A DNA stretch of 64,000 nt from Bdellovibrio sp. GT3 (lineage in GTDB: Bacteria > Bdellovibrionota > Bdellovibrionia > Bdellovibrionales > Bdellovibrionaceae), in assembly GCF_037996765.1 (NCBI RefSeq), contig NZ_JBBNAD010000005.1:94001-158000 (forward strand), given 5' to 3'. Of this stretch, positions 1 through 64,000 are shown in pieces. Below the pieces are notes generated by a model. That model made no database searches. It saw only the letters and a list, made by a program, of their open reading frames with translations, and was not told where the DNA came from. Position 1 is the stretch's first letter. Each line of letters starts with the position of its first letter. The position numbers and the translations under genes were made by a program.

Positions 1-1368
1 AAAACGCTTTTCACTTCCAATCAGGAAGGCGATTTGATCAACGTGCGCGAAGAGCGCAATGAATATGACGAAGCGAAATTCGCCGCAAAAACCATTCAGA
101 CCATGATCAATGATGGCGAAGGTTCCTACAACGACTATGCAATCTTCTATCGCACCAATGCCCAGTCACGCGTCCTGGAAGAGCAACTTCGCACAACAGG
201 TATTCCGTATCGCCTGGTGGGCGGCGTGCGTTTCTATGAGCGCATGGAGATCAAGGACATCCTTTGCTACTTGAAACTTTCCATCAATCCCGCAGACGAT
301 ATCGCCTTCAAACGCATTATCAATGTCCCGGCACGCGGTATTGGCAAAACCACCGTCGAGAAAATTGAAGAGCTGGCTCATCAAAAGAACATGACGATGA
401 TGGAAGCTGCCGAAAAAGCCGTGAATGAGCGCCTGTTCAACGCGGGCACTTCAGGCAAAATCCGCCGTTTCATGGATATGATGGGCGAACTGCAAGTGAA
501 TGCCACTTCGTTCAAACTGACTGACTTTTATCACATCGTCTTGGATCGCACAGAATATCTGATGGCCTTGAAAAAGGATGAGTCCCCTGAAGCTCAAGCT
601 CGTATTGAAAACTTAGAGGAACTCGACAACGCCATCGCCCAGTTCAGTAAAGAACGTGGCGAAGAATCCACTTTGACCAGCTTCCTTGAGGAAATGGCTT
701 TGGTGAATGACGTGGACTCTTTGGATCAGGAGCAAAATTCGGTAACGATGATGACCCTGCATATTTCCAAAGGTTTGGAATTTCCTTATGTCTTCGTCGT
801 CGGTCTTGAGGAAAATCTTTTCCCAAGTGCCCGCAGTTCTGAATCCGAAGACAAAGATGATGTCGAGGAAGAACGTCGCTTGGCTTACGTGGGCATGACC
901 CGCGCTCGCCAGAAGCTATGGCTGACATACGCAAAAATGCGCCGCGTTTGGGGTCAGGAGCAATTCAATCCTCCATCCCGTTTCTTAAAAGAAATTCCGA
1001 ATCAGTTTGTCACTTTCAAATCTGCGGCGGCTGAAGCTCCGCGTTTTGTTTCCAAATACGGCAGCAGTGGCAGCAACTCGGACGAGTACTTTCCAAGTGC
1101 ATGGTCCTCGTCGACTGGTGGAACACGCAATAAGCCACGCACTGGTGGCGACGACTTCGATACCCAGGACTTCCCGGACTATGATGACATGGACTCATCC
1201 AACAAGAGTTCTTACTCAAAAGGCATGCGTGTGCGCCATCCAACTTTTGGAGTCGGCACAGTCTATGCGACCGAAGGCGCTGGCGATGCTTTGAAAGTAA
1301 GCGTTATGTTCACCGACAATACGGTTAAAAAGTTTGTGGCGAAGTACGCCCGCCTTGAAAGAGTTTAA
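1..1368 (+). CDS. pcrA: ATP-dependent DNA helicase PcrA/UvrD, C-terminal part (5' truncated by window edge)
   Basis: This is the C-terminal part of a superfamily 1A 3'-5' DNA helicase of the UvrD/PcrA/Rep group, which unwinds DNA in repair and replication-fork maintenance. The reading frame is open from base 1, so the gene starts outside the window. Visible motifs are the RFYERMEIKD stretch typical of PcrA, the motif V region VTMMTLHISKGLEFPYVF, and motif VI EERRLAYVGMTRAR with its ATP-contacting arginine. The last 50 residues (KGMRVRHPTFGVGTV onward) form the Tudor-like C-terminal domain that binds RNA polymerase in PcrA, which favours PcrA/UvrD over Rep. Family membership is near certain; the choice of pcrA over uvrD as a name is convention. 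Confidence 0.95.
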   Translation, partial: KTLFTSNQEGDLINVREERNEYDEAKFAAKTIQTMINDGEGSYNDYAIFYRTNAQSRVLEEQLRTTGIPYRLVGGVRFYERMEIKDILCYLKLSINPADDIAFKRIINVPARGIGKTTVEKIEELAHQKNMTMMEAAEKAVNERLFNAGTSGKIRRFMDMMGELQVNATSFKLTDFYHIVLDRTEYLMALKKDESPEAQARIENLEELDNAIAQFSKERGEESTLTSFLEEMALVNDVDSLDQEQNSVTMMTLHISKGLEFPYVFVVGLEENLFPSARSSESEDKDDVEEERRLAYVGMTRARQKLWLTYAKMRRVWGQEQFNPPSRFLKEIPNQFVTFKSAAAEAPRFVSKYGSSGSNSDEYFPSAWSSSTGGTRNKPRTGGDDFDTQDFPDYDDMDSSNKSSYSKGMRVRHPTFGVGTVYATEGAGDALKVSVMFTDNTVKKFVAKYARLERV

Positions 1369-1380
1369 TAGAAAATGGGG

Positions 1381-1409
1381 TTGACTCCTTTTTGATAAAC
1401 AACAATCAT
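1381..1409 (+). promoter_or_regulatory. Candidate sigma-70-type promoter for the 1437 gene
   Basis: TTGACT at 1381-1386 is followed by a 17-base spacer and AATCAT at 1404-1409. The -35 box matches 5 of 6 consensus bases and the -10 box 4 of 6. It would give a leader of about 20 bases holding the ribosome binding site AAGGAG. Confidence 0.4.
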
Positions 1410-1436
1410 TTTGTTGAACAATTATAAGGAGTCTCC

Positions 1437-2000
1437 ATGAAAAAACTTTTAGTATCAGCAGCCGTAGTCGTTTCCGCAGTTTGCTCTGTAGCTTCAGCAA
1501 AAGATTACACTTCTTCTTTCACTTCATACAGCTCTGCTCCTATGAATGAAATCACAACGAACCTTACTCAAGGTCATTTCATTTCCGGCAACAACTGTAA
1601 AGATTGCGACAGCGGCACAGCAATTGCGGCAAGTGTTTCTTACTTGCGTTATTTGCAAGACGGCTGGCAAGTAGGCGGCGAAGGCGGCATCCAAATTCTT
1701 TCCAAAGCATTCTCTGGAACTGGCAGCAGCGAAACTTTGATCGACCTTGCAGCGATCGGCGCTTACAACTTCCAAAGCGATTTGAAAACTTCATTCTTTG
1801 CTAAAGCGGGTGTAGGTCTTTACTCTGTTCGTGACGGCGCAGACTACGAAAACCAATTCGGCTTCTTCCTTGGTGGCGGTAAACGTTTCCAAATCCTGGA
1901 TGGTATCACTTACACTCCAGAACTTCGTCTTGAGAAAAAAGGCGAATTGGACATGGGTTTCAACATCGCTTTCCTAAACTTCTCTCTTTTCTGGAACTAA
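1437..2000 (+). CDS. Small outer-membrane beta-barrel-like exported protein
   Basis: The product is 187 residues with a clear Sec signal peptide (MKKLLVSAAVVVSAVCSVASA, cleavage likely after ASA). The start is fixed by AAGGAG seven bases upstream. The mature part has alternating aromatic and polar stretches (SYLRYLQDGWQVGGEGGI, TSFFAKAGVGLYSV, FGFFLGGGKRF) and ends in ...FLNFSLFWN, close to the C-terminal aromatic signature of outer-membrane barrels. A CKDC pair near residue 50 could form a disulfide. It resembles short OmpW/OmpA-like eight-stranded barrels but I cannot assign a family. It stands alone, with its own promoter candidate and a strong terminator. Confidence 0.75.
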   Translation: MKKLLVSAAVVVSAVCSVASAKDYTSSFTSYSSAPMNEITTNLTQGHFISGNNCKDCDSGTAIAASVSYLRYLQDGWQVGGEGGIQILSKAFSGTGSSETLIDLAAIGAYNFQSDLKTSFFAKAGVGLYSVRDGADYENQFGFFLGGGKRFQILDGITYTPELRLEKKGELDMGFNIAFLNFSLFWN

Positions 2001-2027
2001 TTGTTTCCTGAAAGTTTGAAATGACGA

Positions 2028-2055
2028 AAGGCTTCGGACATCCGAAGCCTTTTTT
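2028..2055 (+). terminator. Rho-independent terminator
   Basis: An 11-bp perfect stem (AAGGCTTCGGA with TCCGAAGCCTT) with a two-base nominal loop is followed by a run of six T. It ends the 1437-2000 transcript. Confidence 0.9.
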
Positions 2056-2113
2056 CGTTTTCAACTCCCAGTTTACTTTGATTTTTTGCCGACCCCATTG
2101 TTACCCTTGAAGT

Positions 2114-2575
2114 ATGACAACATTTAAGTTTTTCATCGTTACTTTGGGTTTATTGGTTTCCTCACTGTGTTTTGCAGCTCCCCGACCTGGATTTGAATTG
2201 ATCGGCCCCAAGAAGGTCACCGAAGACAACGTTCAGTTTCGCTGGATGAGCAACGATGGCGAAATCATTTTAAAATGCGCCCATGTCTACGACCGTCCCG
2301 ACGCATGGGATTGGGATGTCTGGTGTGGCAAAGGCACAAAGATGCTGCGCGAGTTCCGCGTGCATTTCCTGGTTCAAGAATACAATCATGCAAAGCTTGA
2401 GAAAACAGCATTCCAGGTCTTGTACTGGGTGACAGATCGCAACTCCGAGCCACGTAAGTTTGATTCCATGTCTCAGTGGTTGCAGTTCAGTGGCAAACCT
2501 GAAGTTGAATTTTTCGATTTCTCAGTGGGCGTGGAAAACGACTACGGGATCCTGGAACTGGTTTACAAGCCTTAA
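2114..2575 (+). CDS. Exported protein of unknown function
   Basis: A 153-residue protein with a signal peptide (MTTFKFFIVTLGLLVSSLCFA, cleavage before APRPG). The mature domain is rich in tryptophan (AWDWDVWCGKG, YWVTDRN, QWLQF) and has two cysteines that could pair in the periplasm. I do not recognise the family. The ATG has no clear Shine-Dalgarno sequence. Its stop codon overlaps by four bases with the stop of the oppositely oriented aminomutase gene, so the two are transcribed toward each other with no room for a terminator. Confidence 0.7.
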   Translation: MTTFKFFIVTLGLLVSSLCFAAPRPGFELIGPKKVTEDNVQFRWMSNDGEIILKCAHVYDRPDAWDWDVWCGKGTKMLREFRVHFLVQEYNHAKLEKTAFQVLYWVTDRNSEPRKFDSMSQWLQFSGKPEVEFFDFSVGVENDYGILELVYKP

Positions 2576-3759
2576 AGCGGAGCTTTTGCAGCTTTCAATT
2601 TATTCCACTCTTCCAGATAGTGATGCAGTTCCGGCTTTTTGATTTTTTCTGCAGCCGGACTGACATACTTCGCATCGACTCCGTCCCAGCCTTTATAAAA
2701 ACGCACATTGCCATCACGGGCTGTTTCAAAGTTCGGAACCAGATAAGTCTTACCGCCGCCGTCAGGAATATCCACGGACAGATTTGGCATCGCCAGACCT
2801 GACAAATGCCCCCATAGTTCTTTTTGAATTTCCAGGGAATCTTCGATCGAAGTGCGCAGATGATCCGTTCCTTGCGAAGGATCACATTGGAACATGTAGT
2901 AAGGTTTTACTCTTAAAAATAACAGACGGCGATTCAAGGCCTGCACCAGCGCCGGATGATTGTTGATGCCATTCAATAGCACCATCTGATTCATCACCGG
3001 AACGCCGTTATCCACAAGCTTTTCAAGACCTGCTGCCGCTTCCGCCGTCAGCTCGTTCGGGTGGTTGAAGTGCGACATCAAAAACACCGGCTTGTGCTTT
3101 TTTAAAATCTTAACCAGATCATCCGTGATACGCATCGGACATACCACCGGCATACGCGAACCGATACGGATGATCTCGACGTGATCAATCGCACGTAAAT
3201 CACCCAACACACGATCCAACTGCCCGTCACTTACCGTCAGCGGATCACCGCCTGACAAAATAACCTCACGAATACCAGGATGGGTTTTGATGTACTCGAG
3301 GGCCTTTTCATACTCTTCGTTACGAATAAAGGCCTGTTCTTGACCGGTGAAATGCTTGCGCGTGCAAAAGCGACAATAAACACTGCAGATATCCGTGATC
3401 AAAAACAGAACACGATCTGAATAGCGATGAATCACGCGTGGCGCGGGATTGTTTTTGCGTTCGCCCAAAGGATCCAGCATTTGCTGGGAGCCTTCTTCGA
3501 TCTCAAATTTTTGCGGCATCAAAATCTGACGAATGGAATCACCTTCGTCTTTGGCAAGACTGGCATAATAAGGCGTCGTGCGAATATTAAATAACTCTGC
3601 CCCTTCACTGAAGGCCGCCAGCTCATTGTCGGAAAGCTGGAAGCTCTTTTCAAAATCCGCTTTAGATTTAAGAGAATGACGAAGCTGCCAGGTCCAATTG
3701 TTCCAATCGGATTCAGCGATATGTTCTGGCCTAGGAGAAGGGGGGAAATTCAGCTTCAT
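2572..3759 (-). CDS. Lysine 2,3-aminomutase family radical SAM enzyme
   Basis: A radical SAM, PLP-dependent aminomutase of the KamA/EpmB family. The radical SAM cluster motif is C125-x3-C129-x2-C132 (CSVYCRFC), followed by TRKHF. GGDPL is the SAM-binding glycine motif. DGGGK near the C-terminus carries the PLP-binding lysine, as in clostridial lysine 2,3-aminomutase. At about 395 residues it matches KamA better than the shorter EpmB. KamA makes beta-lysine; EpmB acts on free lysine for elongation factor P. No epmA or efp gene is nearby, so the substrate is open. I chose the ATG at 3759; a GTG ten codons upstream is possible, and neither has a strong ribosome binding site. Confidence 0.88.
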   Translation of the reverse strand: MKLNFPPSPRPEHIAESDWNNWTWQLRHSLKSKADFEKSFQLSDNELAAFSEGAELFNIRTTPYYASLAKDEGDSIRQILMPQKFEIEEGSQQMLDPLGERKNNPAPRVIHRYSDRVLFLITDICSVYCRFCTRKHFTGQEQAFIRNEEYEKALEYIKTHPGIREVILSGGDPLTVSDGQLDRVLGDLRAIDHVEIIRIGSRMPVVCPMRITDDLVKILKKHKPVFLMSHFNHPNELTAEAAAGLEKLVDNGVPVMNQMVLLNGINNHPALVQALNRRLLFLRVKPYYMFQCDPSQGTDHLRTSIEDSLEIQKELWGHLSGLAMPNLSVDIPDGGGKTYLVPNFETARDGNVRFYKGWDGVDAKYVSPAAEKIKKPELHHYLEEWNKLKAAKAPL

Positions 3760-3939
3760 TGAGTGGGTGTTATCAATGAAAATCGCCACTTACGCAAGCA
3801 GAAGGGCCCAAAATGGTCATTTTTAGCGGATTTCCCTTAACACACCCCCAGCCCCATAAACCCATGAAAACACGAGGTAATAAAGAATTCTCAGAGTGAA
3901 ACCCTAGAAGTTCGACATGTGAGGTTTTATAGAACGCCC

Positions 3940-4069
3940 TTCTCAAGATGAGAATCCCCAGGGGTATCGGTCATTTACCTGTGCCAACCAAACAGCCGCC
4001 AGTTGGCGCGCACTTCGCTTTAGCTAGTAGTAGGAAATAGGGTCTGGAAGACCCATATATATAAGGAGG
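3940..4069 (+). promoter_or_regulatory. Structured 5' leader with GGA-loop hairpin next to the ribosome binding site
   Basis: The 280-base gap before the 4075 gene holds several short stems: TTCTCA/TGAGAA at 3940-3954, CGCCA/TGGCG near 3992-4003, and a perfect 6-bp stem GGGTCT/AGACCC at 4040-4054 whose three-base loop is GGA. Ten bases later comes the ribosome binding site AAGGAGG. A loop GGA plus a Shine-Dalgarno GGA 19 bases apart is the arrangement bound by CsrA/RsmA dimers. The structure is seen; CsrA control is inference. Confidence 0.4.
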
Positions 4070-4074
4070 ACTTT

Positions 4075-5385
4075 ATGAAATTTAACGACAGTCAAAAAAA
4101 ATGGGCTATGACAGGTGTCTTGCTTGCGGTGCTTGGATTTAATATCTCGCCACCTAAATCAATGATCAGCTATACGCTGACGGATCTTGCATCCGAAAAG
4201 GAATCATTCAAAAGCAGCACTTTTGAACTTGATGGCAAAGAATACGTTGCTCAATACCGCAAAAAAGGTGACCAAACTGACGTTACACTTAATAAAGTCG
4301 AATTCAAAACAGAGAGTGGATCCATCGTCCTTTGTGGCAATTGCTCCACAACTTATGTTTTTGATGAAAATTTCCAAACCAATACTTCTGAACTAAATGA
4401 AATCGCCAAAGAATTGCTATCGGCTTCAGAAACGACAAAGGAAGACGAGCCTGCTGAGCGCGGTGCTAAGCGCGTAAAAGTCTCGAAAAAAGAAGCTGCT
4501 GAGGATAAAGAAGAATCCCTGGTTGATGAAAAAGAGATTTCCAACGGCAAAAAAGATGGTGCCGTCGCACTTCAAAAAGCCGTCGACACTTGTCGTGATC
4601 GCCATGAAAGCATTGATGCTATCAACACTTGTATTTCAAATGCAGTTCAGAACCTTTTCACAAAATCCTCAGTATTCAATATCGACAATAAAAAAGTTGT
4701 CGAGATCCTTAAAACTGAAATGATTCAACCACTGGGTGAACATTTGGCAGAACTTAGATCTTCTGATGCTGGTCTGACTTATAAGGATATCAAGGAACAA
4801 ACTATCGAATCATTGAAACCACTTGGCGATATGGCTAACGATTCCAACATCAGAAAGACACCATTTGCGAAAGATTTGACGGCGACATATAAAATGCTTT
4901 CCAAGGAATCCGTGGCATTGGCTAAGGCTGCTTGGGATAGCAAAAATCTTCAAGAGTTCGATATTCGCCGCCAGGATTTGGGCAACTTCTCTGTATACTA
5001 TAAAGCGGCTCAGATCGTTCCAGCAGGTATGGCGCAAGCAAATGAAATGTCCAACAATCTGCAAATGCAAATCAACAACCAAATGGCTCAGATTATGGCT
5101 GGCCAAGGGGCGGTACTTTCAGCAGACGGTATTATCGTAGTCGATGGTGTAGCTTACTCTCGCGTAGGTTCTGCGGGTCGCGGTGGAGCAACAGGAGTTG
5201 GTATCACAACACTTCCGGGTCAAGTACCGGTTCAAGTGATCAATGGCACTTTCCAATCGACGGGCATGCCACAACAGTTCATCCCGTCTCCAGCTGGAAC
5301 TTCAACGATCAACACAGTGCCGGTTCAAAACATTCAACCGCAAACACTGGGTACAGGAAGAACAGCGGGTTCTCTTCGCTACTAA
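4075..5385 (+). CDS. Large secreted or membrane-anchored protein of unknown family
   Basis: A 436-residue protein starting 5 bases after a strong AAGGAGGA site. Residues 10-25 (WAMTGVLLAVLGFNI) form a signal anchor or signal peptide. A small domain with a CGNC motif (about 88-91) follows, then a charged, Lys/Glu-rich segment (about 120-165), a helical domain with two further cysteines (TCRDRHESIDAINTCIS) at about 183-330, a Gln/Asn/Met helix (NEMSNNLQMQINNQMAQIMAGQG), and a low-complexity Gly/Thr/Pro/Gln tail. The CGNC pair could be redox-active or bind metal. I do not recognise the family. The gene stands alone between a structured leader and a terminator, so it is probably made in quantity under its own control. 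Confidence 0.75.
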   Translation: MKFNDSQKKWAMTGVLLAVLGFNISPPKSMISYTLTDLASEKESFKSSTFELDGKEYVAQYRKKGDQTDVTLNKVEFKTESGSIVLCGNCSTTYVFDENFQTNTSELNEIAKELLSASETTKEDEPAERGAKRVKVSKKEAAEDKEESLVDEKEISNGKKDGAVALQKAVDTCRDRHESIDAINTCISNAVQNLFTKSSVFNIDNKKVVEILKTEMIQPLGEHLAELRSSDAGLTYKDIKEQTIESLKPLGDMANDSNIRKTPFAKDLTATYKMLSKESVALAKAAWDSKNLQEFDIRRQDLGNFSVYYKAAQIVPAGMAQANEMSNNLQMQINNQMAQIMAGQGAVLSADGIIVVDGVAYSRVGSAGRGGATGVGITTLPGQVPVQVINGTFQSTGMPQQFIPSPAGTSTINTVPVQNIQPQTLGTGRTAGSLRY

Positions 5386-5415
5386 TCAAAAAAGAGAAAA
5401 CTAACAATTTCCTCC

Positions 5416-5447
5416 AACGGGCTCACGACGGGCCCGTTTCCTTTTTT
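5416..5447 (+). terminator. Rho-independent terminator
   Basis: The stem AACGGGC/GCCCGTT at 5416-5438 is followed by TTCCTTTTTT. It closes the 4075-5385 transcript. Confidence 0.85.
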
Positions 5448-5808
5448 AGCGAATGTAGATTTGAATATTTGCTGGAATGTTTCTATCCAGATTTTGAACG
5501 TTCATACGAAGATCAATAACCTGATCCTGAAAAAAACGAGCCCCCGCATCGCGTGGACCGCGGTAGTCACCTTGAACAGTCCACAAAGGTTGCTGACCTT
5601 TGTTCTTCAACCAGATCATCGGATTTGATACTCGAACCGTCCCTCGGCTTACGCGAACAAGAACTTCAGAATAAGCATCCTTGGAATTGATCGGATAGAT
5701 TTTCATTTGCGGACCATTCGGAAAAATATTGTCGTTAGCAACCATCTTCCAGGCAAACGCAGAAACAGAAATTAACAACGTGGAAATCAATACCAATACT
5801 TGCTTCAT
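5446..5808 (-). CDS. Small exported protein of unknown function
   Basis: A 120-residue protein with a signal peptide (MKQVLVLISTLLISVSAFA) and a mature domain of about 100 residues that looks mostly beta (SEVLVRVSRGTVRVSNPMIWL, IPANIQIYIR). It could be a small beta-sandwich. The start is supported by AGGGGAG just upstream. It lies 9 bases downstream of the lipoprotein gene at 5818 and shares its direction, so the two are likely one operon. I do not recognise the family. Confidence 0.7.
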   Translation of the reverse strand: MKQVLVLISTLLISVSAFAWKMVANDNIFPNGPQMKIYPINSKDAYSEVLVRVSRGTVRVSNPMIWLKNKGQQPLWTVQGDYRGPRDAGARFFQDQVIDLRMNVQNLDRNIPANIQIYIR

Positions 5809-5817
5809 GTTGCTCCC

Positions 5818-6510
5818 CTACAAAGCCCGATATGCGAAAGAGTGAATCCGAACCACCGCATCTTCAGCGTACAGTCCCAATGCACCCGCCTGATCATAGA
5901 GAGATTCGGGCATCTCTTTTCCTTGGTAGTCTAAAACCTGAACTCCGTCACGGAAAACCCGATACCTTTTCCCTTGCTTTGCAAAATAGTAAGTTGAACG
6001 CTGACCCACACCCAGCTTCGCGGCCTCCGAGGTCACCAAAAACTTCTGCCCCGTCTCGGCAAAAAACCGCCCCATCTCCACACCTGTGTTGGGCTTCTGC
6101 AAAAAGTAATTCGCAGTTTTAATCAATTTCGGATCTTTCCGATAGTTACTGACGAACCAGAACACTTCCCAATCATTGGGAGTCGAAGATCGCAACTGAC
6201 TCACCGTCGTCACTTCCAATCGCGCCACAAAATCATTTACTGGAGTATCCACAGTACTTTTAAGCAAAATCAAACTGGCAAAAGTCTGCCCCGAAGTCCG
6301 CGCCTTCTGAGGATAAAAAACCAAATCCCCCGTACCATCCAAAGGAAAATGCGTCTGCCCCCCACCATCATAAGCCACCTGCCAATTCCCCGAAGTCAAA
6401 GGCACCACAAGCAACTTATCAACCATAGGCAACTCCGGCACAGGCCCCCCCGCATGAGCACACCCCAAAAACCCAACCCCAAAAATAAGAACAAAGAAAA
6501 AAAACCTCAT
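5818..6510 (-). CDS. Predicted lipoprotein with a concanavalin-like beta-sandwich (DUF1080-like)
   Basis: A 230-residue lipoprotein. The N-terminus MRFFFFVLIFGVGFLGCAHAGG has a lipobox (LGCA) placing the lipidated cysteine near residue 16. The body contains FASLILLKSTVDTPVNDFVARLEVTTV, NDWEVFWFVSNYR, YFAKQGKRYRVFRDGVQVLDYQG and a final GLYAEDAVVRIHSFAY. This pattern recalls the jelly-roll fold of DUF1080 (3-keto-disaccharide hydrolase-like) and LamG proteins, which often bind or cleave glycans. The assignment is by eye and moderate. I chose ATG at 6510, seven bases after AGGA, over a TTG two codons upstream. The gene appears to lead a two-gene operon with the 5446-5808 gene. Confidence 0.7.
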   Translation of the reverse strand: MRFFFFVLIFGVGFLGCAHAGGPVPELPMVDKLLVVPLTSGNWQVAYDGGGQTHFPLDGTGDLVFYPQKARTSGQTFASLILLKSTVDTPVNDFVARLEVTTVSQLRSSTPNDWEVFWFVSNYRKDPKLIKTANYFLQKPNTGVEMGRFFAETGQKFLVTSEAAKLGVGQRSTYYFAKQGKRYRVFRDGVQVLDYQGKEMPESLYDQAGALGLYAEDAVVRIHSFAYRAL

Positions 6511-6582
6511 CCCCAAATCCTAATTCCCCCCTCCCCTCATCTCAAGAAATCCCCCGAAGCATTTCAAATGACAGATCCTGTT

Positions 6583-6786
6583 CTTCAAATGCACAGGGAT
6601 AGAAATCTGGTATGCAGCGACCTCCGTGGGCGCATGGACAAAAATAGCAGGAAGCTATTTTTGCGCGTCAGCCCGAAGGGCAAAGGGCAGGAGCCCTTTG
6701 CATCCGCGCACCCGCCAAAGGCGGGCCACGGCGAGCCCGGAAGGCGTGTCGCGAAATACCAGATTTCTATCCCTGTGCATTTGAAG
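6583..6786. repeat. Perfect 31-bp inverted repeat enclosing nested hairpins (REP/MITE-like or structured RNA)
   Basis: Bases 6583-6613 are the exact reverse complement of 6756-6786. Inside, GCGAC (6617-6621) pairs with GTCGC (6748-6752) and CCGTGG (6624-6629) with CCACGG (6726-6731), extending the same fold. Four simple hairpins fill the interior: CAAAAATAGC/GCTATTTTTG (6639-6663), GCCC/GGGC (6671-6681), CAAAGGGC/GCCCTTTG (6681-6700) and CCCGCC/GGCGGG (6711-6725). The loops of the first and third contain AGGA. CAGAT flanks the element on both sides (6572-6576 and 6791-6795), a possible but weak target-site duplication. Such a fold fits a dispersed repetitive element or a structured RNA. Confidence 0.75.
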
Positions 6787-6800
6787 TACCCAGATTCGGG

Positions 6801-6832
6801 CAAAAAAAATCCCCGGGGGTTTCCCCCCGGGG
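6801..6832 (-). terminator. Rho-independent terminator of the porin-like gene
   Basis: Read on the minus strand, a 9-bp all-GC stem (CCCCGGGGG with CCCCCGGGG) is followed by ATTTTTTTT. It lies about 70 bases past the stop at 6904 and ends the GroES-like/porin transcript. Confidence 0.9.
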
Positions 6833-6903
6833 CCCTGCTCACCACCAAACAAGTAGTATCATGTAGTCATCAAGCTGTCGTACAAGTTGCAATCAAGTTG
6901 TGA

Positions 6904-8334
6904 TCAAAAGCTGATGGCGGCTTTAGATGCAAATCCAAATGTAAAATCGTTACCTTTGTTACCAGTGGTGCCTGTACCATTTTTCCAAGCTTCACCAGGG
7001 AACAACAATCCAAGTTGATTCACCCATTGAACACGTTCAATTGGTTTATAAACAACTTCGATATCCCATTCTAGGCCCAAATCTTTTTTAGCATCAACAG
7101 AATTCGGCACAGCGTTCATCAATTGAGCATAAATAAGTGTATTACGAAGGTTGAAGCGCTCGTTGATTGTGTAATTCACAGTCGGCGCCAAGTAGTAAGC
7201 ATTGCCAACACTTTCGTCATCCGCTGAATTTCCAACACTCAACTGGTCTGGTTGCGTTTGATCAGATGGATATCTTGGTTTCACCGCATTCGTGTTGAAA
7301 AGATCAGCTCCGCCCAAACGGTGATTGAACATCAACATCGCTACATCGTAGTTTTTATTGAATGCAAAACCACTGAAGTTTGTAGAATCAGAATCACCGG
7401 TCGCCATACCCAGTTTAAAGGAGTAGTCCCATTTGGATTCTCTTGCCGGGAAGTACAATTCTGCCGCCAAACCGAAGCCGTCCATTTTCACGTCTTCAGT
7501 GCCACGTCTGATACCAGTCTCACCAGACTGGAAAGCACCTTCGAATTTATATCCGAATGCATCCCAACCACGACCGATAACGAAACTTGTCGTGTTGATG
7601 CTCATATCGCCAGCCACATCACATGGGGTCGCGCCTGCGCAATAAGCCGCTTTTTGCGCGTCAGAGTAGTTCAAAGTCGTACGAGCACCTTTTTTCTGCT
7701 CGACATAAACACCCATCAAAGATTTTGCTTCGATATTTTCGTATTGAAGCTGAGCACCCCAGAACGTCTGGTTGTTGCCCTGACCAAAATCATTGGCGTA
7801 CATACGACCCAACATCGGCGTCAAAGACCAGTCACCCACGATGACTTTGTAAGAAACCATGTCACGAGTGTTATACCAGTGATCAAACGATCCATTGCCA
7901 CCGGAATACAACATGCCCAGACCGAAATCGAAAGGCATGCGTCCCACTTTCAAGGAACCAAATTCCTGGTTCACGCTCAAGTACAACTGACTTGCAGAAA
8001 CAGTTGCCGGACCTTGGTTACCGGAAGTTGCTGCCACATCAGAAGTGTTCATGCCCCAGATTGTGCCCAACTGGGAACCTGGATACATTTCGCTGTTGAA
8101 CACATCAAAGCGAGAAATGATGTTAATACCATCTGCTGCGATAATTTTCGGAGTCAGATAAAGGTAATTCAAGCCGTAGGCTTTTCTTTCCGTCGGGTTC
8201 GTCAAAGAAGGTTTATCAACCTCAACCCATTCCGCACGGTAGCCACCCGACCAGTCCAATGACATCGCTTGCGCCGCAGTGGACGTCAGCACAATGGAAA
8301 GACCCAATACTTTTAGAAAATGTGCTTTCAACAT
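6904..8334 (-). CDS. Outer-membrane porin-like beta-barrel protein
   Basis: A 476-residue exported protein. I start it at ATG 8334 because AAAGGA lies eight bases upstream and the signal peptide (MLKAHFLKVLGLSIVLTSTAAQA) then begins at once; an upstream in-frame start would overlap the preceding gene. The mature part has many amphipathic strands with aromatic girdles (GGYRAEWVEV, GLNYLYLTPKII, SYKVIVGDWSLTPMLGRMY, YYLAPTVNYTINERFNLRNTLIYAQ) and ends in FTFGFASKAAISF, a typical terminal phenylalanine outer-membrane signal. It looks like a 16- to 18-strand porin or alginate-export-type barrel; the substrate is not evident. It sits 10 bases after the GroES-like gene and shares its transcript. 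Confidence 0.82.
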   Translation of the reverse strand: MLKAHFLKVLGLSIVLTSTAAQAMSLDWSGGYRAEWVEVDKPSLTNPTERKAYGLNYLYLTPKIIAADGINIISRFDVFNSEMYPGSQLGTIWGMNTSDVAATSGNQGPATVSASQLYLSVNQEFGSLKVGRMPFDFGLGMLYSGGNGSFDHWYNTRDMVSYKVIVGDWSLTPMLGRMYANDFGQGNNQTFWGAQLQYENIEAKSLMGVYVEQKKGARTTLNYSDAQKAAYCAGATPCDVAGDMSINTTSFVIGRGWDAFGYKFEGAFQSGETGIRRGTEDVKMDGFGLAAELYFPARESKWDYSFKLGMATGDSDSTNFSGFAFNKNYDVAMLMFNHRLGGADLFNTNAVKPRYPSDQTQPDQLSVGNSADDESVGNAYYLAPTVNYTINERFNLRNTLIYAQLMNAVPNSVDAKKDLGLEWDIEVVYKPIERVQWVNQLGLLFPGEAWKNGTGTTGNKGNDFTFGFASKAAISF

Positions 8335-8344
8335 TCGTATTCCT

Positions 8345-8953
8345 TTACTTTTCAACCACGCCCATCACTTCGGTTTCACGAAGGATCACGAGGTCTTCAT
8401 TTTGAATTTTAACTTTAGAGCCTGAGTATTGTGAGAAGACAACTTTGTCCCCCACTTTAAGTTCCATCGGGCGCAGATGGCCTTTTTTGTTCACATGGCC
8501 ACGTCCAACAGAAACAACAGTTCCATGAAGGTTCCCGGAAACATCCGCTACCGTATCAGGAATGAAAAGCAAACCACTTGCCGTTGTGCGCTCCGCACCT
8601 GATGTTTGTACGATCAAACGATCATCCAAAGGAGTCACGAAATCCGTCAAGTCCACAATCTTTTGAGGTGCCGCTTTCGTTACCAGATGTTTATTGGCAG
8701 GCGCTTTGGCAGTTGTCGTTTTCTTTGGCGTGACTTTGGCAGAAACGGCTTTTTTGGGAGCTACTCTTTTAGGAGCAGCTTTCTTAACCGGCTTTCCTGC
8801 GGATTTTTTCTTAACCGGCGCCTTTTTTACAGCCGCCTTTTTTGCTGGAGTCTTTTTAGATGCTTTTTTTGCTACTTTATTCGCAGATTTTTTTACGACC
8901 TTTTTAGCGGTCTTCTTTACGGCTTTCTTTGCAGAAGATTTCTTCTTAGCCAC
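8345..8953 (-). CDS. GroES-like co-chaperonin domain with a long histone-H1-like basic N-terminal tail
   Basis: A 202-residue protein in two parts. Residues 1-98 are almost entirely Lys, Ala, Pro and Val in AKKA, KKAP and APKK repeats, like eukaryotic histone H1 tails and bacterial H1-like proteins. Residues 103-200 are a complete Cpn10 fold: VTPLDDRLIVQ, the mobile loop TTASGLLFIPD, GTVVSVGRG, LKVGDKVVFSQYSGSKVKI and EDLVILRETEVMGVV. The mobile loop that docks to GroEL is intact, with LLFI in place of IVL. The start is a GTG seven bases after AAAGGGA. No groEL is nearby. The tail should bind DNA, RNA or polyphosphate; its role with a chaperonin is unknown. The domain calls are firm; function is inference. 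Confidence 0.88.
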   Translation of the reverse strand: MAKKKSSAKKAVKKTAKKVVKKSANKVAKKASKKTPAKKAAVKKAPVKKKSAGKPVKKAAPKRVAPKKAVSAKVTPKKTTTAKAPANKHLVTKAAPQKIVDLTDFVTPLDDRLIVQTSGAERTTASGLLFIPDTVADVSGNLHGTVVSVGRGHVNKKGHLRPMELKVGDKVVFSQYSGSKVKIQNEDLVILRETEVMGVVEK

Positions 8954-9010
8954 AACTTTTCCCTTTCACGAAAAAACTACTTCAACAGTGTCTGTTTTTC
9001 GTACTACTCT

Positions 9011-11326
9011 ATGTGCATGTTGCGACCACGATTAAAGACCATTTTATTTTGTTTTACAATCCTTGTGACGCTTGCAATCATCGCGGGACTTGGGTTTGCC
9101 ACTTATTCCTATTTTTCACTCGAAAAAGAGATGACACAAAAGCTTGAATCCAAGCGATTCATAGTACCCACCGAATACTATGCAGGCCCCCGTGTTTTCA
9201 GCGCACGAAATTCCGGTTCTCCAGACGGCATTGAAAGCCTCTTTACCAAGCAGAATTTCCGTCGACGTGACTATGATCAGCGACTCTTGCAAGGAGACTA
9301 TTTCATCGCTGACCGTGAGCAGTGCAGCGCCCGACTGCAACTGCCGTTGGATGAGAACCAAATTGGCTGTTTTGCCTGGGTGAATAAAGATATCTCAACC
9401 GCAAAGGTCGATAGCTCCATGCAGATTTTGGTGTTCCAGAACGACAGCACCATTTCAAAAATCTATATTGGCGCGCCCTTTCAGGAAGTCGCATCCGTCT
9501 TTGGCGAAGCCCCTCTTTTGGCACAGTACATTGGTAACGAACCTTTAATGCAAAAAACCGTGACATTAGGAGAGGTTCCTCCCACGTGTTCCAACGCAAT
9601 TATGGCAATTGAGGACGCACAATTTCTTGAACACGGCGGCATCAGCTTTAAGGGCATCCTTCGCGCCTTGGTTCGAAATATCACCACGGGTCGCAAGGAA
9701 GGCGGCAGCACCATCACGCAACAATTGGTGAAGAACTATTTCCTGACAAGTGAACGCACTCTGAAAAGGAAGTACCAGGAATTTATCATGTCGATTCTTT
9801 TGGAATCGCGATTTAACAAAGATGAAATTCTGGAAACTTATCTGAACGTCATTTACATGGGCCAAAATGGTTCATTCCAGGTGCGCGGCTACGGCTCCGC
9901 TGCACGATATTACTTCAACAAAGAAGTCAGCGATCTGGATTTATCTGAATGTTCATTGCTGGCAGCCATTGTTAACAGCCCAGGACTTTACAATCCGTTT
10001 AAAAAACCTGCGAATGCAGAACGTCGCCGCCACTTGGTTTTGGATAAAATGAAAGGTCTTAATTTTATCAGCGATTCCCAAATGACCGAGGCCGACAACA
10101 AGCCACTACCGCGGGCTCCAGTGACATTGGCTACGGAAACAGCTCCGTACTATCTGGATGCAGTTCGCAAACAAATGGAAGCACTGAAAGTTCCTGTTGA
10201 AGGTCTGCGAATCTACACAGCCCTTGATTTGGAATCCCAACAGGCCGCTCAGGAATCACTAAGCAATCATCTGAATAATCTGGAAAAAACGAACAAACAC
10301 ATCAAAGGCCTTAAAGAAAAAGGCAATAACCTGGAAGGAATAGTTCTGGTTGGCGACAACCGCACTGGCCTGGTGACGGTGGTTGTTGGCGGTCGCAACT
10401 ATCGCATGACCCAGTTCAATCGCGCCATTGATGGCCACCGTCAGGTTGGCTCAACCATGAAGCCGTTTGTTTATTTGACGGCTTTGATGAACGAAACTTC
10501 CGAGGGCAAGCCCTACACCCCGATGACTTTGTTGAATGACGAAAAACAAAGCATTAAGTTCGAAGGTCAAAACTGGGCGCCTGAAAATTATGGCAAGAAA
10601 TATTACGGCATGGTTCCGATGTTTTATGCCCTGAAAAATTCCATGAATGCCGCAACAGCCAATCTGGGTATGAATGTCGGCATTGGAAACATCGTCGATG
10701 TCGCCCACAAATTCGGCGTTGAATCCGAACTCAAACCATTCCCCTCATTGACTCTTGGTGCGTTTGAAATGTATCCCCGCGAAGTTTTGCAAAGCTACAT
10801 GACGATTGCCAATCTGGGATTACGCAAAGACATTTCTTTTGTTCGCAAAGCCCTGAATGCAGAAGGTGCTGAGGTGTTCACGTTTAACCCCAATGACCGC
10901 CAGGTTGAGGATCCCGCGATCGTCGCCAGTCTGATCAGCATGATGAAGCAAGTCATCATTTCCGGTTCAGCGCGAGCGATTCCTCTGAATGGATTCACCA
11001 ATCCTGCAGCTGGAAAAACGGGAACCACCAACGACAACAAAGACGCCTGGTTCAGCGGTTTCACTCCGTATTTAACAACAATCGTGTGGGTGGGTTACGA
11101 CAACAATCTTCAGCACAAACTCACCGGCTCAAGTGGCGGCGTTCCGGTCTGGACAGATTTCATGAAACGAATTGGCAGCCGCTTTCCCGCGGATGACTTT
11201 ACTCTTCCAGAAGATGCGGTAAAAGTTGTTTTGGACGAGGAGACTTTGAAGGCACTAAACGCCCTGCAAGCACCTTTTGATCCAACTTCGGTTGAATTGG
11301 TATTTAAAAAAGGCACCGAACCCTAA
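9011..11326 (+). CDS. mrcB: Class A penicillin-binding protein (PBP1B-type transglycosylase/transpeptidase)
   Basis: A 771-residue bifunctional peptidoglycan synthase. A short cytoplasmic segment is followed by one membrane helix (about 9-32), a UB2H-like N-terminal module (about 45-170), the GT51 transglycosylase domain with catalytic Glu201 in EDAQFLEHGG and the GGSTITQQLVKN motif, and the transpeptidase with S481 (STMK), S544 (SMN) and K672 (KTGT). All catalytic residues are present. The UB2H region favours PBP1B over PBP1A. The frame is open far upstream because it runs antisense to the GroES-like gene; the first start that yields a sensible N-terminus is ATG 9011, with ATG 9017 as alternative. 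It is divergent from the GroES-like gene with 57 bases between. Confidence 0.92.
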   Translation: MCMLRPRLKTILFCFTILVTLAIIAGLGFATYSYFSLEKEMTQKLESKRFIVPTEYYAGPRVFSARNSGSPDGIESLFTKQNFRRRDYDQRLLQGDYFIADREQCSARLQLPLDENQIGCFAWVNKDISTAKVDSSMQILVFQNDSTISKIYIGAPFQEVASVFGEAPLLAQYIGNEPLMQKTVTLGEVPPTCSNAIMAIEDAQFLEHGGISFKGILRALVRNITTGRKEGGSTITQQLVKNYFLTSERTLKRKYQEFIMSILLESRFNKDEILETYLNVIYMGQNGSFQVRGYGSAARYYFNKEVSDLDLSECSLLAAIVNSPGLYNPFKKPANAERRRHLVLDKMKGLNFISDSQMTEADNKPLPRAPVTLATETAPYYLDAVRKQMEALKVPVEGLRIYTALDLESQQAAQESLSNHLNNLEKTNKHIKGLKEKGNNLEGIVLVGDNRTGLVTVVVGGRNYRMTQFNRAIDGHRQVGSTMKPFVYLTALMNETSEGKPYTPMTLLNDEKQSIKFEGQNWAPENYGKKYYGMVPMFYALKNSMNAATANLGMNVGIGNIVDVAHKFGVESELKPFPSLTLGAFEMYPREVLQSYMTIANLGLRKDISFVRKALNAEGAEVFTFNPNDRQVEDPAIVASLISMMKQVIISGSARAIPLNGFTNPAAGKTGTTNDNKDAWFSGFTPYLTTIVWVGYDNNLQHKLTGSSGGVPVWTDFMKRIGSRFPADDFTLPEDAVKVVLDEETLKALNALQAPFDPTSVELVFKKGTEP

Positions 11327-11336
11327 GGTGCCTTTT
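11307..11336. terminator. Bidirectional rho-independent terminator between convergent genes
   Basis: The stem AAAAGGCACC/GGTGCCTTTT spans 11307-11336 with a ten-base loop. T runs follow on both strands, with the longer on the minus strand. It overlaps the 3' end of the PBP gene and the stop codon of the metallo-hydrolase gene. Confidence 0.75.
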
Positions 11337-12315
11337 ACAGAATGACTTCAAGTCCTTCGTGGGCAAAGTCCCAGATGACAGGCGGCATTTCTTCGTTGTT
11401 TTCAGAAGATGCTTTCGCCACAGAGCTATAATATTCCATCGTCTGACGGCGCAACTCCAAGACATGATCCGTACGTGCACCCGGATCATGATGCGCAAAC
11501 AGGACTTGTTTGATTCCCTCTCGGAATGCAATCTCCAGCCCCACTTGTGCGGCACTATGACCCCAGTTTGCTTTTTCCGCCAACTCAGGCAACGTGTATT
11601 GAGCATCAAAATACATCAAATCGATATTCTGATATAAAGGCAGATCCTCTCCCAGAGCATCCTGAGTCACGCGCGTGCCCTCAGTATCCACACAGTGAGC
11701 ATACGCTTTACCTTCAGCTTCAACCTTAAATCCCCAACATGGATCTGGATGATCCAGCTGATAAGGTGTGACTTTAAATTCACCCACTTGCACCGGCTTA
11801 CGAGGCTCCAACACGTGAAAGTGTATGCGAGCCTGCAAAGCTTCAAATGGAACCGGGAAGTAAGGTTTTTTAAACAACCCACGAATCAGATGTTCCAGTT
11901 CAGACTGAACCGCATAGTAGTGAATTTCCTCACCAGGAATAAAATGCGGCACAAAGAATGGCAAACCGATGACATGATCCCAATGAAAGTGGGTCATAAA
12001 AATATGGTAAGGACCTTTTTTACGAACCGCAGTCCCATTCAAAATTCTTTCACTGATGGAACGAATTCCGCTGCCACCATCGATGATGATCTGACTGTTG
12101 CCACAATTCAACTCAACACATGTCGTTGCAGATCCATAGCCACCGACCGCAGGTTCCTGCAAACCACGTATATATTCAGACACTTGATGCGCACTATGAT
12201 GACCCGAATTAAAGAAGTTCTGCAGAACTCCTTCGATGTGGTTTACCCAAGCTGATGGTGGTGGGGATGAAGGCAATGAGCCCCTGACGCCCCAGAATTT
12301 TATGGAGAATGACAT
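11335..12315 (-). CDS. Metallo-beta-lactamase-fold hydrolase
   Basis: A 326-residue MBL-fold protein. It opens with SIKFWGVRGSLP, a typical first strand of the PhnP/phosphodiesterase-like branch, and carries the metal motif HFHWDH plus a GGSGIR turn. Further likely metal-binding residues are the His and Asp in YAHCVDTEGTR and the histidines in LFAHHDPG. The related branch includes cyclic-nucleotide and cyclic-phosphate phosphodiesterases, but the substrate cannot be read from sequence. I start at ATG 12315, since the longer frame opens with an unsupported TTG. It lies convergent to the PBP gene and stands alone. Confidence 0.85.
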   Translation of the reverse strand: MSFSIKFWGVRGSLPSSPPPSAWVNHIEGVLQNFFNSGHHSAHQVSEYIRGLQEPAVGGYGSATTCVELNCGNSQIIIDGGSGIRSISERILNGTAVRKKGPYHIFMTHFHWDHVIGLPFFVPHFIPGEEIHYYAVQSELEHLIRGLFKKPYFPVPFEALQARIHFHVLEPRKPVQVGEFKVTPYQLDHPDPCWGFKVEAEGKAYAHCVDTEGTRVTQDALGEDLPLYQNIDLMYFDAQYTLPELAEKANWGHSAAQVGLEIAFREGIKQVLFAHHDPGARTDHVLELRRQTMEYYSSVAKASSENNEEMPPVIWDFAHEGLEVIL

Positions 12316-12418
12316 ACCATCTAAGGATGCCTCAGAATAAACACGAAACAAATTAATATTTTGTCCTGTCTAGTCGACAAAAGTACTGATGCACCAGTGC
12401 CGGGTAAGGATTACTCGA

Positions 12419-12475
12419 ATGAAGTTTCCTTTTGCACCAGTTGGTTACACACCGCCCCTAGACACCACCACCTAA
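12419..12475 (+). CDS. Possible 18-residue peptide upstream of the radical SAM maturase
   Basis: ATG at 12419 follows AAGGA (12406-12410) by eight bases and opens an 18-codon frame reading MKFPFAPVGYTPPLDTTT, ended by TAA at 12473. It is proline-rich and has no cysteine. It lies 46 bases ahead of the sigma-54 promoter candidate for the maturase gene, in the same direction. It could be a second peptide substrate, a translated leader, or chance; the good ribosome binding site is the only direct support. Confidence 0.35.
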   Translation: MKFPFAPVGYTPPLDTTT

Positions 12476-12521
12476 GTTATTGAATTTACTAGTAATTATT
12501 TTACCCACCGGAATTCAAAAC

Positions 12522-12537
12522 TGGTACACCTATTGCT
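12522..12537 (+). promoter_or_regulatory. Sigma-54 (-24/-12) promoter candidate for the radical SAM/peptide/kinase cluster
   Basis: TGGTAC-N5-TTGCT has the obligatory GG and GC exactly ten bases apart and differs from TGGCAC-N5-TTGCW at one position. Transcription would start near 12548, only three bases before the ATG at 12551, so the mRNA would be almost leaderless. The motif match is seen; activity is inferred. Confidence 0.45.
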
Positions 12538-12550
12538 ATCCCTACGGGGT

Positions 12551-13858
12551 ATGGAAATTCGGAGACAAAATGACATCATTGCCTTTCGCGCGCCTGGGGA
12601 ATCCCCAGTGGCTTTTCATGCGCGAAATCTGGAGGTCGCCGACATTTCCGAGGAGCTATGGAATGCCCTGCAGTCCCCGGACGACTCCGAACTTCAGTCT
12701 GTTTTAAGCAACTGGGAGTCCGAAGAAAACCCTGACGTCACCACCCACAAACTGGCCCGGGAAATTCGTTCCCTCACCATCAATGTCACGCAGATCTGCA
12801 ATTTGAAATGCACCTACTGCGCGGCCGGTGGAGATGGAACTTATGGTGCGGCACAAACGAAGATCTCCGTTGAGAAAACACTTCCGCAATTAAAATTTTT
12901 CCTGGAAAAGCTTCCCGACACTGGAACATTCCGTATCGGTTTCATCGGCGGTGAACCCCTGCTGTATCCAGAGGGAATTCGCGCCATTGCAAACTACGTA
13001 AAACTTATGACGGCGGGAAAAAACCTTCGCCCGCAGTTTGCCATTGTGACCAATGGAACTCTTTTATCCGAAGCCAATGTTGAACTTCTGAAGGACATCC
13101 GTTGCAACGTTTCAGTCAGCATCGATGGAGCAGCCGAGCAGAACGATATCTCCCGCCCAATGAAAAACGGAACTGGCAGCACAGCTTTGGTGTTGGAAGG
13201 TCTTAAAAAACTTTTCGCGGCAAAAGCGGATCTGGGCTCGATCACCCTGCACGGAGTATTCACTGCCGAGAACATGAACCTGGTAAAGGCTTATGAATTC
13301 TACCGCCAATTTCCTGCTGACACTTACGAATTCACTTACAGCGTTTCCGAATTGAATCAGGAAGCCAGTGAAGCATTCACCAGCCAAATGAACTTGGTCG
13401 CGGACCGGGCTTATGCAGATGGCGGCGAAGAATCCCTTCGCAAGATCAACTTCTTCAACCGTGTCTTTTCAGCTTTGGACAGCCAACGTCGCACCGAGAA
13501 CTTCTGTGGCGCCGGCAAATCTCTTTTGGTGGTGGATGCCCGAAACAACTTATTCTCCTGCCCTTGGGATGTGGGTAATGCCACTGAAAAAGTCGGACAC
13601 GGCTCCCAGGTCTCTGAGGAAGCATTGGAAAAGTACGCCCAACCACTGATTCAGCAGAACAACTGTAATTCATGCTGGGCACGGTTTCTTTGCGGTGGCG
13701 GCTGCATGTTCGTCCACAAAGAGGCCACAGGCTCCAAAAACAAAAAAAATGCTCAATTCTGTGAACGTCAAAGAACTTTAATGAGCACCGCTATTTTATA
13801 CTTTAAAAAATGTCGTCAGACTGATATTCAAAAGGACAGTGACTATGGAAAACACTAA
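12551..13858 (+). CDS. Radical SAM/SPASM peptide maturase with PqqD-like N-terminal domain
   Basis: A 435-residue radical SAM enzyme. Residues 1-75 look like a PqqD/RRE-type peptide-recognition module (DIIAFRAPGESPVAFHARN, ISEELWNAL). The SAM cluster is C83-x3-C87-x2-C90 (CNLKCTYC) with GGEPLLYPEG as the SAM-binding glycines. The SPASM domain is canonical: C319 and C337, then C372-x2-C375-x5-C381-x3-C385, then C404, enough for two auxiliary 4Fe-4S clusters. Such enzymes install thioether or carbon-carbon links in ribosomal peptides or oxidise active-site residues. A 35-codon peptide gene begins inside its last codons, which argues for a peptide substrate. I start at ATG 12551; a TTG six codons upstream exists. 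No sulfatase or quinohemoprotein target is nearby. Confidence 0.9.
   Translation: MEIRRQNDIIAFRAPGESPVAFHARNLEVADISEELWNALQSPDDSELQSVLSNWESEENPDVTTHKLAREIRSLTINVTQICNLKCTYCAAGGDGTYGAAQTKISVEKTLPQLKFFLEKLPDTGTFRIGFIGGEPLLYPEGIRAIANYVKLMTAGKNLRPQFAIVTNGTLLSEANVELLKDIRCNVSVSIDGAAEQNDISRPMKNGTGSTALVLEGLKKLFAAKADLGSITLHGVFTAENMNLVKAYEFYRQFPADTYEFTYSVSELNQEASEAFTSQMNLVADRAYADGGEESLRKINFFNRVFSALDSQRRTENFCGAGKSLLVVDARNNLFSCPWDVGNATEKVGHGSQVSEEALEKYAQPLIQQNNCNSCWARFLCGGGCMFVHKEATGSKNKKNAQFCERQRTLMSTAILYFKKCRQTDIQKDSDYGKH
13831..13836 (+). promoter_or_regulatory. Ribosome binding site of the embedded peptide gene
   Basis: AAAGGA within the last codons of the maturase gene lies eight bases before ATG 13845. 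It is the main evidence that the short downstream frame is translated, coupled to the maturase. Confidence 0.7.
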
Positions 13859-13952
13859 AAAAACAGCAGCAAATCATATCAAAAAAGTGAAGCCTCGCGG
13901 CTCCGTGCTTTCAGCGACTCAAGTTGAAGACAACTGCATTCCAGTAAAATAA
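13845..13952 (+). CDS. 35-residue putative modified-peptide (RiPP) precursor
   Basis: This short gene overlaps the end of the radical SAM gene by 14 bases in another frame and has its own AAAGGA site. The peptide starts MENTKKTAANHIKK, a basic leader-like half, and ends VLSATQVEDNCIPVK, with a single cysteine five residues from the end. Length, basic N-terminal half, and translational coupling to a SPASM maturase all fit a ribosomally made precursor whose C-terminal half, probably including Cys31, is modified. A single cysteine allows one thioether or one Cys-linked crosslink only, unlike sactipeptides with many. No dedicated exporter or protease is adjacent, but a sensor kinase follows at once. 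I do not recognise a known precursor family. Confidence 0.65.
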   Translation: MENTKKTAANHIKKVKPRGSVLSATQVEDNCIPVK

Positions 13953-13970
13953 TCAGGAGCAACAGCTTCC

Positions 13971-15851
13971 ATGAAACTGCCAAGTCCATTCGAGGAAATT
14001 GCAAACTCCTCGAAACCAGCGCAATACCGTGTGTACGCGATCAGAGCTGTCTTAGCTATGATCATGGCGGCGCTTATTGCCCAAATCAATCTGGATTACC
14101 TTGAGTCTTGGCTGTACGACTTCCGCATCCGTTCCGAGGTTCTGCAAAGAACTTCAGGAAAAATTGAACTGGTTTACATCAAACCCTCCACCATTCAAAT
14201 TTTCAAAGGCCAACCCAACGCCAAAGATCAGTCAGCGATACTGCACAACCTGCTGGCGGCCGAGCCACGCGCCATCGTCTATGATTTCCCAATCGAGCAG
14301 GCTCAGGGAAGTGAAGAGGATAAATCCGAGTGGGCGCAACTGATCTCCAGCCACTCCAATGTTTTCGTGGCCACTCCGGATACTCCGCTGAAGGGCGAAG
14401 AGCGCAGTCTTTATCTGCCGATTCCCTACGACAGCATCCGCATGGTTTCCGCACCAAAAACTTCTGACACGATTAACTTTGCCAAAGACCGTGTCACTCG
14501 TCGTATGTTGCTTTCTTATCAAGGCGCAACCATGCTGCCTGTGACTTTGGCGGCGCTTTACAATCCAGAGGTTCAAAACCCCGAGAACATCCGTGGGCAT
14601 TTTGATTTCTACGACACAACTCAATCTTTTATCGACTTCCGCCGACCAGGCTCCTTTCCGTCAGCGGCCTTTGACGATCTTGCCAATGGTTCCGTGGACT
14701 GGAGTCGCTATAAAGACAAAATAGTGATTATCGGCACCGACCTGAACACCAGTGAGGCTGACTACATTCTTACGCCTTATAGTCGTATCCCGTCTGCCAT
14801 GACCCGCATCGAAATGCAGGCCAATATGACAGACACACTGATCCGCAACTCCAGCCCTTTGCGCATGCCTCATTATGTGAACTGGATTTTGCTGACTTTG
14901 ATTTCTATTCTGGCAATCCAGATCGTCCTGAGCATGAGCCCGGCAATGGGCTTGGTTATTTTGGTTGGAACGCTTTTCAGTTTCTCGGCCATTTCATTTG
15001 CTCTTTTCTGGCTGTTCGGATGGTGGATCACTATGGCCGCGCCTTTATTGGCGGGCTTTTTGGTCTATTACTTCTTTATTCCTTATCGTCTGATTATTGA
15101 AAATCGCCGCAGCTGGGAATACTACCAGAAGAACAAACTGCTTAGTCAGGTTGAAGAGTTGAAAACCAATTTCATTTCCATGATGTCACATGATTTGAAA
15201 ACTCCAATCGCACGGATTCAGGGCATGACGGATGTGATTCTGTCAGATCAGGTGACACTGAGCCCGCAACAGCGTGAAGCGGTGGATACGATCAAGCAAT
15301 CCTCTGATGACCTGCTGAAATTCATCAGTTCCATTCTGAACTACGGAAAAATCCAAAGTGAAGGTGTGGAATTGCATATGCAAACCAAGGACATTAACAC
15401 CGTCCTTCAGGAAGTAATTCGCAAGCATGAGTTCCTGGCTAAAGTAAAACGCATTCAAATCGTGTCTGAGCTGGAGCCTTTGTTCCCTATCCGCATGGAT
15501 CCGGATCTGATGAGACAGGTTTTGTCGAACCTGGTGGAAAACGCCATCAAGTACAGCCCGGATGACACGAAAATCCTGGTTACCAGCGAGGAAAAGGCCG
15601 ACCGCGTGGTCATTCAGGTATCCGATCAGGGGCCGGGAATACCAGAGGACGAGCTTAACAATATCTTTATGAAGTTCTTCCGCAGCAAGAACGTAAAGAG
15701 CACGCAGATCAAAGGTTCGGGCTTGGGCCTGTATCTGGCTAAATATTTTACAGAGTTGCACAAAGGTAAGATCTTTGTGGAGTCGAAAGATGGAAAAGGT
15801 TCCACATTTACGGTAGAACTGCCGATGGAACAAGGGGGCGTTAATGCTTAA
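13971..15851 (+). CDS. CHASE2-domain sensor histidine kinase
   Basis: A 626-residue membrane sensor kinase. One N-terminal membrane helix (about 25-45) precedes a periplasmic CHASE2 domain (about 45-300, with IELVYIKPSTIQIF, RAIVYDFPIEQ and DKIVIIGTDLNTSEADYILTPYS). Three membrane helices follow (about 302-370), then a HisKA domain with phospho-acceptor His407 in MMSHDLKTPIARI and a HATPase with N-box NLVENAIKYSP and the G boxes DQGPGIPEDE and KGSGLGLYLAK. The gene starts 18 bases after the peptide gene, with CAGGAG upstream, and its last 8 bases overlap the regulator. The periplasmic sensor beside a peptide maturase suggests it may monitor the peptide or its effects; that is inference. Confidence 0.9.
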   Translation: MKLPSPFEEIANSSKPAQYRVYAIRAVLAMIMAALIAQINLDYLESWLYDFRIRSEVLQRTSGKIELVYIKPSTIQIFKGQPNAKDQSAILHNLLAAEPRAIVYDFPIEQAQGSEEDKSEWAQLISSHSNVFVATPDTPLKGEERSLYLPIPYDSIRMVSAPKTSDTINFAKDRVTRRMLLSYQGATMLPVTLAALYNPEVQNPENIRGHFDFYDTTQSFIDFRRPGSFPSAAFDDLANGSVDWSRYKDKIVIIGTDLNTSEADYILTPYSRIPSAMTRIEMQANMTDTLIRNSSPLRMPHYVNWILLTLISILAIQIVLSMSPAMGLVILVGTLFSFSAISFALFWLFGWWITMAAPLLAGFLVYYFFIPYRLIIENRRSWEYYQKNKLLSQVEELKTNFISMMSHDLKTPIARIQGMTDVILSDQVTLSPQQREAVDTIKQSSDDLLKFISSILNYGKIQSEGVELHMQTKDINTVLQEVIRKHEFLAKVKRIQIVSELEPLFPIRMDPDLMRQVLSNLVENAIKYSPDDTKILVTSEEKADRVVIQVSDQGPGIPEDELNNIFMKFFRSKNVKSTQIKGSGLGLYLAKYFTELHKGKIFVESKDGKGSTFTVELPMEQGGVNA

Positions 15852-17367
15852 GGTTTTGGTAGTAGACGACGATCAGGGTTTAAGACTGTCTGTTAAAACA
15901 GCATTAACATCCAATCAACGCTTCGAAGTTGACGAAGCCTTCGATGGCATCAATGCCATGGAAAAAATCAAAGCCGGCACCACCAAGTATGACCTTGTTA
16001 TTCTTGACGTCGACATGCCTCGCATGAACGGCCTTGAGACTCTTCGCCAAATCAAGGAATTCGATTCCGGCATTATCGTTATGGTGATGACAGCCCACGC
16101 AACCCTGAACGATGCCGTTCAAGCCGTTAAAGATGGTGCTTACAACTATCTTTCAAAACCAGTTGCTGGTGACGAACTTCTGGCTTTGATCGACAAAGCC
16201 GTTAACGCACATAACTTGATTTCCAATATCGCATTCTCTGCACCGGTCATGGTGGAGGAAGGTCGTAAAATTATCGGCCATACTTCACAAATGCAGAAAG
16301 TGTTCAACATCATCCACCGCCTGGCGAAAGTGGACACTCCCGTTTTGATTCGTGGTGCCTCCGGTACCGGTAAAGAACTGGTTGCCAAGGCGATCCACTT
16401 CAACTCTGCCCGCAAAGACGAAAAGTTTGTCGCTATCAACTGTTCGGCAATTCCTGAAAATCTGTTCGAGTCAGAGCTTTTCGGACACGAAAAAGGCTCT
16501 TTCACAGGTGCTGATCAACGCAAGATCGGTAAATTCCAATTTGCCGAAGGCGGCACTCTGTTCCTGGATGAAGTCGGCGACATGCCACAATTGATGCAGG
16601 TTAAAATCCTGCGCGTGCTTCAGGAGAAAGTATTCACTCCGGTTGGTTCCAACCGTGAATTCCCAACGAATGTGCGCATCATCGCCGCTACCAACCGTCC
16701 ACTTGAAGACATGATTAAAGCGGGTTCTTTCCGCGAGGATTTGTTCTATCGTTTGAACGTGGTACCTATATTCCTTCCAGCTCTTCAAGAGCGCAAAGAT
16801 GACCTTGAGCACATGGTTACCATCTTCATCAAGAAGTTCAATCAAGCTCATGGCAAGCGCATCAACGGCATCACACCAGACGCTATGAATGTTCTGAAAA
16901 AACACTCTTGGCCAGGCAACATCCGTGAGCTTGAAAACGTGATTGAGCACGCCTTCGTATTGGAAACAACAAATCTGATCACAATCGCCAGCCTTCCAGA
17001 GGCTTTGTTGATTGCTACGGGCACCAACTTGATTGATTTGACTCCGTTTGAGCAGGCGCAAGACATCGCTTCTGCCGGAATCGTAAAAGCAGCAAGTGCA
17101 CACGCTGGTTTGGGCGATGATGAAGATGCGGCTGGCAGCGATATCGAAACTCAGGATCTTGAAGGAGAGGAAATCGTTCCTTACTCTGGCGAGAATCTGG
17201 ATTTCAATGCGCAAAAAGAAGCTTTCGAAAAAGAATTTATCATCAAAGCACTTAAGACGTTCCGCGGCCGCATCAATCAAACAGCATTGCATGCGAATAT
17301 TCCAAAGAAGACGCTTTTACGAAAAATTGAAAAGTACGGCATCAACGCCAAAGACTATTCAATTTAA
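15844..17367 (+). CDS. Sigma-54-dependent response regulator (NtrC/AtoC family)
   Basis: A 507-residue NtrC-type regulator: receiver domain with DDD at 8-10 and phospho-acceptor Asp55 (LVILDVDMPRMNG); AAA+ domain with Walker A GASGTGKE, sigma-54-contacting loop GSFTGA, Walker B GTLFLDEV and FREDLFYRLNVV; a long acidic linker (about 415-465); and a Fis-type helix-turn-helix at the C-terminus (NQTALHANIPKKTLLRKIEKYGI). All key residues for activating sigma-54 RNA polymerase are present. It overlaps the CHASE2 kinase gene by 8 bases and is surely its partner. The sigma-54 promoter candidate at 12522 makes autoregulation of the cluster plausible. Confidence 0.93.
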   Translation: MLKVLVVDDDQGLRLSVKTALTSNQRFEVDEAFDGINAMEKIKAGTTKYDLVILDVDMPRMNGLETLRQIKEFDSGIIVMVMTAHATLNDAVQAVKDGAYNYLSKPVAGDELLALIDKAVNAHNLISNIAFSAPVMVEEGRKIIGHTSQMQKVFNIIHRLAKVDTPVLIRGASGTGKELVAKAIHFNSARKDEKFVAINCSAIPENLFESELFGHEKGSFTGADQRKIGKFQFAEGGTLFLDEVGDMPQLMQVKILRVLQEKVFTPVGSNREFPTNVRIIAATNRPLEDMIKAGSFREDLFYRLNVVPIFLPALQERKDDLEHMVTIFIKKFNQAHGKRINGITPDAMNVLKKHSWPGNIRELENVIEHAFVLETTNLITIASLPEALLIATGTNLIDLTPFEQAQDIASAGIVKAASAHAGLGDDEDAAGSDIETQDLEGEEIVPYSGENLDFNAQKEAFEKEFIIKALKTFRGRINQTALHANIPKKTLLRKIEKYGINAKDYSI

Positions 17368-17392
17368 ATATCCCCTAAAATCCGCTTCAGAT

Positions 17393-17422
17393 AAGGCCTT
17401 CCCACCAGGAAGGCCTTTTTTT
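17393..17422 (+). terminator. Rho-independent terminator closing the radical SAM/kinase cluster
   Basis: A ten-bp stem AAGGCCTTCC/GGAAGGCCTT with a CACCA loop is followed by TTTTT. It defines the 3' end of the 12551-17367 transcript. Confidence 0.92.
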
Positions 17423-17658
17423 ATAAGGTGGCAAAGTATCGAGCCACAAAGAAACCAACGCCCCGAAATCAAGTTAAAGTTCGCAATAAAAAATCGGTTT
17501 CTGCATCGCCTCTAGTTTATTCCGAGGCAATTGAAGCCCAGATTTAGTGTTGCCTATAAATTCAGCATAATATGTTTTGCATCGTTGCCTCTAAGGTCAT
17601 TGACTCGATGTTATGAAATTTGTAACGTCACTCCCTCGACCCTAAGGAAAATCTGTTA

Positions 17659-18261
17659 ATGACTATGAACCCCTTGCCACCGCAGGCTTACACAAAAGAG
17701 ACGCTGCTGAAAGCCTATCAATGGCTGATGTCGCAAAACTCTAATATCAAGGAGATCGCAACGACTCCTGATATGCTTGTTAGTTTGTACCTGAAAGCGA
17801 CTCGCGATGGTGAAAGTGCCTTGGAACGTCCAAGTATCAAAAACTTCAAGTCAGAACTGAAAAGCTTGGCCGGATTGATGGGGGAATTGGATCGCCCTCA
17901 ACAGCAACAGCATCAGCCCCAACAACAGGTGCAACAACAAGCACCTCCACAACCTGCTGTGGGCGCAACCTACCACGCCCCGGTTCAGCAGGTTTTGCAG
18001 CCTCAGCAAACCGCTCCAGTTGTGACTGTATCGGCTCCAATCGCGCCACCCGTCATGCTTCCACAAGCACACCAGGTTTCTTACACCGAGAAGACTCTGA
18101 CGACCACGACTCAGACTTCCGACGCGATGGAGCTGTTTGATTGCGGGACTAAAGCAATGATTCAGGAAGTCAAAGTTGAGTTCAATTTAAGTTCTGATCT
18201 TGAAGCCTTGCGCATGCTGATAAAAATCGGTTATGTGAAGTCCAAAGGCATGCTAAAGTAA
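17659..18261 (+). CDS. Protein with Gln/Pro-rich linker, unknown function
   Basis: A 200-residue protein with three parts. Residues 1-75 are helical (TKETLLKAYQWLMSQNSNIKEIA). Residues 80-150 are a Gln/Pro/Val-rich flexible linker (QQQQHQPQQQ, QVLQPQQTAPVV). Residues 155-200 form a short conserved-looking C-terminal domain (LFDCGTKAMIQEVKVEFNLSSDLEALRMLIKIGYVKSKG). The linker resembles those tethering cytoplasmic adaptor domains. There is no signal peptide. AAGGA lies upstream. The family is not recognised. It is followed 21 bases later by lspA and may be cotranscribed. The preceding 17423-17658 region holds only a weak TTGACT promoter candidate. Confidence 0.72.
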   Translation: MTMNPLPPQAYTKETLLKAYQWLMSQNSNIKEIATTPDMLVSLYLKATRDGESALERPSIKNFKSELKSLAGLMGELDRPQQQQHQPQQQVQQQAPPQPAVGATYHAPVQQVLQPQQTAPVVTVSAPIAPPVMLPQAHQVSYTEKTLTTTTQTSDAMELFDCGTKAMIQEVKVEFNLSSDLEALRMLIKIGYVKSKGMLK

Positions 18262-18282
18262 TCTGAACATTGAGGCCCTTAC

Positions 18283-18789
18283 ATGAATAAAAAATACATC
18301 TGGCTGGTCGCTATTTCCGCTTTCTTGATCGCTTTGGATCAAGTTACCAAACTATACGTCCATACGCATTTCCACCTGGGCGAATCCGTTGTCGTCATTC
18401 CTAATTTCTTCAATCTGACTTATGTCAGAAACTTTGGCGCAGCGTTTGGCTTCCTTGCGGAAAGCCATCCTTCCTTCCGCGAGTTGTTCTTCCTGTCCAT
18501 GCCCCCGATCGCTTTGATCATCATCCTGGGCATCCTGCGCGGAGTGAAGGACGACGACACGAAACAGATCATCGCTTTGTCGAGCATCTTTGGCGGCGCA
18601 ATTGGTAACTACATTGACCGTATCCGCTTCCGCTATGTTATCGACTTCCTGGATTTTCATATCTACGGAAAATGGAGCTGGCCGGCGTTTAACGTTGCCG
18701 ATATGGCGATCGTCGGTGGTGTGTGCTTGTTGCTACTGCTGATGTTCCTGGAAAACAGCAAAAAAAAAGAATCTGAAAAAGGCGCTTAA
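18283..18789 (+). CDS. lspA: Lipoprotein signal peptidase (signal peptidase II)
   Basis: A 168-residue inner-membrane aspartyl protease that removes signal peptides from prolipoproteins after Lgt has lipidated them. Four membrane helices are evident. The family motifs are present: LDQVTKLYV near the N-terminus, NFFNLTYVRNFGAAFG, GGAIGNYIDRIRFRYVIDFLDFH with the first catalytic Asp, and FNVADMAIVGG with the second. Length is normal. It follows the 17659 gene and ends at a bidirectional terminator. Its partner lgt is about 3.4 kb downstream. Confidence 0.96.
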   Translation: MNKKYIWLVAISAFLIALDQVTKLYVHTHFHLGESVVVIPNFFNLTYVRNFGAAFGFLAESHPSFRELFFLSMPPIALIIILGILRGVKDDDTKQIIALSSIFGGAIGNYIDRIRFRYVIDFLDFHIYGKWSWPAFNVADMAIVGGVCLLLLLMFLENSKKKESEKGA

Positions 18790-18803
18790 AAGCGCCTTTT
18801 TTA
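18778..18803. terminator. Bidirectional rho-independent terminator between lspA and the response regulator gene
   Basis: GGCGCTT/AAGCGCC flanked by an A run on one side and a T run on the other works for both converging transcripts. Confidence 0.88.
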
Positions 18804-19331
18804 TTTGTTTGGAATGTTCTTGCGAAGTTTGCGCTGCAGGCTTTGACGATGCAGCCCCAGTTTTTTCGCGGCCTGAGTGATATTGCCGTTGGAAGAGTTC
18901 AAAACATAGTCAATGTACTCACGCTCCATACGAGCTAGGGAAATCTCGGACTCCTCGGTATCCACTGCAACCTGGGTTTCCTCGTCTGCAAAAGCCCGAA
19001 CGATCATCTCCGGAGTCACGGGTTTTGCCAAAAAGTTTTCCGCCCCCAGCTGCATGGATTTCACCGCTGAAGCGACAGATCCAAATCCGCTCATCATAAT
19101 CACGCGTGCGTTTGGGAACTTTGCGGTGATCTGCTTTATGAAATCCAGTCCATTGTCATTCCCCACACGCAAATCCAGCAAAACTCCGTCTGGTGTTGCC
19201 ACACGATTCAGATCCGGCAGCTGTGCAAAACTTTGAACCACGAAATCTCGTTCTTCCAGCTCTTGATGCAATACTTCGCGCAGGCGATTGTCGTCTTCGA
19301 TCAAAAGAATATTCTTTACCCGATTTTTCAT
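18801..19331 (-). CDS. RegA/PrrA/ActR-type response regulator
   Basis: A 176-residue two-domain regulator. The receiver has the acidic EDD pocket near residue 12, phospho-acceptor Asp in GVLLDLRVGNDNG and lysine in LAKPV. The C-terminal 40 residues are a Fis-type helix-turn-helix (REYIDYVLNSSNGNITQAAKKLGLHRQSLQRKLRK). This short receiver-plus-Fis layout without an AAA+ domain is that of RegA/PrrA/ActR, redox-linked global regulators in proteobacteria. Its start overlaps the kinase stop by four bases (ATGA), so translation is coupled. Confidence 0.92.
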   Translation of the reverse strand: MKNRVKNILLIEDDNRLREVLHQELEERDFVVQSFAQLPDLNRVATPDGVLLDLRVGNDNGLDFIKQITAKFPNARVIMMSGFGSVASAVKSMQLGAENFLAKPVTPEMIVRAFADEETQVAVDTEESEISLARMEREYIDYVLNSSNGNITQAAKKLGLHRQSLQRKLRKNIPNK

Positions 19332-20593
19332 CCACGCTCCTCAAAAGGAAGAGACAGGCGAGCGGTTGCACCTTTCCCTGATGAATTATTTCCCAACAAA
19401 AATTCGCCACCCATTGATTGAGCCGTCAATATTGCTGAATAAACCCCAAGTCCGTTACCCTGCTGCTTGTTGGTGTTGAAGGGCTCGCCCAGACGCTCAA
19501 TGACTTCGGCCGCCAGGCCCGCACCGTTATCAACGACTTCAATCACCACTTCCTGATCATCTTGGTAAAGCTTCAAGGTGATTTCAGCGGGAGCCTGAGA
19601 AGCCTCCAAGGCGTTATCCAATAAATCCAGAATCATCTGTGCGAACGATAACGGCTGCAGACGACTGTAAAACTGCCGCTCACTGACAACCTTATTGATA
19701 GACGTCTTATTGTCGATTTCCCACGAGCGAACGATATCCTGAAGAACCGAATTGACGTTAAGCTTTTGTAGCTCTCCATCAGCCGAAGTCATAAACACTC
19801 CGGCCATTTTTTGAAATACCGAAATACACTCGTCCAATGAAAGTTGCGCCTGTTGGATTTCCGCATGAGCCGCCACCGGATCGCCAAGCTTTCGGACGCC
19901 GCGATCCAGACGCAATTTCAGGGAGTTTAACGGCGTCGCCATCTCGTGAGAGAATCCCGCCGCCAGAGCACCCAGGGATTTTAAACGGTCCGCGCGGTAT
20001 TGTCGGTTTTGCAAACTGCGGATTCGCTCTTCATGCTTTTCCAGAAGCCCCGAAAAAAGATGCGCCACAAACCACGCGCCAGCAACCACCACCCACTGAA
20101 ACAGAAAATCAAAATACAAAGCCCGACGGTCCACATTCAGAGTCATGGCAGCATCGCGATTCGTTTCAAACTGCAAAATACCCAGGAATACAAAAATCAG
20201 AACTCCAAACAGAATACTCCGTTTGCGCAGCAACATGCCCCCTAGGAAGGCGTGCAAAGTCAGTACATAAATAAACGGATTCACAGCAGAACCACTTACG
20301 AATAGCAATCCTGCCACCGCAAACAGATCCACAAGCAATTGCACAAAAAGAAGGGATTGTTCCTGAGCTGCTTTGGCCTTGCTCCAAATTCCCAAGGTCA
20401 GACCATTAAAAACCGCAAGTAATGCAATGACGGCCATGAAATAAAACAGCTGTTCCTTAAGAAGGTAGCCCGCTTGAAGCAGCGGCACCGTCCCCAGCAT
20501 CATGAAAAAAATGGCGATCCAACGAAAGCGAACGATCCCCTGAATAAGGGTCGAAGACTCCGGCCAAAATGCTTTGATAAGTGACGATGACAT
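19328..20593 (-). CDS. RegB/PrrB-like membrane histidine kinase
   Basis: A sensor kinase of about 421 residues with six hydrophobic helices in the first 190 residues and no large periplasmic domain. The H-box is SLGALAAGFSHEMATPLNSLKL, close to the RegB form. The HATPase boxes are ILDLLDNALEAS, EVVDNGAGL and GNGLGVYSA. A redox-active cysteine as in RegB is not obvious. I start at ATG 20593 (MSSSLIKAFWPES); the frame extends upstream but those extra 52 residues are unlikely and would approach the neighbouring gene. It forms a four-base-overlap operon with the response regulator. Confidence 0.88.
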   Translation of the reverse strand: MSSSLIKAFWPESSTLIQGIVRFRWIAIFFMMLGTVPLLQAGYLLKEQLFYFMAVIALLAVFNGLTLGIWSKAKAAQEQSLLFVQLLVDLFAVAGLLFVSGSAVNPFIYVLTLHAFLGGMLLRKRSILFGVLIFVFLGILQFETNRDAAMTLNVDRRALYFDFLFQWVVVAGAWFVAHLFSGLLEKHEERIRSLQNRQYRADRLKSLGALAAGFSHEMATPLNSLKLRLDRGVRKLGDPVAAHAEIQQAQLSLDECISVFQKMAGVFMTSADGELQKLNVNSVLQDIVRSWEIDNKTSINKVVSERQFYSRLQPLSFAQMILDLLDNALEASQAPAEITLKLYQDDQEVVIEVVDNGAGLAAEVIERLGEPFNTNKQQGNGLGVYSAILTAQSMGGEFLLGNNSSGKGATARLSLPFEERG

Positions 20594-20682
20594 GAGGTTT
20601 ACATATGCCAGAGAGGCCGGCACAGCAAGGATTTGCGCGTTCCTGCAACCATCCGTTGCACTAACGCGCTGGCACATTCTGC

Positions 20683-22113
20683 TTATGAGAAGAAATAGTG
20701 GAAAGACGGCTGAGCCAAGCGTTTTTGCCCATCCAAATTGAACAGACAAATCACCTCAGTTCGCACACCTTGCTTTACATTGAAAATGGTCAAATCTGAG
20801 TTTTCAATGATCTGATGCAAGCCACGTCCCGCACCACCCTTTTGGGAGTTCAGGCTTCCAGCTGCGCCATTGTAGCAAGACTCAAGATAATCAATGATCA
20901 CTTCCTTCTTCAATGCCCCAAAAGGATCGACCACAGCCACCGCTGCCATGACACCGTCCGTGGCATAGCGGAAAACAGACTGCTGATGAGTTTCCAACTG
21001 AACTTCTTCTTTACGGCTGACATGATTAAAGATCGCATGACCTTGAGAGTCCACCGGAGCATCGTAGATGGCATTCATCAACATCTCTTCGGCCACTGTA
21101 TTCACACGGTCGACCACGGAAGTTCGTACACCCGCTTTTTTCAAATAGGCGCACATATCCTCACGAAGTTTTTCACGCTGGCTTGAATGAGTGACGATTT
21201 TCTTTTGAATGTCGACTCCCCAAGTAAGGTATTTGTCGACGCCAAACAGATCTTTATTCAAGAGTTTACCCAGTGCCGTCAAAACAAAGCGAATCGTCGC
21301 GTTCTTGTCCTCGGCATCGCGGGAAATGATATTTTTAACAAAGCGATTCTTCAGAAGTATGTTCAAGTTCCCTTGCACGTCGTGGCTGGTCAATAGAATC
21401 ACATTCGGGCTGAGTTTCTTTTCCTCGACCTGACGAAGCACTTCCACACAGCTTTCTTCACCAATGACCACGTCATATTTATTGGTTTGCAGGAATTCCA
21501 GAGCCTGAGAGGCGTCTGTGGCAATATCCAGCTGCACACCGGTACTGCCCAAAGCCATTCTTAGTGGCATTTGCTGCTTTTTATCCGGCTCAATCAACAA
21601 TACGTTACCGCCAGCTCCACGCTGAAGGGCATTTTGTGCTTCATGCAATTCACGGTTCAGAATCTCAAAAAGACGGGCTTTTTCATTGGTCTTAATCAAT
21701 CGCTCCGTCAAAATCATGCAATAGATCTGATATAAAAGGGCTTGGAAACGATCTTTGTCCTTAGGATGAACGTGGGCAAAGTCCTCGTCTTTAATGATGA
21801 AACAGCTGACTTCAGACACCGCAGTCACAGAAGTGGATGCGGGATTCGAAGTGATGACACTCATCTCCCCCCACACATCGCCCGCATTATCAAACGTAGC
21901 CAGGACTTCACCCGCCAACGAAATCTCGAGCTTTCCGGATCTTAAGAAGTACAGATTGCGATTCGTTTGCCCTTCTTTCAGGACAACTGTTCCAGATGGA
22001 TATACTTCGGCATGCATCATGGCTGCGACTTGCAGTAGCAAGTCCGTGCTGAATGATTTAAAAAAGGAGTATCCCTTAATTTCCTGAACGATATCTGCCG
22101 GATGCATTTTCAT
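20683..22113 (-). CDS. Cyclic-nucleotide-binding, pseudo-receiver, GHKL ATPase protein
   Basis: A 476-residue soluble signalling protein. Residues 10-120 form a cyclic-nucleotide-binding domain (YPSGTVVLKEGQTNRNLYFLRSGKLEIS, GDVWGEMSVI, PASTSVTAVS). Residues 170-290 look like a receiver (LLIEPDKKQQ, VILLTSHD), but the phospho-acceptor position reads DVVIGEES, lacking the Asp. Residues 325-465 resemble an RsbW/SpoIIAB-type ATPase (NTVAEEMLMNAIYDAPVD, DPFGAL, GGAGRGLHQIIENSD) without a HisKA domain. It may act as an anti-sigma-type or serine-kinase switch read out by a cyclic nucleotide. It lies 89 bases upstream of the RegB-like kinase in the same direction. Confidence 0.8.
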   Translation of the reverse strand: MKMHPADIVQEIKGYSFFKSFSTDLLLQVAAMMHAEVYPSGTVVLKEGQTNRNLYFLRSGKLEISLAGEVLATFDNAGDVWGEMSVITSNPASTSVTAVSEVSCFIIKDEDFAHVHPKDKDRFQALLYQIYCMILTERLIKTNEKARLFEILNRELHEAQNALQRGAGGNVLLIEPDKKQQMPLRMALGSTGVQLDIATDASQALEFLQTNKYDVVIGEESCVEVLRQVEEKKLSPNVILLTSHDVQGNLNILLKNRFVKNIISRDAEDKNATIRFVLTALGKLLNKDLFGVDKYLTWGVDIQKKIVTHSSQREKLREDMCAYLKKAGVRTSVVDRVNTVAEEMLMNAIYDAPVDSQGHAIFNHVSRKEEVQLETHQQSVFRYATDGVMAAVAVVDPFGALKKEVIIDYLESCYNGAAGSLNSQKGGAGRGLHQIIENSDLTIFNVKQGVRTEVICLFNLDGQKRLAQPSFHYFFS

Positions 22114-22217
22114 ATGCTACAATTATGTAGTCGGACATTGGGCGATGGGTAGTTTCACTTGAATATTCTTCGGAATTTTTGAAAAATTAAGTCTATCGTC
22201 GGTATCCCGGAGGATCC

Positions 22218-22964
22218 GTGTTTCCAATCATTAAATTGTCTTCTGAGTTTCAGATTCCCACTTATTACCTGATCATCAGCGTAACTGCGATCATTTGTCT
22301 GATGTGGGCTGTCCGCCGTAGCCATATCTATCATTTACATCAAAAGGAAACCCTCGACTTAGGTCTTCTCATTATGATCTTCGGATTCTTGGGCGGTCGA
22401 TTGTTTCACGTGTTCTATGAAAGTTTTGATTACTATAGAGAAGACTTCCTCCGCATCTTTTATATCTGGAACGGTGGATTCGTATTCTATGGTGGTGCCG
22501 TGCTCGCGGCATTTGCTGGAATCTGTTACTTATATTTCAAGGACTACAAAAGACTGGAAGACTATCTGGATCTTTTGGCTCCAGTGCTGGCCTTGGGATA
22601 TGGCCTGGGACGCGTGGCTTGTTTACTGGCAGGTTGTTGCTACGGACGAAGCTGCGAACTTCCTTGGGCCATTGCGAATAAGCATCCCACTCAACTGTAT
22701 GCCAGCCTTTGGGAGGCCGGCGTATTGTTTTTGCTTCTGGGGCTTGAGAAATCACGCGCCCAATACAACTACTTTAAGGTACCCGGGCGGATCTTTTATT
22801 CCTGGATGATTTTGCACGGAATTGGGCGCCTTATAATGGAGTCCTTTCGCGCCGATTTCCGCGGTCCCACGCTGGGTGCCTCTATTTCCACGTGGATCAG
22901 CTGGGCGATCATCGCTTTCGGCTTCTTACTGCTCCTAAAAAAGCCTCTAGATTCAGATATTTAA
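22218..22964 (+). CDS. lgt: Prolipoprotein diacylglyceryl transferase
   Basis: A 248-residue inner-membrane enzyme that transfers diacylglycerol from phosphatidylglycerol to the lipobox cysteine of prolipoproteins. Seven membrane helices are expected. Visible family motifs are GGRLFHVFYE (with the H and Y of the active site), GGFVFYGG, YGLGRVACLLAGCCYG (Lgt signature with its essential Arg) and HPTQLYASLWE. The length is a little short of E. coli Lgt. It starts at GTG, supported by CGGAGG. Many lipoproteins encoded in this window would be its substrates. Confidence 0.92.
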   Translation: MFPIIKLSSEFQIPTYYLIISVTAIICLMWAVRRSHIYHLHQKETLDLGLLIMIFGFLGGRLFHVFYESFDYYREDFLRIFYIWNGGFVFYGGAVLAAFAGICYLYFKDYKRLEDYLDLLAPVLALGYGLGRVACLLAGCCYGRSCELPWAIANKHPTQLYASLWEAGVLFLLLGLEKSRAQYNYFKVPGRIFYSWMILHGIGRLIMESFRADFRGPTLGASISTWISWAIIAFGFLLLLKKPLDSDI

Positions 22965-23141
22965 AGTGTCTCATGTTGAGACTTTCGACAAAAGGTGACA
23001 CAAATTGGCGGACTGTCTAAACAGTTCAACACCCTAACCGCTCTCAAATCGTAATTAACGAATCCCTGCGCACAGTTGGCGATGGCATGTCTCGCGCATT
23101 GCATCTGTAGTGAAGAAGTTTAATTAATGAGAGAGGTCTAT

Positions 23142-23876
23142 ATGAAAAAGCTCATCCTATCCTTAGTCACAACAGTCTCTGTGCTGACTTTCGTTGGTTG
23201 CAGCAACGGTGACAGTGGCGGTAACGGAGTTGTTCCAGTTACCTGTAACGCAGGCACAACTTGGAATGGTTCATACTGTGTGGGCAGCAATGGCGGCATC
23301 GTCAGCCCAGGCACAACAACCATACGCTACTTCGATTACGTTTATTACTTCCAGATTGATTATTGGACGAAAGCTCCACTGGCTGTAAATCCAAGTGCAA
23401 AACGCTACATGAAAATCACAAATTCTGCTGTCTATAAGAAGTTTTTGAAAGAAGCGATGGCAGTGTGTGACAGAAATATCTGGGGCTGGAACTCCGGTTA
23501 CTCTGACTGTAATGCATGGGCCAACGGTTCCATGATTTTGCAGGTCGACTTGAATAACAGCTTGAAGCCTTCAGTTTATTTCACAGCAATTCCATCCCAG
23601 CAGTACTTTAACTTCAGTTTCGGTATTGATGGTGGCGGTATGGCTTACAACCCACTGGCTTTGATTCAAAACACAACATACAGCTTGATCAACCAAAGCA
23701 AAGGTTTCGAGATTCGCTCTAACGGCGCATCAACAAACGGTGGCGGGTTGCACTTGATCCAAATCCAGGTGTTCAACGGAACAACTGCTGACAATCAAGT
23801 GAACTACCAAATTGCTTACCCTGACTCCAAGGGCAAAGGCACTGTCTTCGCAACTGGTACTTTGACGAAATACTAA
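23142..23876 (+). CDS. Predicted lipoprotein of unknown function
   Basis: A 244-residue lipoprotein: [27 protein letters not shown] has a lipobox (FVGC) with a Gly/Asp/Ser linker suited to an outer-membrane location. A short [18 protein letters not shown] motif follows, with two cysteines likely to be disulfide-bonded. The remaining 180 residues look beta-rich and aromatic ([41 protein letters not shown]). I start at ATG 23142 after GAGAGAGG, five codons inside the longest frame. The family is not recognised, though the CxxG..WNGSYCV element resembles short cysteine repeats in other secreted proteins. Confidence 0.75.
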
Positions 23877-23974
23877 TTGTCGCTACTTTAACAACCGATT
23901 GCTCAACTTCGCAGTGCATGGCGCAGGTGAACAATCGGTTGATCTCGTTTCAACTCTGCGCAAATATTCCCTTC

Positions 23975-24220
23975 ATGAGTGAATCAGAAAAACCCCCAGG
24001 CAAAACAGTAAAGTGTCCACAGTGTGGCAAACCCGCTTTGTACTCACCAGAAAATGCATTTCGTCCTTTTTGCTCTGAACGCTGCCGTCTGATTGATCTT
24101 GGCGAGTGGGCTTCAGGTGGATACGCGATTCCCGTCAAGAATGATTCTTCAAGTGATTCTTTAACTTCCATCGACGATGCTTACGATGATGAAGATGAAG
24201 GCAACAACCACCGACATTAG
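23975..24220 (+). CDS. yacG: Zinc-finger DNA gyrase inhibitor YacG
   Basis: An 81-residue protein of the YacG family, which binds GyrB and inhibits gyrase in E. coli. The four-cysteine zinc site is complete: CPQC and CSERC, separated by [31 protein letters not shown] is the family signature. The acidic tail is longer than the domain needs. The true start is ATG 23975 (MSESEKPPG); the open frame extends 19 codons upstream through a 10-bp inverted repeat and is not convincing there. A small stem-loop terminator follows. Confidence 0.9.
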
Positions 24221-24235
24221 TGCACGCATGAAAAT

Positions 24236-24253
24236 GGCTCTGCGAGCCTTTTT
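24236..24253 (+). terminator. Short rho-independent terminator after yacG
   Basis: GGCTC-TGC-GAGCC followed by TTTTT lies 15 bases past the yacG stop. The stem is only five bp, so efficiency may be partial. Confidence 0.6.
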
Positions 24254-24265
24254 CGCAAATTGCTA

Positions 24266-24294
24266 TTGACGAAGCAGAGTTTTTAATTTGTTAT
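24266..24294 (+). promoter_or_regulatory. Candidate sigma-70-type promoter of the HU gene
   Basis: TTGACG at 24266-24271 and TGTTAT at 24289-24294 are separated by 17 bases. The leader then carries a 6-bp hairpin GACACA-CAAA-TGTGTC (24347-24362) just before the AAAGAGGA ribosome binding site. Confidence 0.45.
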
Positions 24295-24379
24295 TTGAAA
24301 GTCATTGGAAGACGAGAATTTATCATCAGGATGTATTAACAACAGGGACACACAAATGTGTCACTAAAGAGGAGTTCAC

Positions 24380-24652
24380 ATGAACAAGGCTCAATTGATC
24401 GAAAAAATCGCTGGCGAAACTAAAGTTTCTAAAGCACAAGCAGAAGCTATCCTTGACTGCGCAGTAGAAAACATCAAAAAAGCAGTTAAAAAAGGCGACG
24501 ACGTTAAACTTGTTGGCTTCGGTACTTTCACTAAAGCTAAACGCAAAGCTCGCACTGGTCGCAACCCACAAACTGGTAAAGCAATCAAAATCCCAGCTGC
24601 ATGGGCTCCAAAATTCCGCGCTGGCGCTGAATTCAAATCAATGGTTAAGTAA
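24380..24652 (+). CDS. hup: HU-family nucleoid DNA-binding protein
   Basis: A 90-residue DNA-bending protein of the HU/IHF family. It begins MNKAQLIEKIAGETKVSKAQAE, carries VKLVGFGTF, and has the DNA-binding arm RKARTGRNPQTGKAIKIPA with the intercalating proline in RNPQTG. It lacks features specific to IHF alpha or beta, so HU is the better call. It forms dimers that constrain DNA in the nucleoid. Codon use is strongly biased to a small codon set, as expected for an abundant protein. It has its own promoter candidate, a strong Shine-Dalgarno site and a terminator. Confidence 0.96.
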   Translation: MNKAQLIEKIAGETKVSKAQAEAILDCAVENIKKAVKKGDDVKLVGFGTFTKAKRKARTGRNPQTGKAIKIPAAWAPKFRAGAEFKSMVK

Positions 24653-24678
24653 TTAGTTAACACTAATTAAAATCATTA

Positions 24679-24709
24679 AAAGGCGTTCCCTCGGGAGCGC
24701 CTTTTTTTA
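24679..24709 (+). terminator. Rho-independent terminator after the HU gene
   Basis: AGGCGTTCCC pairs with GGGAGCGCCT (one G-U) and is followed by seven T. Confidence 0.9.
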
Positions 24710-24791
24710 TGCCGTGTCACAGAACAGTCGGAACCCGCAGAGCACGGGGATTCCCTTTGAAATTTCCTCCCCCCAGCGCTAATCTAGCGCA

Positions 24792-25781
24792 ATGGCAACA
24801 TTCAATAAAAAGATCCAAAGATTAGGCGTGTATACAAGTGGTGGCGATGCTCCTGGAATGAACGCAGGGCTTCGCGCAGTCGTTCGTGCAGCAATCGCAA
24901 ACAAACTGGAAGTTTCCGCAATCATGCAAGGCTATGTCGGCATGATGGAAAATCATATTGAGTCGATTGATCAACGTTTTGTTGCAAACATCATTCAACG
25001 TGGTGGCACTGTCATCAAAACAGGACGCTCCACTGAATTCACAAAACCTGAAGGCCGCGCCAAAGCCGCAGCCAACTTGAAAGCTCACGGCATCGATGCC
25101 TTGGTATGCATCGGCGGTGATGGCTCCTTCCGTGGTGCTCACGCCCTTTGGGAAGAACACCAAATTCCTGTCGTGGGAATTCCCGGGACTATTGATAACG
25201 ATGTGTTTGGCTCTGATAAAACGATCGGTTTTGATACAGCTGTAAACACTGCTTTGGAAGCGATCGACAGAATCCGTGACACAGCTGCTTCACATGATCG
25301 CCTGTTCATCGTGGAAGTCATGGGTCGCAACTCCGGCCACATCGCATCTTATGTGGGACTTGCCGGTGGTGCTGAAGAGATCTTCACGCCGGAAGCCACA
25401 ACGACAGTTGATAAAGCTGTGGATCGTATCAAAGAAGGCATCTCCAGAGGGAAAACCAGCTCAATTCTGGTCACGGCAGAAGGCCAAAAGCCAGGTCGCG
25501 CTTATGATCTTGCCGATGCCATCCGCAAGAAAACAGGCTGGGACGCTAAAGTTTGCATCCTGGGTCACCAACAACGTGGCGGTTCACCAACTGCTGCCGA
25601 CCGCATTCTTGCAAGCCGCATGGGAGCCGCAGCCGTGGATTCATTGCTGAAAGGTCATTGCGACATCATGATCGGCACTGAAGGTGAACGACTGGTCGAA
25701 GTACCTCTCGACATTGTAACGAAGACCGAGAAAAAAGCGCATCTTGACCTCATCAGTCTTGCAAGTGTTTTAGCCACTTAA
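24792..25781 (+). CDS. pfkA: 6-phosphofructokinase
   Basis: A 329-residue phosphofructokinase that phosphorylates fructose 6-phosphate in glycolysis. The motifs GGDAPGMNAGLRAV, GGDGSFRGA, GIPGTIDNDV and EVMGRNSGHIA are all present. The glycine after GGD (GGDGS) is that of ATP-dependent enzymes, as pyrophosphate-dependent ones carry Asp there. Length matches bacterial PfkA. No clear Shine-Dalgarno precedes ATG 24792. No terminator separates it from the branched-chain amino acid transport operon, although the long dyad at 25790-25852 lies between. Confidence 0.95.
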   Translation: MATFNKKIQRLGVYTSGGDAPGMNAGLRAVVRAAIANKLEVSAIMQGYVGMMENHIESIDQRFVANIIQRGGTVIKTGRSTEFTKPEGRAKAAANLKAHGIDALVCIGGDGSFRGAHALWEEHQIPVVGIPGTIDNDVFGSDKTIGFDTAVNTALEAIDRIRDTAASHDRLFIVEVMGRNSGHIASYVGLAGGAEEIFTPEATTTVDKAVDRIKEGISRGKTSSILVTAEGQKPGRAYDLADAIRKKTGWDAKVCILGHQQRGGSPTAADRILASRMGAAAVDSLLKGHCDIMIGTEGERLVEVPLDIVTKTEKKAHLDLISLASVLAT

Positions 25782-25789
25782 AAACTCTT

Positions 25790-25852
25790 GACCTCTTTTG
25801 TAGATGCTTGAATTCTAAACGCTATTCGCGTTTTAGCATTACAAAAGAGGTC
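25790..25852 (+). promoter_or_regulatory. Long stem-loop sequestering the ribosome binding site of the liv operon
   Basis: GACCTCTTTTGTA (25790-25802) is the perfect reverse complement of TACAAAAGAGGTC (25840-25852). With one bulged base the pairing continues for five more bases (ATGCT/AGCAT), and an inner hairpin AAACGC-TATTC-GCGTTT tops the structure. The 3' arm contains the ribosome binding site AAAGAGG of the substrate-binding protein gene, whose ATG lies three bases beyond the stem. No T run follows, so it is not a terminator. It could be a translational switch in the mRNA or a large DNA operator. Confidence 0.7.
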
Positions 25853-25855
25853 TTT

Positions 25856-26977
25856 ATGAAACGTCTGTTAGTATCCCTTTTGCTGGCTCTTCCTTTGCTG
25901 GCTGGTTGCACGAAAAAAGATAACGTTATCATGATCGGTGAATACGATTCATTGTCCGGTAGCGATGCCACGTTTGGCTTGAGCTCAAACAAAGGTGTTC
26001 GTCTGGCATTTGATGAAATCAACGCTGCTGGTGGTATCAAAGGTAAAAAAATCGAACTTAAAACCATGGATGACCAAGGTAAAAACGAAGAGGCCGCTGC
26101 GGCGACTACTCGCTTGATCACGCAAAATAAAGTGGTCGCAATTATCGGCGGCGTTGCTTCCGGTCGCTCCAAAGCGGCAGCACCGATTGCACAAGCCAAA
26201 GGTGTTCCGTTCGTCTCCCCGGCCTCCACAAATCCTGACGTAACAAAAGTCGGCGATTATGTATTCCGTGTTTGCTTCATCGATCCATTCCAAGGATCTG
26301 TGATGGCCAAGTTTGCGACTGAGAATCTGAAAATCAAAAAAGTTGCAATCCTTCGCGACGTTAAAAACGACTACTCCGTAGGACTGGCTGATGCCTTCCT
26401 GACAGATTTCAAAAATCGCGGTGGCGAAATCGTAGCGGACGTCTCTTACCAAGCGGGCGATATTGATTTCAAAGCTCAGCTGACGCAAATTCGCTCTAAA
26501 AACCCTGAAGCGATCTACGTTCCAGGTTACTACACTGAAGTGGGATTGATTGCGCAACAAGCTCGCCAACTGGGCATCAAAGCTCCGTTGATGGGTGGTG
26601 ACGGATGGGATTCCGAAAAATTGCACGAGATCGGAAAAGAAGCGATCAATGGCAACTACTACTCAAACCACTACACTGTTGAAAGCACAGATCCTGCAGT
26701 GACTGAATTCATCAAAAAATTCAAAGCGAAATACAACGAAACTCCGGATGCGTTGGCAGCTTTGGGTTACGATGCCGCTAAAATTCTGGCAGCCGCTATG
26801 GAGCGTTCTGTAGACTTGTCAGGTAAAGCGATTCGTGATGAACTGGCTAAAACAAAAGATTTCCCTGGCGTGACTGGTAAAATCAGTCTGAATGAAAACC
26901 GCGATGCTGTTAAGAGTGCTGTGGTGATTCAGGTTGATGGACCAAACCGCAAGTACATCTCGACAGTGACGCCTTAA
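25856..26977 (+). CDS. livJ: Branched-chain amino acid ABC transporter substrate-binding lipoprotein
   Basis: A 373-residue periplasmic binding protein of the Leu/Ile/Val type. The N-terminus MKRLLVSLLLALPLLAGCTKKD has a lipobox (LAGC), so it is membrane-tethered, unlike E. coli LivJ. Family motifs include VIMIGEYDSLSGSDATFG, RLAFDEINAAGGIKGKKIEL, VVAIIGGVASGRSKAAAPIAQ and YDAAKILAAAMERS. The start is ATG 25856 with AAAGAGG upstream; a TTG 16 codons earlier lies in the leader stem. It heads a five-gene operon with two permeases and two ATPases. The exact ligand (branched-chain or other amino acids) is inferred from the family. Confidence 0.93.
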   Translation: MKRLLVSLLLALPLLAGCTKKDNVIMIGEYDSLSGSDATFGLSSNKGVRLAFDEINAAGGIKGKKIELKTMDDQGKNEEAAAATTRLITQNKVVAIIGGVASGRSKAAAPIAQAKGVPFVSPASTNPDVTKVGDYVFRVCFIDPFQGSVMAKFATENLKIKKVAILRDVKNDYSVGLADAFLTDFKNRGGEIVADVSYQAGDIDFKAQLTQIRSKNPEAIYVPGYYTEVGLIAQQARQLGIKAPLMGGDGWDSEKLHEIGKEAINGNYYSNHYTVESTDPAVTEFIKKFKAKYNETPDALAALGYDAAKILAAAMERSVDLSGKAIRDELAKTKDFPGVTGKISLNENRDAVKSAVVIQVDGPNRKYISTVTP

Positions 26978-26999
26978 TCGGCCCCAATAAAGGACGGAC

Positions 27000-27902
27000 A
27001 TGCAGGATTTCGCACAGCACTTAATAAATGGTATCAGCCTTGGCTCCATCTACGCACTGATCGCTCTTGGCTACACCATGGTGTACGGAATCCTGAAAAT
27101 GATCAACTTCGCCCACTCTGATGTTTACATGGTGGGCGCCTTTGGTGCCTACTATGTCGCCCGGGCCCTGGGTATCGAAGCTCAGCCCGGCATCGGTTCT
27201 TTGGCAGTTCTTCTGATTTCTTCGATGGTCGTTTGCAGTGTCCTGGGTCTTTTGATTGAACGACTTGCTTACCGCCCCCTTCGCACAGCACCTAAATTAA
27301 ACATTCTGATCACCGCTATCGGTGTCAGCTTGCTGCTGGAATACGGTGGACAAGTTGTATTCGGAGCCGATCCCAAAGTCTTTCCTGAAGTGATGAAAGA
27401 TTTTGTGATCTTCTCGTTCGGCAATGTGGAACTGAAGTCCTTCGATTTGACAGTCCTTCTGGTCAGTGTCATCGCGATGATGGCCCTTCAATTCATGCTC
27501 TATAAAACCAAACTTGGCAAAGCCATGCGTGCGGTCAGCGCCAATCCTTCCGTCGCCAGCCTGATGGGCATTAACCCGGATAAAATCATCGCTTTCACAT
27601 TTATCGTGGGCTCGGCCCTGGCCGGAGTGGGCAGCGTCCTGGTCGGCATGAAATATCCGAAGATTGATCCTTTGATGGGAATGATGATCGGCATGAAGGC
27701 CTTCGTCGCCGCAGTTCTGGGTGGCATCGGCAACGTGCGTGGCGCCGTTCTTGGAGCCTTGATTATGGGGCTTTCCGAAGAAATGGTCGTCGCTTATCTT
27801 TCATCCACATACCGCGATGCTTTGGCCTTCGGTATTCTGATTGTCATTTTAATCTTTAAACCTGCTGGCCTGCTGGGCAAGTACACTGTGGAGAAAGTGT
27901 GA
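27000..27902 (+). CDS. livH: Branched-chain amino acid ABC transporter permease LivH
   Basis: A 300-residue inner-membrane permease with about eight hydrophobic helices. It opens DFAQHLINGISLGSIYALIALGYTMVYGILKMINFAHSDVYM, the hallmark LivH N-terminus. KLGKAMRAVSANPSVASLMGINPDKI is the cytoplasmic coupling (EAA-like) loop that contacts the ATPases, and LGGIGNVRGAVLGALIMG is conserved. It begins 22 bases after the binding protein and overlaps livM by one base. Confidence 0.95.
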   Translation: MQDFAQHLINGISLGSIYALIALGYTMVYGILKMINFAHSDVYMVGAFGAYYVARALGIEAQPGIGSLAVLLISSMVVCSVLGLLIERLAYRPLRTAPKLNILITAIGVSLLLEYGGQVVFGADPKVFPEVMKDFVIFSFGNVELKSFDLTVLLVSVIAMMALQFMLYKTKLGKAMRAVSANPSVASLMGINPDKIIAFTFIVGSALAGVGSVLVGMKYPKIDPLMGMMIGMKAFVAAVLGGIGNVRGAVLGALIMGLSEEMVVAYLSSTYRDALAFGILIVILIFKPAGLLGKYTVEKV

Positions 27903-28882
27903 TGATTCGTGCTTTAAAGAATCCTCTTTTATCCCTTGTTGCAACCCTGATTCTGGGGCTGGTCTTTCAGTTCGGATTTGATGAATACATCCAACTGATG
28001 GTTTTGTTCGTCACCGTTAACTGTCTGATGGCCATGAGTTTAAATCTGGTCAATGGCTACACAGGGCAATTTTCATTGGGACATGCTGGTTTTATGGCGA
28101 TCGGCGCCTACTTCACGGCCTACGCTTCCGTGAATTGGAACTTCCTGCCGGAGCAATTTCAAGGAATCACATTCTTTGTCTTCGCTATCGGCAGCGGTCT
28201 TGCCGCAGCCCTTGCTGGATTTCTGGTGGGACTTCCCTCTTTGCGCCTGAAGGGTGACTATCTGGCCATCGTCACTCTGGGGTTTGGTGAGATCATTCGC
28301 GTGGCGCTTTTGAATATGGACTTTTTGGGCGGTCCGCGTGGATTTGCCAACATTCCAGGATTCTCCAGCTTTTACATGTCCTATGCCTTCGCCGTTCTTT
28401 GGATCCTGATTTGCTTCTTTACCATTTGGCGTGTGATGAGATCCTCTTGGGGACGCGGCTTCCTGAGTGTTCGCGAAGACGAAATCGCAGCCGAGTCCAC
28501 AGGTATCAACACGACAGGAATGAAGGTTCGCGCTTTTGTTCTTTCCAGCTTTTTTGCGGGTGTGGCCGGCGCCTTGTTTGCTCACTTTACCAACTTCATC
28601 AATCCATCATCATTCACCTTCCTGCAAAGCGTGAATGCTGTGATCATGGTGGTTTTGGGCGGAATGGGATCCATGACAGGATCCATTATCGCAGCCATTT
28701 TTGTAACGGCACTGCCTGAAGCACTTCGTCCCCTGCAAGAAGTGACCGGTGTCGACCTGCGCATGGTTATTTACTCATTGTCTTTGGTACTTGTGATGAT
28801 TCTTCGCCCTAAAGGCATCATGGGCGAACTGGAAATCACCGATCTGTGGAGAAAATATGTCCGACGTTCTGCTGGAAGCTAA
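27902..28882 (+). CDS. livM: Branched-chain amino acid ABC transporter permease LivM
   Basis: A 326-residue permease, partner of LivH in the membrane. Conserved segments are NLVNGYTGQFSLGHAGFMAIGAYFTAY, LPSLRLKGDYLAIVTLGFGEIIR, the coupling loop SSWGRGFLSVREDEIAAESTGINTTGMKV and LGGMGSMTGSIIAAIFV. ATG 27902 overlaps the livH stop (TGATG); a GTG one codon earlier is possible. Its 3' end overlaps livG by 26 bases, indicating tight translational coupling. Confidence 0.95.
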   Translation: MIRALKNPLLSLVATLILGLVFQFGFDEYIQLMVLFVTVNCLMAMSLNLVNGYTGQFSLGHAGFMAIGAYFTAYASVNWNFLPEQFQGITFFVFAIGSGLAAALAGFLVGLPSLRLKGDYLAIVTLGFGEIIRVALLNMDFLGGPRGFANIPGFSSFYMSYAFAVLWILICFFTIWRVMRSSWGRGFLSVREDEIAAESTGINTTGMKVRAFVLSSFFAGVAGALFAHFTNFINPSSFTFLQSVNAVIMVVLGGMGSMTGSIIAAIFVTALPEALRPLQEVTGVDLRMVIYSLSLVLVMILRPKGIMGELEITDLWRKYVRRSAGS

Positions 28883-29633
28883 AGGTATCACAATGCAGTT
28901 CGGCGGATTAAAAGCCGTCGACAATCTGTCCTTCAAAATTGAAAAAGGTCAGTTGGCGGGTTTGATCGGACCAAACGGTGCGGGTAAAACAACGGCCTTC
29001 AATATGCTGACAGGCGTTTACCAGCCGACTCATGGCGAGGTTTTTCTGGACGGTCAATCCTTGGCGGGCTTAAGACCCTACCAGATCTCCCAGCGTGGCA
29101 TCGCCCGCACATTCCAAAATATTCGTCTTTTTAAAAATCTGACGGTATTGGAAAACGTCCTGATCGCCACACATCAGCATGTGAGCTATGGAATTATGGA
29201 TGCCTTGTTTCAAACCAAGAAGTTCATTGAGACTGAAAAGCAAATGACTGAAAAAGCCATGGACCTTCTTTCTCTTTTTTCCATGCAAAACAAGGCCGAT
29301 GAACTTGCGAGCAGCCTCCCTTACGGCCAACAGCGCAAGCTTGAGATCGTCCGCGCCCTGGCAACCGATCCCAAAATCATCTTACTGGATGAACCTGCAG
29401 CGGGAATGAATCATTCGGAAACTCACCAACTGATGGAAACCATCGCGCAGATCAGATCCAAATTTAACCTGACGGTTTTATTGATCGAACACGACATGAA
29501 ACTGGTCATGGGAATATGTGAAAATATTGTGGTGCTGGATCACGGAGTGAAAATTGAAGAGGGCAGTCCCAAGCACGTTCAAAACTCCAAAAAAGTTATC
29601 GAGGCCTACCTGGGTGTGGAGGAAACTCACTAA
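28857..29633 (+). CDS. livG: Branched-chain amino acid ABC transporter ATPase LivG
   Basis: A 258-residue ABC ATPase: Walker A GPNGAGKTT, Q-loop in GIARTFQNIRLF, signature LPYGQQRKLEIVRAL (a LivG-type variant of LSGGQ), Walker B ILLDEPAAGM and H-loop IEHDMKLVMGICENIVVLDHG. The C-terminal extension ending ...KKVIEAYLGV is typical of the LivG family. It energises import with LivF, and shares one base with the livF start codon. Confidence 0.95.
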   Translation: MSDVLLEAKGITMQFGGLKAVDNLSFKIEKGQLAGLIGPNGAGKTTAFNMLTGVYQPTHGEVFLDGQSLAGLRPYQISQRGIARTFQNIRLFKNLTVLENVLIATHQHVSYGIMDALFQTKKFIETEKQMTEKAMDLLSLFSMQNKADELASSLPYGQQRKLEIVRALATDPKIILLDEPAAGMNHSETHQLMETIAQIRSKFNLTVLLIEHDMKLVMGICENIVVLDHGVKIEEGSPKHVQNSKKVIEAYLGVEETH

Positions 29634-30346
29634 TGCAGACTCCAATTATTTCCGCTGAAAACCTGAACGTCTATTATGGATCCATCCAGGCCCTTAAAGG
29701 AATCACTTTCCACGTCAACAAAGGGGAAATCGTCAGTTTGATTGGTGCCAATGGCGCCGGTAAAACAACGACACTTCGTGCATTGTCTGGATTGGTTCCC
29801 TCCCAGGGCACAATCACAATGCATGGCAAAGATCTGATGACCGTGCCATCCCACGACCGGGTCAAGCTGGGCATGGCTCAGTCCCCTGAGGGGCGCGGTG
29901 TGTTTCCCCAAATGAGCGTGCTCGAGAATCTGGAAATGGGTGCCTACCACCGTAACGACAAGGCCGAAATCAAAAAAGATTTTGAAATGTGTCTGGAACT
30001 GTTCCCGCGAATCAAAGAACGCCTGTGGCAGATGGCCGGGACATTGTCAGGGGGCGAGCAACAAATGCTGGCAATCAGCCGCGCCCTAATGTGCAAACCT
30101 GAGATTCTATTGCTGGATGAGCCTTCTTTGGGACTTGCTCCCCTGATCGTAAACCAGATTTTTCAAATCGTGACCAAGCTGAATCAGGATGGCATGACAA
30201 TTCTGCTGGTGGAGCAAAATGCCAAGCTTGCCCTAAGAATTTCTCATCGTGCTTACGTTCTGGAAACCGGGCGCGTGGTGATGCAGGACACAGGTATCAA
30301 CCTGCTGAACAACGACGAAGTTCGCAAATCTTACCTCGGCGTTTAA
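29633..30346 (+). CDS. livF: Branched-chain amino acid ABC transporter ATPase LivF
   Basis: A 237-residue ABC ATPase with Walker A GANGAGKTT, the family stretch AQSPEGRGVFPQMSVLENLEMGAY, signature LSGGEQQMLAISRAL, Walker B ILLLDEPSLGLAP and H-switch region LLVEQNAKLAL. It ends EVRKSYLGV. The ATG overlaps the livG stop (TAATG). It is the last gene of the operon and is followed by a strong terminator. Confidence 0.95.
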   Translation: MQTPIISAENLNVYYGSIQALKGITFHVNKGEIVSLIGANGAGKTTTLRALSGLVPSQGTITMHGKDLMTVPSHDRVKLGMAQSPEGRGVFPQMSVLENLEMGAYHRNDKAEIKKDFEMCLELFPRIKERLWQMAGTLSGGEQQMLAISRALMCKPEILLLDEPSLGLAPLIVNQIFQIVTKLNQDGMTILLVEQNAKLALRISHRAYVLETGRVVMQDTGINLLNNDEVRKSYLGV

Positions 30347-30362
30347 AAAGAATCTTTAAATA

Positions 30363-30388
30363 AAAAACCCGCTTTCGAGCGGGTTTTT
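30363..30388. terminator. Bidirectional rho-independent terminator between livF and the membrane protein gene
   Basis: CCCGCT-TTCG-AGCGGG flanked by A and T runs; the stable TTCG tetraloop and eight T make it efficient on the plus strand, and the A run serves the converging transcript. Confidence 0.92.
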
Positions 30389-30389
30389 T

Positions 30390-31760
30390 TTATTTCTCTT
30401 CGTGTTTCCACTGCAGATAGTTGTTGTTTGATTTGTTTTCCGGGTGCTGATGATACTCTTTATAGAGTTGCAACACATCCCGATGAAAATTCGACTGATA
30501 TGAGTGCACTCGGCTGCCCAAGGCCCCAAAAATATTGAACAAGCTGAACACCACAAGGACCGCTGAAAAAATCCAGGCAAATCGTCTTGCGGGCATTCTG
30601 TCACGAAGCTGGCTAAAGGCGATGGTAATCAACACTGTCACTATCGGGAATGCCAAAATTAAATGCCAGTGATTGAACTCCACCGGGGAAAGACCCGTGG
30701 CCAAAATCATCGAGCAGAACATGTAAAAAGCGTACAGGTAAATTCGCTCTTCACCCTGCACCAAGGTGCGATCCTGGCGAATCTTGAAAGGGCGGTCCGT
30801 TTTCCAAACCTTCTTAAAGATTTTCCATTGAACCACGGCACTGAACACGACCGTTACCGCCGTGAACAAGTATTTGCCACCATGGAATGCTCCACTGACA
30901 ATCTTCTGCACCGTCAGATCCTGAATCCACAGAAAATTGATCTCACTAAAAATATGACGACCATAGGAGATCGCACCATAGCGAATCCAATAGGAAATTC
31001 CTTTTAGCACCGGATAAACCAGGACAAAGTTTTTTCCAATAAACGAATTGGACTCTTTACTGACGGCCACGGCCAGTTCACGGTGCTCCAGATAAGCCAT
31101 CAGCCATGGGAGTAAACTAAGAGCCACTACCGCACTTCCCGCGACAAAGCCCCACCAATTCACTTTCAAGTATCTGAAACCCCAAAGTCCCAAAGACAGA
31201 ATCCCCAGCATCAAGACAGAGAAATGGACCTGCACGCAGAAGCCAATTGTCAGGACGTGAAAAAACGTCATCCAGAAACTTTTCTTATTCATGTGGTAGG
31301 CGGTATAGAAGTGAACAGCAGAGAACAAAAATAAGTACGCCGGATTGTACAGTTCCGTCTGCTCCACGCGCCAAGGACTGAGCCAATACAACAAAAGAAA
31401 ATCCAGGATAATGACCGGCTTAAAATTCTTTTTCAGAACGTCAGCAAATAGAAGGTACGAAATCACGTGGAAAAGTAAAATAACCGCCAGAGCGGAATAA
31501 GGCGAAAAATAGATTTTCATCGGAATTGCCGAAACGGCCGTCAAAAAACTGCCCGGCAAAAAACCCATGCCGGTCGTCGCATTTCCAAAGTGTGACCACT
31601 GTCCGTCATCGATCACACGGAATGCTTTTAGCAACATCTGCACGTGATCATTATGCAAAGTGAGATGCGCAAAAAAGAAAATACTGAAGAAAAGGCCCAG
31701 GGAAAATAAGGCCAATTTGGACAGACACAGGGAGGCTGTTGTTTCGGGTTTCTTAGACAT
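30390..31760 (-). CDS. Polytopic membrane protein, possible GT-C-type glycosyltransferase
   Basis: A 456-residue integral membrane protein with about ten hydrophobic helices and no signal peptide. After the first helix comes LTLHNDHVQMLLKAFRVIDDGQW, an acidic loop in the position of the catalytic Asp of GT-C enzymes (ArnT, PMT and dolichyl-phosphate-mannose-type transferases). The later WLSPWRVEQTELYNPAYLFLF and HWHLILAFPIVTVLIT segments also suit that fold. The assignment is by topology and this loop only. Start at ATG 31760 (MSKKPETT). It lies 27 bases downstream of the OmpR-type kinase gene and may be cotranscribed with it. Confidence 0.7.
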   Translation of the reverse strand: MSKKPETTASLCLSKLALFSLGLFFSIFFFAHLTLHNDHVQMLLKAFRVIDDGQWSHFGNATTGMGFLPGSFLTAVSAIPMKIYFSPYSALAVILLFHVISYLLFADVLKKNFKPVIILDFLLLYWLSPWRVEQTELYNPAYLFLFSAVHFYTAYHMNKKSFWMTFFHVLTIGFCVQVHFSVLMLGILSLGLWGFRYLKVNWWGFVAGSAVVALSLLPWLMAYLEHRELAVAVSKESNSFIGKNFVLVYPVLKGISYWIRYGAISYGRHIFSEINFLWIQDLTVQKIVSGAFHGGKYLFTAVTVVFSAVVQWKIFKKVWKTDRPFKIRQDRTLVQGEERIYLYAFYMFCSMILATGLSPVEFNHWHLILAFPIVTVLITIAFSQLRDRMPARRFAWIFSAVLVVFSLFNIFGALGSRVHSYQSNFHRDVLQLYKEYHQHPENKSNNNYLQWKHEEK

Positions 31761-31787
31761 GGGCTCACTTTGGCACAAAAGAGGCCC

Positions 31788-33200
31788 TTAGGCCATCTTT
31801 TGTAGTGTGATTTCCATCTCGGTTCCACGGCCATCTTTGACCGGGCTCTTGATACTTACTTTACCATCGTGCGCTTCGACTACAGCTTTTACGAACGTCA
31901 GACCCAAACCCATTCCGTATTCAGAACGGCTCTTGTCACTGCGATAAAGCTTTTGCCAGATCAAGCCGTGCTCTTCAGCGGCGATTCCGGGACCGGAATC
32001 CACGACTTTAAGAATAACGCTTTCCGTCTGATTGATAGTCTCGATGATTACTTCACCACCCGGAGGTGTGTACTTATGGGCATTATCCAAAAGATTGGCG
32101 ATCACACGACTGATCAATCTTGGATCAATCATCGCCCAGTCATGGGAATCCAATTTTTGCGTGACCTTGATGTTTTTTTCCTCGAAGGCCATTTCATAAA
32201 GGTCCATGATTTCACGCACCAGATCACTGATAAACTTTTTCTCGATCTTCAGCTTTTTACTGCGATTCTCGGCCTCGGTAATATCAGTCAGGACCTGCAG
32301 GAAGTTCAGGATCTTATCTGAGTTCTCGAAGCAGCTTTGCAGGGCTTCGCGATAAGACTCCAAATCACCCTCACTGGTCAGTGCAATTTCCGCACGGCCA
32401 CGCAGTCTGGTTACCGGCGTGCGAATATCATGGGCCAAATGATCAAAGGCTTCCTTCAATCCATTTACCAGGTTCTCGATCTTATCCAGTGCCTTATTGA
32501 ATAACAGCTTAAGCTCTTCAAGCTCATCATCACTGCCACCAATCGGCACACGAGTGGAAAGAGATCCGCGCTCGATCTTTTTCATCGAGTTGATCAGTTC
32601 ACGAACGGGACTAAGAGTGGAATTCGATAAAAAGAGGCCGCCCAAAAATCCAATCATCGCAACCGGAACCAGAGTCCACCAGAAAAGTCTTTGCAGATTG
32701 CGCAGCTGGCGAGCCATTCCTTCCGTGCTTTTCGCCAACATAAGGCGCTCGCCATTTTTTAGATTTCTTCCCTGAACCAAAACCGCCTCGGCCCCCTGGC
32801 GTTCAGGGATGGAGAACTCGAATGCATTTTCACGATGATTTCGCAGTTCACGAGTCAATAGATTCTTATCAAATTCAGGTGCTGGATTAGGCCAGTGAGA
32901 GAAAACGACATCACCGTTTTCGTCGTAGATTTCAATCATCAACGAGGCATCACGGTCAAAAGTACGCAAAACCTCGAAATACTGTTTGAAGTCCTCAAGG
33001 CCATTGACCTCGATACGATTGGCAAACTCGTCCGTTTTAGAAACGAGAATCGCCCGCTCTTGATTTTGCAGTGAGTGCGTGATTTGAAAATAAAGAAAAC
33101 TGAAGATCAGCGTGGAGCTCAGAATCAGTACCAGCGAGTACGCAAGCGTCAGCTTGGTACTGATTCTAAAAAGCGTGGGCTTAAGACCCTTTAAGAACAT
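31788..33200 (-). CDS. Two-component sensor histidine kinase with HAMP domain
   Basis: A 470-residue classical membrane kinase. Two membrane helices (about 16-37 and 170-192) bracket a periplasmic sensor of about 130 residues, then HAMP (SNSTLSPVRELINSMKKIERG), HisKA with AFDHLAHDIRTPVTRLRGRAEIAL, and HATPase with NLLDNAHKYTPPGG, DSGPGIAAEE and GMGLGLTFVKAVVEAHDGKV. The H-box and boxes N, G1 and G2 are complete. Its start overlaps the regulator gene by 20 bases. The stimulus is unknown. Confidence 0.93.
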   Translation of the reverse strand: MFLKGLKPTLFRISTKLTLAYSLVLILSSTLIFSFLYFQITHSLQNQERAILVSKTDEFANRIEVNGLEDFKQYFEVLRTFDRDASLMIEIYDENGDVVFSHWPNPAPEFDKNLLTRELRNHRENAFEFSIPERQGAEAVLVQGRNLKNGERLMLAKSTEGMARQLRNLQRLFWWTLVPVAMIGFLGGLFLSNSTLSPVRELINSMKKIERGSLSTRVPIGGSDDELEELKLLFNKALDKIENLVNGLKEAFDHLAHDIRTPVTRLRGRAEIALTSEGDLESYREALQSCFENSDKILNFLQVLTDITEAENRSKKLKIEKKFISDLVREIMDLYEMAFEEKNIKVTQKLDSHDWAMIDPRLISRVIANLLDNAHKYTPPGGEVIIETINQTESVILKVVDSGPGIAAEEHGLIWQKLYRSDKSRSEYGMGLGLTFVKAVVEAHDGKVSIKSPVKDGRGTEMEITLQKMA

Positions 33201-33855
33201 AACCTACACCTCTGACTGTATAGATAAGTCGTGTAGGAAAATCTTTTTCTAACTTGTTTCTTAGGCGGCATACCAATACGTCTACCACATTCGTTTGTGG
33301 ATCGAAATCATAATTCCAAACTTCTTTAAGGATAGTTTGTTTTCCGATGATTTTGTTTGGATTGCTCATGAATAGATCCAACAGAACAAACTCGCGCTCT
33401 TGTAGATCCAACTTGCGACCCGCACGAACCACATCACGGTTCAAACGATTCAATTTCAAATCCTGGAAAACCAATTGAGTCACTTCAGAAGCTTTCTGAG
33501 CGCGCTTTAACAGGTTCTTTACGCGGATTTGCAATTCAGCCATTGCGAATGGCTTTGTCAGGTAGTCATCACCACCCATGCTCAAACCTTTAAGACGGTC
33601 GTCCAACTCGCGCAAAGCACTCAAGATCAAAATCGGTGTGTTGATTTCTTTCTCGCGCAGAGATTTTGCAAACGTGTAGCCATCCATTTCAGGAAGCATC
33701 AAATCAAGTACAATAATGTCATAATGATTTGTCAGGGCTCTTTCGTAAGCACGTCTTCCGTTGGACTCAACGTCGACTTCACCTTCAAGCTCACCCAAAC
33801 CTTGTTTTACGATTGTTGCAATCTCGTTGTCGTCTTCTACTACTAAGCATCTCAT
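33181..33855 (-). CDS. OmpR/PhoB-family response regulator
   Basis: A 224-residue regulator: receiver with EDD at 7-9, phospho-acceptor Asp in IIVLDLMLPEMDGYTFAKSL, and lysine in LTKPFAMAELQIRVKNL; then a winged-helix domain with LDLQEREFVLLDLFMSNPNKIIGKQTILKEVWNYDFDPQTNVVDVLVCRLRNKLE and a final TVRGVGYVLKGS. All conserved positions are intact. It leads the regulator-kinase-membrane protein unit. The 33856-34050 upstream region shows no obvious operator by eye. Confidence 0.95.
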   Translation of the reverse strand: MRCLVVEDDNEIATIVKQGLGELEGEVDVESNGRRAYERALTNHYDIIVLDLMLPEMDGYTFAKSLREKEINTPILILSALRELDDRLKGLSMGGDDYLTKPFAMAELQIRVKNLLKRAQKASEVTQLVFQDLKLNRLNRDVVRAGRKLDLQEREFVLLDLFMSNPNKIIGKQTILKEVWNYDFDPQTNVVDVLVCRLRNKLEKDFPTRLIYTVRGVGYVLKGS

Positions 33856-34050
33856 CTTAAGGAACCCCTCTGGACTAATGATTTAAACTTGCGCCAGTGT
33901 ATATCAGGTTTGTTTCTAAACAAAAGGTTCAATTTTAACTAAGCTTGCAAAAACGCCTATTATTACAGACATTTAATCGCCTACTTTGGGGAATAATGCC
34001 CTTTATTACTGGGTTTTAAAGCTTATGTGGGGCATTTCGGGTTGACCCTT

Positions 34051-34087
34051 AAAAAAAAGAAACAGGCCCGGGGTCAGCGGGCCTGTC
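34051..34087 (-). terminator. Rho-independent terminator of the flagellar operon
   Basis: Read on the minus strand, ACAGGCCC pairs with GGGCCTGT and is followed by TTCTTTTTTTT. It lies about 35 bases past the flgE stop. Confidence 0.92.
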
Positions 34088-34121
34088 GACATGGTTTAGA
34101 TATTAACGGGTCTTTAACTTA

Positions 34122-35405
34122 TTATCGTTTCAATTGGATCACTTCATTAAGAAGTTCATCGGTCGTCGTGATCGTTTTTGCATTGGCTTGGAAACCACGT
34201 TGATTTTGGATCATGTTTACGAACTCTGTTGCCAAATCCACTGTGGATCTTTCAAGAGATTTCGCGAACAATTTACCACGACCAGCTGCACCTGGGCCAC
34301 CCACTGAAGCTGTTCCAGAGTCTCTGGATTCCTTCAAACGATTGTTACCAACTTTGAATAGAGCTTCTGGATTTTCAAATTTCGCCAGTGCAATCTGCGC
34401 CAAGTCTTGTGCCTGACCATTCGAGTAAACCGCAGTCAAGATACCTTCATCATTGAAGGACAAGCTGTTGATTGTACCCGCAGCCGCACCGTCTTGGTGC
34501 CAAGAGATAAGGTCTGAGTTTTTACCGTACTGTTTAGTACCGTCCAAACCTTTACCGCCATCCTTGATTGCATCACCGAAGTTCAATTTGATTTCTTGGC
34601 CTTGAAGTGCGCCACCTTTGAAGTTGAAATTCGAGGAAGTCAGTTGTTGAGTGTCCAATTTACCATCAACCGTGAATTCAAGCTTACCAGCACAAACTTC
34701 AGAAAGCTGACCTTCTTCGCCACCAGTAATTTCTTTACCGTCAACAAGGCCTTTGTATTCCCATTGTCTGTCAGCTGTCTTATTGAAGAACAAGCTCAAC
34801 AAATGCTTATTACCTTGGGAATCGTACATCTCTACACCTGTAGAGTAGTGAGACGTGGAGTATGGGTCTTTTGGATCAAACTTTTTAGTTGGCTCCATAC
34901 GGGAGTCCAAGTTCAGGTCCATCTTGATTTCTTTAGTCGCTTTCGCCGGAACCAATGCACGAGGGAATTTGATGTCAGTCATTTTGTTCAGGATGTTACC
35001 TTTTTCATCAGTACCGAAACCTTGAACTTTTTGATTGTCATTAGTTACCAGGTAACCTTCACGGTCAAAGTGGAAGGAACCATCACGAGTGTAAGACTCG
35101 CCATCAGAACCTTTAACTTTGAAGTAACCATCACCAGAGATTGCAAGGTCCGTTACTTTTTCAGTAGCGTCAACGTTACCTTGAGTAAGGATTGGATTTA
35201 CGGCACCGATCTTCACACCACGACCGATTTGATTTCCGCCCAGAACACCTTTTAAACTTTTAGAAATGATATCTTGGAATTCCGCGCGGCTTGCTTTGAA
35301 ACCGACAGTGTTTGCATTCGCGATATTGTCACCGATAACGCCTAGGGCTTCGCCCTGAGCAGCCATACCAGACACACCCGTGTACAATGAAGAAAGAATA
35401 CCCAT
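34122..35405 (-). CDS. flgE: Flagellar hook protein FlgE
   Basis: A 427-residue rod/hook-family protein that polymerises into the flexible hook outside the cell. The N-terminus MGILSSLYTGVSGMAAQGEALGVIGDNIANANTVGFKASRAEFQDI and the C-terminus ERSTVDLATEFVNMIQNQRGFQANAKTITTTDELLNEVIQLKR form the D0 coiled-coil domain shared by FlgE and FlgG; the middle TVDGYFKVKG-like portion and length favour FlgE. GGAGGT lies four bases before the ATG. It is preceded by flgD and a TIGR02530-type gene, the usual setting. A 171-base gap separates it from the latter, so an additional promoter is possible, though I see no clear one. Confidence 0.93.
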   Translation of the reverse strand: MGILSSLYTGVSGMAAQGEALGVIGDNIANANTVGFKASRAEFQDIISKSLKGVLGGNQIGRGVKIGAVNPILTQGNVDATEKVTDLAISGDGYFKVKGSDGESYTRDGSFHFDREGYLVTNDNQKVQGFGTDEKGNILNKMTDIKFPRALVPAKATKEIKMDLNLDSRMEPTKKFDPKDPYSTSHYSTGVEMYDSQGNKHLLSLFFNKTADRQWEYKGLVDGKEITGGEEGQLSEVCAGKLEFTVDGKLDTQQLTSSNFNFKGGALQGQEIKLNFGDAIKDGGKGLDGTKQYGKNSDLISWHQDGAAAGTINSLSFNDEGILTAVYSNGQAQDLAQIALAKFENPEALFKVGNNRLKESRDSGTASVGGPGAAGRGKLFAKSLERSTVDLATEFVNMIQNQRGFQANAKTITTTDELLNEVIQLKR

Positions 35406-35576
35406 GTGACCTCCATGTCGTTGGCAGTTCTATTCGAGAACCACCGTTTGGAGAGCCTCCTCTACGAGGACCAGCTCTAATATTTAGTTTTTAGTTCATT
35501 CGCCTTCACTCATCCTGAGCTTCAGCGATTTTGTGTTTTATCTGTCTCTTCAGGACAGCTTCAACACGTTTTGCGG

Positions 35577-36014
35577 TTAAATAACCACCGTGCTATCGAT
35601 GTTCGTGAACACATTTTCTTTCAATGCGGTCTTGTCCATCACAGTAACAACAGTCTTATTCTTCACGCTGACAATCAGTGCCGAGTCATTCATCAAAACC
35701 AATGAATCCTTGGAACCTTTCGCCGCAGCTCTCGAAACCGCATCATTCAGCTTGTTAATATCCTCGGGACTGTATCTAATCCCGCGAGTACTCATTCGCT
35801 CAATTGCATGATTCGAAAACTTCACTCCTTCAGCAGGCTTTGTTAAGCCTTGAGGAACCACCTGTGCAGCTTGGGGAGTCGCAATCGGCCCACCGAGCTT
35901 ATCAAGGGTATCCTTGAAGGAAGGACCCGTTCCCGCTCCAACTTCAGGTTTAACCTTCGGCTGCTGCTGCGGAATGAGTTGTTCAAATGTCTGTATCTTC
36001 TTTAAGTCCACCAT
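35577..36014 (-). CDS. Flagellar operon protein of the TIGR02530 type
   Basis: A 145-residue protein with a disordered first half and a conserved C-terminal region (FSNHAIERMSTRGIRYSPEDINKLNDAVSRAAAKGSKDSLVLMNDSALIVSVKN) matching the small TIGR02530 flagellar operon family found between flgD and flgE in many bacteria. Its biochemical role is not established. It starts one base after the flgD stop, so the two are translationally coupled. The position is what is expected for the family. Confidence 0.85.
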   Translation of the reverse strand: MVDLKKIQTFEQLIPQQQPKVKPEVGAGTGPSFKDTLDKLGGPIATPQAAQVVPQGLTKPAEGVKFSNHAIERMSTRGIRYSPEDINKLNDAVSRAAAKGSKDSLVLMNDSALIVSVKNKTVVTVMDKTALKENVFTNIDSTVVI

Positions 36015-36015
36015 T

Positions 36016-37023
36016 TTACTTCGCCGTCTCCTTCGCGATCTTTTCCATCATGTCGCGAGATAAACCCACCGTATCCATGATCTTAGATTTTGGCGCAGGA
36101 GCAGACGCAGTAGTAGGACTTTGTTGAACTACATTTGCCTCTTTCTTAGTTTGTCCTGTGGCATCATCCTTTTTCAAGTCTAGGTTGGTGACATCATTTA
36201 CATTCTGGTCGTTCCTCATAAGACGAGGGTCTGTGATCTTCTTCACGTCTCTGAAGCGAATCGCCTGGTTTCCAACATTTAGAACCGGGCCTTCAGAGGA
36301 ATAACTCACGCCTGTGATAACGCCATCGAAATCTGTTTTGATGCCGAGTTTTTTTCCGTCCGCTGTTTTTGCCTCTGCCAGGAATTGATATTCTCCTGCT
36401 GCGGCTTTCATACCTTTCGTGTCTTCACCATTCCAAGTGAGTTTGTTATCACCTTGCTTCAGACCTTTCAGGTTGTACTCACGCACGACAGCTCCATCAG
36501 CGTCACGCACTTTCACTGTCACTTCCTCTGCTGCCATTGGCAACGAGAAACGGAAATCATGTTCTCTGTCATTCACGCCGCGCACAACTTTGGATGAATC
36601 ACCCGCAACAGCTTTGCCGATCAAATTCAACGCCTGGAAATTTTCAGAAGGTTTTTGTGCTGCCTTCATCTCTTCAAGGGTTTTGTTGATGTTCTGCATT
36701 TGCTCGAGTGACGAGAAGTTCGCCAATTGAGCTGCCATTTCATGTGACTTCATTGGGTTTGTCGGATCCTGATTCTTCATTTGCGTAAGCATCAATTTGA
36801 AGAATGCATCCTTATCCATATTTGGATTACCCGTCGTACGAACTTTCTGAGTAGGATCAGTCCAATTCGGATCAGCAAGCTTGTTCGCCACCGCGCCAAG
36901 ATCTTCTTCGCCGACTTTCGCTTTATCGGAAGCGCTCAATGTGCTAGCCACATTTGTGCTTGTCGGTTTTTCATTTGTTGCACCGAAAGCATTCACTCCT
37001 AATTTCGCGTTGACCATTGTCAT
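36016..37023 (-). CDS. flgD: Flagellar hook-capping scaffold protein FlgD
   Basis: A 335-residue hook cap. The conserved N-terminal export/capping segment is MDKDAFFKLMLTQMKNQDPTNPMKSHEMAAQLANFSSLEQMQNIN (about 69-113). The middle has the FlgD Ig-like/tudor region with EVTVKVRDADGAVVREYNLKGLKQGDNKLTWNGEDTKGMKAAAGEYQFLAEA. It is about 100 residues longer than E. coli FlgD, with the extra length in an N-terminal linker and a Lys/Ala/Pro-rich tail. AAGGGGA precedes the ATG. It lies between fliK and the TIGR02530-type gene. Confidence 0.93.
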   Translation of the reverse strand: MTMVNAKLGVNAFGATNEKPTSTNVASTLSASDKAKVGEEDLGAVANKLADPNWTDPTQKVRTTGNPNMDKDAFFKLMLTQMKNQDPTNPMKSHEMAAQLANFSSLEQMQNINKTLEEMKAAQKPSENFQALNLIGKAVAGDSSKVVRGVNDREHDFRFSLPMAAEEVTVKVRDADGAVVREYNLKGLKQGDNKLTWNGEDTKGMKAAAGEYQFLAEAKTADGKKLGIKTDFDGVITGVSYSSEGPVLNVGNQAIRFRDVKKITDPRLMRNDQNVNDVTNLDLKKDDATGQTKKEANVVQQSPTTASAPAPKSKIMDTVGLSRDMMEKIAKETAK

Positions 37024-37038
37024 TCAAGTTCCCCTTTT

Positions 37039-38895
37039 TTATGCCACTAAGTTTAGACCGCTGCCTTTGCCTTCAGTTGTACGTGGCGCTGATTTTACAG
37101 ACGCTGTATCAATTGGTTGCAAAGGATCACGACGTTTACCAGCATAGCCACGAAGCGGTTGCATATCAGTGAAGGATTCGCGACGACCTTGGTTACCAAA
37201 GCTGTCATTGAATTGATTCCAGAACTGACGTGCCTGGTCTCTTTGACCTTGGCCGTTCGTATTATTTTGGTTTTGCGTCGCTGTGTCGGCAGACGTCGTA
37301 TTCACAACATCCACTTTAACATTTTCCACAGACAATTTGTGAGCAGCAAGACTGTTCTTCAAATCAACTAGACTAGACTCAATAGACTTTTTCGCCTCTG
37401 GAGAGTCCGCTTGCATCTGAAGATTCACTTTTCCGTCCTGAAGCATGACTTTCAAGTGGATTGTTCCCATGCCCTCTGGGGACATCTGAACTTTCACCTC
37501 ACCGCCACCTTTTTTGATCAGGTATTGGGCTTGATCCATCAATTGCTTCACGCTGGCTTCGTTTTCTGCCGCGTTCACTGGAGCTTTGGGCGCCATCGCT
37601 GCCATCGCAGGGTCAAACTTCAAGCTTTCACCTTTGATTGGTTGCGCTTGCAGAGCCTCAAGTCCATTCAATTCCGCTTTGAATTCCGCCGCTTTTGTTG
37701 TCAGCTTATCCTGCGCAGAATCTTTACCCTCAGCCATTCCCTGCTGCATAAACTGCTGTGCCTGGTTTTGCATCATGGATTGACCTTGGTTCTCCTGCTG
37801 AAAGAAGGATTCGGGGCCCATCTTTCCATTCACAGCCTGCTTCATCATATCCATCTGCTGAGGCTTCTCCATGCGTGGGGCCTCAATAGCTTTGGTGAAT
37901 TCATCAGTCAGCTCGACGGATGACTCTTCCATCGCTGCACCTTCGGATTTTTGTTGCGCTGCTGCCGCTGCCTGTTTTGCCGCCAGTGCCGCCAATAATG
38001 CCGGAGACATGGTCTCCTTCATCTGACCTTGCAAATGCGGAGGCAATTTATCCAGAAGATTCTGTTGAGATGCTTCGGCTTGCGACGCCCCTGGAGCTGG
38101 CATGGCCGCTTCCATTGGCATTTCCGCTTCCGGCATCATGGCGCTGTCGTCCATCATCATACGTGATGCCAACGAACCACCCAGATCAGGCATTGCCATG
38201 GCATTCGCCGGCCCATCCTGTTTCATCCAGAACTTTTTATTCAGGTTATCAACCGCAGTTCCGATCTGGTTCTGCTTTTCCTGCGCTGCCGCCACTCGCA
38301 TCTGCATGCTCTCTTGAGACATGCCTAAACCCGCTGCCATTTCCGGCATCGGTTTCGGAGTTTGTGGTTGTGGCATTTGCTGCAATTGAGCAAGCAAGGA
38401 CGCATACATGGCCGTGGCTTGTTCTGCCTGGTCATCGTCCAAGTTCAATTGATCAATCACAGCTTGCGCTGTCACTTCTGGGGATTGTTTGAGCTGGCTG
38501 TCGTCCAGTTCGGCCATCGCTTCCACAAGTCGTGTGGGAGGGATTTCAAATTCACTCTCGAATGAGTCCATGAATTCTTTGATTGCCTGCTGTCGATTCG
38601 CCGCCCGCTTTTCTTTCCCATCGTCAGTGCTGACCTTGCGTTCTGGTTTCGAGCTGTTTTCCTGAGCTTTTTCATCCCGTGGCTCTTTCGAGTCTTTGGA
38701 ATCTTTCGCTCGGGCTTCCTGCTTCGGCGATTCTTTGGTTTCTTTCGGGCTTCTCAGGCTGATTTTATCCTGCAGAGCTTTGTCGAAACCGGAATCTTTA
38801 CCGGAACCCTTGAAATCTTTCTCCTGAAGTTTGTCAGAAGCTTGAGACCTCAATTCGGTCGCACCCACCATTGGGGGGCCGACTATATTTAACAA
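37039..38895 (-). CDS. fliK: Flagellar hook-length control protein FliK
   Basis: A 618-residue FliK. The first 130 residues are charged (Lys/Glu/Asp/Ser), the centre is Met/Gln/Ala-rich and likely unfolded, fitting the ruler role, and the C-terminal domain (KKGGGEVKVQMSPEGMGTIHLKVMLQDGKVNLQMQADSPEAKKSIESSLVDLKNSLAAHKLSVENVKVDV) is the conserved FliK switch domain that contacts FlhB. It is longer than the 405-residue Salmonella protein. It starts at TTG 38895, supported by a strong AAGGAGGA six bases upstream. It follows the MotE-like gene by 33 bases. Confidence 0.92.
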   Translation of the reverse strand: MLNIVGPPMVGATELRSQASDKLQEKDFKGSGKDSGFDKALQDKISLRSPKETKESPKQEARAKDSKDSKEPRDEKAQENSSKPERKVSTDDGKEKRAANRQQAIKEFMDSFESEFEIPPTRLVEAMAELDDSQLKQSPEVTAQAVIDQLNLDDDQAEQATAMYASLLAQLQQMPQPQTPKPMPEMAAGLGMSQESMQMRVAAAQEKQNQIGTAVDNLNKKFWMKQDGPANAMAMPDLGGSLASRMMMDDSAMMPEAEMPMEAAMPAPGASQAEASQQNLLDKLPPHLQGQMKETMSPALLAALAAKQAAAAAQQKSEGAAMEESSVELTDEFTKAIEAPRMEKPQQMDMMKQAVNGKMGPESFFQQENQGQSMMQNQAQQFMQQGMAEGKDSAQDKLTTKAAEFKAELNGLEALQAQPIKGESLKFDPAMAAMAPKAPVNAAENEASVKQLMDQAQYLIKKGGGEVKVQMSPEGMGTIHLKVMLQDGKVNLQMQADSPEAKKSIESSLVDLKNSLAAHKLSVENVKVDVVNTTSADTATQNQNNTNGQGQRDQARQFWNQFNDSFGNQGRRESFTDMQPLRGYAGKRRDPLQPIDTASVKSAPRTTEGKGSGLNLVA

Positions 38896-38928
38896 AATGA
38901 TCCTCCTTCCTAGAGAATTTCTGTTACT

Positions 38929-39744
38929 TTACTTTTCTGATGCTGGAGCACGTTTATAACCGGCATATTTCTCAGAAATGATCTGAGCTTTTTCCGGCTT
39001 CAATAAATTCATGATATCAGCAGCATTTTTCTTTTTCATACGACCAAGTATCTCAACCACCAAATCCTCGTCCATCGTCTCAAAGACTTTGGCCGCTTGC
39101 GGGGGCTTCATATTGGTATACATCTGTACCAAGGTATCGACTTTCTGGTCGTCAGCCTTGACGCGATCCTCGAGCATGCTGGAGATCTTGCCACGCATGT
39201 CCTCGAGCTCTTTCAAACGTTTATCCAATTCAACCTTTTGCGCCTGAAGTTCGGATTCCTGACGATTCAGCTCCTCTTCACGGGCATCAAGTTCTTTTTT
39301 TCTGTCAGTCAATTTTGTCAGATGATCAATTTCACTTGTCGACAAGGAGGCCGCTTTGGCTTCCGTCGCCGCTTCCACCGGCTTTTCTTCCGCAACCGGA
39401 GCCGCAGGTGCTGGAGCGGATTGCGCCATCGCGCCACCGTTCAAAGTGATTTCCACGCGTTTAAGAACGTTGTCGATTTCCTCATGGTTCTGGAAACCCA
39501 CAACCGCAAGAATCAATCCCAAGAATGAAAAACCGGCCATTTTCCAATGCACACCGGATTTCTTTTTGGATTTTTTGGGAGCAGTCATTTTCATGCGACG
39601 ACGCAACTGTTGTTCAACGTCTTCAGAGGATAGATCCAAATGCAGGCGAGTCGACGCTGGATTTTTTGTGAACTTCACACTCCCGCTGTTTTCGTCGGCG
39701 ACCTTGCGTGCATTTTTAAAATACTGATCGTATCCAGATTTCAT
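38929..39744 (-). CDS. MotE-like flagellar protein with MgtE-N-type domain
   Basis: A 271-residue protein. A cytoplasmic basic segment precedes one membrane helix (about 68-86, MAGFSFLGLILAVVGF), an Ala/Pro-rich stretch, a long coiled coil (about 140-195, KELDAREEELNRQESELQAQKVELDKRLKEL) and a C-terminal helical domain (YTNMKPPQAAKVFETMDEDLVVEILGRMKKKNAADIMNLLKPEKA) resembling the MgtE N-terminal and FliG helical repeats. This order is that of MotE, which in epsilon-proteobacteria is a periplasmic chaperone for MotC and is often encoded between fliJ and fliK. The role here is inferred from that position and architecture. Confidence 0.82.
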   Translation of the reverse strand: MKSGYDQYFKNARKVADENSGSVKFTKNPASTRLHLDLSSEDVEQQLRRRMKMTAPKKSKKKSGVHWKMAGFSFLGLILAVVGFQNHEEIDNVLKRVEITLNGGAMAQSAPAPAAPVAEEKPVEAATEAKAASLSTSEIDHLTKLTDRKKELDAREEELNRQESELQAQKVELDKRLKELEDMRGKISSMLEDRVKADDQKVDTLVQMYTNMKPPQAAKVFETMDEDLVVEILGRMKKKNAADIMNLLKPEKAQIISEKYAGYKRAPASEK

Positions 39745-39784
39745 CGATTTATGATTCCTTCATCCTTGAAGTTCGCAAACCCGT

Positions 39785-40231
39785 TTATTCAGCTGTTCTT
39801 TTAAACCGCAGAATGGCCTGCTCATCCATCTCTTTTTGATCCTGGATTTTTCGTTCGGCTTTGTATTCCTCGAACTGATTTTCCCGGGCCTTCTCCATAA
39901 TTTTATAGTCTAGAGCGGCTTGTCGCAAAATTTCTCTCTTGGCCTCGACTATTTTTTCGATTTCGTGAACATTTTGCTCTTGATTCTGAATGCGAATTTT
40001 CTGGCCCTTCATGAATTCATGAATTTGTGAGAGGGCTGGACCTTGGGCGCCCCCGGCCTGAACCAGGCTCCCGGCGCGGGCTTGGGCGTCCAGAACATCC
40101 TGGCGCATTTTATCCAACTTGGTCTGATATTCATTTAGTACGGCCACCGCATCCTGAAAGTTCTTCTGAGCGATATTTTCAACAACCTTACGGTGTTCAA
40201 GGACTTTCTGCAGGGGAAATTTGAATCTCAC
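39785..40231 (-). CDS. fliJ: Flagellar export protein FliJ
   Basis: A 148-residue, almost wholly helical coiled-coil protein (FPLQKVLEHRKVVENIAQKNFQDAVAVLNEYQTKLDKMR and KAREILRQ-like heptads), opening MRFKFPLQKVLEHRKVVE, the usual FliJ start. FliJ is the central stalk of the export ATPase, linking FliI to FlhA. Sequence identity in this family is low; position right after fliI and the coiled-coil form carry the call. Confidence 0.9.
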   Translation of the reverse strand: MRFKFPLQKVLEHRKVVENIAQKNFQDAVAVLNEYQTKLDKMRQDVLDAQARAGSLVQAGGAQGPALSQIHEFMKGQKIRIQNQEQNVHEIEKIVEAKREILRQAALDYKIMEKARENQFEEYKAERKIQDQKEMDEQAILRFKRTAE

Positions 40232-40245
40232 AAGTCACCCCCTGG

Positions 40246-41574
40246 TTAGGCGTTGATCAGAATCTGCTGAAGCATACGAACGGTATTATTGAAGTTCGTG
40301 GGATCTTCAACTCTTTGCTTAAGGAAGTCATTCACCTGATCGATGACTTTTACGGCCCGGTCAATCTTCGGATTGGAACCCGGCTTGTAAGCGCCGATAT
40401 TAATCAAATCCTCTGCATCCTTATAAACCGCCAAAGTCTCTTTCAGCTTTTGCGCCAGTCGCACGTGCTCCGAGGACGAAACCGCTTTCATAACACGCGA
40501 TGCACTTTGCATAACGTCGATCGCCGGATAGTGACCACGAGCTGCCAAGGCGCGAGACAAAACGATGTGTCCGTCCACGATGGAACGAACTGAATCCCCG
40601 ATCGGATCATTCATATCATCACCCTCTACGAGTGTGGTATAGAATCCTGTAATACTGCCTTCGCCTTCAAAGTTTCCTGCGCGCTCAAGCAATTTCGGAA
40701 GAGTTGCGAACACCGACGGAGTGTAACCTTTTTGAGAAGGCGGCTCTCCTGTCGACAAACCGATCTCACGTTGTGCCATTGCAAAACGGGTGACCGAATC
40801 CATCATCAACAAAACATTCTTGCCTTGAGCACTGAAGTATTCCGCCATTGCTGTTGCCACATAGGCACCACGCATACGCAGAAGTGGAGATTGATCACTC
40901 GTCACGCAGACGACCACGGAACGAGCCATACCCTCAGGACCCAAATCATGCTCGATAAACTCACGCACCTCACGACCCCGCTCGCCGATCATGGCGATCA
41001 CGTTGACGTCAGCAGTGGTGTTACGAGCCATCATACCCAGAAGCACGGACTTACCCACACCCGAACCAGCCATAATAGCGACACGCTGACCAAGGCCCGC
41101 GGTTAATGCACCATTGATCGCACGAATGCCCACATCCAGTGGCTCGCGAATCGGCTGTCTTTCAAGGGGGTTACGAATTTCACTATATAAAGGAACTTCC
41201 CGGAAGTTTTCAATCTCGCCTTTGTTATCCAAAGGGCGACCCAAACCATCCACCACGCGACCTAAAAGCTCATCGCCGGCACGAACTGTGGCAATCTGAC
41301 GGGAAAGTACGATTTTAGAACCCAAGGCAACGCCTCTCATGTCATTGAGAGCCATCATCAGAACGTGCTTGTCCTTAAAACCCACCACTTCCGCAAGGAA
41401 GGAGCGATCAAGGCCCGCAGGAATGATTTGCACCACGCTACCAACACTGGCGCCTGGCAGATATCCCTTGATCAGCATCCCGTTCACTTCCGTCACTTTA
41501 CCGCTATCGCGGGTCAAATGGATGGAGTTGACCAGGTCCGAATATTTATCCAGATCAAGAGACATTTCACTCAT
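40246..41574 (-). CDS. fliI: Flagellum-specific export ATPase FliI
   Basis: A 442-residue ATPase homologous to F1 beta that powers substrate unfolding and delivery to the flagellar export gate. Walker A is AGSGVGKSVLLG, Walker B is VLLMMDSVTRFAMAQREIGLSTGEPPSQKGYTPSVF, and the DMNDPIGDSVRSIVDGHIVLSRALA stretch is the family hallmark. Length is normal. The ATG overlaps the fliH stop (TAATG). Confidence 0.97.
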   Translation of the reverse strand: MSEMSLDLDKYSDLVNSIHLTRDSGKVTEVNGMLIKGYLPGASVGSVVQIIPAGLDRSFLAEVVGFKDKHVLMMALNDMRGVALGSKIVLSRQIATVRAGDELLGRVVDGLGRPLDNKGEIENFREVPLYSEIRNPLERQPIREPLDVGIRAINGALTAGLGQRVAIMAGSGVGKSVLLGMMARNTTADVNVIAMIGERGREVREFIEHDLGPEGMARSVVVCVTSDQSPLLRMRGAYVATAMAEYFSAQGKNVLLMMDSVTRFAMAQREIGLSTGEPPSQKGYTPSVFATLPKLLERAGNFEGEGSITGFYTTLVEGDDMNDPIGDSVRSIVDGHIVLSRALAARGHYPAIDVMQSASRVMKAVSSSEHVRLAQKLKETLAVYKDAEDLINIGAYKPGSNPKIDRAVKVIDQVNDFLKQRVEDPTNFNNTVRMLQQILINA

Positions 41575-42380
41575 TAACTTGCAACCTTATCTTTTACTTT
41601 CGGCATGTTCTCGGAAAGAACAGACCACAGCTGTTCCAAACGTTGTTCAACGCGGGCATCGACTTCACCATAGTTGGTTTCAACAATGCATCCACCAGCC
41701 ATGATCTCGGTATTTGGCTCGAAGCGGATTTTCTTGGTGAATTCAAGATCACGACCCGTTTCTTTTTTAAGCTCTTCCAAAAATTCAAACTGTTCCTGGG
41801 ACACGTGAACTGTGATTTGTTCTTCGTCTTGAGCCAGGCTGACCGCATCTCTCAGGATCTGCACCATGGCATCATTGTTGGTAGCCAATTCAGCTTTAGC
41901 CAGGCGGCCGGCCATTTTGTAGGCCAAAGTCACCAGGTGATTTTCATTGAAAGCCGCCAATTCTTTTTTCAGCTCTTTCACACCCAACAGCAATTCATCA
42001 AGACCCTGCATGCGCGCGGCGATCTCATCAGATACCTTTTCAAAAGCCTCTTTACGGCCTTCTTCCAAACCAAGATTATAGGCTTCCTGGTAGGCTTGTT
42101 CCTGGATTTCTTTAAGCTTATCCAAAGCGGCAGCTTCGATCTTTTCCTGCTCGTCGACTTCTTCGACCTGATCAACGCCCGTTTGAATACGAATCGCATC
42201 GTTCATACGGAAATCAGATCCACGCTTTTTTTGCGTCAAATAGTCCATCGCCTGAGAGGGAGTGCCCAGTTCAAACTTGACCGGCACGAACTCCAGAACG
42301 GTTTTTTCTGCCACGTCCTTCTTAAGGACTGCCTTCGTGTGGGCCCCAGGGCCCTGTTTGCCAGAACTAGACCATTGCAT
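41574..42380 (-). CDS. fliH: Flagellar assembly protein FliH
   Basis: A 268-residue regulator of FliI that forms the peripheral stalks of the export ATPase. The centre is a coiled coil (EEVDEQEKIEAAALDKLKEIQEQAYQEAYNLGLEEGRKEAFEKV) with the GxxxG-type repeat region reduced to EAYNLGLEEGRKEA. The C-terminus (LVTLAYKMAGRLAKAELATNNDAMVQILRDAVSLA, MAGGCIVETNYGEVDARVEQRLEQLW) is the conserved FliH/HrpE domain. I start at ATG 42380, preceded by AAGAGG, rather than a TTG seven codons upstream. It overlaps fliG by 14 bases. Confidence 0.92.
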   Translation of the reverse strand: MQWSSSGKQGPGAHTKAVLKKDVAEKTVLEFVPVKFELGTPSQAMDYLTQKKRGSDFRMNDAIRIQTGVDQVEEVDEQEKIEAAALDKLKEIQEQAYQEAYNLGLEEGRKEAFEKVSDEIAARMQGLDELLLGVKELKKELAAFNENHLVTLAYKMAGRLAKAELATNNDAMVQILRDAVSLAQDEEQITVHVSQEQFEFLEELKKETGRDLEFTKKIRFEPNTEIMAGGCIVETNYGEVDARVEQRLEQLWSVLSENMPKVKDKVAS

Positions 42381-43401
42381 CTTCTGAACCGCCTCTTGCA
42401 ATCAGGATTTTTCCTTCCGCCTCTAGGCGGCGAGCTGCATTGACGATCTCTTGCTGAGCACCCTCGACGTCTGACAGACGTGAAGGTCCCATGTTTCCAA
42501 GATCCTCGCGTAACATCTCGGCCGCACGAGCGGAGATATTTTTGAAGATTTTGACACGAATTTCCTCGCTGGAAGTTTTGAGTGCCAGCAGAAGTTTGTC
42601 GTTTGGTACTTCTTTGAGAAGCGCCTGAATACCACGATCGTCGATTTTGATGATGTCGTCGAAGACAAACATAAGTTTGCGAATCTCTTCGGCAAGAAGA
42701 GGATCCTTTTCCTCGAGACGGGACATAATCGCCGTTTCCGTGTTTTTGTCCATAACGTTGAGCATCTCTGCCACCGGCTGAACCCCGCCCAAAGCGGCTT
42801 GTTCCACAGTTGCAGTATTGGACAATTGATTTTTCAATACGCGGTCGATTTCAGCAATCAACTCAGGGTCCACGTGCTCCAAGTTGGCCATACGCAGAAC
42901 AACCTCTGCTTGCAGGGCTTCTGGAAGACGTTTTAGAACCTCACCTTTTTTCTCCGGCTCCAAGTGAGCCAGAATCACCGCAACTGTCTGAGGATGTTCA
43001 TTCACCAGGAACGTCGCCAATGACTTGGCATCCACCATCTCCAGGGATTCCAAAGAACGCGAGCCACCGGTGGTGATATTCAAACCACCCAGAATACCTC
43101 TGGCACGCTCTTCACCCAATGCATCCACGATAGTTTCCTTCGCAGAAATGGTTTCAGAGAAGATATAGTCTTCAGTTTCAGAAATCATTTCATAAAACTC
43201 TTCAAGTACGCGCTTGGTAACGTGCACAGGCACGACGCGCATTTTGCTCATCTGATTGATAAGCTTGCGGATATCTGCATCGTCCATACGACGCAAAAGG
43301 ACCTTCACTGCATCCTTACCAAGATAATTGATAAGAATTGCCGCTTTATCGAAACCTTTGAGTTGTTCGTACTCAATATGATCGGCTTTGTGCAGTTTCA
43401 T
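42367..43401 (-). CDS. fliG: Flagellar motor switch protein FliG
   Basis: A 344-residue FliG with the N-terminal FliF-binding region (LKGFDKAAILINYLGKDAVKVLLRRMDDADIRKLINQM), the middle domain with the EHPQTVAVILAHLEPEKKGEVLKRLP motif, and the C-terminal torque domain with charged helix residues (MFVFDDIIKIDDRGIQALLKEVPNDKLLLALKTSSEEIRVKIFKNISARAAEMLREDL). It couples the stator to rotor rotation. The ATG overlaps the fliF stop (TAATG). Confidence 0.97.
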   Translation of the reverse strand: MKLHKADHIEYEQLKGFDKAAILINYLGKDAVKVLLRRMDDADIRKLINQMSKMRVVPVHVTKRVLEEFYEMISETEDYIFSETISAKETIVDALGEERARGILGGLNITTGGSRSLESLEMVDAKSLATFLVNEHPQTVAVILAHLEPEKKGEVLKRLPEALQAEVVLRMANLEHVDPELIAEIDRVLKNQLSNTATVEQAALGGVQPVAEMLNVMDKNTETAIMSRLEEKDPLLAEEIRKLMFVFDDIIKIDDRGIQALLKEVPNDKLLLALKTSSEEIRVKIFKNISARAAEMLREDLGNMGPSRLSDVEGAQQEIVNAARRLEAEGKILIARGGSEDAMV

Positions 43402-45053
43402 TACGAATCCTTCCTAACAAGCCACATACCAAAAGCATTGGCTGCTTTTTCCTCATCGCGGCCCATAGTGGCCATGATACGGTCTTTCAACAATTCAGAC
43501 TCAGCTTTTTCAGGGTCAATGGATTCCTGTAGGACAGGAAGAGCCGTCGACATGCCCGGAAGCGTGTTATCCACAGATTGAAGCTCTTCAAGTTCCTCGA
43601 TAGTTCTTGGCAACATCTCCTCCACAGAATCCTGGAAGCTGTCGGTAATCCATTGCATGAACGGACGAACCACGATGAAGAAGAACAATGCCAACGAGAA
43701 ACCCAAAAGCGCCCATTTGAACAAAGCATGGATCAACTTCTTACGCTCAAGCGTCGTCAGGATTTTTTCAGCCTCAGAAAAGTCTTCTGGCTGGAATTGA
43801 ATGGATTCAACTTTAACAGAGTCACCACGAGCGGCGTTAAAACCGATCGCACCCTTGATCAGGTCTTCGTATTTTTTAACTTCCTCAACGGAACGAGGCT
43901 GCCATTTGCTCTCTGTTGTGCCGTCAGCATTCTTTGTTGTCACATGAACACCGTCGACCACAACCGCAACACTCAGACGCTCCAGATTTCCGGCAGCTTC
44001 TCTGATGTTACGAACTGTTTTGGGAACTTCGTAATTGATGGTCTTCAATTCTTTTTTAACGTCTTGTTTGAAACCCACTTGGCCGGAAGCATCTTCCGCA
44101 CCAGGGATATTCGAACGGGAACCCGGAACACCTGCTGGATTGGTACGAGCCCCATCCAGGGATTCCTCTTCAGATTGTTGCGAGCGAATGGCTGTTTTAT
44201 CCGGATCCACTAGTTCTTCAACAGAAGAGATCACCCGGTGATTCAAGGTCGCATCCACTTTCGCCACAACTTTGGCATGACCAACAACTTTGGACAGGAT
44301 GTCTTCGATACGATCCTCGAAGTCACCTTCTACTTTTGCTTTCAGATCCAATAGATCACTGGAACCGCCCGTTGTGCCATCGGAAGCACGGGTCAATACT
44401 TTCCCGCGCTCATCCAATACAGCCACTTTATCCGCATCCATACCCTCGACCGCATTCGCGACCAGGTAACGGATACCACGAACTTGTTCCTGAGAAAGCT
44501 CTTTACCCTGATGAAGCTCCACCACGACGGATGCTGAAGGTGAACCACCCTCTTCAAGGAAAGTCTTTTTATTTGGAAGGGCCAGAATAACTTTTGACTG
44601 CTTAACCGCAGTCAAAGTGTTGATGGCTCTCATCAACTCACCCTGCAGGGCTCTTTGATAATTGATTTTTTGCGCGTAAGAGTTAACCCCGAAATCCTGC
44701 TTGTCGAACAGCTCCAGACCGATGGAACCCATTTTTGGAGATCCGATTTCTGCCATCAACGTCATTTGCGTTGAGTGCAAAAGCTCTTTCGGAATGGCGA
44801 CTGTTTTACCACCGTCGCGCAACTGGAATGGGATGTTCTTCTCATTCAATTTCGCCACGATCGTGGAAACTTGTTCAGTCGGAATATTTGTAAACAGAGG
44901 AACATAGTCCTTACCGGACGCCATGAACATCATCGTCATTAATGCCACAACCGCAATAAGAGTTACGGCAATAACTGAAAGTCGTTTGGTTGGACCCAGA
45001 TTTTTAAAGAACTCACGAAACTGGACAACCAATCCACCAAAAATTTTGTTCAA
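43401..45053 (-). CDS. fliF: Flagellar MS-ring protein FliF
   Basis: A 550-residue membrane ring protein with an N-terminal helix (about 23-46), the ring-building motifs DYVPLFTNIPTEQVSTIVAKLNEKNIPFQLRDGGKTVAIP and YQRALQGELMRAINTLTAVKQSKVILALP, a second helix near residue 450 and a C-terminal FliG-binding tail. It starts at TTG 45053, five bases after GGAGGG. A hairpin with a GGA loop lies just upstream. It is the base on which the motor and export gate assemble. Confidence 0.96.
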   Translation of the reverse strand: MNKIFGGLVVQFREFFKNLGPTKRLSVIAVTLIAVVALMTMMFMASGKDYVPLFTNIPTEQVSTIVAKLNEKNIPFQLRDGGKTVAIPKELLHSTQMTLMAEIGSPKMGSIGLELFDKQDFGVNSYAQKINYQRALQGELMRAINTLTAVKQSKVILALPNKKTFLEEGGSPSASVVVELHQGKELSQEQVRGIRYLVANAVEGMDADKVAVLDERGKVLTRASDGTTGGSSDLLDLKAKVEGDFEDRIEDILSKVVGHAKVVAKVDATLNHRVISSVEELVDPDKTAIRSQQSEEESLDGARTNPAGVPGSRSNIPGAEDASGQVGFKQDVKKELKTINYEVPKTVRNIREAAGNLERLSVAVVVDGVHVTTKNADGTTESKWQPRSVEEVKKYEDLIKGAIGFNAARGDSVKVESIQFQPEDFSEAEKILTTLERKKLIHALFKWALLGFSLALFFFIVVRPFMQWITDSFQDSVEEMLPRTIEELEELQSVDNTLPGMSTALPVLQESIDPEKAESELLKDRIMATMGRDEEKAANAFGMWLVRKDS

Positions 45054-45059
45054 AGAATC

Positions 45060-45090
45060 CCTCCGGTCTTACACTTTGGCTCCGCCAAAG
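45060..45090 (-). promoter_or_regulatory. GGA-loop hairpin next to the fliF ribosome binding site
   Basis: On the minus strand, the perfect stem CTTTGGC-GGA-GCCAAAG (45090 to 45074) is followed nine bases later by GGAGG, the fliF ribosome binding site. Loop GGA and ribosome-binding GGA are 19 bases apart, the same as in the leader of the 4075 gene. This is a candidate CsrA dimer site; the binding itself is inference. Confidence 0.45.
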
Positions 45091-45135
45091 CACGCGATCT
45101 AACGAATCATGTATCAGTAAATAAACTTACAAAAA

Positions 45136-45474
45136 CTAAACCTGCATTTTCATGACTTCCTGATACGCATCAATAATCTTGTTGCGTACTTGGACCATGA
45201 CTCGCAATGCGATGTCGGCTTTTTCGGAGGCAATCATGGCGCCCGCGACATCGTCCGTTTTTCCAGTGGCAATGTTTTGCGCAAACTTGTCAGAAGTTTT
45301 TTGCAATTCATTCACGGAGCTTACGGCATCCTTCAAGGTATCAGCAAAGCTCTTGCCGGATTCAGATGTAGAATTCAGTGATGTAGTTTCACCCGAGATG
45401 TTCAGTGATTTGGAATCACGCAGATTGCCCGTCTCGAGGAACCTGTTGGCATTTGATACTGTAAAACCCTCCAT
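45136..45474 (-). CDS. fliE: Flagellar hook-basal body complex protein FliE
   Basis: A 112-residue FliE, the junction protein between the MS ring and the rod. The C-terminal two thirds (SFADTLKDAVSSVNELQKTSDKFAQNIATGKTDDVAGAMIASEKADIALRVMVQVRNKIIDAYQEVMKMQV) is the conserved helical domain ending in the invariant YQE.MKM.V. AAGGAG lies upstream. It sits between flgC and fliF as in most flagellar operons. Confidence 0.96.
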   Translation of the reverse strand: MEGFTVSNANRFLETGNLRDSKSLNISGETTSLNSTSESGKSFADTLKDAVSSVNELQKTSDKFAQNIATGKTDDVAGAMIASEKADIALRVMVQVRNKIIDAYQEVMKMQV

Positions 45475-45562
45475 GGCTTCACTTCTCCTTGTACTCAGTA
45501 CTCTCTAAAAATTGTATTCTATACGTTCAAAAAATTCCTGCTTTTTTAACCTAGTCTAGGAA

Positions 45563-46006
45563 CTATCTTCCTATTTCCAAAGCACTCATGGCCATATCTT
45601 TTGACGCCTGCATGGCCGATACGTTCGCCTCGTAGGAACGCGACGATTGTATCATATTGGTCATTTCTTCCATGAGATTGATATTGGGATATGCGACGTA
45701 ACCCTCTGGATTTGCATCAGGATGATCCGGCTCATATTTCAATAACGGTGCCTTGCGATCCGAGACGATATCAGTCACCTGGACCCGTTGCATATTCCCC
45801 ATAGGGTCTGTGCCTGTCACGATTTCGCCAAAATTCTTGGCGTCGGGCATGCTCTCGAAAACCACGTCCTTACGGCGATACGGGCCGCCTTCCGGGGTCT
45901 GGGTCGTATTGATATTGGCGATATTGCTGGCAATGGTATTCATGCGCATTCTTTGCGCTGCCATACCACTGCTACTAATTCTCATACCGGTTAAAAAATC
46001 AGCCAT
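45563..46006 (-). CDS. flgC: Flagellar basal-body rod protein FlgC
   Basis: A 147-residue proximal rod protein. It has the rod-family N-terminus FLTGMRISSSGMAAQRMRMNTIASNIANINTTQTPEGGPYRRKDVVFE and C-terminus GYVAYPNINLMEEMTNMIQSSRSYEANVSAMQASKDMAMSALEIGR, both nearly diagnostic for FlgC. A 7-bp hairpin lies in the 68-base gap after flgB (46050-46066), with a TCC loop in the RNA. Confidence 0.97.
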   Translation of the reverse strand: MADFLTGMRISSSGMAAQRMRMNTIASNIANINTTQTPEGGPYRRKDVVFESMPDAKNFGEIVTGTDPMGNMQRVQVTDIVSDRKAPLLKYEPDHPDANPEGYVAYPNINLMEEMTNMIQSSRSYEANVSAMQASKDMAMSALEIGR

Positions 46007-46074
46007 GATTTACTCCCGAACATCCTGTTCTGGATTTAAAAAGTTAACTACTCCGACGGAGTCGGAGTGTAGAC

Positions 46075-46485
46075 CTACCGACCTTCAGACGCTGCGTACT
46101 TCAATGCTGCCATTTTTTTATTGATCAGCTGAAGTGCGGTTTTGTACATGATGGCGTTTTCAGACAACGCCGACATTTCCTTCTCAAGATCCACCGTGTT
46201 GCCGTCATTGTTCACAGCACCCTCTGGATTTTCGTAAATGTCCGGTCTGGTTTTAGCCACCGACACACCACCCAGTGAAAAGTGCTCTCCACTGCTGGTG
46301 CTCAGTGCATTCATGCCATCCATATTCATGGAGCGGGACAACGCCTCTTCAAAATCCATCTTCTTCGCGTGATACCCTGGGGTTTCCGCGTTGGCGATGT
46401 TAGACGAGGTGATGTTGTTACGAAGCTGCCTCATTCGCATTGAGGTCGCGAGGCCGTTTATCGTTTTATCGAAAATATCACTCAT
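46075..46485 (-). CDS. flgB: Flagellar basal-body rod protein FlgB
   Basis: A 136-residue proximal rod protein with the motif LRNNITSSNIANAETPGYHAKKMDFEEAL and the C-terminal DLEKEMSALSENAIMYKTALQLINKKMAALKYAASEGR. Its start overlaps the stop of the sigma-54-activator-like gene by four bases (ATGA), so that gene is part of the same operon. Confidence 0.97.
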   Translation of the reverse strand: MSDIFDKTINGLATSMRMRQLRNNITSSNIANAETPGYHAKKMDFEEALSRSMNMDGMNALSTSSGEHFSLGGVSVAKTRPDIYENPEGAVNNDGNTVDLEKEMSALSENAIMYKTALQLINKKMAALKYAASEGR

Positions 46486-47324
46486 GCGACACCTTCTTCC
46501 CTGTATTCGTTCAGTTTGTTTCTCAAGGTTCTGATACTGATTCCAAGCATTTGAGCCGCACGCGTGCGGTTCTGTGCCGTCAACTCAAGGGTCTGAAGAA
46601 TCAGACGCTTTTCAACGGCAGAAAGGGACATTCCTGGCGCGAAATCCGCTGCAGATTCGTCTACCACGGATTCAAATTGAATAGATTGCATCTCAATGAC
46701 CTGGCCTTTGGTCAATACAACCGCACGCTCGATCACATTTTCAAGCTCGCGAATATTTCCTGGCCAGTTCCAGGAGTTCAATCTTGCATAGGCATCCACA
46801 GAGAAGCTCAAACCGGAACGACCATGCATGATCTGAGTTACTTCCAAAATAAAGCTCACAATTCCCTGGAAATCCTGAGTGCGATCTTCCAGACGCGGAA
46901 CTTCCAAATGGATCACTGCAATCTTGTAGAACAGATCCTGTCTGAACTGCTCCTGCTTAACCATCGCGCGCAGGTCACGGCGTGAGGTTGAAATGAAACG
47001 CGGGCGAGTGCCATCGTTTCTTTCCGCAAGCTTCATCAGCTCCCCTTGTACATGCGATGAGGCGCAATCCAAATCCTCAATCAGCAATGTTCCGCCATCA
47101 ACTTTTTCAAAATTGAAACCACCGGAATTCTTGCATTCAAGAACCTGCAATTTATTTGAACGGCTTTTGGAAAAGATATAGCGTGCAAAACTTGTTTTGC
47201 CTACACCGGCTTCTCCAACAACCAGCAGACTTGCCTGCGTCGCCGCAAGTTGCATCCCCAATTGTTTGGCTTCATTCATTTTACGGTCTTCGATGTTTAA
47301 AGCATCAAAATCAAAATACGACAT
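46482..47324 (-). CDS. Degenerate sigma-54 activator-like AAA+ protein with Fis domain (no receiver, no GAFTGA loop)
   Basis: A 280-residue relative of FlbD/FleQ-type flagellar regulators. Walker A is intact (GEAGVGKTS). The segment that should hold the sigma-54-contacting GAFTGA loop is missing: CKNSGGFNFEKVDGGTLLIEDLD runs straight into a Walker B with its acidic pair reversed (ED). The arginine-finger region reads FRQDLFYKIA, with the second arginine replaced by Lys. NWPGNIRELENVIERAVV and a C-terminal Fis helix-turn-helix (QNRTRAAQMLGISIRTLRNKLNEYREEG) are well conserved. It probably binds DNA but should not remodel sigma-54 polymerase in the usual way; a repressor or co-regulator role is inferred. 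It is coupled to flgB. Confidence 0.88.
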   Translation of the reverse strand: MSYFDFDALNIEDRKMNEAKQLGMQLAATQASLLVVGEAGVGKTSFARYIFSKSRSNKLQVLECKNSGGFNFEKVDGGTLLIEDLDCASSHVQGELMKLAERNDGTRPRFISTSRRDLRAMVKQEQFRQDLFYKIAVIHLEVPRLEDRTQDFQGIVSFILEVTQIMHGRSGLSFSVDAYARLNSWNWPGNIRELENVIERAVVLTKGQVIEMQSIQFESVVDESAADFAPGMSLSAVEKRLILQTLELTAQNRTRAAQMLGISIRTLRNKLNEYREEGVA

Positions 47325-47338
47325 CTTCGTCCCTGCTC

Positions 47339-50110
47339 CTAATTACTGTCCTGCTTATCCGCTGCCATTGCCGGAATTCTTTGAATGTACTTCTTATAAC
47401 CGTCACGCCACTCAGAGTTCTTTAACTGCTCCTGAGCCAGATTCTTCCAGAATCCACTTTTTTGACCTTTAAAATCATTCCAAACCTCAGCTGCCTTTTG
47501 AACATCACCGCGATTGAAATAAATTTGACCTAACTTGTATCGGATCGACGAAAGGGGACGCTTGTCCTCGTACTGCTCCAGCAAATTGCCGAAAGCAGAG
47601 ATGGCTTTGTCTTTTTGTCCGTTCTCCAATTGAATATTGCCGATCATCTCAAGTGCTTTTGCATGCACCACAGGTGAAACTTTTTTGGAATCCGTCATCA
47701 ACTTATCAATCATGCCCAAAGCCTCAAGGGCGTCATCTTTTTTGCCCTGCTTCAGCTGCAACTCCGCAAGTTTCAAGTAAGGATCTGCAACAAGCTCCGG
47801 CTGGCCTTTCCACGTTCTTAGCAATTCACCCAAATAGCGAATGGCTGAATCTGTGTCGCCACGTCTTTCCAACAGACGTACCGCCACGCCAACGCGCTCA
47901 ATTTGCTCAGTCTCAGTCAGCTTTTCCGGATTCTTGATATTCTTAAGGTACTCGTAGGCTTGATTGTATTTATGTTCCGCTTCAGAAACCGCCGCCAGAC
48001 GAAGATTCAATTCCTCAATAGAAGGAACCTGCTCCTTCACTTTGATTTCCTTCGCTTCCGGTGTGCCCGCCAAGGCATAGATGCGATTCAAAACTTCTTT
48101 ATAGTAGCGCGCAGATTCAGTTGGCGTTCCCGCCATCTCGAATGCACGTCCGACATTGTACTTGGTATCCAGACGGTTGGAATTCTTCAACCAGTTGTCA
48201 GAAAATTCACTGTGCGTTTTCAGCGCCCCAATGAAATCACCTTTTTCAACCTGGTCATCCAACTTGGCGTTGATGTTGCTGATAATTCGTCCTGTAAGCA
48301 ATGGTACATCCACTGTTCCCGGATGCTCCTGGTAGTACTTCGCCAGAAGGTTAATGGATTTATCAAATTCACCACGCTGGGAGTAACCATCAGCCACCAT
48401 CACCGTAGCGAACTGTTCCATTTTTGGCAGATCCACTTTTTTCGCAAGTTCCATGATTTCTTTCACGGCATTTGCGGTTTCCTTCGGCTTCATGCCCTTC
48501 ATGCGTGCACTTAGCAAGCGAAGGCGGGCAATCACAGCACTTGGAGTTTCACCATAACGGAAATATGTTTCCAGGTACGCTCCCATCACACGGGATTTAT
48601 CCGCACCCAGAATATCCAAAAGCTCACCCAGTCGAGTCATCGCATAAGGCGCGTGATCACTGGATGGAAACTTTTTAACGAATTCACGGTACATATCCAA
48701 ACTTTGAGGATACTGCTTCATGCCGAACATGGATTCAGCCTGATTGTAAAACGCACTTGGATAAGCGCCTTGCCCTTCTGGATATTTCTTCAATGCGTTT
48801 TTGTAATCTTCAACGGACTTTGCATAGTTTTTGGCGCGAACCCAGACATCACCGCGACGGTAGGCCGCTTCAACTTTCAAATCACGACTTGTGGAATTCT
48901 TTTCGATCTCATCAAACTGCGCAACAGCATCGTCCCATTTGCTGATTCGGGAGTATGCCAACCCCATGCCCATGCGAGCCAGGTCTTTGGAAACGGATTC
49001 TTTGCCGCCAAAATTTTTATTGGCGATATGTTCATTGAACAAACGCAAAGCCGCAAGATTGTCGCCACGATCCAAAGTCAGATAACCGATTTTAAGTGAC
49101 GTTCTTTCCGCCAAAGGGGATTTTGGGAATTTTTCGATGGCTTCCTTATATTTTTGAATCGCCTCATCGAAAAATTCGATTTTACCGCTGTTATTATACA
49201 AAGCCAGATTCACGTCGCCCGTCATGTAATCAACGATCTCGTTGTATTCTGAGTTTGGATATTTTTCGCGGAACCAGTTTCTTGTTTTCAAAAAGACGCC
49301 GTAACGTTCTTTTTCGAACAACGTCAAAAGCAAACGAGCCTGTTTGTTTTCGTCCGTCTGTTTAGGACTGATTTCATAGATTGTCGGTGTGACTTTCAGT
49401 TTTTCCCACTGAGCAACCGGAGTCTCCAGCATAGGAAATGTAATATAGTAGTTGTCTTTGGCGCGGATGACCGAATCTTCCTTAATGTCATAAGGTTTGA
49501 TCGAGAATCTTTCGTAGTTAGGATCCCCACCATCAAAGATACCAGCTTGAATTTGATCCGCTTGTGCCACCACGGAGCCTGCATTATTAATGGCAAGAAC
49601 ATCTGTGGTTGCCGGCTTGCGATCAGTTTTTGCTTTTGCTTCTGATTTTGCGATCTTAGAGGATTCCTCTTTAACCACTGGTTCCGATTTTTTAGGAGCG
49701 GATTTTTTGGCCGCTTTGACCATATTTGGATTCAAGTAGAAGTCCATGATCAATCGGGAAGGTTGGTCCGTCAGATAGTCAAAGGTCTCGATACTTTCAC
49801 CGGAAAGCACAAAAGAAATTACTGACTTTCCATCAGTGCCCTGAGCATCGACAGAAACTTTAGTCACCATATCGCTTTTGAATGTATTTAAGGATTTAAT
49901 AGTGGCGTCATCCAACGCTGGCACAGTCATACGGACGATAGTCTGGCCTTTGTCATCCAGACGTTTCACGTCATAGTCCCAATTCTGCTGTCCCAACAGT
50001 TCCAAGTGCACAGTATCGCCCTGGAAGTTGATGAAGCCATTGACCTTATTATTTGCTGCATTGGCCACTAGACCAAAGCAAAGGCATCCTGCCAAAATTA
50101 CGTTGCGCAA
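47339..50110 (-). CDS. AMIN-domain, TPR-repeat exported protein heading the flagellar operon
   Basis: An exported protein of about 923 residues. A signal peptide (MRNVILAGCLCFGLVANA) leads into an AMIN-like domain (KVNGFINFQGDTVHLELLGQQNWDYDVKRL ... PSRLIMDFYLNP), which in other proteins binds peptidoglycan, then a Lys/Ser linker and about 15 tetratricopeptide-type repeats (ALYNNSGKIEFFDEAIQKYKEAIEKFP, AAYRRGDVWVRAKNYAKSVEDYKNALKKYP). I choose the TTG at 50110: GAGGAG lies seven bases upstream, and the predicted sigma-54 start site near 50141 makes the ATG at 50143 unusable. It ends 14 bases before the sigma-54-activator-like gene. A role as periplasmic scaffold for flagellar assembly or motor function is inferred. 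Confidence 0.83.
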   Translation of the reverse strand: MRNVILAGCLCFGLVANAANNKVNGFINFQGDTVHLELLGQQNWDYDVKRLDDKGQTIVRMTVPALDDATIKSLNTFKSDMVTKVSVDAQGTDGKSVISFVLSGESIETFDYLTDQPSRLIMDFYLNPNMVKAAKKSAPKKSEPVVKEESSKIAKSEAKAKTDRKPATTDVLAINNAGSVVAQADQIQAGIFDGGDPNYERFSIKPYDIKEDSVIRAKDNYYITFPMLETPVAQWEKLKVTPTIYEISPKQTDENKQARLLLTLFEKERYGVFLKTRNWFREKYPNSEYNEIVDYMTGDVNLALYNNSGKIEFFDEAIQKYKEAIEKFPKSPLAERTSLKIGYLTLDRGDNLAALRLFNEHIANKNFGGKESVSKDLARMGMGLAYSRISKWDDAVAQFDEIEKNSTSRDLKVEAAYRRGDVWVRAKNYAKSVEDYKNALKKYPEGQGAYPSAFYNQAESMFGMKQYPQSLDMYREFVKKFPSSDHAPYAMTRLGELLDILGADKSRVMGAYLETYFRYGETPSAVIARLRLLSARMKGMKPKETANAVKEIMELAKKVDLPKMEQFATVMVADGYSQRGEFDKSINLLAKYYQEHPGTVDVPLLTGRIISNINAKLDDQVEKGDFIGALKTHSEFSDNWLKNSNRLDTKYNVGRAFEMAGTPTESARYYKEVLNRIYALAGTPEAKEIKVKEQVPSIEELNLRLAAVSEAEHKYNQAYEYLKNIKNPEKLTETEQIERVGVAVRLLERRGDTDSAIRYLGELLRTWKGQPELVADPYLKLAELQLKQGKKDDALEALGMIDKLMTDSKKVSPVVHAKALEMIGNIQLENGQKDKAISAFGNLLEQYEDKRPLSSIRYKLGQIYFNRGDVQKAAEVWNDFKGQKSGFWKNLAQEQLKNSEWRDGYKKYIQRIPAMAADKQDSN

Positions 50111-50150
50111 AGTGTTCACTCCTCGAACCCCTTTTCCCTGCATTGTGCTT

Positions 50151-50167
50151 TTGCACATACAGTGCCA
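50151..50167 (-). promoter_or_regulatory. Sigma-54 (-24/-12) promoter of the flagellar operon
   Basis: On the minus strand, TGGCAC-N5-GTGCA has a perfect -24 element and GG/GC exactly ten bases apart. The -12 box differs from TTGCA by one base. The start point would be near 50141, giving a 31-base leader to the TTG start with its GAGGAG site. Confidence 0.7.
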
Positions 50168-50320
50168 GCCTTGCAAACGTCTATTGGCAAATATGTTCAA
50201 GATGGGCAAAATGTTTCATAGATTTATTGTCAGGCCTGACAAACCAATGACAGGGACTTTGGTCTTGATTTGATTTGGAACGACTAACTTTACAACACAA
50301 AACTCCGATAGATAGACGAT

Positions 50321-50809
50321 ATGAGAAACCACTATAAATACATCATCTTGAGTTTTCTTTTAAGCAGCTGCGTCTCCGTGGAACTTCCATCGGGAAAATC
50401 CAAGCCAGCAAAGGACGTGGAGTTCTCTGAACCAGGTTCACCATTCAAAACTTTTAAATCCAAAAATGTGGATCGTGCTTGGCAGAGCTCTAAAACCGGC
50501 AACACGATCTCGTATTTATCTGAATGCGGCAGCAATGCGGATCCAAGCTTGCAAACCCTGGAAACAGAATCCCTGAGTGCCATTAACAAACTTGAGATCC
50601 TGAAACAAGAAACCACAACCTATAATGGTCGCGAAGCCCGCCAATCAGTTTCTGCGGGGACCGTTGATGGAGTTCCAGTGGCATTGGCCCTGGTGGTCTT
50701 TAAAAAGAACGGCTGCAACTACACTTTGAGCTATGGCGGCGTGGAAAAGCAGTTCAATTCAGAACTTCCCGCTTTCGAAAAATTCAAAGCAGAGTTCAAG
50801 GCTCCCTAG
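50321..50809 (+). CDS. Predicted lipoprotein upstream of the Mla genes
   Basis: A 162-residue lipoprotein: MRNHYKYIILSFLLSSCVSVELPSG has a lipobox (LSSC) with the lipidated Cys near residue 17. The mature domain (SKNVDRAWQSSKTGNTISYLSECGSNADPSLQTLETESLSAINKLEIL, then two beta-like segments with Cys in NGCNYTLSYGG) is unassigned. Its stop abuts the mlaE start codon directly, so it is the first gene of the Mla operon here. It may act with the transporter at the outer membrane in the place of MlaA or MlaC; that is inference from position. Confidence 0.75.
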   Translation: MRNHYKYIILSFLLSSCVSVELPSGKSKPAKDVEFSEPGSPFKTFKSKNVDRAWQSSKTGNTISYLSECGSNADPSLQTLETESLSAINKLEILKQETTTYNGREARQSVSAGTVDGVPVALALVVFKKNGCNYTLSYGGVEKQFNSELPAFEKFKAEFKAP

Positions 50810-51598
50810 ATGCTACAAGCGCTTTTGCCATTAACTAATTTTACGATCGAGATCTTCCACTTTCTGGGTGGCATCGGTCTATTGAGTCGCGACATCTGGC
50901 GCGAGCTGGTCGGTACGAAAATTTATTGGCGTCTCTTAGGCGAACAAATCTATCAGGTCGGTATTCGTTCGGCTCCCTTGATTGTGGTGACTGCGGTGAC
51001 TATCGGAGCCGTCATGTCTTTGCAATTTGGTCTGGGACTGGAAAAGTTTGGCGGCAAAATGTATGTGCCAAAGCTTCTGGCCGTGACCATCCTTCGTGAA
51101 ATGGGCCCCATGTTCACCAGTCTGATGTTGGCAGCCCGCGTAGGGGCCGGCATCGCCAGTGAAATCGGCTCGATGGTCGTCACCCAACAGGTGGATGCGA
51201 TTCGCGCCCTGGGCACCTCCCCTATTCGCAAAATCGTTATTCCAAGAGTCCTGGCCTGCCTGATCACGTTGCCCATCCTGTGCGCTGTGACCAACGTGGT
51301 TGCCAATGCCGGCGGTTTGTTCATTGGTGCCGTCGAACTGAAACTGGATCCAGGCTTTTATCTTCTGAAAGTTCTATCCACATCCTCCGTTGGCGATTAC
51401 ATCTCTGGATTTGGCAAAACCTTCTTCTTCTCGTTGTTCATCTCAATCCCAGCTTGTTACTTTGGATTGAATGTTAAGAACGGAACCAAAGAGGTCGGCA
51501 TTGCCACCACAAAAGCCGTAGTTGTGTCCTCCATTTTGATTTTGATCGGTGACTTCTTTCTTTCGAAACTTTTCTGGATTGTGGAAGGACTTCTATGA
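50810..51598 (+). CDS. mlaE: Phospholipid-transport ABC permease MlaE
   Basis: A 262-residue integral membrane protein with five to six helices. It has the MlaE signature REMGPMFTSLMLAARVGAGIASEIGSMVVTQQVDAIRALGTSPIRKIVIPRVLACLITLPIL. It pairs with MlaF and MlaD to move phospholipids between inner and outer membrane. ATG immediately follows the lipoprotein stop and its 3' end overlaps mlaF by four bases. Confidence 0.95.
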   Translation: MLQALLPLTNFTIEIFHFLGGIGLLSRDIWRELVGTKIYWRLLGEQIYQVGIRSAPLIVVTAVTIGAVMSLQFGLGLEKFGGKMYVPKLLAVTILREMGPMFTSLMLAARVGAGIASEIGSMVVTQQVDAIRALGTSPIRKIVIPRVLACLITLPILCAVTNVVANAGGLFIGAVELKLDPGFYLLKVLSTSSVGDYISGFGKTFFFSLFISIPACYFGLNVKNGTKEVGIATTKAVVVSSILILIGDFFLSKLFWIVEGLL

Positions 51599-52344
51599 CA
51601 CAAAAACCACAAGCCTTTATTGAGGTTGTCGACTTCCATAAATCCTTTGAGGAAAAAAAGGTTCACCAAGGTGTGAGCTTTTATGTTCGCAAAGGCGAAT
51701 GCCTGGGACTGATCGGTGGATCTGGTACTGGAAAATCCGTTCTGCTGCGCACTTTAGTGGGGTTGGAAAAACCTGACAAGGGCCAGGTGATCGTGGACGG
51801 TGTTGAAATCGGTGGAATGAAGGAATCCGAACTTATCGAGATTCGCAAGAAAGTGGCTTACGCTTTTCAAGGCGGCGCCTTGTTTGACTCAATGACAGTC
51901 TATGAAAACCTGGCATACCCGCTCCGCGAACATTTCAAATTCACGGAAAAAGAAGTTGCTGCACAAATCAAAGCCCAGCTGGAGGAATTTGGCCTGGCTC
52001 CGGGAACTGAAAAGCTTTACCCAGGCAGTCTTTCCGGTGGTATGCAAAAACGTGTGGGATTGGCCCGTGCGATGATGATTCATCCCCAGGTCGTTCTCTA
52101 CGACGAGCCCACAGCTGGTTTGGATCCCTACAACACAAAGAAAATCCAGGAATCTATTTTAAGCCTGAAAGCCAAAGGGATGACCTCTATTTTAGTCACT
52201 CACGATATGCCGACGGTGTATGCGGTTTGCGACAAAGTCGCTCTTCTGCAAAATGGCCGCATCAGCGAGCAATACACAATCGATACACTTAAAAAAGAGC
52301 CGAGTGGCGCCATGACAGAATTTATCAACGGAGAAAGCGCGTAA
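51595..52344 (+). CDS. mlaF: Phospholipid-transport ABC ATPase MlaF
   Basis: A 249-residue ABC ATPase: Walker A GGSGTGKSVLLR, Q-loop in VAYAFQGGALFDSMTVYENLAYPLRE, signature LSGGMQKRVGLARAM, Walker B VVLYDEPTAGLDP and H-switch LVTHDMPTVYAVCD. The GGALFDSMTVYENLAYPL segment is typical of MlaF. It overlaps mlaE by four and mlaD by one base. Confidence 0.96.
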   Translation: MTQKPQAFIEVVDFHKSFEEKKVHQGVSFYVRKGECLGLIGGSGTGKSVLLRTLVGLEKPDKGQVIVDGVEIGGMKESELIEIRKKVAYAFQGGALFDSMTVYENLAYPLREHFKFTEKEVAAQIKAQLEEFGLAPGTEKLYPGSLSGGMQKRVGLARAMMIHPQVVLYDEPTAGLDPYNTKKIQESILSLKAKGMTSILVTHDMPTVYAVCDKVALLQNGRISEQYTIDTLKKEPSGAMTEFINGESA

Positions 52345-53153
52345 TGGAATCTTCAAACAGCACTCAAGTCAAAGTCGGAATCTTTATCGCGATTGGTGTC
52401 GTGATAATTCTGGGTTCGATCTTCTTTATTGGCGGCGAAAAGTCCATTTTCAAATCTTACGTGAATATTCACGCCCACTTTGATCAGGTTCAGGGCCTCG
52501 CAGAGGGCAGCGTCGTTTCACTTTCAGGTGTGACAATCGGTAACGTTCAAAAAATAAATTTCCTGTCTGAAAAGAACACTTTGGATGTTGTCATGAGAGT
52601 CGACAAGACCTACACCTCCCGCATCCGTGAAGGTTCTCAGGTGGAAATCCGCACTCAAGGCGCATTGGGCGACAAGTTTGTATTCATTATTCCGGGTGAC
52701 CCAAGAAATCCGGAAATCCAGGATGGAGCCATCCTGGAAATCGCCAAACCCACAGATCTGATCGGCGTTATTTCAGAACGCGGTGGCGAAGCAGGGAAGC
52801 TATTTGATGTTATCAACGAGATGTACAAGATCACAAAAGCCATGAACGATGAAAACCGTCTGGGTAAAATCATGGCGAACTTTGAGTCGACGTCCGCGAA
52901 CCTAAGCCGCGTCAGTGGCGAGGCTTCCGGCATTATGAAAAAGCTAAATGACGGCCACAGCGGCGAGAAGCTGACCAATACAATCAATAAATTGGATGCG
53001 ATCGTCTCCAAGGTGGACCGCGGAGAAGGCACTCTGGGCGCTCTTATTAATGATCCCAGTATTCACAATCAGTTGAAGGTATTGCTTGGCGGCACTCAAC
53101 GCAAAAACAACGTGAAGAGCCTGCTGCGCACATCCATCGAAAAAGAAGAATAG
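52344..53153 (+). CDS. mlaD: MCE-domain phospholipid-binding protein MlaD
   Basis: A 269-residue protein with one N-terminal membrane anchor (KVGIFIAIGVVIILGSIFFIGG), one MCE domain (about 40-115: GLAEGSVVSLSGVTIGNVQKINF, EGSQVEIRTQGALGDKFVFIIPGDP), and a helical C-terminal region with amphipathic repeats ending GEGTLGALINDPSIHNQLKVLLGGTQRKN. It forms the hexameric ring that channels lipid to MlaE. It is longer than E. coli MlaD in its helical tail, as in many non-enteric species. The 3' end of the operon has no strong terminator. Confidence 0.93.
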   Translation: MESSNSTQVKVGIFIAIGVVIILGSIFFIGGEKSIFKSYVNIHAHFDQVQGLAEGSVVSLSGVTIGNVQKINFLSEKNTLDVVMRVDKTYTSRIREGSQVEIRTQGALGDKFVFIIPGDPRNPEIQDGAILEIAKPTDLIGVISERGGEAGKLFDVINEMYKITKAMNDENRLGKIMANFESTSANLSRVSGEASGIMKKLNDGHSGEKLTNTINKLDAIVSKVDRGEGTLGALINDPSIHNQLKVLLGGTQRKNNVKSLLRTSIEKEE

Positions 53154-53217
53154 AGCCCAGGTCTCTCAATTGCATTTTAATCTCCTGTCGTACACTTAAA
53201 GTCGTCAGGAGGAATAT

Positions 53218-54060
53218 ATGCCAGCTGGGACCCCCAAGAACCGCGTGCGCTGTCATAGTGTCTTAAAACTAGACACGGGCCTCCGTTTGGCTATGGCTTT
53301 CATTATTCCCCTGGTTTCGTCTTTATCGGCCCACGGTAAGATCGTCACTTGCGACGATGTCTTCGCATCCACCATCCGCGATGAACGCGCCCCCTACTAT
53401 GATACCGCGATGGAAAGAGCTCTGACAAAATCAGTTCGAATCTACAGCGACTACGACGGCCTTTCCTCCAAGGACATTCTTTATATCGTCGAGAAAATCT
53501 ATCGCGAAGAAGAAGGTCAACGTTACAAGCTCTCGGACTATTGGAAACTGAACTCCAAGGAACGATCCACTCAGGAACTGGCACGCATTGTGGGCGAACG
53601 TATCACCCATATTGGTATCGAGAACTATTTCCGTGAAAGCGGAATTCTGCTGGATCATTCCACATTAATTTCCAAAATCAGAACTTTCAACAGAGCTGCT
53701 TTTACAAACCAAACCTCCGCTGTTCTGGGAACAATTGGCTTGGTCAATGGTCGCTTGCCAATCTTTCTGCCTGAAGCTTATTTAAAAATCGCCACGGATG
53801 ATATGACTGTTCTATTATTGCGCGGCCTTGACTCCAAAGAGGGTCGCGAAATTCAAAAGAAATATCAATCACGCCAGGAACTGTTCCGTGCCTATGAGCA
53901 AATCAATCGTCACTACACTCGCATCGCCCTTGCTGTGGTGTTTGCAGTCCTGGTCGATAAAGGTGACGATTTCCTAAAGGAAAAACACGAAGACATCCTG
54001 ACTGACTTGTGGACTCGCGTGGTTCAGGAAATCACTGGCAAGAAAGGCAGCGTTGAATGA
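53218..54060 (+). CDS. Putative exported protein of unknown function, coupled to a serine protease gene
   Basis: A 280-residue protein. Residues 20-42 (LRLAMAFIIPLVSSLSAHG) form a signal peptide with an unusually long basic n-region. The body is helical and charged (DVFASTIRDERAPYYDTAMERALTKSVRIYSDYDGLSSKDILYIVEKIYREEEGQRYKLSDYWKLNSKERSTQELARIVGERI), with a hydrophobic strip near residue 240. AGGAGGAATAT precedes the start. The stop overlaps the trypsin-like protein start by four bases. It could be a partner, inhibitor or cofactor of that protease; no family is recognised. Confidence 0.68.
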   Translation: MPAGTPKNRVRCHSVLKLDTGLRLAMAFIIPLVSSLSAHGKIVTCDDVFASTIRDERAPYYDTAMERALTKSVRIYSDYDGLSSKDILYIVEKIYREEEGQRYKLSDYWKLNSKERSTQELARIVGERITHIGIENYFRESGILLDHSTLISKIRTFNRAAFTNQTSAVLGTIGLVNGRLPIFLPEAYLKIATDDMTVLLLRGLDSKEGREIQKKYQSRQELFRAYEQINRHYTRIALAVVFAVLVDKGDDFLKEKHEDILTDLWTRVVQEITGKKGSVE

Positions 54061-54986
54061 AAAAACTAACGCTCTTTTTCGCATTTCTATTTTTAGCTGC
54101 CTGTCAGGATGGTGGTTTCGACGCCGCCCAAACCGGATCTGCTGCCAATAAAAACACCGCGACCACTGAGGCAAAGAATACTTCAAACACATCCATCATC
54201 GGTGGTATTGATGTCGAGCCAGGAAGTGATATTTCCCGGACGGTGATTTCGTTCAAATCTCTTGTTAAGCCCTTGGATACTCAAGTCGGCAGTCAAAATG
54301 TCGTCGTTACTCAATGTACCGCTGCCGCTTTGACCCGCAGAGTGGTTTTAACGGCTGCTCATTGTATCAACGCCGAAAATCAAAGTTTTATTGAGTTGAA
54401 TACCGGGGTTACTGTCACGACGATCCCCGTATTGAAAGCTGTCATTATCGATGAGTACCACACCGACCCCACTGCTGACTTGGCTTTGGCTGTCTTAAGT
54501 GAAGATCTTCCTGAGAACATCATCACAGTGTCCATCCCCAACCCTGACATGAAAGTGGAATTGGCCACTCTGGACTTGATCGCAGCGGGTTACGGTAAAA
54601 ACACGGATGTCGTTGCTGCTGCTCCCGGTTCAACCTTGAAGGATGGCCTGGGTACGTTGCGCGTGGTGATTTTGAAAATTTCATTTTATGAATTTGCGGA
54701 AAACCGATTCATGGTGGATCAGTCCTCTGGAAGAGGATTCTGCCAAGGGGACTCCGGTGGTCCCGCGTTTTTCATCCACAACTCCAAGTATTATGTTATG
54801 GGCGTGGCCAGTAAAACAATCGCTCCGGAAGGTCAGACCGATGCTTCCACAGGTCATTGCAGCTTCCGTGGTGCATACGTGAATCTTTTAAAATTTAAAA
54901 AGTGGATTGAAGCAACAACTCAAACACTGACAGCCGAACTGGCTAGTCCTCCGAATTCGGAGCCAGTCTCTGAATCATCTCCTTGA
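54057..54986 (+). CDS. Trypsin-like serine protease (S1 family) lipoprotein
   Basis: A 309-residue S1-family protease with a lipoprotein signal (MKKLTLFFAFLFLAACQDGG, Cys near residue 16), a disordered Thr/Asn linker, and activation-like site SIIGGIDV (about 48-53). The catalytic triad is visible: His in LTAAHC, Asp in DLALAVL, Ser in CQGDSGGPAF. The fold closes with LKFKKWIEATTQ. The IIGG motif after a linker suggests zymogen-like cleavage. Predatory bacteria secrete many such proteases, but a substrate cannot be read off. The last 44 bases overlap the convergent dciA gene. Confidence 0.92.
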   Translation: MKKLTLFFAFLFLAACQDGGFDAAQTGSAANKNTATTEAKNTSNTSIIGGIDVEPGSDISRTVISFKSLVKPLDTQVGSQNVVVTQCTAAALTRRVVLTAAHCINAENQSFIELNTGVTVTTIPVLKAVIIDEYHTDPTADLALAVLSEDLPENIITVSIPNPDMKVELATLDLIAAGYGKNTDVVAAAPGSTLKDGLGTLRVVILKISFYEFAENRFMVDQSSGRGFCQGDSGGPAFFIHNSKYYVMGVASKTIAPEGQTDASTGHCSFRGAYVNLLKFKKWIEATTQTLTAELASPPNSEPVSESSP

Positions 54987-55350
54987 TGCCCGTCTGATCG
55001 TCCTGAGGAACTTCATGGCGATCCAAAGTGAATTTGATATAGCGAACAAAGTTATTCTCAAATTTCTCGTTGATGGTATTGCGAATCTGATCCTTCAAAA
55101 AGATCATCTGCTGCATCCACGAGGAGTTACGAACCCACACATACAAAACACCACGCTGAAAGCCCACGGGCTCTGCATTTTTTGCAATGGTGGGACCCAC
55201 AACCTCTTCCCATTTTGCCCATAATTTCCAACGCATGAACTGTTCTGACAATGGCGACTTGCCATTTTCAAAAAGACTCTGTAGGACTTCGGATCCCAGA
55301 GTGAGCTTGCGCTTTTTATTTTTAGGGTGGTTTGGATCGTTTGAATTCAT
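54943..55350 (-). CDS. dciA: DciA-family (DUF721) replicative helicase loader
   Basis: A 135-residue DUF721/DciA protein, which in many bacteria loads DnaB. The body RKLTLGSEVLQSLFENGKSPLSEQFMRWKLWAKWEEVVGPTIAKNAEPVGFQRGVLYVWVRNSSWMQQMIFLKDQIRNTINEKF matches the KH-like DciA domain with its W-x-x-VVGP motif. Convergent overlap of 44 bases with the protease gene leaves no terminator between them. Confidence 0.88.
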   Translation of the reverse strand: MNSNDPNHPKNKKRKLTLGSEVLQSLFENGKSPLSEQFMRWKLWAKWEEVVGPTIAKNAEPVGFQRGVLYVWVRNSSWMQQMIFLKDQIRNTINEKFENNFVRYIKFTLDRHEVPQDDQTGIKEMIQRLAPNSED

Positions 55351-55385
55351 AATTTCCCGTAAGTTAGCAAAGGAATACCAAAAAG

Positions 55386-56705
55386 ATGACCAATTTCACG
55401 CAAAATCAAAAAATTACTGTCGTTGGCGCGGGGCTCGCGGGCTCTGAATGCGCATTGCAGCTTGCGGACATGGGCTATAAGGTCGTTCTTTTCGAGATGC
55501 GCGATAAAACCATGACACCAGCGCACAAAACACCCAAGTTTGCAGAGCTGGTTTGTTCAAACTCCTTTGGTACGTTGAACGAGATTTCAGCTCCGGGTCA
55601 GCTTAAATGGGAAGCGGAATTGCTGGGTTCTCACATCCTTAAGATCGCCAAGGAATCAGCCGTCCCCGCAGGACAGGCTTTAGGCATGGACCGCGAGGTC
55701 TTCTCTCAATTAGTCACAGACAAAGTTAAAAGCCATCCCAACATTGAAATCCGCAATGATGTCGTCAAGTCTTTGAGTGATATTCCCAGACCGGCTGTCA
55801 TCGCCACCGGTCCATTGACTCATGATGAATTGGCCGAAGACATGCGCAAACATTTCGGCGATGAGTTCCTGTATTTCTTTGATGCCATCGCACCGATCAT
55901 CGATGCGGAATCCATCAACACAGAAATCGCCTGGAAGGCAGACCGTTGGGGCAAAGGCACCAACGATTACTACAACTGCCCGATGAACAAAGAGGAATAC
56001 AACAACTTCATCCAGGCAGTGACTGACGCAAAAAAAATTGAACCCAAGGATTTCGAAAAAACGGAATTCTTTGAAGGCTGCATGCCCATTGAAGTGATGG
56101 TGGATCGCGGACCGCAAACATTGCGCTTTGGTCCAATGAAACCCATCGGCTTGGATGATCCTCGTACAAACCGTTATCCATGGGCCGTGGTGCAATTGCG
56201 CCAGGACAATAAGGAAGGTACTGCCTATAACATGGTGGGCTTCCAAACGCGGATGGCTTATGCAGATCAGGTTCGCGTTTTCCGTATGATCCCGGGTCTT
56301 GAAAACGCAGAGTTCTTAAAGCTTGGCTCCATTCATAGAAACCTGTTCATCAATACTCCAAAGAGATTGAATAAAGACTTATCCTCCAAGAATGATCCTT
56401 GGTTGTTCTTTGCGGGACAAATCACGGGTGTTGAAGGCTATTTTGAATCCACTTGCGTGGGTTTGATGGTGGCTCGTTTCATCAATCAAAAACTGAAAGA
56501 TGAAACTTTCAATCCTCCACCGCGTCCGTCTGCTTTTGGTTCTTTACTTGAAGCCATCACAGATGAAACCCGTGCCGAGCACTTCCAGCCGACGAATATC
56601 AATATGGCCCTTCTTCCCCCGCTTCCTGAAAAAGAGCGCGACAAAGAAACCAGGAAGAAAAAACAAATCGAAATCGCCCGATCTGCAATGCAGACTTGGA
56701 AATAA
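55386..56705 (+). CDS. trmFO: Methylenetetrahydrofolate--tRNA-(uracil-5-)-methyltransferase TrmFO
   Basis: A 439-residue FAD- and folate-dependent enzyme that makes ribothymidine at tRNA position 54. The FAD-binding GAGLAGSECALQLADMGYKVVLFEMR and the hallmark KTPKFAELVCSNSFGTLNEISAPGQLKWEAELLGS are unmistakable. Later motifs are GCMPIEVMVDRGPQTLRFGPMKPIGL, AVVQLRQDN and GQITGVEGYFESTCVGLMVARF. Length is normal. A weak AAGGA lies about 13 bases before ATG 55386. Confidence 0.97.
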   Translation: MTNFTQNQKITVVGAGLAGSECALQLADMGYKVVLFEMRDKTMTPAHKTPKFAELVCSNSFGTLNEISAPGQLKWEAELLGSHILKIAKESAVPAGQALGMDREVFSQLVTDKVKSHPNIEIRNDVVKSLSDIPRPAVIATGPLTHDELAEDMRKHFGDEFLYFFDAIAPIIDAESINTEIAWKADRWGKGTNDYYNCPMNKEEYNNFIQAVTDAKKIEPKDFEKTEFFEGCMPIEVMVDRGPQTLRFGPMKPIGLDDPRTNRYPWAVVQLRQDNKEGTAYNMVGFQTRMAYADQVRVFRMIPGLENAEFLKLGSIHRNLFINTPKRLNKDLSSKNDPWLFFAGQITGVEGYFESTCVGLMVARFINQKLKDETFNPPPRPSAFGSLLEAITDETRAEHFQPTNINMALLPPLPEKERDKETRKKKQIEIARSAMQTWK

Positions 56706-56710
56706 AAAAA

Positions 56711-56736
56711 GCCGAACCTTCTGGGTTCGGCTTTTT
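56711..56736. terminator. Bidirectional rho-independent terminator after trmFO
   Basis: GCCGAACC/GGTTCGGC with a five-base loop lies between A and T runs and serves both trmFO and the converging 56759 gene. Confidence 0.9.
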
Positions 56737-56758
56737 AATTTAAGCTGCTTTACTTAAT

Positions 56759-57211
56759 CTATTTTTTGCAGAACATCTCAGGCTTGATATTAAGTCCTGG
56801 AACGCACATATCGACCCATTGATTTTTGTCATTCGTTGAATACGCATGAAACCAAATCAGCTCATCGTCTTGAGAATTGAATTTCACCTTGTGAGGCATT
56901 GCCAGTGGAATCTCGCCATTGACTGAATAGCACCAGCCATAAGCGCGCATCAAAGTATCTGAAACAACTTCGACCGCATCCAAGCCCACCGGTGAATCAT
57001 TCACTGAGCTGATACCCTCTGCCACGCCCATGTAGTTCACATTATTCGCATCAAAAATCTGAATTGTATTATCACCAACGGACTTTTTCAGATCCACTGT
57101 CGCGGTACCTTGATAAAGCGGGGTTTCTGAACAAGAACCCACTACTTTCCAGGTGATTGCATGAGAGGTCATTGGCGCCAAAACGAAAAGAAGGGCTATC
57201 ATGTTTTTCAT
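56759..57211 (-). CDS. Small exported protein of unknown function
   Basis: A 150-residue protein with signal peptide MKNMIALLFVLAPMTSHA (cleavage before ITWKV). Four cysteines in the mature part (VVGSCSE, YGWCYSV, MCVPG, EMFCKK) are suited to two disulfides. The remainder is beta-like (QGTATVDLKKSVGDNTIQIFDANNVNYMGVAEG). It starts 37 bases after the tdk stop in the same direction, with AAGAAGGG before the ATG and an AT-rich TATTATATAG that could be a -10 box. The family is not recognised. Confidence 0.7.
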   Translation of the reverse strand: MKNMIALLFVLAPMTSHAITWKVVGSCSETPLYQGTATVDLKKSVGDNTIQIFDANNVNYMGVAEGISSVNDSPVGLDAVEVVSDTLMRAYGWCYSVNGEIPLAMPHKVKFNSQDDELIWFHAYSTNDKNQWVDMCVPGLNIKPEMFCKK

Positions 57212-57247
57212 GAGCCCTTCTTAGCTAATCTATATAATAGAGGCAAT

Positions 57248-57874
57248 CTATACGGAGGCTTCCGTATAAATTTCCACCTTTTGCAGCTTCCAGTCCAACG
57301 TGGGAACGTCCACAACCGGTTTAAAGTGAAAACGGCAACGGGCCTCATAGGCCTCGTGAGTCCCCACTTGCACCTGACCATCTCCACCCGCAGTGCGCTG
57401 GGTTCTGCAGGCTGGAGCCCCACAAACCACACACACGGCATGCTGCTTGGTCACGTTTTCAGCAATGGCCATCAAAGTCGGCATCGGCTCAAAAGGCTTC
57501 GCCTGCCAGTCAGTGTCCAAACCGGCGATAATCACGCGCAAACCGCGCTCAGCCAGATCCTGAGCCACCTGAACCAGGTTGCCGGAGAAAAACTGCCCTT
57601 CATCGATACCAACTACTTTGGTGTCTGGCTTCAAATGCTCCCAAATTTGTTCGGCGTCCTCAACGGGTTGAGAATCCATCGTCGTAAAGTTGTGGGAGGT
57701 CACCGCCATTTCATTGTAGCGCTTGTCGATAACCGGCTTAAAAACCTGAACCTGCAGGCGTGCAAACTCGGCACGACGCAAACGGCGGATCAGCTCTTCA
57801 GTTTTCCCGCTAAACATAGAGCCAACAATCACTTCAATCCAACCACGGGTCACAATATATGAAAATTCAGACAC
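57248..57874 (-). CDS. tdk: Thymidine kinase
   Basis: A 208-residue type II thymidine kinase that phosphorylates thymidine in nucleotide salvage. Walker A is GSMFSGKTEELIRR, the Walker B-like segment is VVGIDEGQFFSGN with the catalytic glutamate, and the zinc-binding CVVCGAPACRTQR follows; the lasso region includes PTLMAIAENVTKQHAVC. The start is GTG 57874, preceded by GAGGGGA. In a predator such an enzyme would help recycle prey DNA; that is inference from lifestyle, which itself is inferred. Confidence 0.95.
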   Translation of the reverse strand: MSEFSYIVTRGWIEVIVGSMFSGKTEELIRRLRRAEFARLQVQVFKPVIDKRYNEMAVTSHNFTTMDSQPVEDAEQIWEHLKPDTKVVGIDEGQFFSGNLVQVAQDLAERGLRVIIAGLDTDWQAKPFEPMPTLMAIAENVTKQHAVCVVCGAPACRTQRTAGGDGQVQVGTHEAYEARCRFHFKPVVDVPTLDWKLQKVEIYTEASV

Positions 57875-58074
57875 GAAAAAATCCCCTCAAAAGAACGTTT
57901 GAAAGCATCGAATGGGCGCGAAAAACTGTCAAATGATTGCATTGCATTAGAAAACTGAGGGATTGCCGCGTTGTTTTCCGCTCGCATCAAGGCATTGGGG
58001 ATACTGAATTTTTTTCTGAAATGATGCAAAAAACGGCAATCTTTCACATTTAATACCACAATGCGGGTGCTTAT

Positions 58075-58088
58075 TGCTTGCGCAAGCA
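58075..58088. promoter_or_regulatory. 14-bp perfect palindrome upstream of the lytic transglycosylase gene
   Basis: TGCTTGCGCAAGCA lies 31 bases before ATG 58119 in the divergent interval between tdk and the transglycosylase. Perfect palindromes of this size are typical of dimeric regulator sites, but no regulator can be named. Confidence 0.3.
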
Positions 58089-58118
58089 CTGCGCCATCAG
58101 GTACTCAGCCCGAGCACT

Positions 58119-59495
58119 ATGGGTAAGAATTTAAGATTTCGACAGAAATTAAACCAGTTCTTTGTTGTCAGCGGATTGGCAGCCATGACGTTCTTTATGA
58201 ACGGTTGTGATGCTATCTACTGGGATGAACAAGACAGTTTAAGCAAGGTCCAAAGCCGCGGCGAGATCACCGTTCTGACCACCAAGAACCCTCTTATATA
58301 TAGTAAGAATAATCGCGGCGAGATCAGCGGCATTGATTACGATCTTATGCAGAACTTCGCCAAGCACTACGGCCTCAAAGTTAAATTCAAGGTCCTTAAA
58401 GACGAGAGCGAGGTTTTAACCGCTCTGGCCCAGGGACAAGGCGATGTGGCTGCCGCACGATTAAGAACTCCAGAGAATCGTTCGGCCTTTTTAAACGGCC
58501 CCGCCTACGAAGACACGGCCTTGAGTTTATATTGCCAGCGTCGTTCCCAAATTCAAAATATCCAAGACTTGGCCGGCAAATCGGTCGGCATTCTTCACAA
58601 AGACAATTACGCGGGTTTCTCGCAAAGACTGACCCAGCTCTCCCCGACAACACAGATTCAACTGATCAATGGGGAACGCACTCAAGACCTTCTGTCAAAA
58701 CTGAACAACAAAAAATATGACTGCGTGATCACTGAAAACGTCAGTGGTGACTTCTATGTTCGTTTCCATAAGAACATAGAAAAAATCACTACAATCACGG
58801 ATGCTTACGCCCTCAGTTGGTTGCTCACTCCTGACAGCCAGGATCTAGCCCGTCTGATGCAAGCCTGGTATCAATCAGCTTCCCGTGCTGACAGTATCAT
58901 GCGCATCATGGACCGCTATAAAACAACTTTGAATCAGTTGGACAAAGCCGACATCTCCCGCTTCTTCCAAAAGATCGAAGAGATCCTGCCAACTTATCGA
59001 CAAGCCTTCAAAGAAGCTGGTGTTGAACACGGACTGCCGTGGCAGCTGATCGCCTCTGTTGCTTATCAAGAGTCACATTGGAATGCAGACGCTCGCAGTT
59101 TCACTGGCGTACGTGGCTTGATGCAATTGACGACAGACACAGCTGAGCATGTCGGTATCGATGATCGCACTGATCCATTCCAAAGTATTTGGGGCGGCTC
59201 CAAGTATCTTCGCTACCTTCTGGATAAAATGCCACGCTCCATGAATAAAAAGGATCGTCTGGCTTTGGCTTTGGCTGCTTACAATGTTGGATATGCGCAT
59301 TTACGTGATGCTCAAAAACTGGCAGAAAGCATGGGACGCGATCCCTATTCCTGGCGCCACATGAAAGAAGTTTTGCCACTTCTTGCGGACCCTGATTACA
59401 CCGAGAAACTTGAATACGGTTATGCTCGTGGCTATGAAACTGTTGAGTTCGTGGAACGAGTTAAGTCTTTCTACAGCTTAATGTCCGCTGGCTAA
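58119..59495 (+). CDS. mltF: MltF-like membrane-bound lytic murein transglycosylase
   Basis: A 458-residue envelope enzyme with two domains. A lipobox (FFMNGCDA) follows a hydrophobic stretch near residues 15-30. Residues 45-275 are a solute-binding-type domain (GEITVLTTKNPLIYSKNNRGEISGIDYDLMQNFAKHYGLKVKFKV). Residues 300-450 form an SLT domain with catalytic Glu in SVAYQESHWNADARSFTGVRGLMQLTTDTAEHVGI and LALAAYNVGYAHLRDAQKLAES. This order is that of MltF, whose binding domain responds to muropeptides. I start at ATG 58119 (MGKNLRFRQKL), 15 codons inside the longest frame. Confidence 0.92.
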   Translation: MGKNLRFRQKLNQFFVVSGLAAMTFFMNGCDAIYWDEQDSLSKVQSRGEITVLTTKNPLIYSKNNRGEISGIDYDLMQNFAKHYGLKVKFKVLKDESEVLTALAQGQGDVAAARLRTPENRSAFLNGPAYEDTALSLYCQRRSQIQNIQDLAGKSVGILHKDNYAGFSQRLTQLSPTTQIQLINGERTQDLLSKLNNKKYDCVITENVSGDFYVRFHKNIEKITTITDAYALSWLLTPDSQDLARLMQAWYQSASRADSIMRIMDRYKTTLNQLDKADISRFFQKIEEILPTYRQAFKEAGVEHGLPWQLIASVAYQESHWNADARSFTGVRGLMQLTTDTAEHVGIDDRTDPFQSIWGGSKYLRYLLDKMPRSMNKKDRLALALAAYNVGYAHLRDAQKLAESMGRDPYSWRHMKEVLPLLADPDYTEKLEYGYARGYETVEFVERVKSFYSLMSAG

Positions 59496-59537
59496 ATGTA
59501 ACTCCTTAAAATCAAAAAATATTGTTAATGTTTTTTG

Positions 59538-60071
59538 ATGACCATCCGAATCTTCACTCGCAAAACCATCTATTTCACTTCGGTCTTATCGACAGGGTTG
59601 TTTGCGGGTTTTACGTGCTTCTTTTCTTTGTGTTTCGCTCCGGCTCTAAAAGAAATACCACCGGCCATCTCCATGGAGTTTTTCCGTTTTGATAAGTCGG
59701 CATTTGATCAGAATGTTTTTCTAACCTACCTGGTGATGGGAACGTCCATCGGCAGTTGGTTGATACTTTGGCGCCAACGCTATCGAATGGTGGACTTCTA
59801 TTTCGTTCTGGGGGCGTTTCTATGTGTTCTGCAGGAGGCATTTCTGTCCTACCTGGGTCATTATCGCATCAATACGATTTTTCGCAGCTTTTCCGTTGAT
59901 CGCATCGTCAGCAGTGATGTCTATGCCTTGCGCGAGGAATGGGCCTACTTTATGAACTTTCACTTTGCGACGAACTTGGTGGGATTTCTTTTGGTTCTTG
60001 CAGCACTTAAACGGGCCACTTCTGGTAGAGAATCGCCACGAAACAACTTTATGGCGGCCACGCCAAAATAA
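59538..60071 (+). CDS. Four-helix membrane protein of unknown function (DUF1772-like topology)
   Basis: A 177-residue integral membrane protein with helices at about 13-35, 60-77, 85-105 and 140-158. STGLFAGFTCFFSLCFAPALKEIPPAISMEFFRFD recalls the GLFAG...PAL...M start of DUF1772 proteins, but the match is weak. I start at ATG 59538, one codon after a TTG. It follows the transglycosylase by 42 bases in the same direction and could share its transcript. A bidirectional terminator follows. Confidence 0.68.
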   Translation: MTIRIFTRKTIYFTSVLSTGLFAGFTCFFSLCFAPALKEIPPAISMEFFRFDKSAFDQNVFLTYLVMGTSIGSWLILWRQRYRMVDFYFVLGAFLCVLQEAFLSYLGHYRINTIFRSFSVDRIVSSDVYALREEWAYFMNFHFATNLVGFLLVLAALKRATSGRESPRNNFMAATPK

Positions 60072-60101
60072 AAAACCCGCGAGGTGATCGCGGGTTTTTT
60101 T
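60071..60101. terminator. Bidirectional rho-independent terminator before glmS
   Basis: CCCGCGA/TCGCGGG with a GGTGA loop, flanked by five A on one side and seven T on the other. Confidence 0.9.
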
Positions 60102-60128
60102 ATTTATAACGTTATAACTTTTCAAATT

Positions 60129-62015
60129 CTATTCAACAGTTACCGATTTCGCCAGATTTCGCGGCTGATCGACATCGTAACCCAGGCTTGAAGCCAAATG
60201 GTAACTCATCAATTGCAATGGGATCACGGACAGGATTGTATTCGTTGTCCAGTGCGCTTTTGGCATTGCCAAATAGTATTCACTGATTCCACGCAGCTTC
60301 TCGTTTTCACCTGTACCGATGGAAATAATTTTTCCACCGCGGGCACGGGCTTCCTCAAGATTGCTGATTGTTTTTTCATACCAGTGATCCGTCGGAGCCA
60401 CCATTACGATCGCCATACGCTCATCAATCAACGCCAACGGACCGTGCTTCATTTCACCAGCGGCATAGCCTTCTGCGTGCATGTAAGCCAGCTCTTTCAG
60501 CTTTAAAGCACCTTCCATCGCGATTGGATAGCTGGTTCCACGGCCCATATACAAGAAGCCACGGAAAAGCTTCAACTTAGCTGCTGCTTCGTCAAAGTAC
60601 TTATCGTAAACCAAGACACTTTCCATTTGTGCCGGAGTCGCCAGCAAGCTTTGAACAAGTTCTTTTTCTTCCTTGGCTTCCATCACACCACGGCTGCGAG
60701 CCATCGCCACTGCTACGCAGTTCAACACGGCAAGTGTGGATGTGAAGGCTTTGGTAGAAGCCACACCGATCTCTGGACCCGAGTTCATATACAAGTGACC
60801 GTGAGCTTCACGATCGATTGTTGAGTTGCGCACGTTACAGATACTCATTGTCGTCGCGCCCGCTTCTTTGGACATACGGATCGCTGCCAATGTATCTGCC
60901 GTCTCACCCGATTGAGAGATCGTCATCACCAACGTTTTTGGTGGGATCACCGGATTGCGGTAACGGAATTCACTCGCCACATCCACTTCAACTGGGATGC
61001 GCGCCAACTGTTCGATCAAGTATTTACCAACCAGACCTGCATAGAAACTTGTTCCGCAAGCGATGATAAACACACGTTCGATACCTTTGAAAACTTCCTG
61101 AGTTTTTGCCCAGTCTGTTTTCGAATCCAGCTCTTCCAACTTTTGAACAGATTGACCACCGAAGCCCACGTTTTTCAAAGCCACAGTGAAGGCTTCCGTG
61201 TTGACGTGTGGTTCGATCGCCGCAGCCACAGCACGTGGTTGCTCGTAGATTTCTTTAAGCATGTAGTGAGCATAGCCTTGTTTTTCGACCATCTCAGGGT
61301 TCCAGTTAAGCTCCACGGATTTCTTTTGGATTGGGAAACCGTTTGCAGAGAAGAATTCAACCTTGCTGCCCTTGATATTTGCGATCTCGCGGTCATCCAG
61401 GTACACGAAAGTTTTTGTGTATTGGATCAACGCTTGAACGTCAGAAGCTACGAACACTTCGTCCTTACCCAAGCCCACAACCAAAGGTGGACCGTCTTTA
61501 AAGGCGATCAAATGATCCGGTTCTTTATCCCACATAACCAGGATCGAGAACGCACCACGAAGTTTTGTCAAAGTGCTTTCAACAGCTTTGTACAAGTCTT
61601 TTGTGATTTCGATTTCATTCGCGATCAAGTGAGCAACCAATTCAGAGTCTGTGTCTGAAGTGATCTCTGCTCCTTGAGCCAAAAGCTCTTCGCGGATATC
61701 AAGGTAGTTTTCAATGATACCATTGTGAACCAGGTTGATGCCGCGAACTTGGTGAGGATGGGCATTGCGCTCTGACGGCTTGCCGTGAGTCGCCCAACGA
61801 GTGTGACCGATACCCAGGTGGCCATCGAATTTTTCACCCACAAGTTTCTCTTCAAGGTTTTTCAATTTCCCCTGAGCACGAACACGCTTTGTCGCACCTT
61901 TATCCAAGATGGCGATACCAGCACTGTCATAACCACGATATTCCAGTTTTTTAAGGCCGCTGATGATAATGTCTTTTGGGCTTTGAGGCCCCAAGTAACC
62001 GACGATTCCGCACAT
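60129..62015 (-). CDS. glmS: Glutamine--fructose-6-phosphate aminotransferase GlmS
   Basis: A 628-residue enzyme that makes glucosamine 6-phosphate for cell-wall and lipopolysaccharide synthesis. Catalytic Cys2 follows the initiator Met (MCGIVGYLG), with GHTRWATHGKPSERNAHPH in the glutaminase domain, and two SIS domains carry IACGTSFYAGLVGKYLIE and TISQSGETADTLAA. The C-terminus ends NLAKSVTVE, as in all GlmS proteins. It lies 34 bases after glmU; no glmS-ribozyme-like structure is present in that gap. Confidence 0.98.
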   Translation of the reverse strand: MCGIVGYLGPQSPKDIIISGLKKLEYRGYDSAGIAILDKGATKRVRAQGKLKNLEEKLVGEKFDGHLGIGHTRWATHGKPSERNAHPHQVRGINLVHNGIIENYLDIREELLAQGAEITSDTDSELVAHLIANEIEITKDLYKAVESTLTKLRGAFSILVMWDKEPDHLIAFKDGPPLVVGLGKDEVFVASDVQALIQYTKTFVYLDDREIANIKGSKVEFFSANGFPIQKKSVELNWNPEMVEKQGYAHYMLKEIYEQPRAVAAAIEPHVNTEAFTVALKNVGFGGQSVQKLEELDSKTDWAKTQEVFKGIERVFIIACGTSFYAGLVGKYLIEQLARIPVEVDVASEFRYRNPVIPPKTLVMTISQSGETADTLAAIRMSKEAGATTMSICNVRNSTIDREAHGHLYMNSGPEIGVASTKAFTSTLAVLNCVAVAMARSRGVMEAKEEKELVQSLLATPAQMESVLVYDKYFDEAAAKLKLFRGFLYMGRGTSYPIAMEGALKLKELAYMHAEGYAAGEMKHGPLALIDERMAIVMVAPTDHWYEKTISNLEEARARGGKIISIGTGENEKLRGISEYYLAMPKAHWTTNTILSVIPLQLMSYHLASSLGYDVDQPRNLAKSVTVE

Positions 62016-62049
62016 AAATTCACCTATTAACTTTCAATACTCAATTCAA

Positions 62050-63477
62050 CTACTGGTTCTCGGTTTCAGTTTCAACCACAGGGGCCTTCGCCACGTAGTT
62101 CTCTTTGATAAACTGTTTACCGCGTGCCACAGCCAACGCATTGGCAGGCACATTCTTGGTGATAGTGGAGCCGGAGCCGATAACAGCGTCTGCACCAACT
62201 TCAATTGGAGCCACAAACTGCGTGTCACTGCCCACAAAAACACGATCACCGATTTTGGTTTTATATTTCTTTTTATCCGCGGCGTAGTTGCAAGTTATAG
62301 TTCCGCAACCCACGTTCACTTCTTCACCGATTTCTGCATCGCCCAAGTACGTCAAGTGACCTGCTTTGGACTTCTTACCAAATTTCGTTTTCTTCATTTC
62401 CACGAAGTTCCCCACATGAGCTTCTTCGCAGATTTCTGTTTCAGGACGCAAACGTGCATAGGGACCCACTGAAACTTTGTTATGAAGCTTGGAGCTTTCC
62501 AAATAAGTTCCGCCACGCACCTGAACGCTGTCCCCGATGTCCGAATCAGAAATGAACGAGTTGGACTCAATCACGCTGAACGAACCGATTTTGGAACGAC
62601 CACGGATAAAGACATTGGGATACACGACTGTACCGGGTCCGATTTGCACGCTTTCTTCGATATAAGCTGTGCGCGGATCAATCATCAGCACACCTTCTTC
62701 CATCAAACGCAGGGCTTTTCTTTTAAACAGCAAACGAGTCGCTTTCGCCAACTCCACCTGATTATTCACACCCACTGCCACTTTCGGAGTGGACTTGATG
62801 GCTTGAACTTTCAATTTATCCTGAATGCACAAAGAAATAAGATCCGTGATGTAGAATTCTTTTTTTGCATTGTTGTTTTTGATCTGAGGAAGGTACTCAG
62901 CAAGAACAGATGCCTTGGCGATATAAATACCGGTGTTGATCTCGCGAATCTTCAAAGCTTCCGCTGAAGCATCTTTTGCCTCAACGATAGCCACCAGCTC
63001 ACCACGGTTACGAACAATACGTCCGAACTCCCCTGGCACTTTAAGCTCCGCCGTTACCACCGCCAAATCACATTTTTCGTCACGGAAAATGCGCAGGAAT
63101 TCTTTAATGTCAGAAGACTCGATCAAAGGATGGTCACCATTCATGATAACAACATCGCCTTCAATCGTTTCCGGTTTTGCACAACGAACCGCGTGCGCCG
63201 TACCCAATTGCTCGTCCTGGGCATAACAAGATACACCCATCGGCTCGACAACCTGACGAACCAGGTTTTGGCCATGCCCAACAATCACGCGAACTTCCGT
63301 CGCACCAGCCCCCTTGGAGGCTAAAATAACTTTTTCAATCATCGGTCGACCCGCCACCGGGTGCAGAACTTTTGGAAGAGGCGATTTCATACGCGTCCCC
63401 TTACCAGCGGCCAGGGCAATCACAGTCAACTTGTCAGGAGTATTCATGGTGGTATTATTAGTGGCATTTGCTGACAT
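62050..63477 (-). CDS. glmU: Bifunctional UDP-N-acetylglucosamine pyrophosphorylase/glucosamine-1-phosphate acetyltransferase GlmU
   Basis: A 475-residue two-domain enzyme. The uridylyltransferase domain has LAAGKGTRMKSPLPKVLHPVAGRPMIE and NGDHPLI; the left-handed beta-helix (about 250 onward) has hexapeptide repeats (YIEESVQIGPGTVVYPNVFIRG) and the acetyl-CoA site (HLTYLGDAEIGEEVNVGCGTITCNYAADKKKYKTKIGDRVFVGSDTQFVAPIEVG). The start is ATG 63477, as AAGGAAG lies six bases upstream, giving an N-terminal Asn/Thr-rich extension. glmU and glmS form an operon making UDP-GlcNAc. Confidence 0.97.
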   Translation of the reverse strand: MSANATNNTTMNTPDKLTVIALAAGKGTRMKSPLPKVLHPVAGRPMIEKVILASKGAGATEVRVIVGHGQNLVRQVVEPMGVSCYAQDEQLGTAHAVRCAKPETIEGDVVIMNGDHPLIESSDIKEFLRIFRDEKCDLAVVTAELKVPGEFGRIVRNRGELVAIVEAKDASAEALKIREINTGIYIAKASVLAEYLPQIKNNNAKKEFYITDLISLCIQDKLKVQAIKSTPKVAVGVNNQVELAKATRLLFKRKALRLMEEGVLMIDPRTAYIEESVQIGPGTVVYPNVFIRGRSKIGSFSVIESNSFISDSDIGDSVQVRGGTYLESSKLHNKVSVGPYARLRPETEICEEAHVGNFVEMKKTKFGKKSKAGHLTYLGDAEIGEEVNVGCGTITCNYAADKKKYKTKIGDRVFVGSDTQFVAPIEVGADAVIGSGSTITKNVPANALAVARGKQFIKENYVAKAPVVETETENQ

Positions 63478-63534
63478 TCAGAAACTTCCTTTTAAATGCT
63501 TTTCTTCTCTTAAAAAAACAGGCTTAATTATCGC

Positions 63535-64000
63535 ATGCAACAAAGAATTTTTCACCTAACTTCTTGGGCTAAGACCGCTTTGGGAACAAGTATCGAGCTG
63601 TATAAAAAATCACACAGCTCCGGTGATACATCCCACGGCTTTTCTGAACGCCCCATCCTTTTCATCGGCGGCGTTCATGGCGATGAGCCCGAAGGCGTGC
63701 GCCTGGCGCAAGAACTGCTTCAATGGCTCCAAGAAAATGAAAAAACCCAAAGTGCCAACATTCGTCCGTGGATCCTGATTCCCAATATAAACCCGGATGG
63801 ATCGGCTCAAAACCAACGAACCAACGGCTCTGGCGTGGACCTGAATCGCAACTTTCCAAGCAGCGATTGGAGCCCCGAAGCCAAAGCTCCCAGATACTAT
63901 CCCGGCCCTTCGCCCGGAAGCGAGCCTGAAGTACAGGCTTTGGTAAAACTCATTGAGGACGAAAAGCCACATCTCATAGTACACTTCCATTCATGGGAGC
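63535..64000 (+). CDS. Zinc carboxypeptidase (M14 family), 5' part only
   Basis: An open frame from ATG 63535 runs off the window, giving 155 residues. The M14 zinc site is visible: H48-x2-E51 in GGVHGDEPEG, substrate-binding Arg in VDLNRNFPSSDW, and the third ligand histidine in IVHFHSW near residue 150. The form of these motifs and the absence of a signal peptide recall MpaA, the cytoplasmic murein-peptide amidase that trims gamma-D-Glu-diaminopimelate tripeptides. The reading frame is clean to the edge. MpaA identity is probable but not certain without the rest. Confidence 0.85.
   Translation, partial: MQQRIFHLTSWAKTALGTSIELYKKSHSSGDTSHGFSERPILFIGGVHGDEPEGVRLAQELLQWLQENEKTQSANIRPWILIPNINPDGSAQNQRTNGSGVDLNRNFPSSDWSPEAKAPRYYPGPSPGSEPEVQALVKLIEDEKPHLIVHFHSWE

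Follow-up and report, generated by a model that had tools for sequence, protein, structure and literature searches.

A conserved stem over the livK Shine-Dalgarno sequence as a proposed translational insulator between pfkA and the liv operon in Bdellovibrio

In Bdellovibrio sp. GT3, the Shine-Dalgarno (SD) sequence of livK, the first gene of the liv operon, is buried in a stem which is kept as base pairing across the genus Bdellovibrio, and a conserved promoter-like pair of boxes overlaps the same element. We propose, with a probability of about 0.68, that the stem is a translational insulator silencing read-through RNA from the upstream gene pfkA. The liv promoter would start transcription within the loop of the stem, and normal liv mRNA would lack the 5' arm, leaving its SD open. 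Polymerase coming from pfkA, meeting no terminator in a 6-nt gap, would copy the -35 box and the spacer into RNA, and this strand would then fold onto the SD and block livK translation. The -35 region would have a dual use, serving as promoter in the DNA and as anti-SD strand in the read-through RNA. The results presented below show the stem, its covariation, the conserved promoter-like boxes at a fixed spacing and the computed accessibility of the SD; from these we infer where liv transcription starts, that RNA reads through from pfkA into liv, and that such RNA is silenced.

The stem and its setting

The window, i.e. the whole stretch of DNA analysed, is 64,000 nucleotides long, and it contains the following features of the pfkA-liv region.

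24792..25781, forward strand: pfkA (6-phosphofructokinase); Pfam PF00365, E 4e-106, and open reading frame
25788..25793, forward strand: -35 box TTGACC, overlapping the start of the 5' arm by four bases; genus conservation
25790..25802, forward strand: 5' arm (anti-SD strand), GACCTCTTTTGTA; sequence, fold and covariation
25811..25816, forward strand: predicted -10 box AATTCT, spacer of exactly 17; genus conservation
25815..25836, forward strand: inner 6-bp hairpin of the read-through fold; RNA fold, not conserved in relatives
25823..25825, forward strand: predicted liv transcription start, in the loop; inferred from the -10 position
25840..25852, forward strand: 3' arm, TACAAAAGAGGTC, holding the SD AAAGAGG (25844-25850); sequence, fold and covariation
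25856..26977, forward strand: livK, branched-chain amino acid binding protein, first liv gene; Pfam PF13458, E 6e-70
27000..30346, forward strand: livH, livM, livG and livF; Pfam PF02653, PF00005 and PF12399

The pfkA stop codon (25779-25781) is separated from the -35 box by 6 nt and the end of pfkA from the livK ATG by 74 bp, and each of the 24 Bdellovibrio genomes compared has pfkA immediately before livK. The Pfam matches support livK, livH, livM, livG and livF as the liv operon named in a first-pass annotation of this DNA. The arms are, as described there, exact 13-bp reverse complements, with a separation of 37 nt, and the livK ATG at 25856 is indeed three bases beyond the 3' arm; AAAGAGG, which had been placed between the arms, is located inside the 3' arm. 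The further pairing, inner hairpin and high stability also noted at that stage were recovered in the RNA fold of 25770-25880, which comprises about 18 pairs plus the 6-bp hairpin and reaches -28.9 kcal/mol, in comparison to -15.3 +/- 2.7 kcal/mol for shuffled sequences (z -4.96; none of 200 shuffles as good). A second copy of TTGACCTC, the motif at the -35 box, is present 44 bp before that box, at 25744-25751, within the 3' end of pfkA; this copy codes for LDL and could serve as an alternative anti-SD strand.

In a sample of about 287 kb from the same genome, with 223 predicted gene starts, the longest perfect inverted repeat with one arm between -100 and -36 and the other between -30 and -1 is that of livK (13 bp, the next being 8 bp), and the livK SD ranks in the top three for opening cost. 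The window does contain further perfect inverted repeats of 13 bp, at 49127-49177, 33121-33167 and 56706-56736, so that length alone is not unique to the liv stem, its position over the SD and its conservation being what sets it apart. The first two of these repeats have loops of 25 and 21 nt. No further copy of the liv stem element was found in the genome, where the stretch is single-copy. At another gene start, near 53218 (window 53180-53225), the SD AGGAGG is contained within a local hairpin, TCTCCTG...CAGGAGG, and its opening cost of 13.4 kcal/mol is as high as that of livK.

Conservation of the pairing across the genus

Conservation was assessed in 24 genomes of the genus Bdellovibrio, all of which have pfkA-livK. 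The pfkA-livK protein tree is a near star of many lineages, and clades can thus be treated as roughly independent. Arm cells are paired in 83.8% of cases, in comparison to 72.3 +/- 1.7% in shuffles and no more than 49% with a slid partner; double-changed cells number 28 against 11.3 in shuffles, two-sided changes affect 7 of the 13 stem pairs, and covariation scores 0.350, a value reached by no shuffle, against 0.157. Single-base bulges were removed from the arms of L007, L010 and L011 for this pair count, which slightly favours structure; a control count in a wrong register of 3 columns gave no signal. An arm-swap test, which requires no bulge editing and is independent of the pair count, was carried out on 17 clades: cognate arms fold at a mean of -17.4 kcal/mol and swapped arms at -13.8 kcal/mol (z -4.9), with none of 50,000 permutations as good (p < 2e-5). 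The comparison of arms in relatives for compensatory changes, which the first-pass annotation had suggested as a check, bears out its view of a ribosome binding site buried in a stem and shows this stem to be conserved as base pairing. Examples are the arms CCTCATTTCT/AGAAATGAGG in L016, GACCTCGaCTGT/ACAGCGAGGTC with one bulged A in L011, and CCTCATCTAT/ATAGGTGGGG, which include G-U pairs, in L025. The excess of G-U pairs over A-C mismatches, a strand-specific test for RNA, is suggestive only (19 versus 9, p 0.09). In an order-wide comparison the stem proved to be essentially a feature of this genus, L029 being the one possible exception.

A chance match between two separately constrained motifs, the -35 box TTGACCTC and the SD GAGGT, could by itself account for the outer six pairs (GACCTC/GAGGTC), and 6-bp matches of this sort occur at other sites at about the rate of a backwards control. 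Such a coincidence is nevertheless hardly credible, as the covariation extends to pairs 7-13, which lie within the spacer and upstream of the SD and are outside both constraints; with the -35 and SD cores excluded, the inner arms alone still give p 0.002 in the swap test.

The near-perfect dyad spans the promoter, which lies inside it, and a dimeric protein bound to the dyad would cover the promoter; a DNA operator was also what the first-pass annotation expected if transcription started within the stem. The half-sites, however, vary by species and yet change together in both arms (TCTTTTGTA, TCGCTGTA, TCATTTCTA). Conserved half-sites of the kind an operator calls for were not found, the inner arms varying with compensating changes; G-U pairs and single-base bulges are tolerated, and the arm spacing differs among species. 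Covariation of the arms between species, with bulges and G-U pairs, points to an RNA fold, formed in read-through RNA, and makes an operator very improbable.

A conserved promoter-like pair within the stem

TTGACC is present in 23 of the 24 genomes of the genus and was found also in other genera of the family. AATTCT follows at a spacing of 17 in 18 of the 24 genomes, and AATCCT, AATATA or ATTAAT in most others. Outside the genus but within the family, the TTGAC at livK is paired at a spacing of 17 with AATCAT, GACAGT, TACGCT, TACTCT or TAGTCT (nAnnnT), and in L032 the pair fits at a spacing of 18 only. The TTGACC-N17-AATTCT pair bears the marks of a housekeeping-type promoter, and from its conserved spacing the liv transcript is predicted to start near 25824, in the loop. 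This position falls within 25803-25840, an interval in which a start had been considered at the outset to speak against the buried-site reading.

A generic sigma-70 scan returned no promoter at the site, because AATTCT is a poor match to TATAAT and weak by the E. coli standard. TTGAC-N17-nAnnnT occurs 5 times upstream of genes and 0 times in gene bodies over about 287 kb, numbers too small to establish enrichment. The only published Bdellovibrio start-site map that we found covers attack-phase promoters only and describes a sigma-28 motif unlike the liv promoter (PMC3627812). Spacer length and stem strength are not significantly correlated (Spearman 0.39, p 0.12).

Accessibility of the SD in the two RNAs

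In the genome of strain GT3, the computed cost of opening the SD in the read-through RNA is 12.9 kcal/mol, and the site is essentially never open. In the RNA from the predicted start, which is without the 5' arm and hence has a free SD, the computed cost is 1.3 kcal/mol, the SD is unpaired 64% of the time, and the RNA folds no better than shuffled sequences. The expectation that translation would be low unless something opens the fold therefore stands for transcripts carrying both arms and fails for the RNA from the predicted start. Given the 6-nt gap after pfkA and the lack of a terminator, read-through is to be expected unless Rho acts.

Were the main liv mRNA to start upstream instead, as part of a pfkA-liv operon, the stem would be a regulatory leader opened by a protein, a ligand, a helicase or temperature. 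The conservation of the stem as RNA pairing and the constant adjacency of pfkA and livK (24/24 genomes) agree with such a leader, as does L009, in which a short intergenic deletion has removed the -35 TTGACC while an 8-bp SD stem, GACTTCAT/ATGAGGTC, is kept directly after the pfkA stop codon. We consider it unlikely. A conserved -35/-10 pair lies inside the stem, and in some relatives a terminator separates pfkA from the 5' arm, so that RNA arriving from upstream could not be the principal liv transcript. Moreover, neither the loop nor the inner hairpin shows the conservation expected of an aptamer, the conserved part there being the -10 region, and an Rfam scan of the whole 64-kb window gave 0 matches, in line with the early observation that no known riboswitch class could be recognised. 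The modelled stability of -28.9 kcal/mol at 37 C makes an RNA thermometer unlikely, and the results lend no support to either a riboswitch or a thermometer acting on the regular liv mRNA.

Terminators and stem strength in relatives

Four clades (L014; L019/L020/L022; L023; L008) have a terminator of the hairpin-plus-T type in the interval from pfkA to the promoter. Stems are weak in all four and strong in 11 of the 13 other clades (Fisher p 0.006, with a strong/weak cut-off chosen after seeing the data), and the SD opening cost differs between the two groups (Mann-Whitney p 0.045), while SD accessibility in the RNA from the predicted own start does not. The sister pair L007 and L008 shows the same pattern, the former having a strong stem and no terminator and the latter a terminator and a weak stem. 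Tree-aware pairs, 2 on well-supported branches and 4 on all branches, go in the expected direction wherever they differ, and are too few for significance. Two points are left unexplained by the translational insulator, namely the weak stem without a terminator in L024 and the stem without a -35 box in L009.

The weakness or loss of the stem in the presence of a separate terminator would also be expected if it were an element of the pfkA mRNA 3' end, either a terminator or a stabilising hairpin, overlapping the SD by chance. In no species, however, is the stem followed by a long U-run (TTTATG, CAAC, CCCC and CCAC being found instead), and a terminator scan at the stem was negative, no GC-rich stem followed by a U-run, as in intrinsic terminators, being detected. 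Furthermore, the 3' arm is always centred on the SD, and the placement over an SD is repeated at a second gene pair. A pfkA 3'-end element is accordingly improbable; like the leader and the operator, it conflicts with at least one result.

Comparison with known systems

In phage T4 gene e, long early transcripts hide the ribosome binding site and reduce lysozyme synthesis 100-fold, and late promoters located within the 5' strand of the stem yield a well-translated mRNA (PMC3014915). The layout is shared with liv, where RNA coming from upstream would likewise fold over the SD; a stable stem with the SD in its 3' strand and pairing kept in relatives were both found at liv. By analogy, the liv stem may work like the gene e hairpin, the conserved -35/-10 pair predicting a transcript free of the 5' strand and the 6-nt gap without a terminator making read-through likely. 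In contrast to gene e, liv encodes a cellular nutrient transporter, and its predicted promoter looks housekeeping-like rather than of the T4 late type. Hairpins that hide the ribosome binding site on read-through transcripts only, with an internal promoter escaping the effect, are likewise described for I-TevI, I-TevII, I-TevIII and segB of T4 and mobE of Aeh1 (PMC2988022). Those are phage mobile-element genes under timing control, whereas liv presents an apparent insulation between two metabolic operons. In IS10/Tn10 fold-back inhibition and in the IS200 leader, external transcripts hide the ribosome binding site of the transposase and transcripts from its own promoter do not; there, unlike at liv, what is guarded is a transposon, against promoters that happen to lie outside it. 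An SD buried in a stem is also found in riboswitches and RNA thermometers, but their 5' arm belongs to the normal mRNA, and that of liv is predicted to lie outside it.

If the insulator reading is right, a device amply described in phage T4 serves a bacterium as a barrier between two ordinary operons of its chromosome, and a single stretch of DNA is both a promoter element and, as RNA, a translational lock. This would represent a testable alternative to a terminator for insulating operons. It would also recommend that an internal promoter be looked for before SD-hiding stems are labelled riboswitches or thermometers.

A second locus and the wider search

A scan of the genome sample for the liv-type layout identified a second locus, at which TTGACTCCTT begins at 1381, after a uvrD-like gene ending at 1368.

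1381..1386, forward strand: -35 box TTGACT, 12 nt past the uvrD-like stop (1366-1368)
1383..1390, forward strand: 5' arm GACTCCTT; genome-sample scan
1404-1409, forward strand: -10 box AATCAT, spacing 17; same -35/-10 layout
1426..1433, forward strand: 3' arm AAGGAGTC, the SD of the gene with ATG 1437; genome-sample scan

From reading the translations, we take the gene at 1437 to encode an outer-membrane-type protein and its neighbour to be uvrD-like. The locus is unrelated to liv, and the promoter-like pair recurs there as TTGACT-N17-AATNAT. The arms TTGACTCCTTTT... AAAAGGAGTC are retained in most relatives where the homologue directly follows uvrD, and opening the SD of the homologues costs mostly 9-14 kcal/mol in the read-through RNA versus 0.4-5 kcal/mol in the own-start RNA. 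The lock is weaker in L152 and L155, and L156 is without the box; in L153, where the homologue is located elsewhere, behind a terminator, the lock is weak. The L156 homologue, which has no TTGACTCC box, carries another strong hairpin, GATTCCTCATC/GATGAGGAATC, immediately before its SD.

The two loci may be cases of a wider class, in which the packed operons of Bdellovibrio would be insulated at translation, the downstream -35 region being selected as the anti-SD strand of read-through RNA and the lock being evolutionarily interchangeable with an intrinsic terminator; we put this forward tentatively and regard it as rather doubtful. Genus-wide pattern scans for -35/SD complementarity gave no clear excess over a backwards control outside the liv and uvrD loci, which indicates a small class at best. 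A weaker third instance was observed in L081 at 10507-10561 (C5:210507-210556 of the GT3 genome), where GACTCC/GGAGTC pair over 6 bp and TTGACT-N17-AAAAGT lies behind a terminator after a ubiE-like gene.
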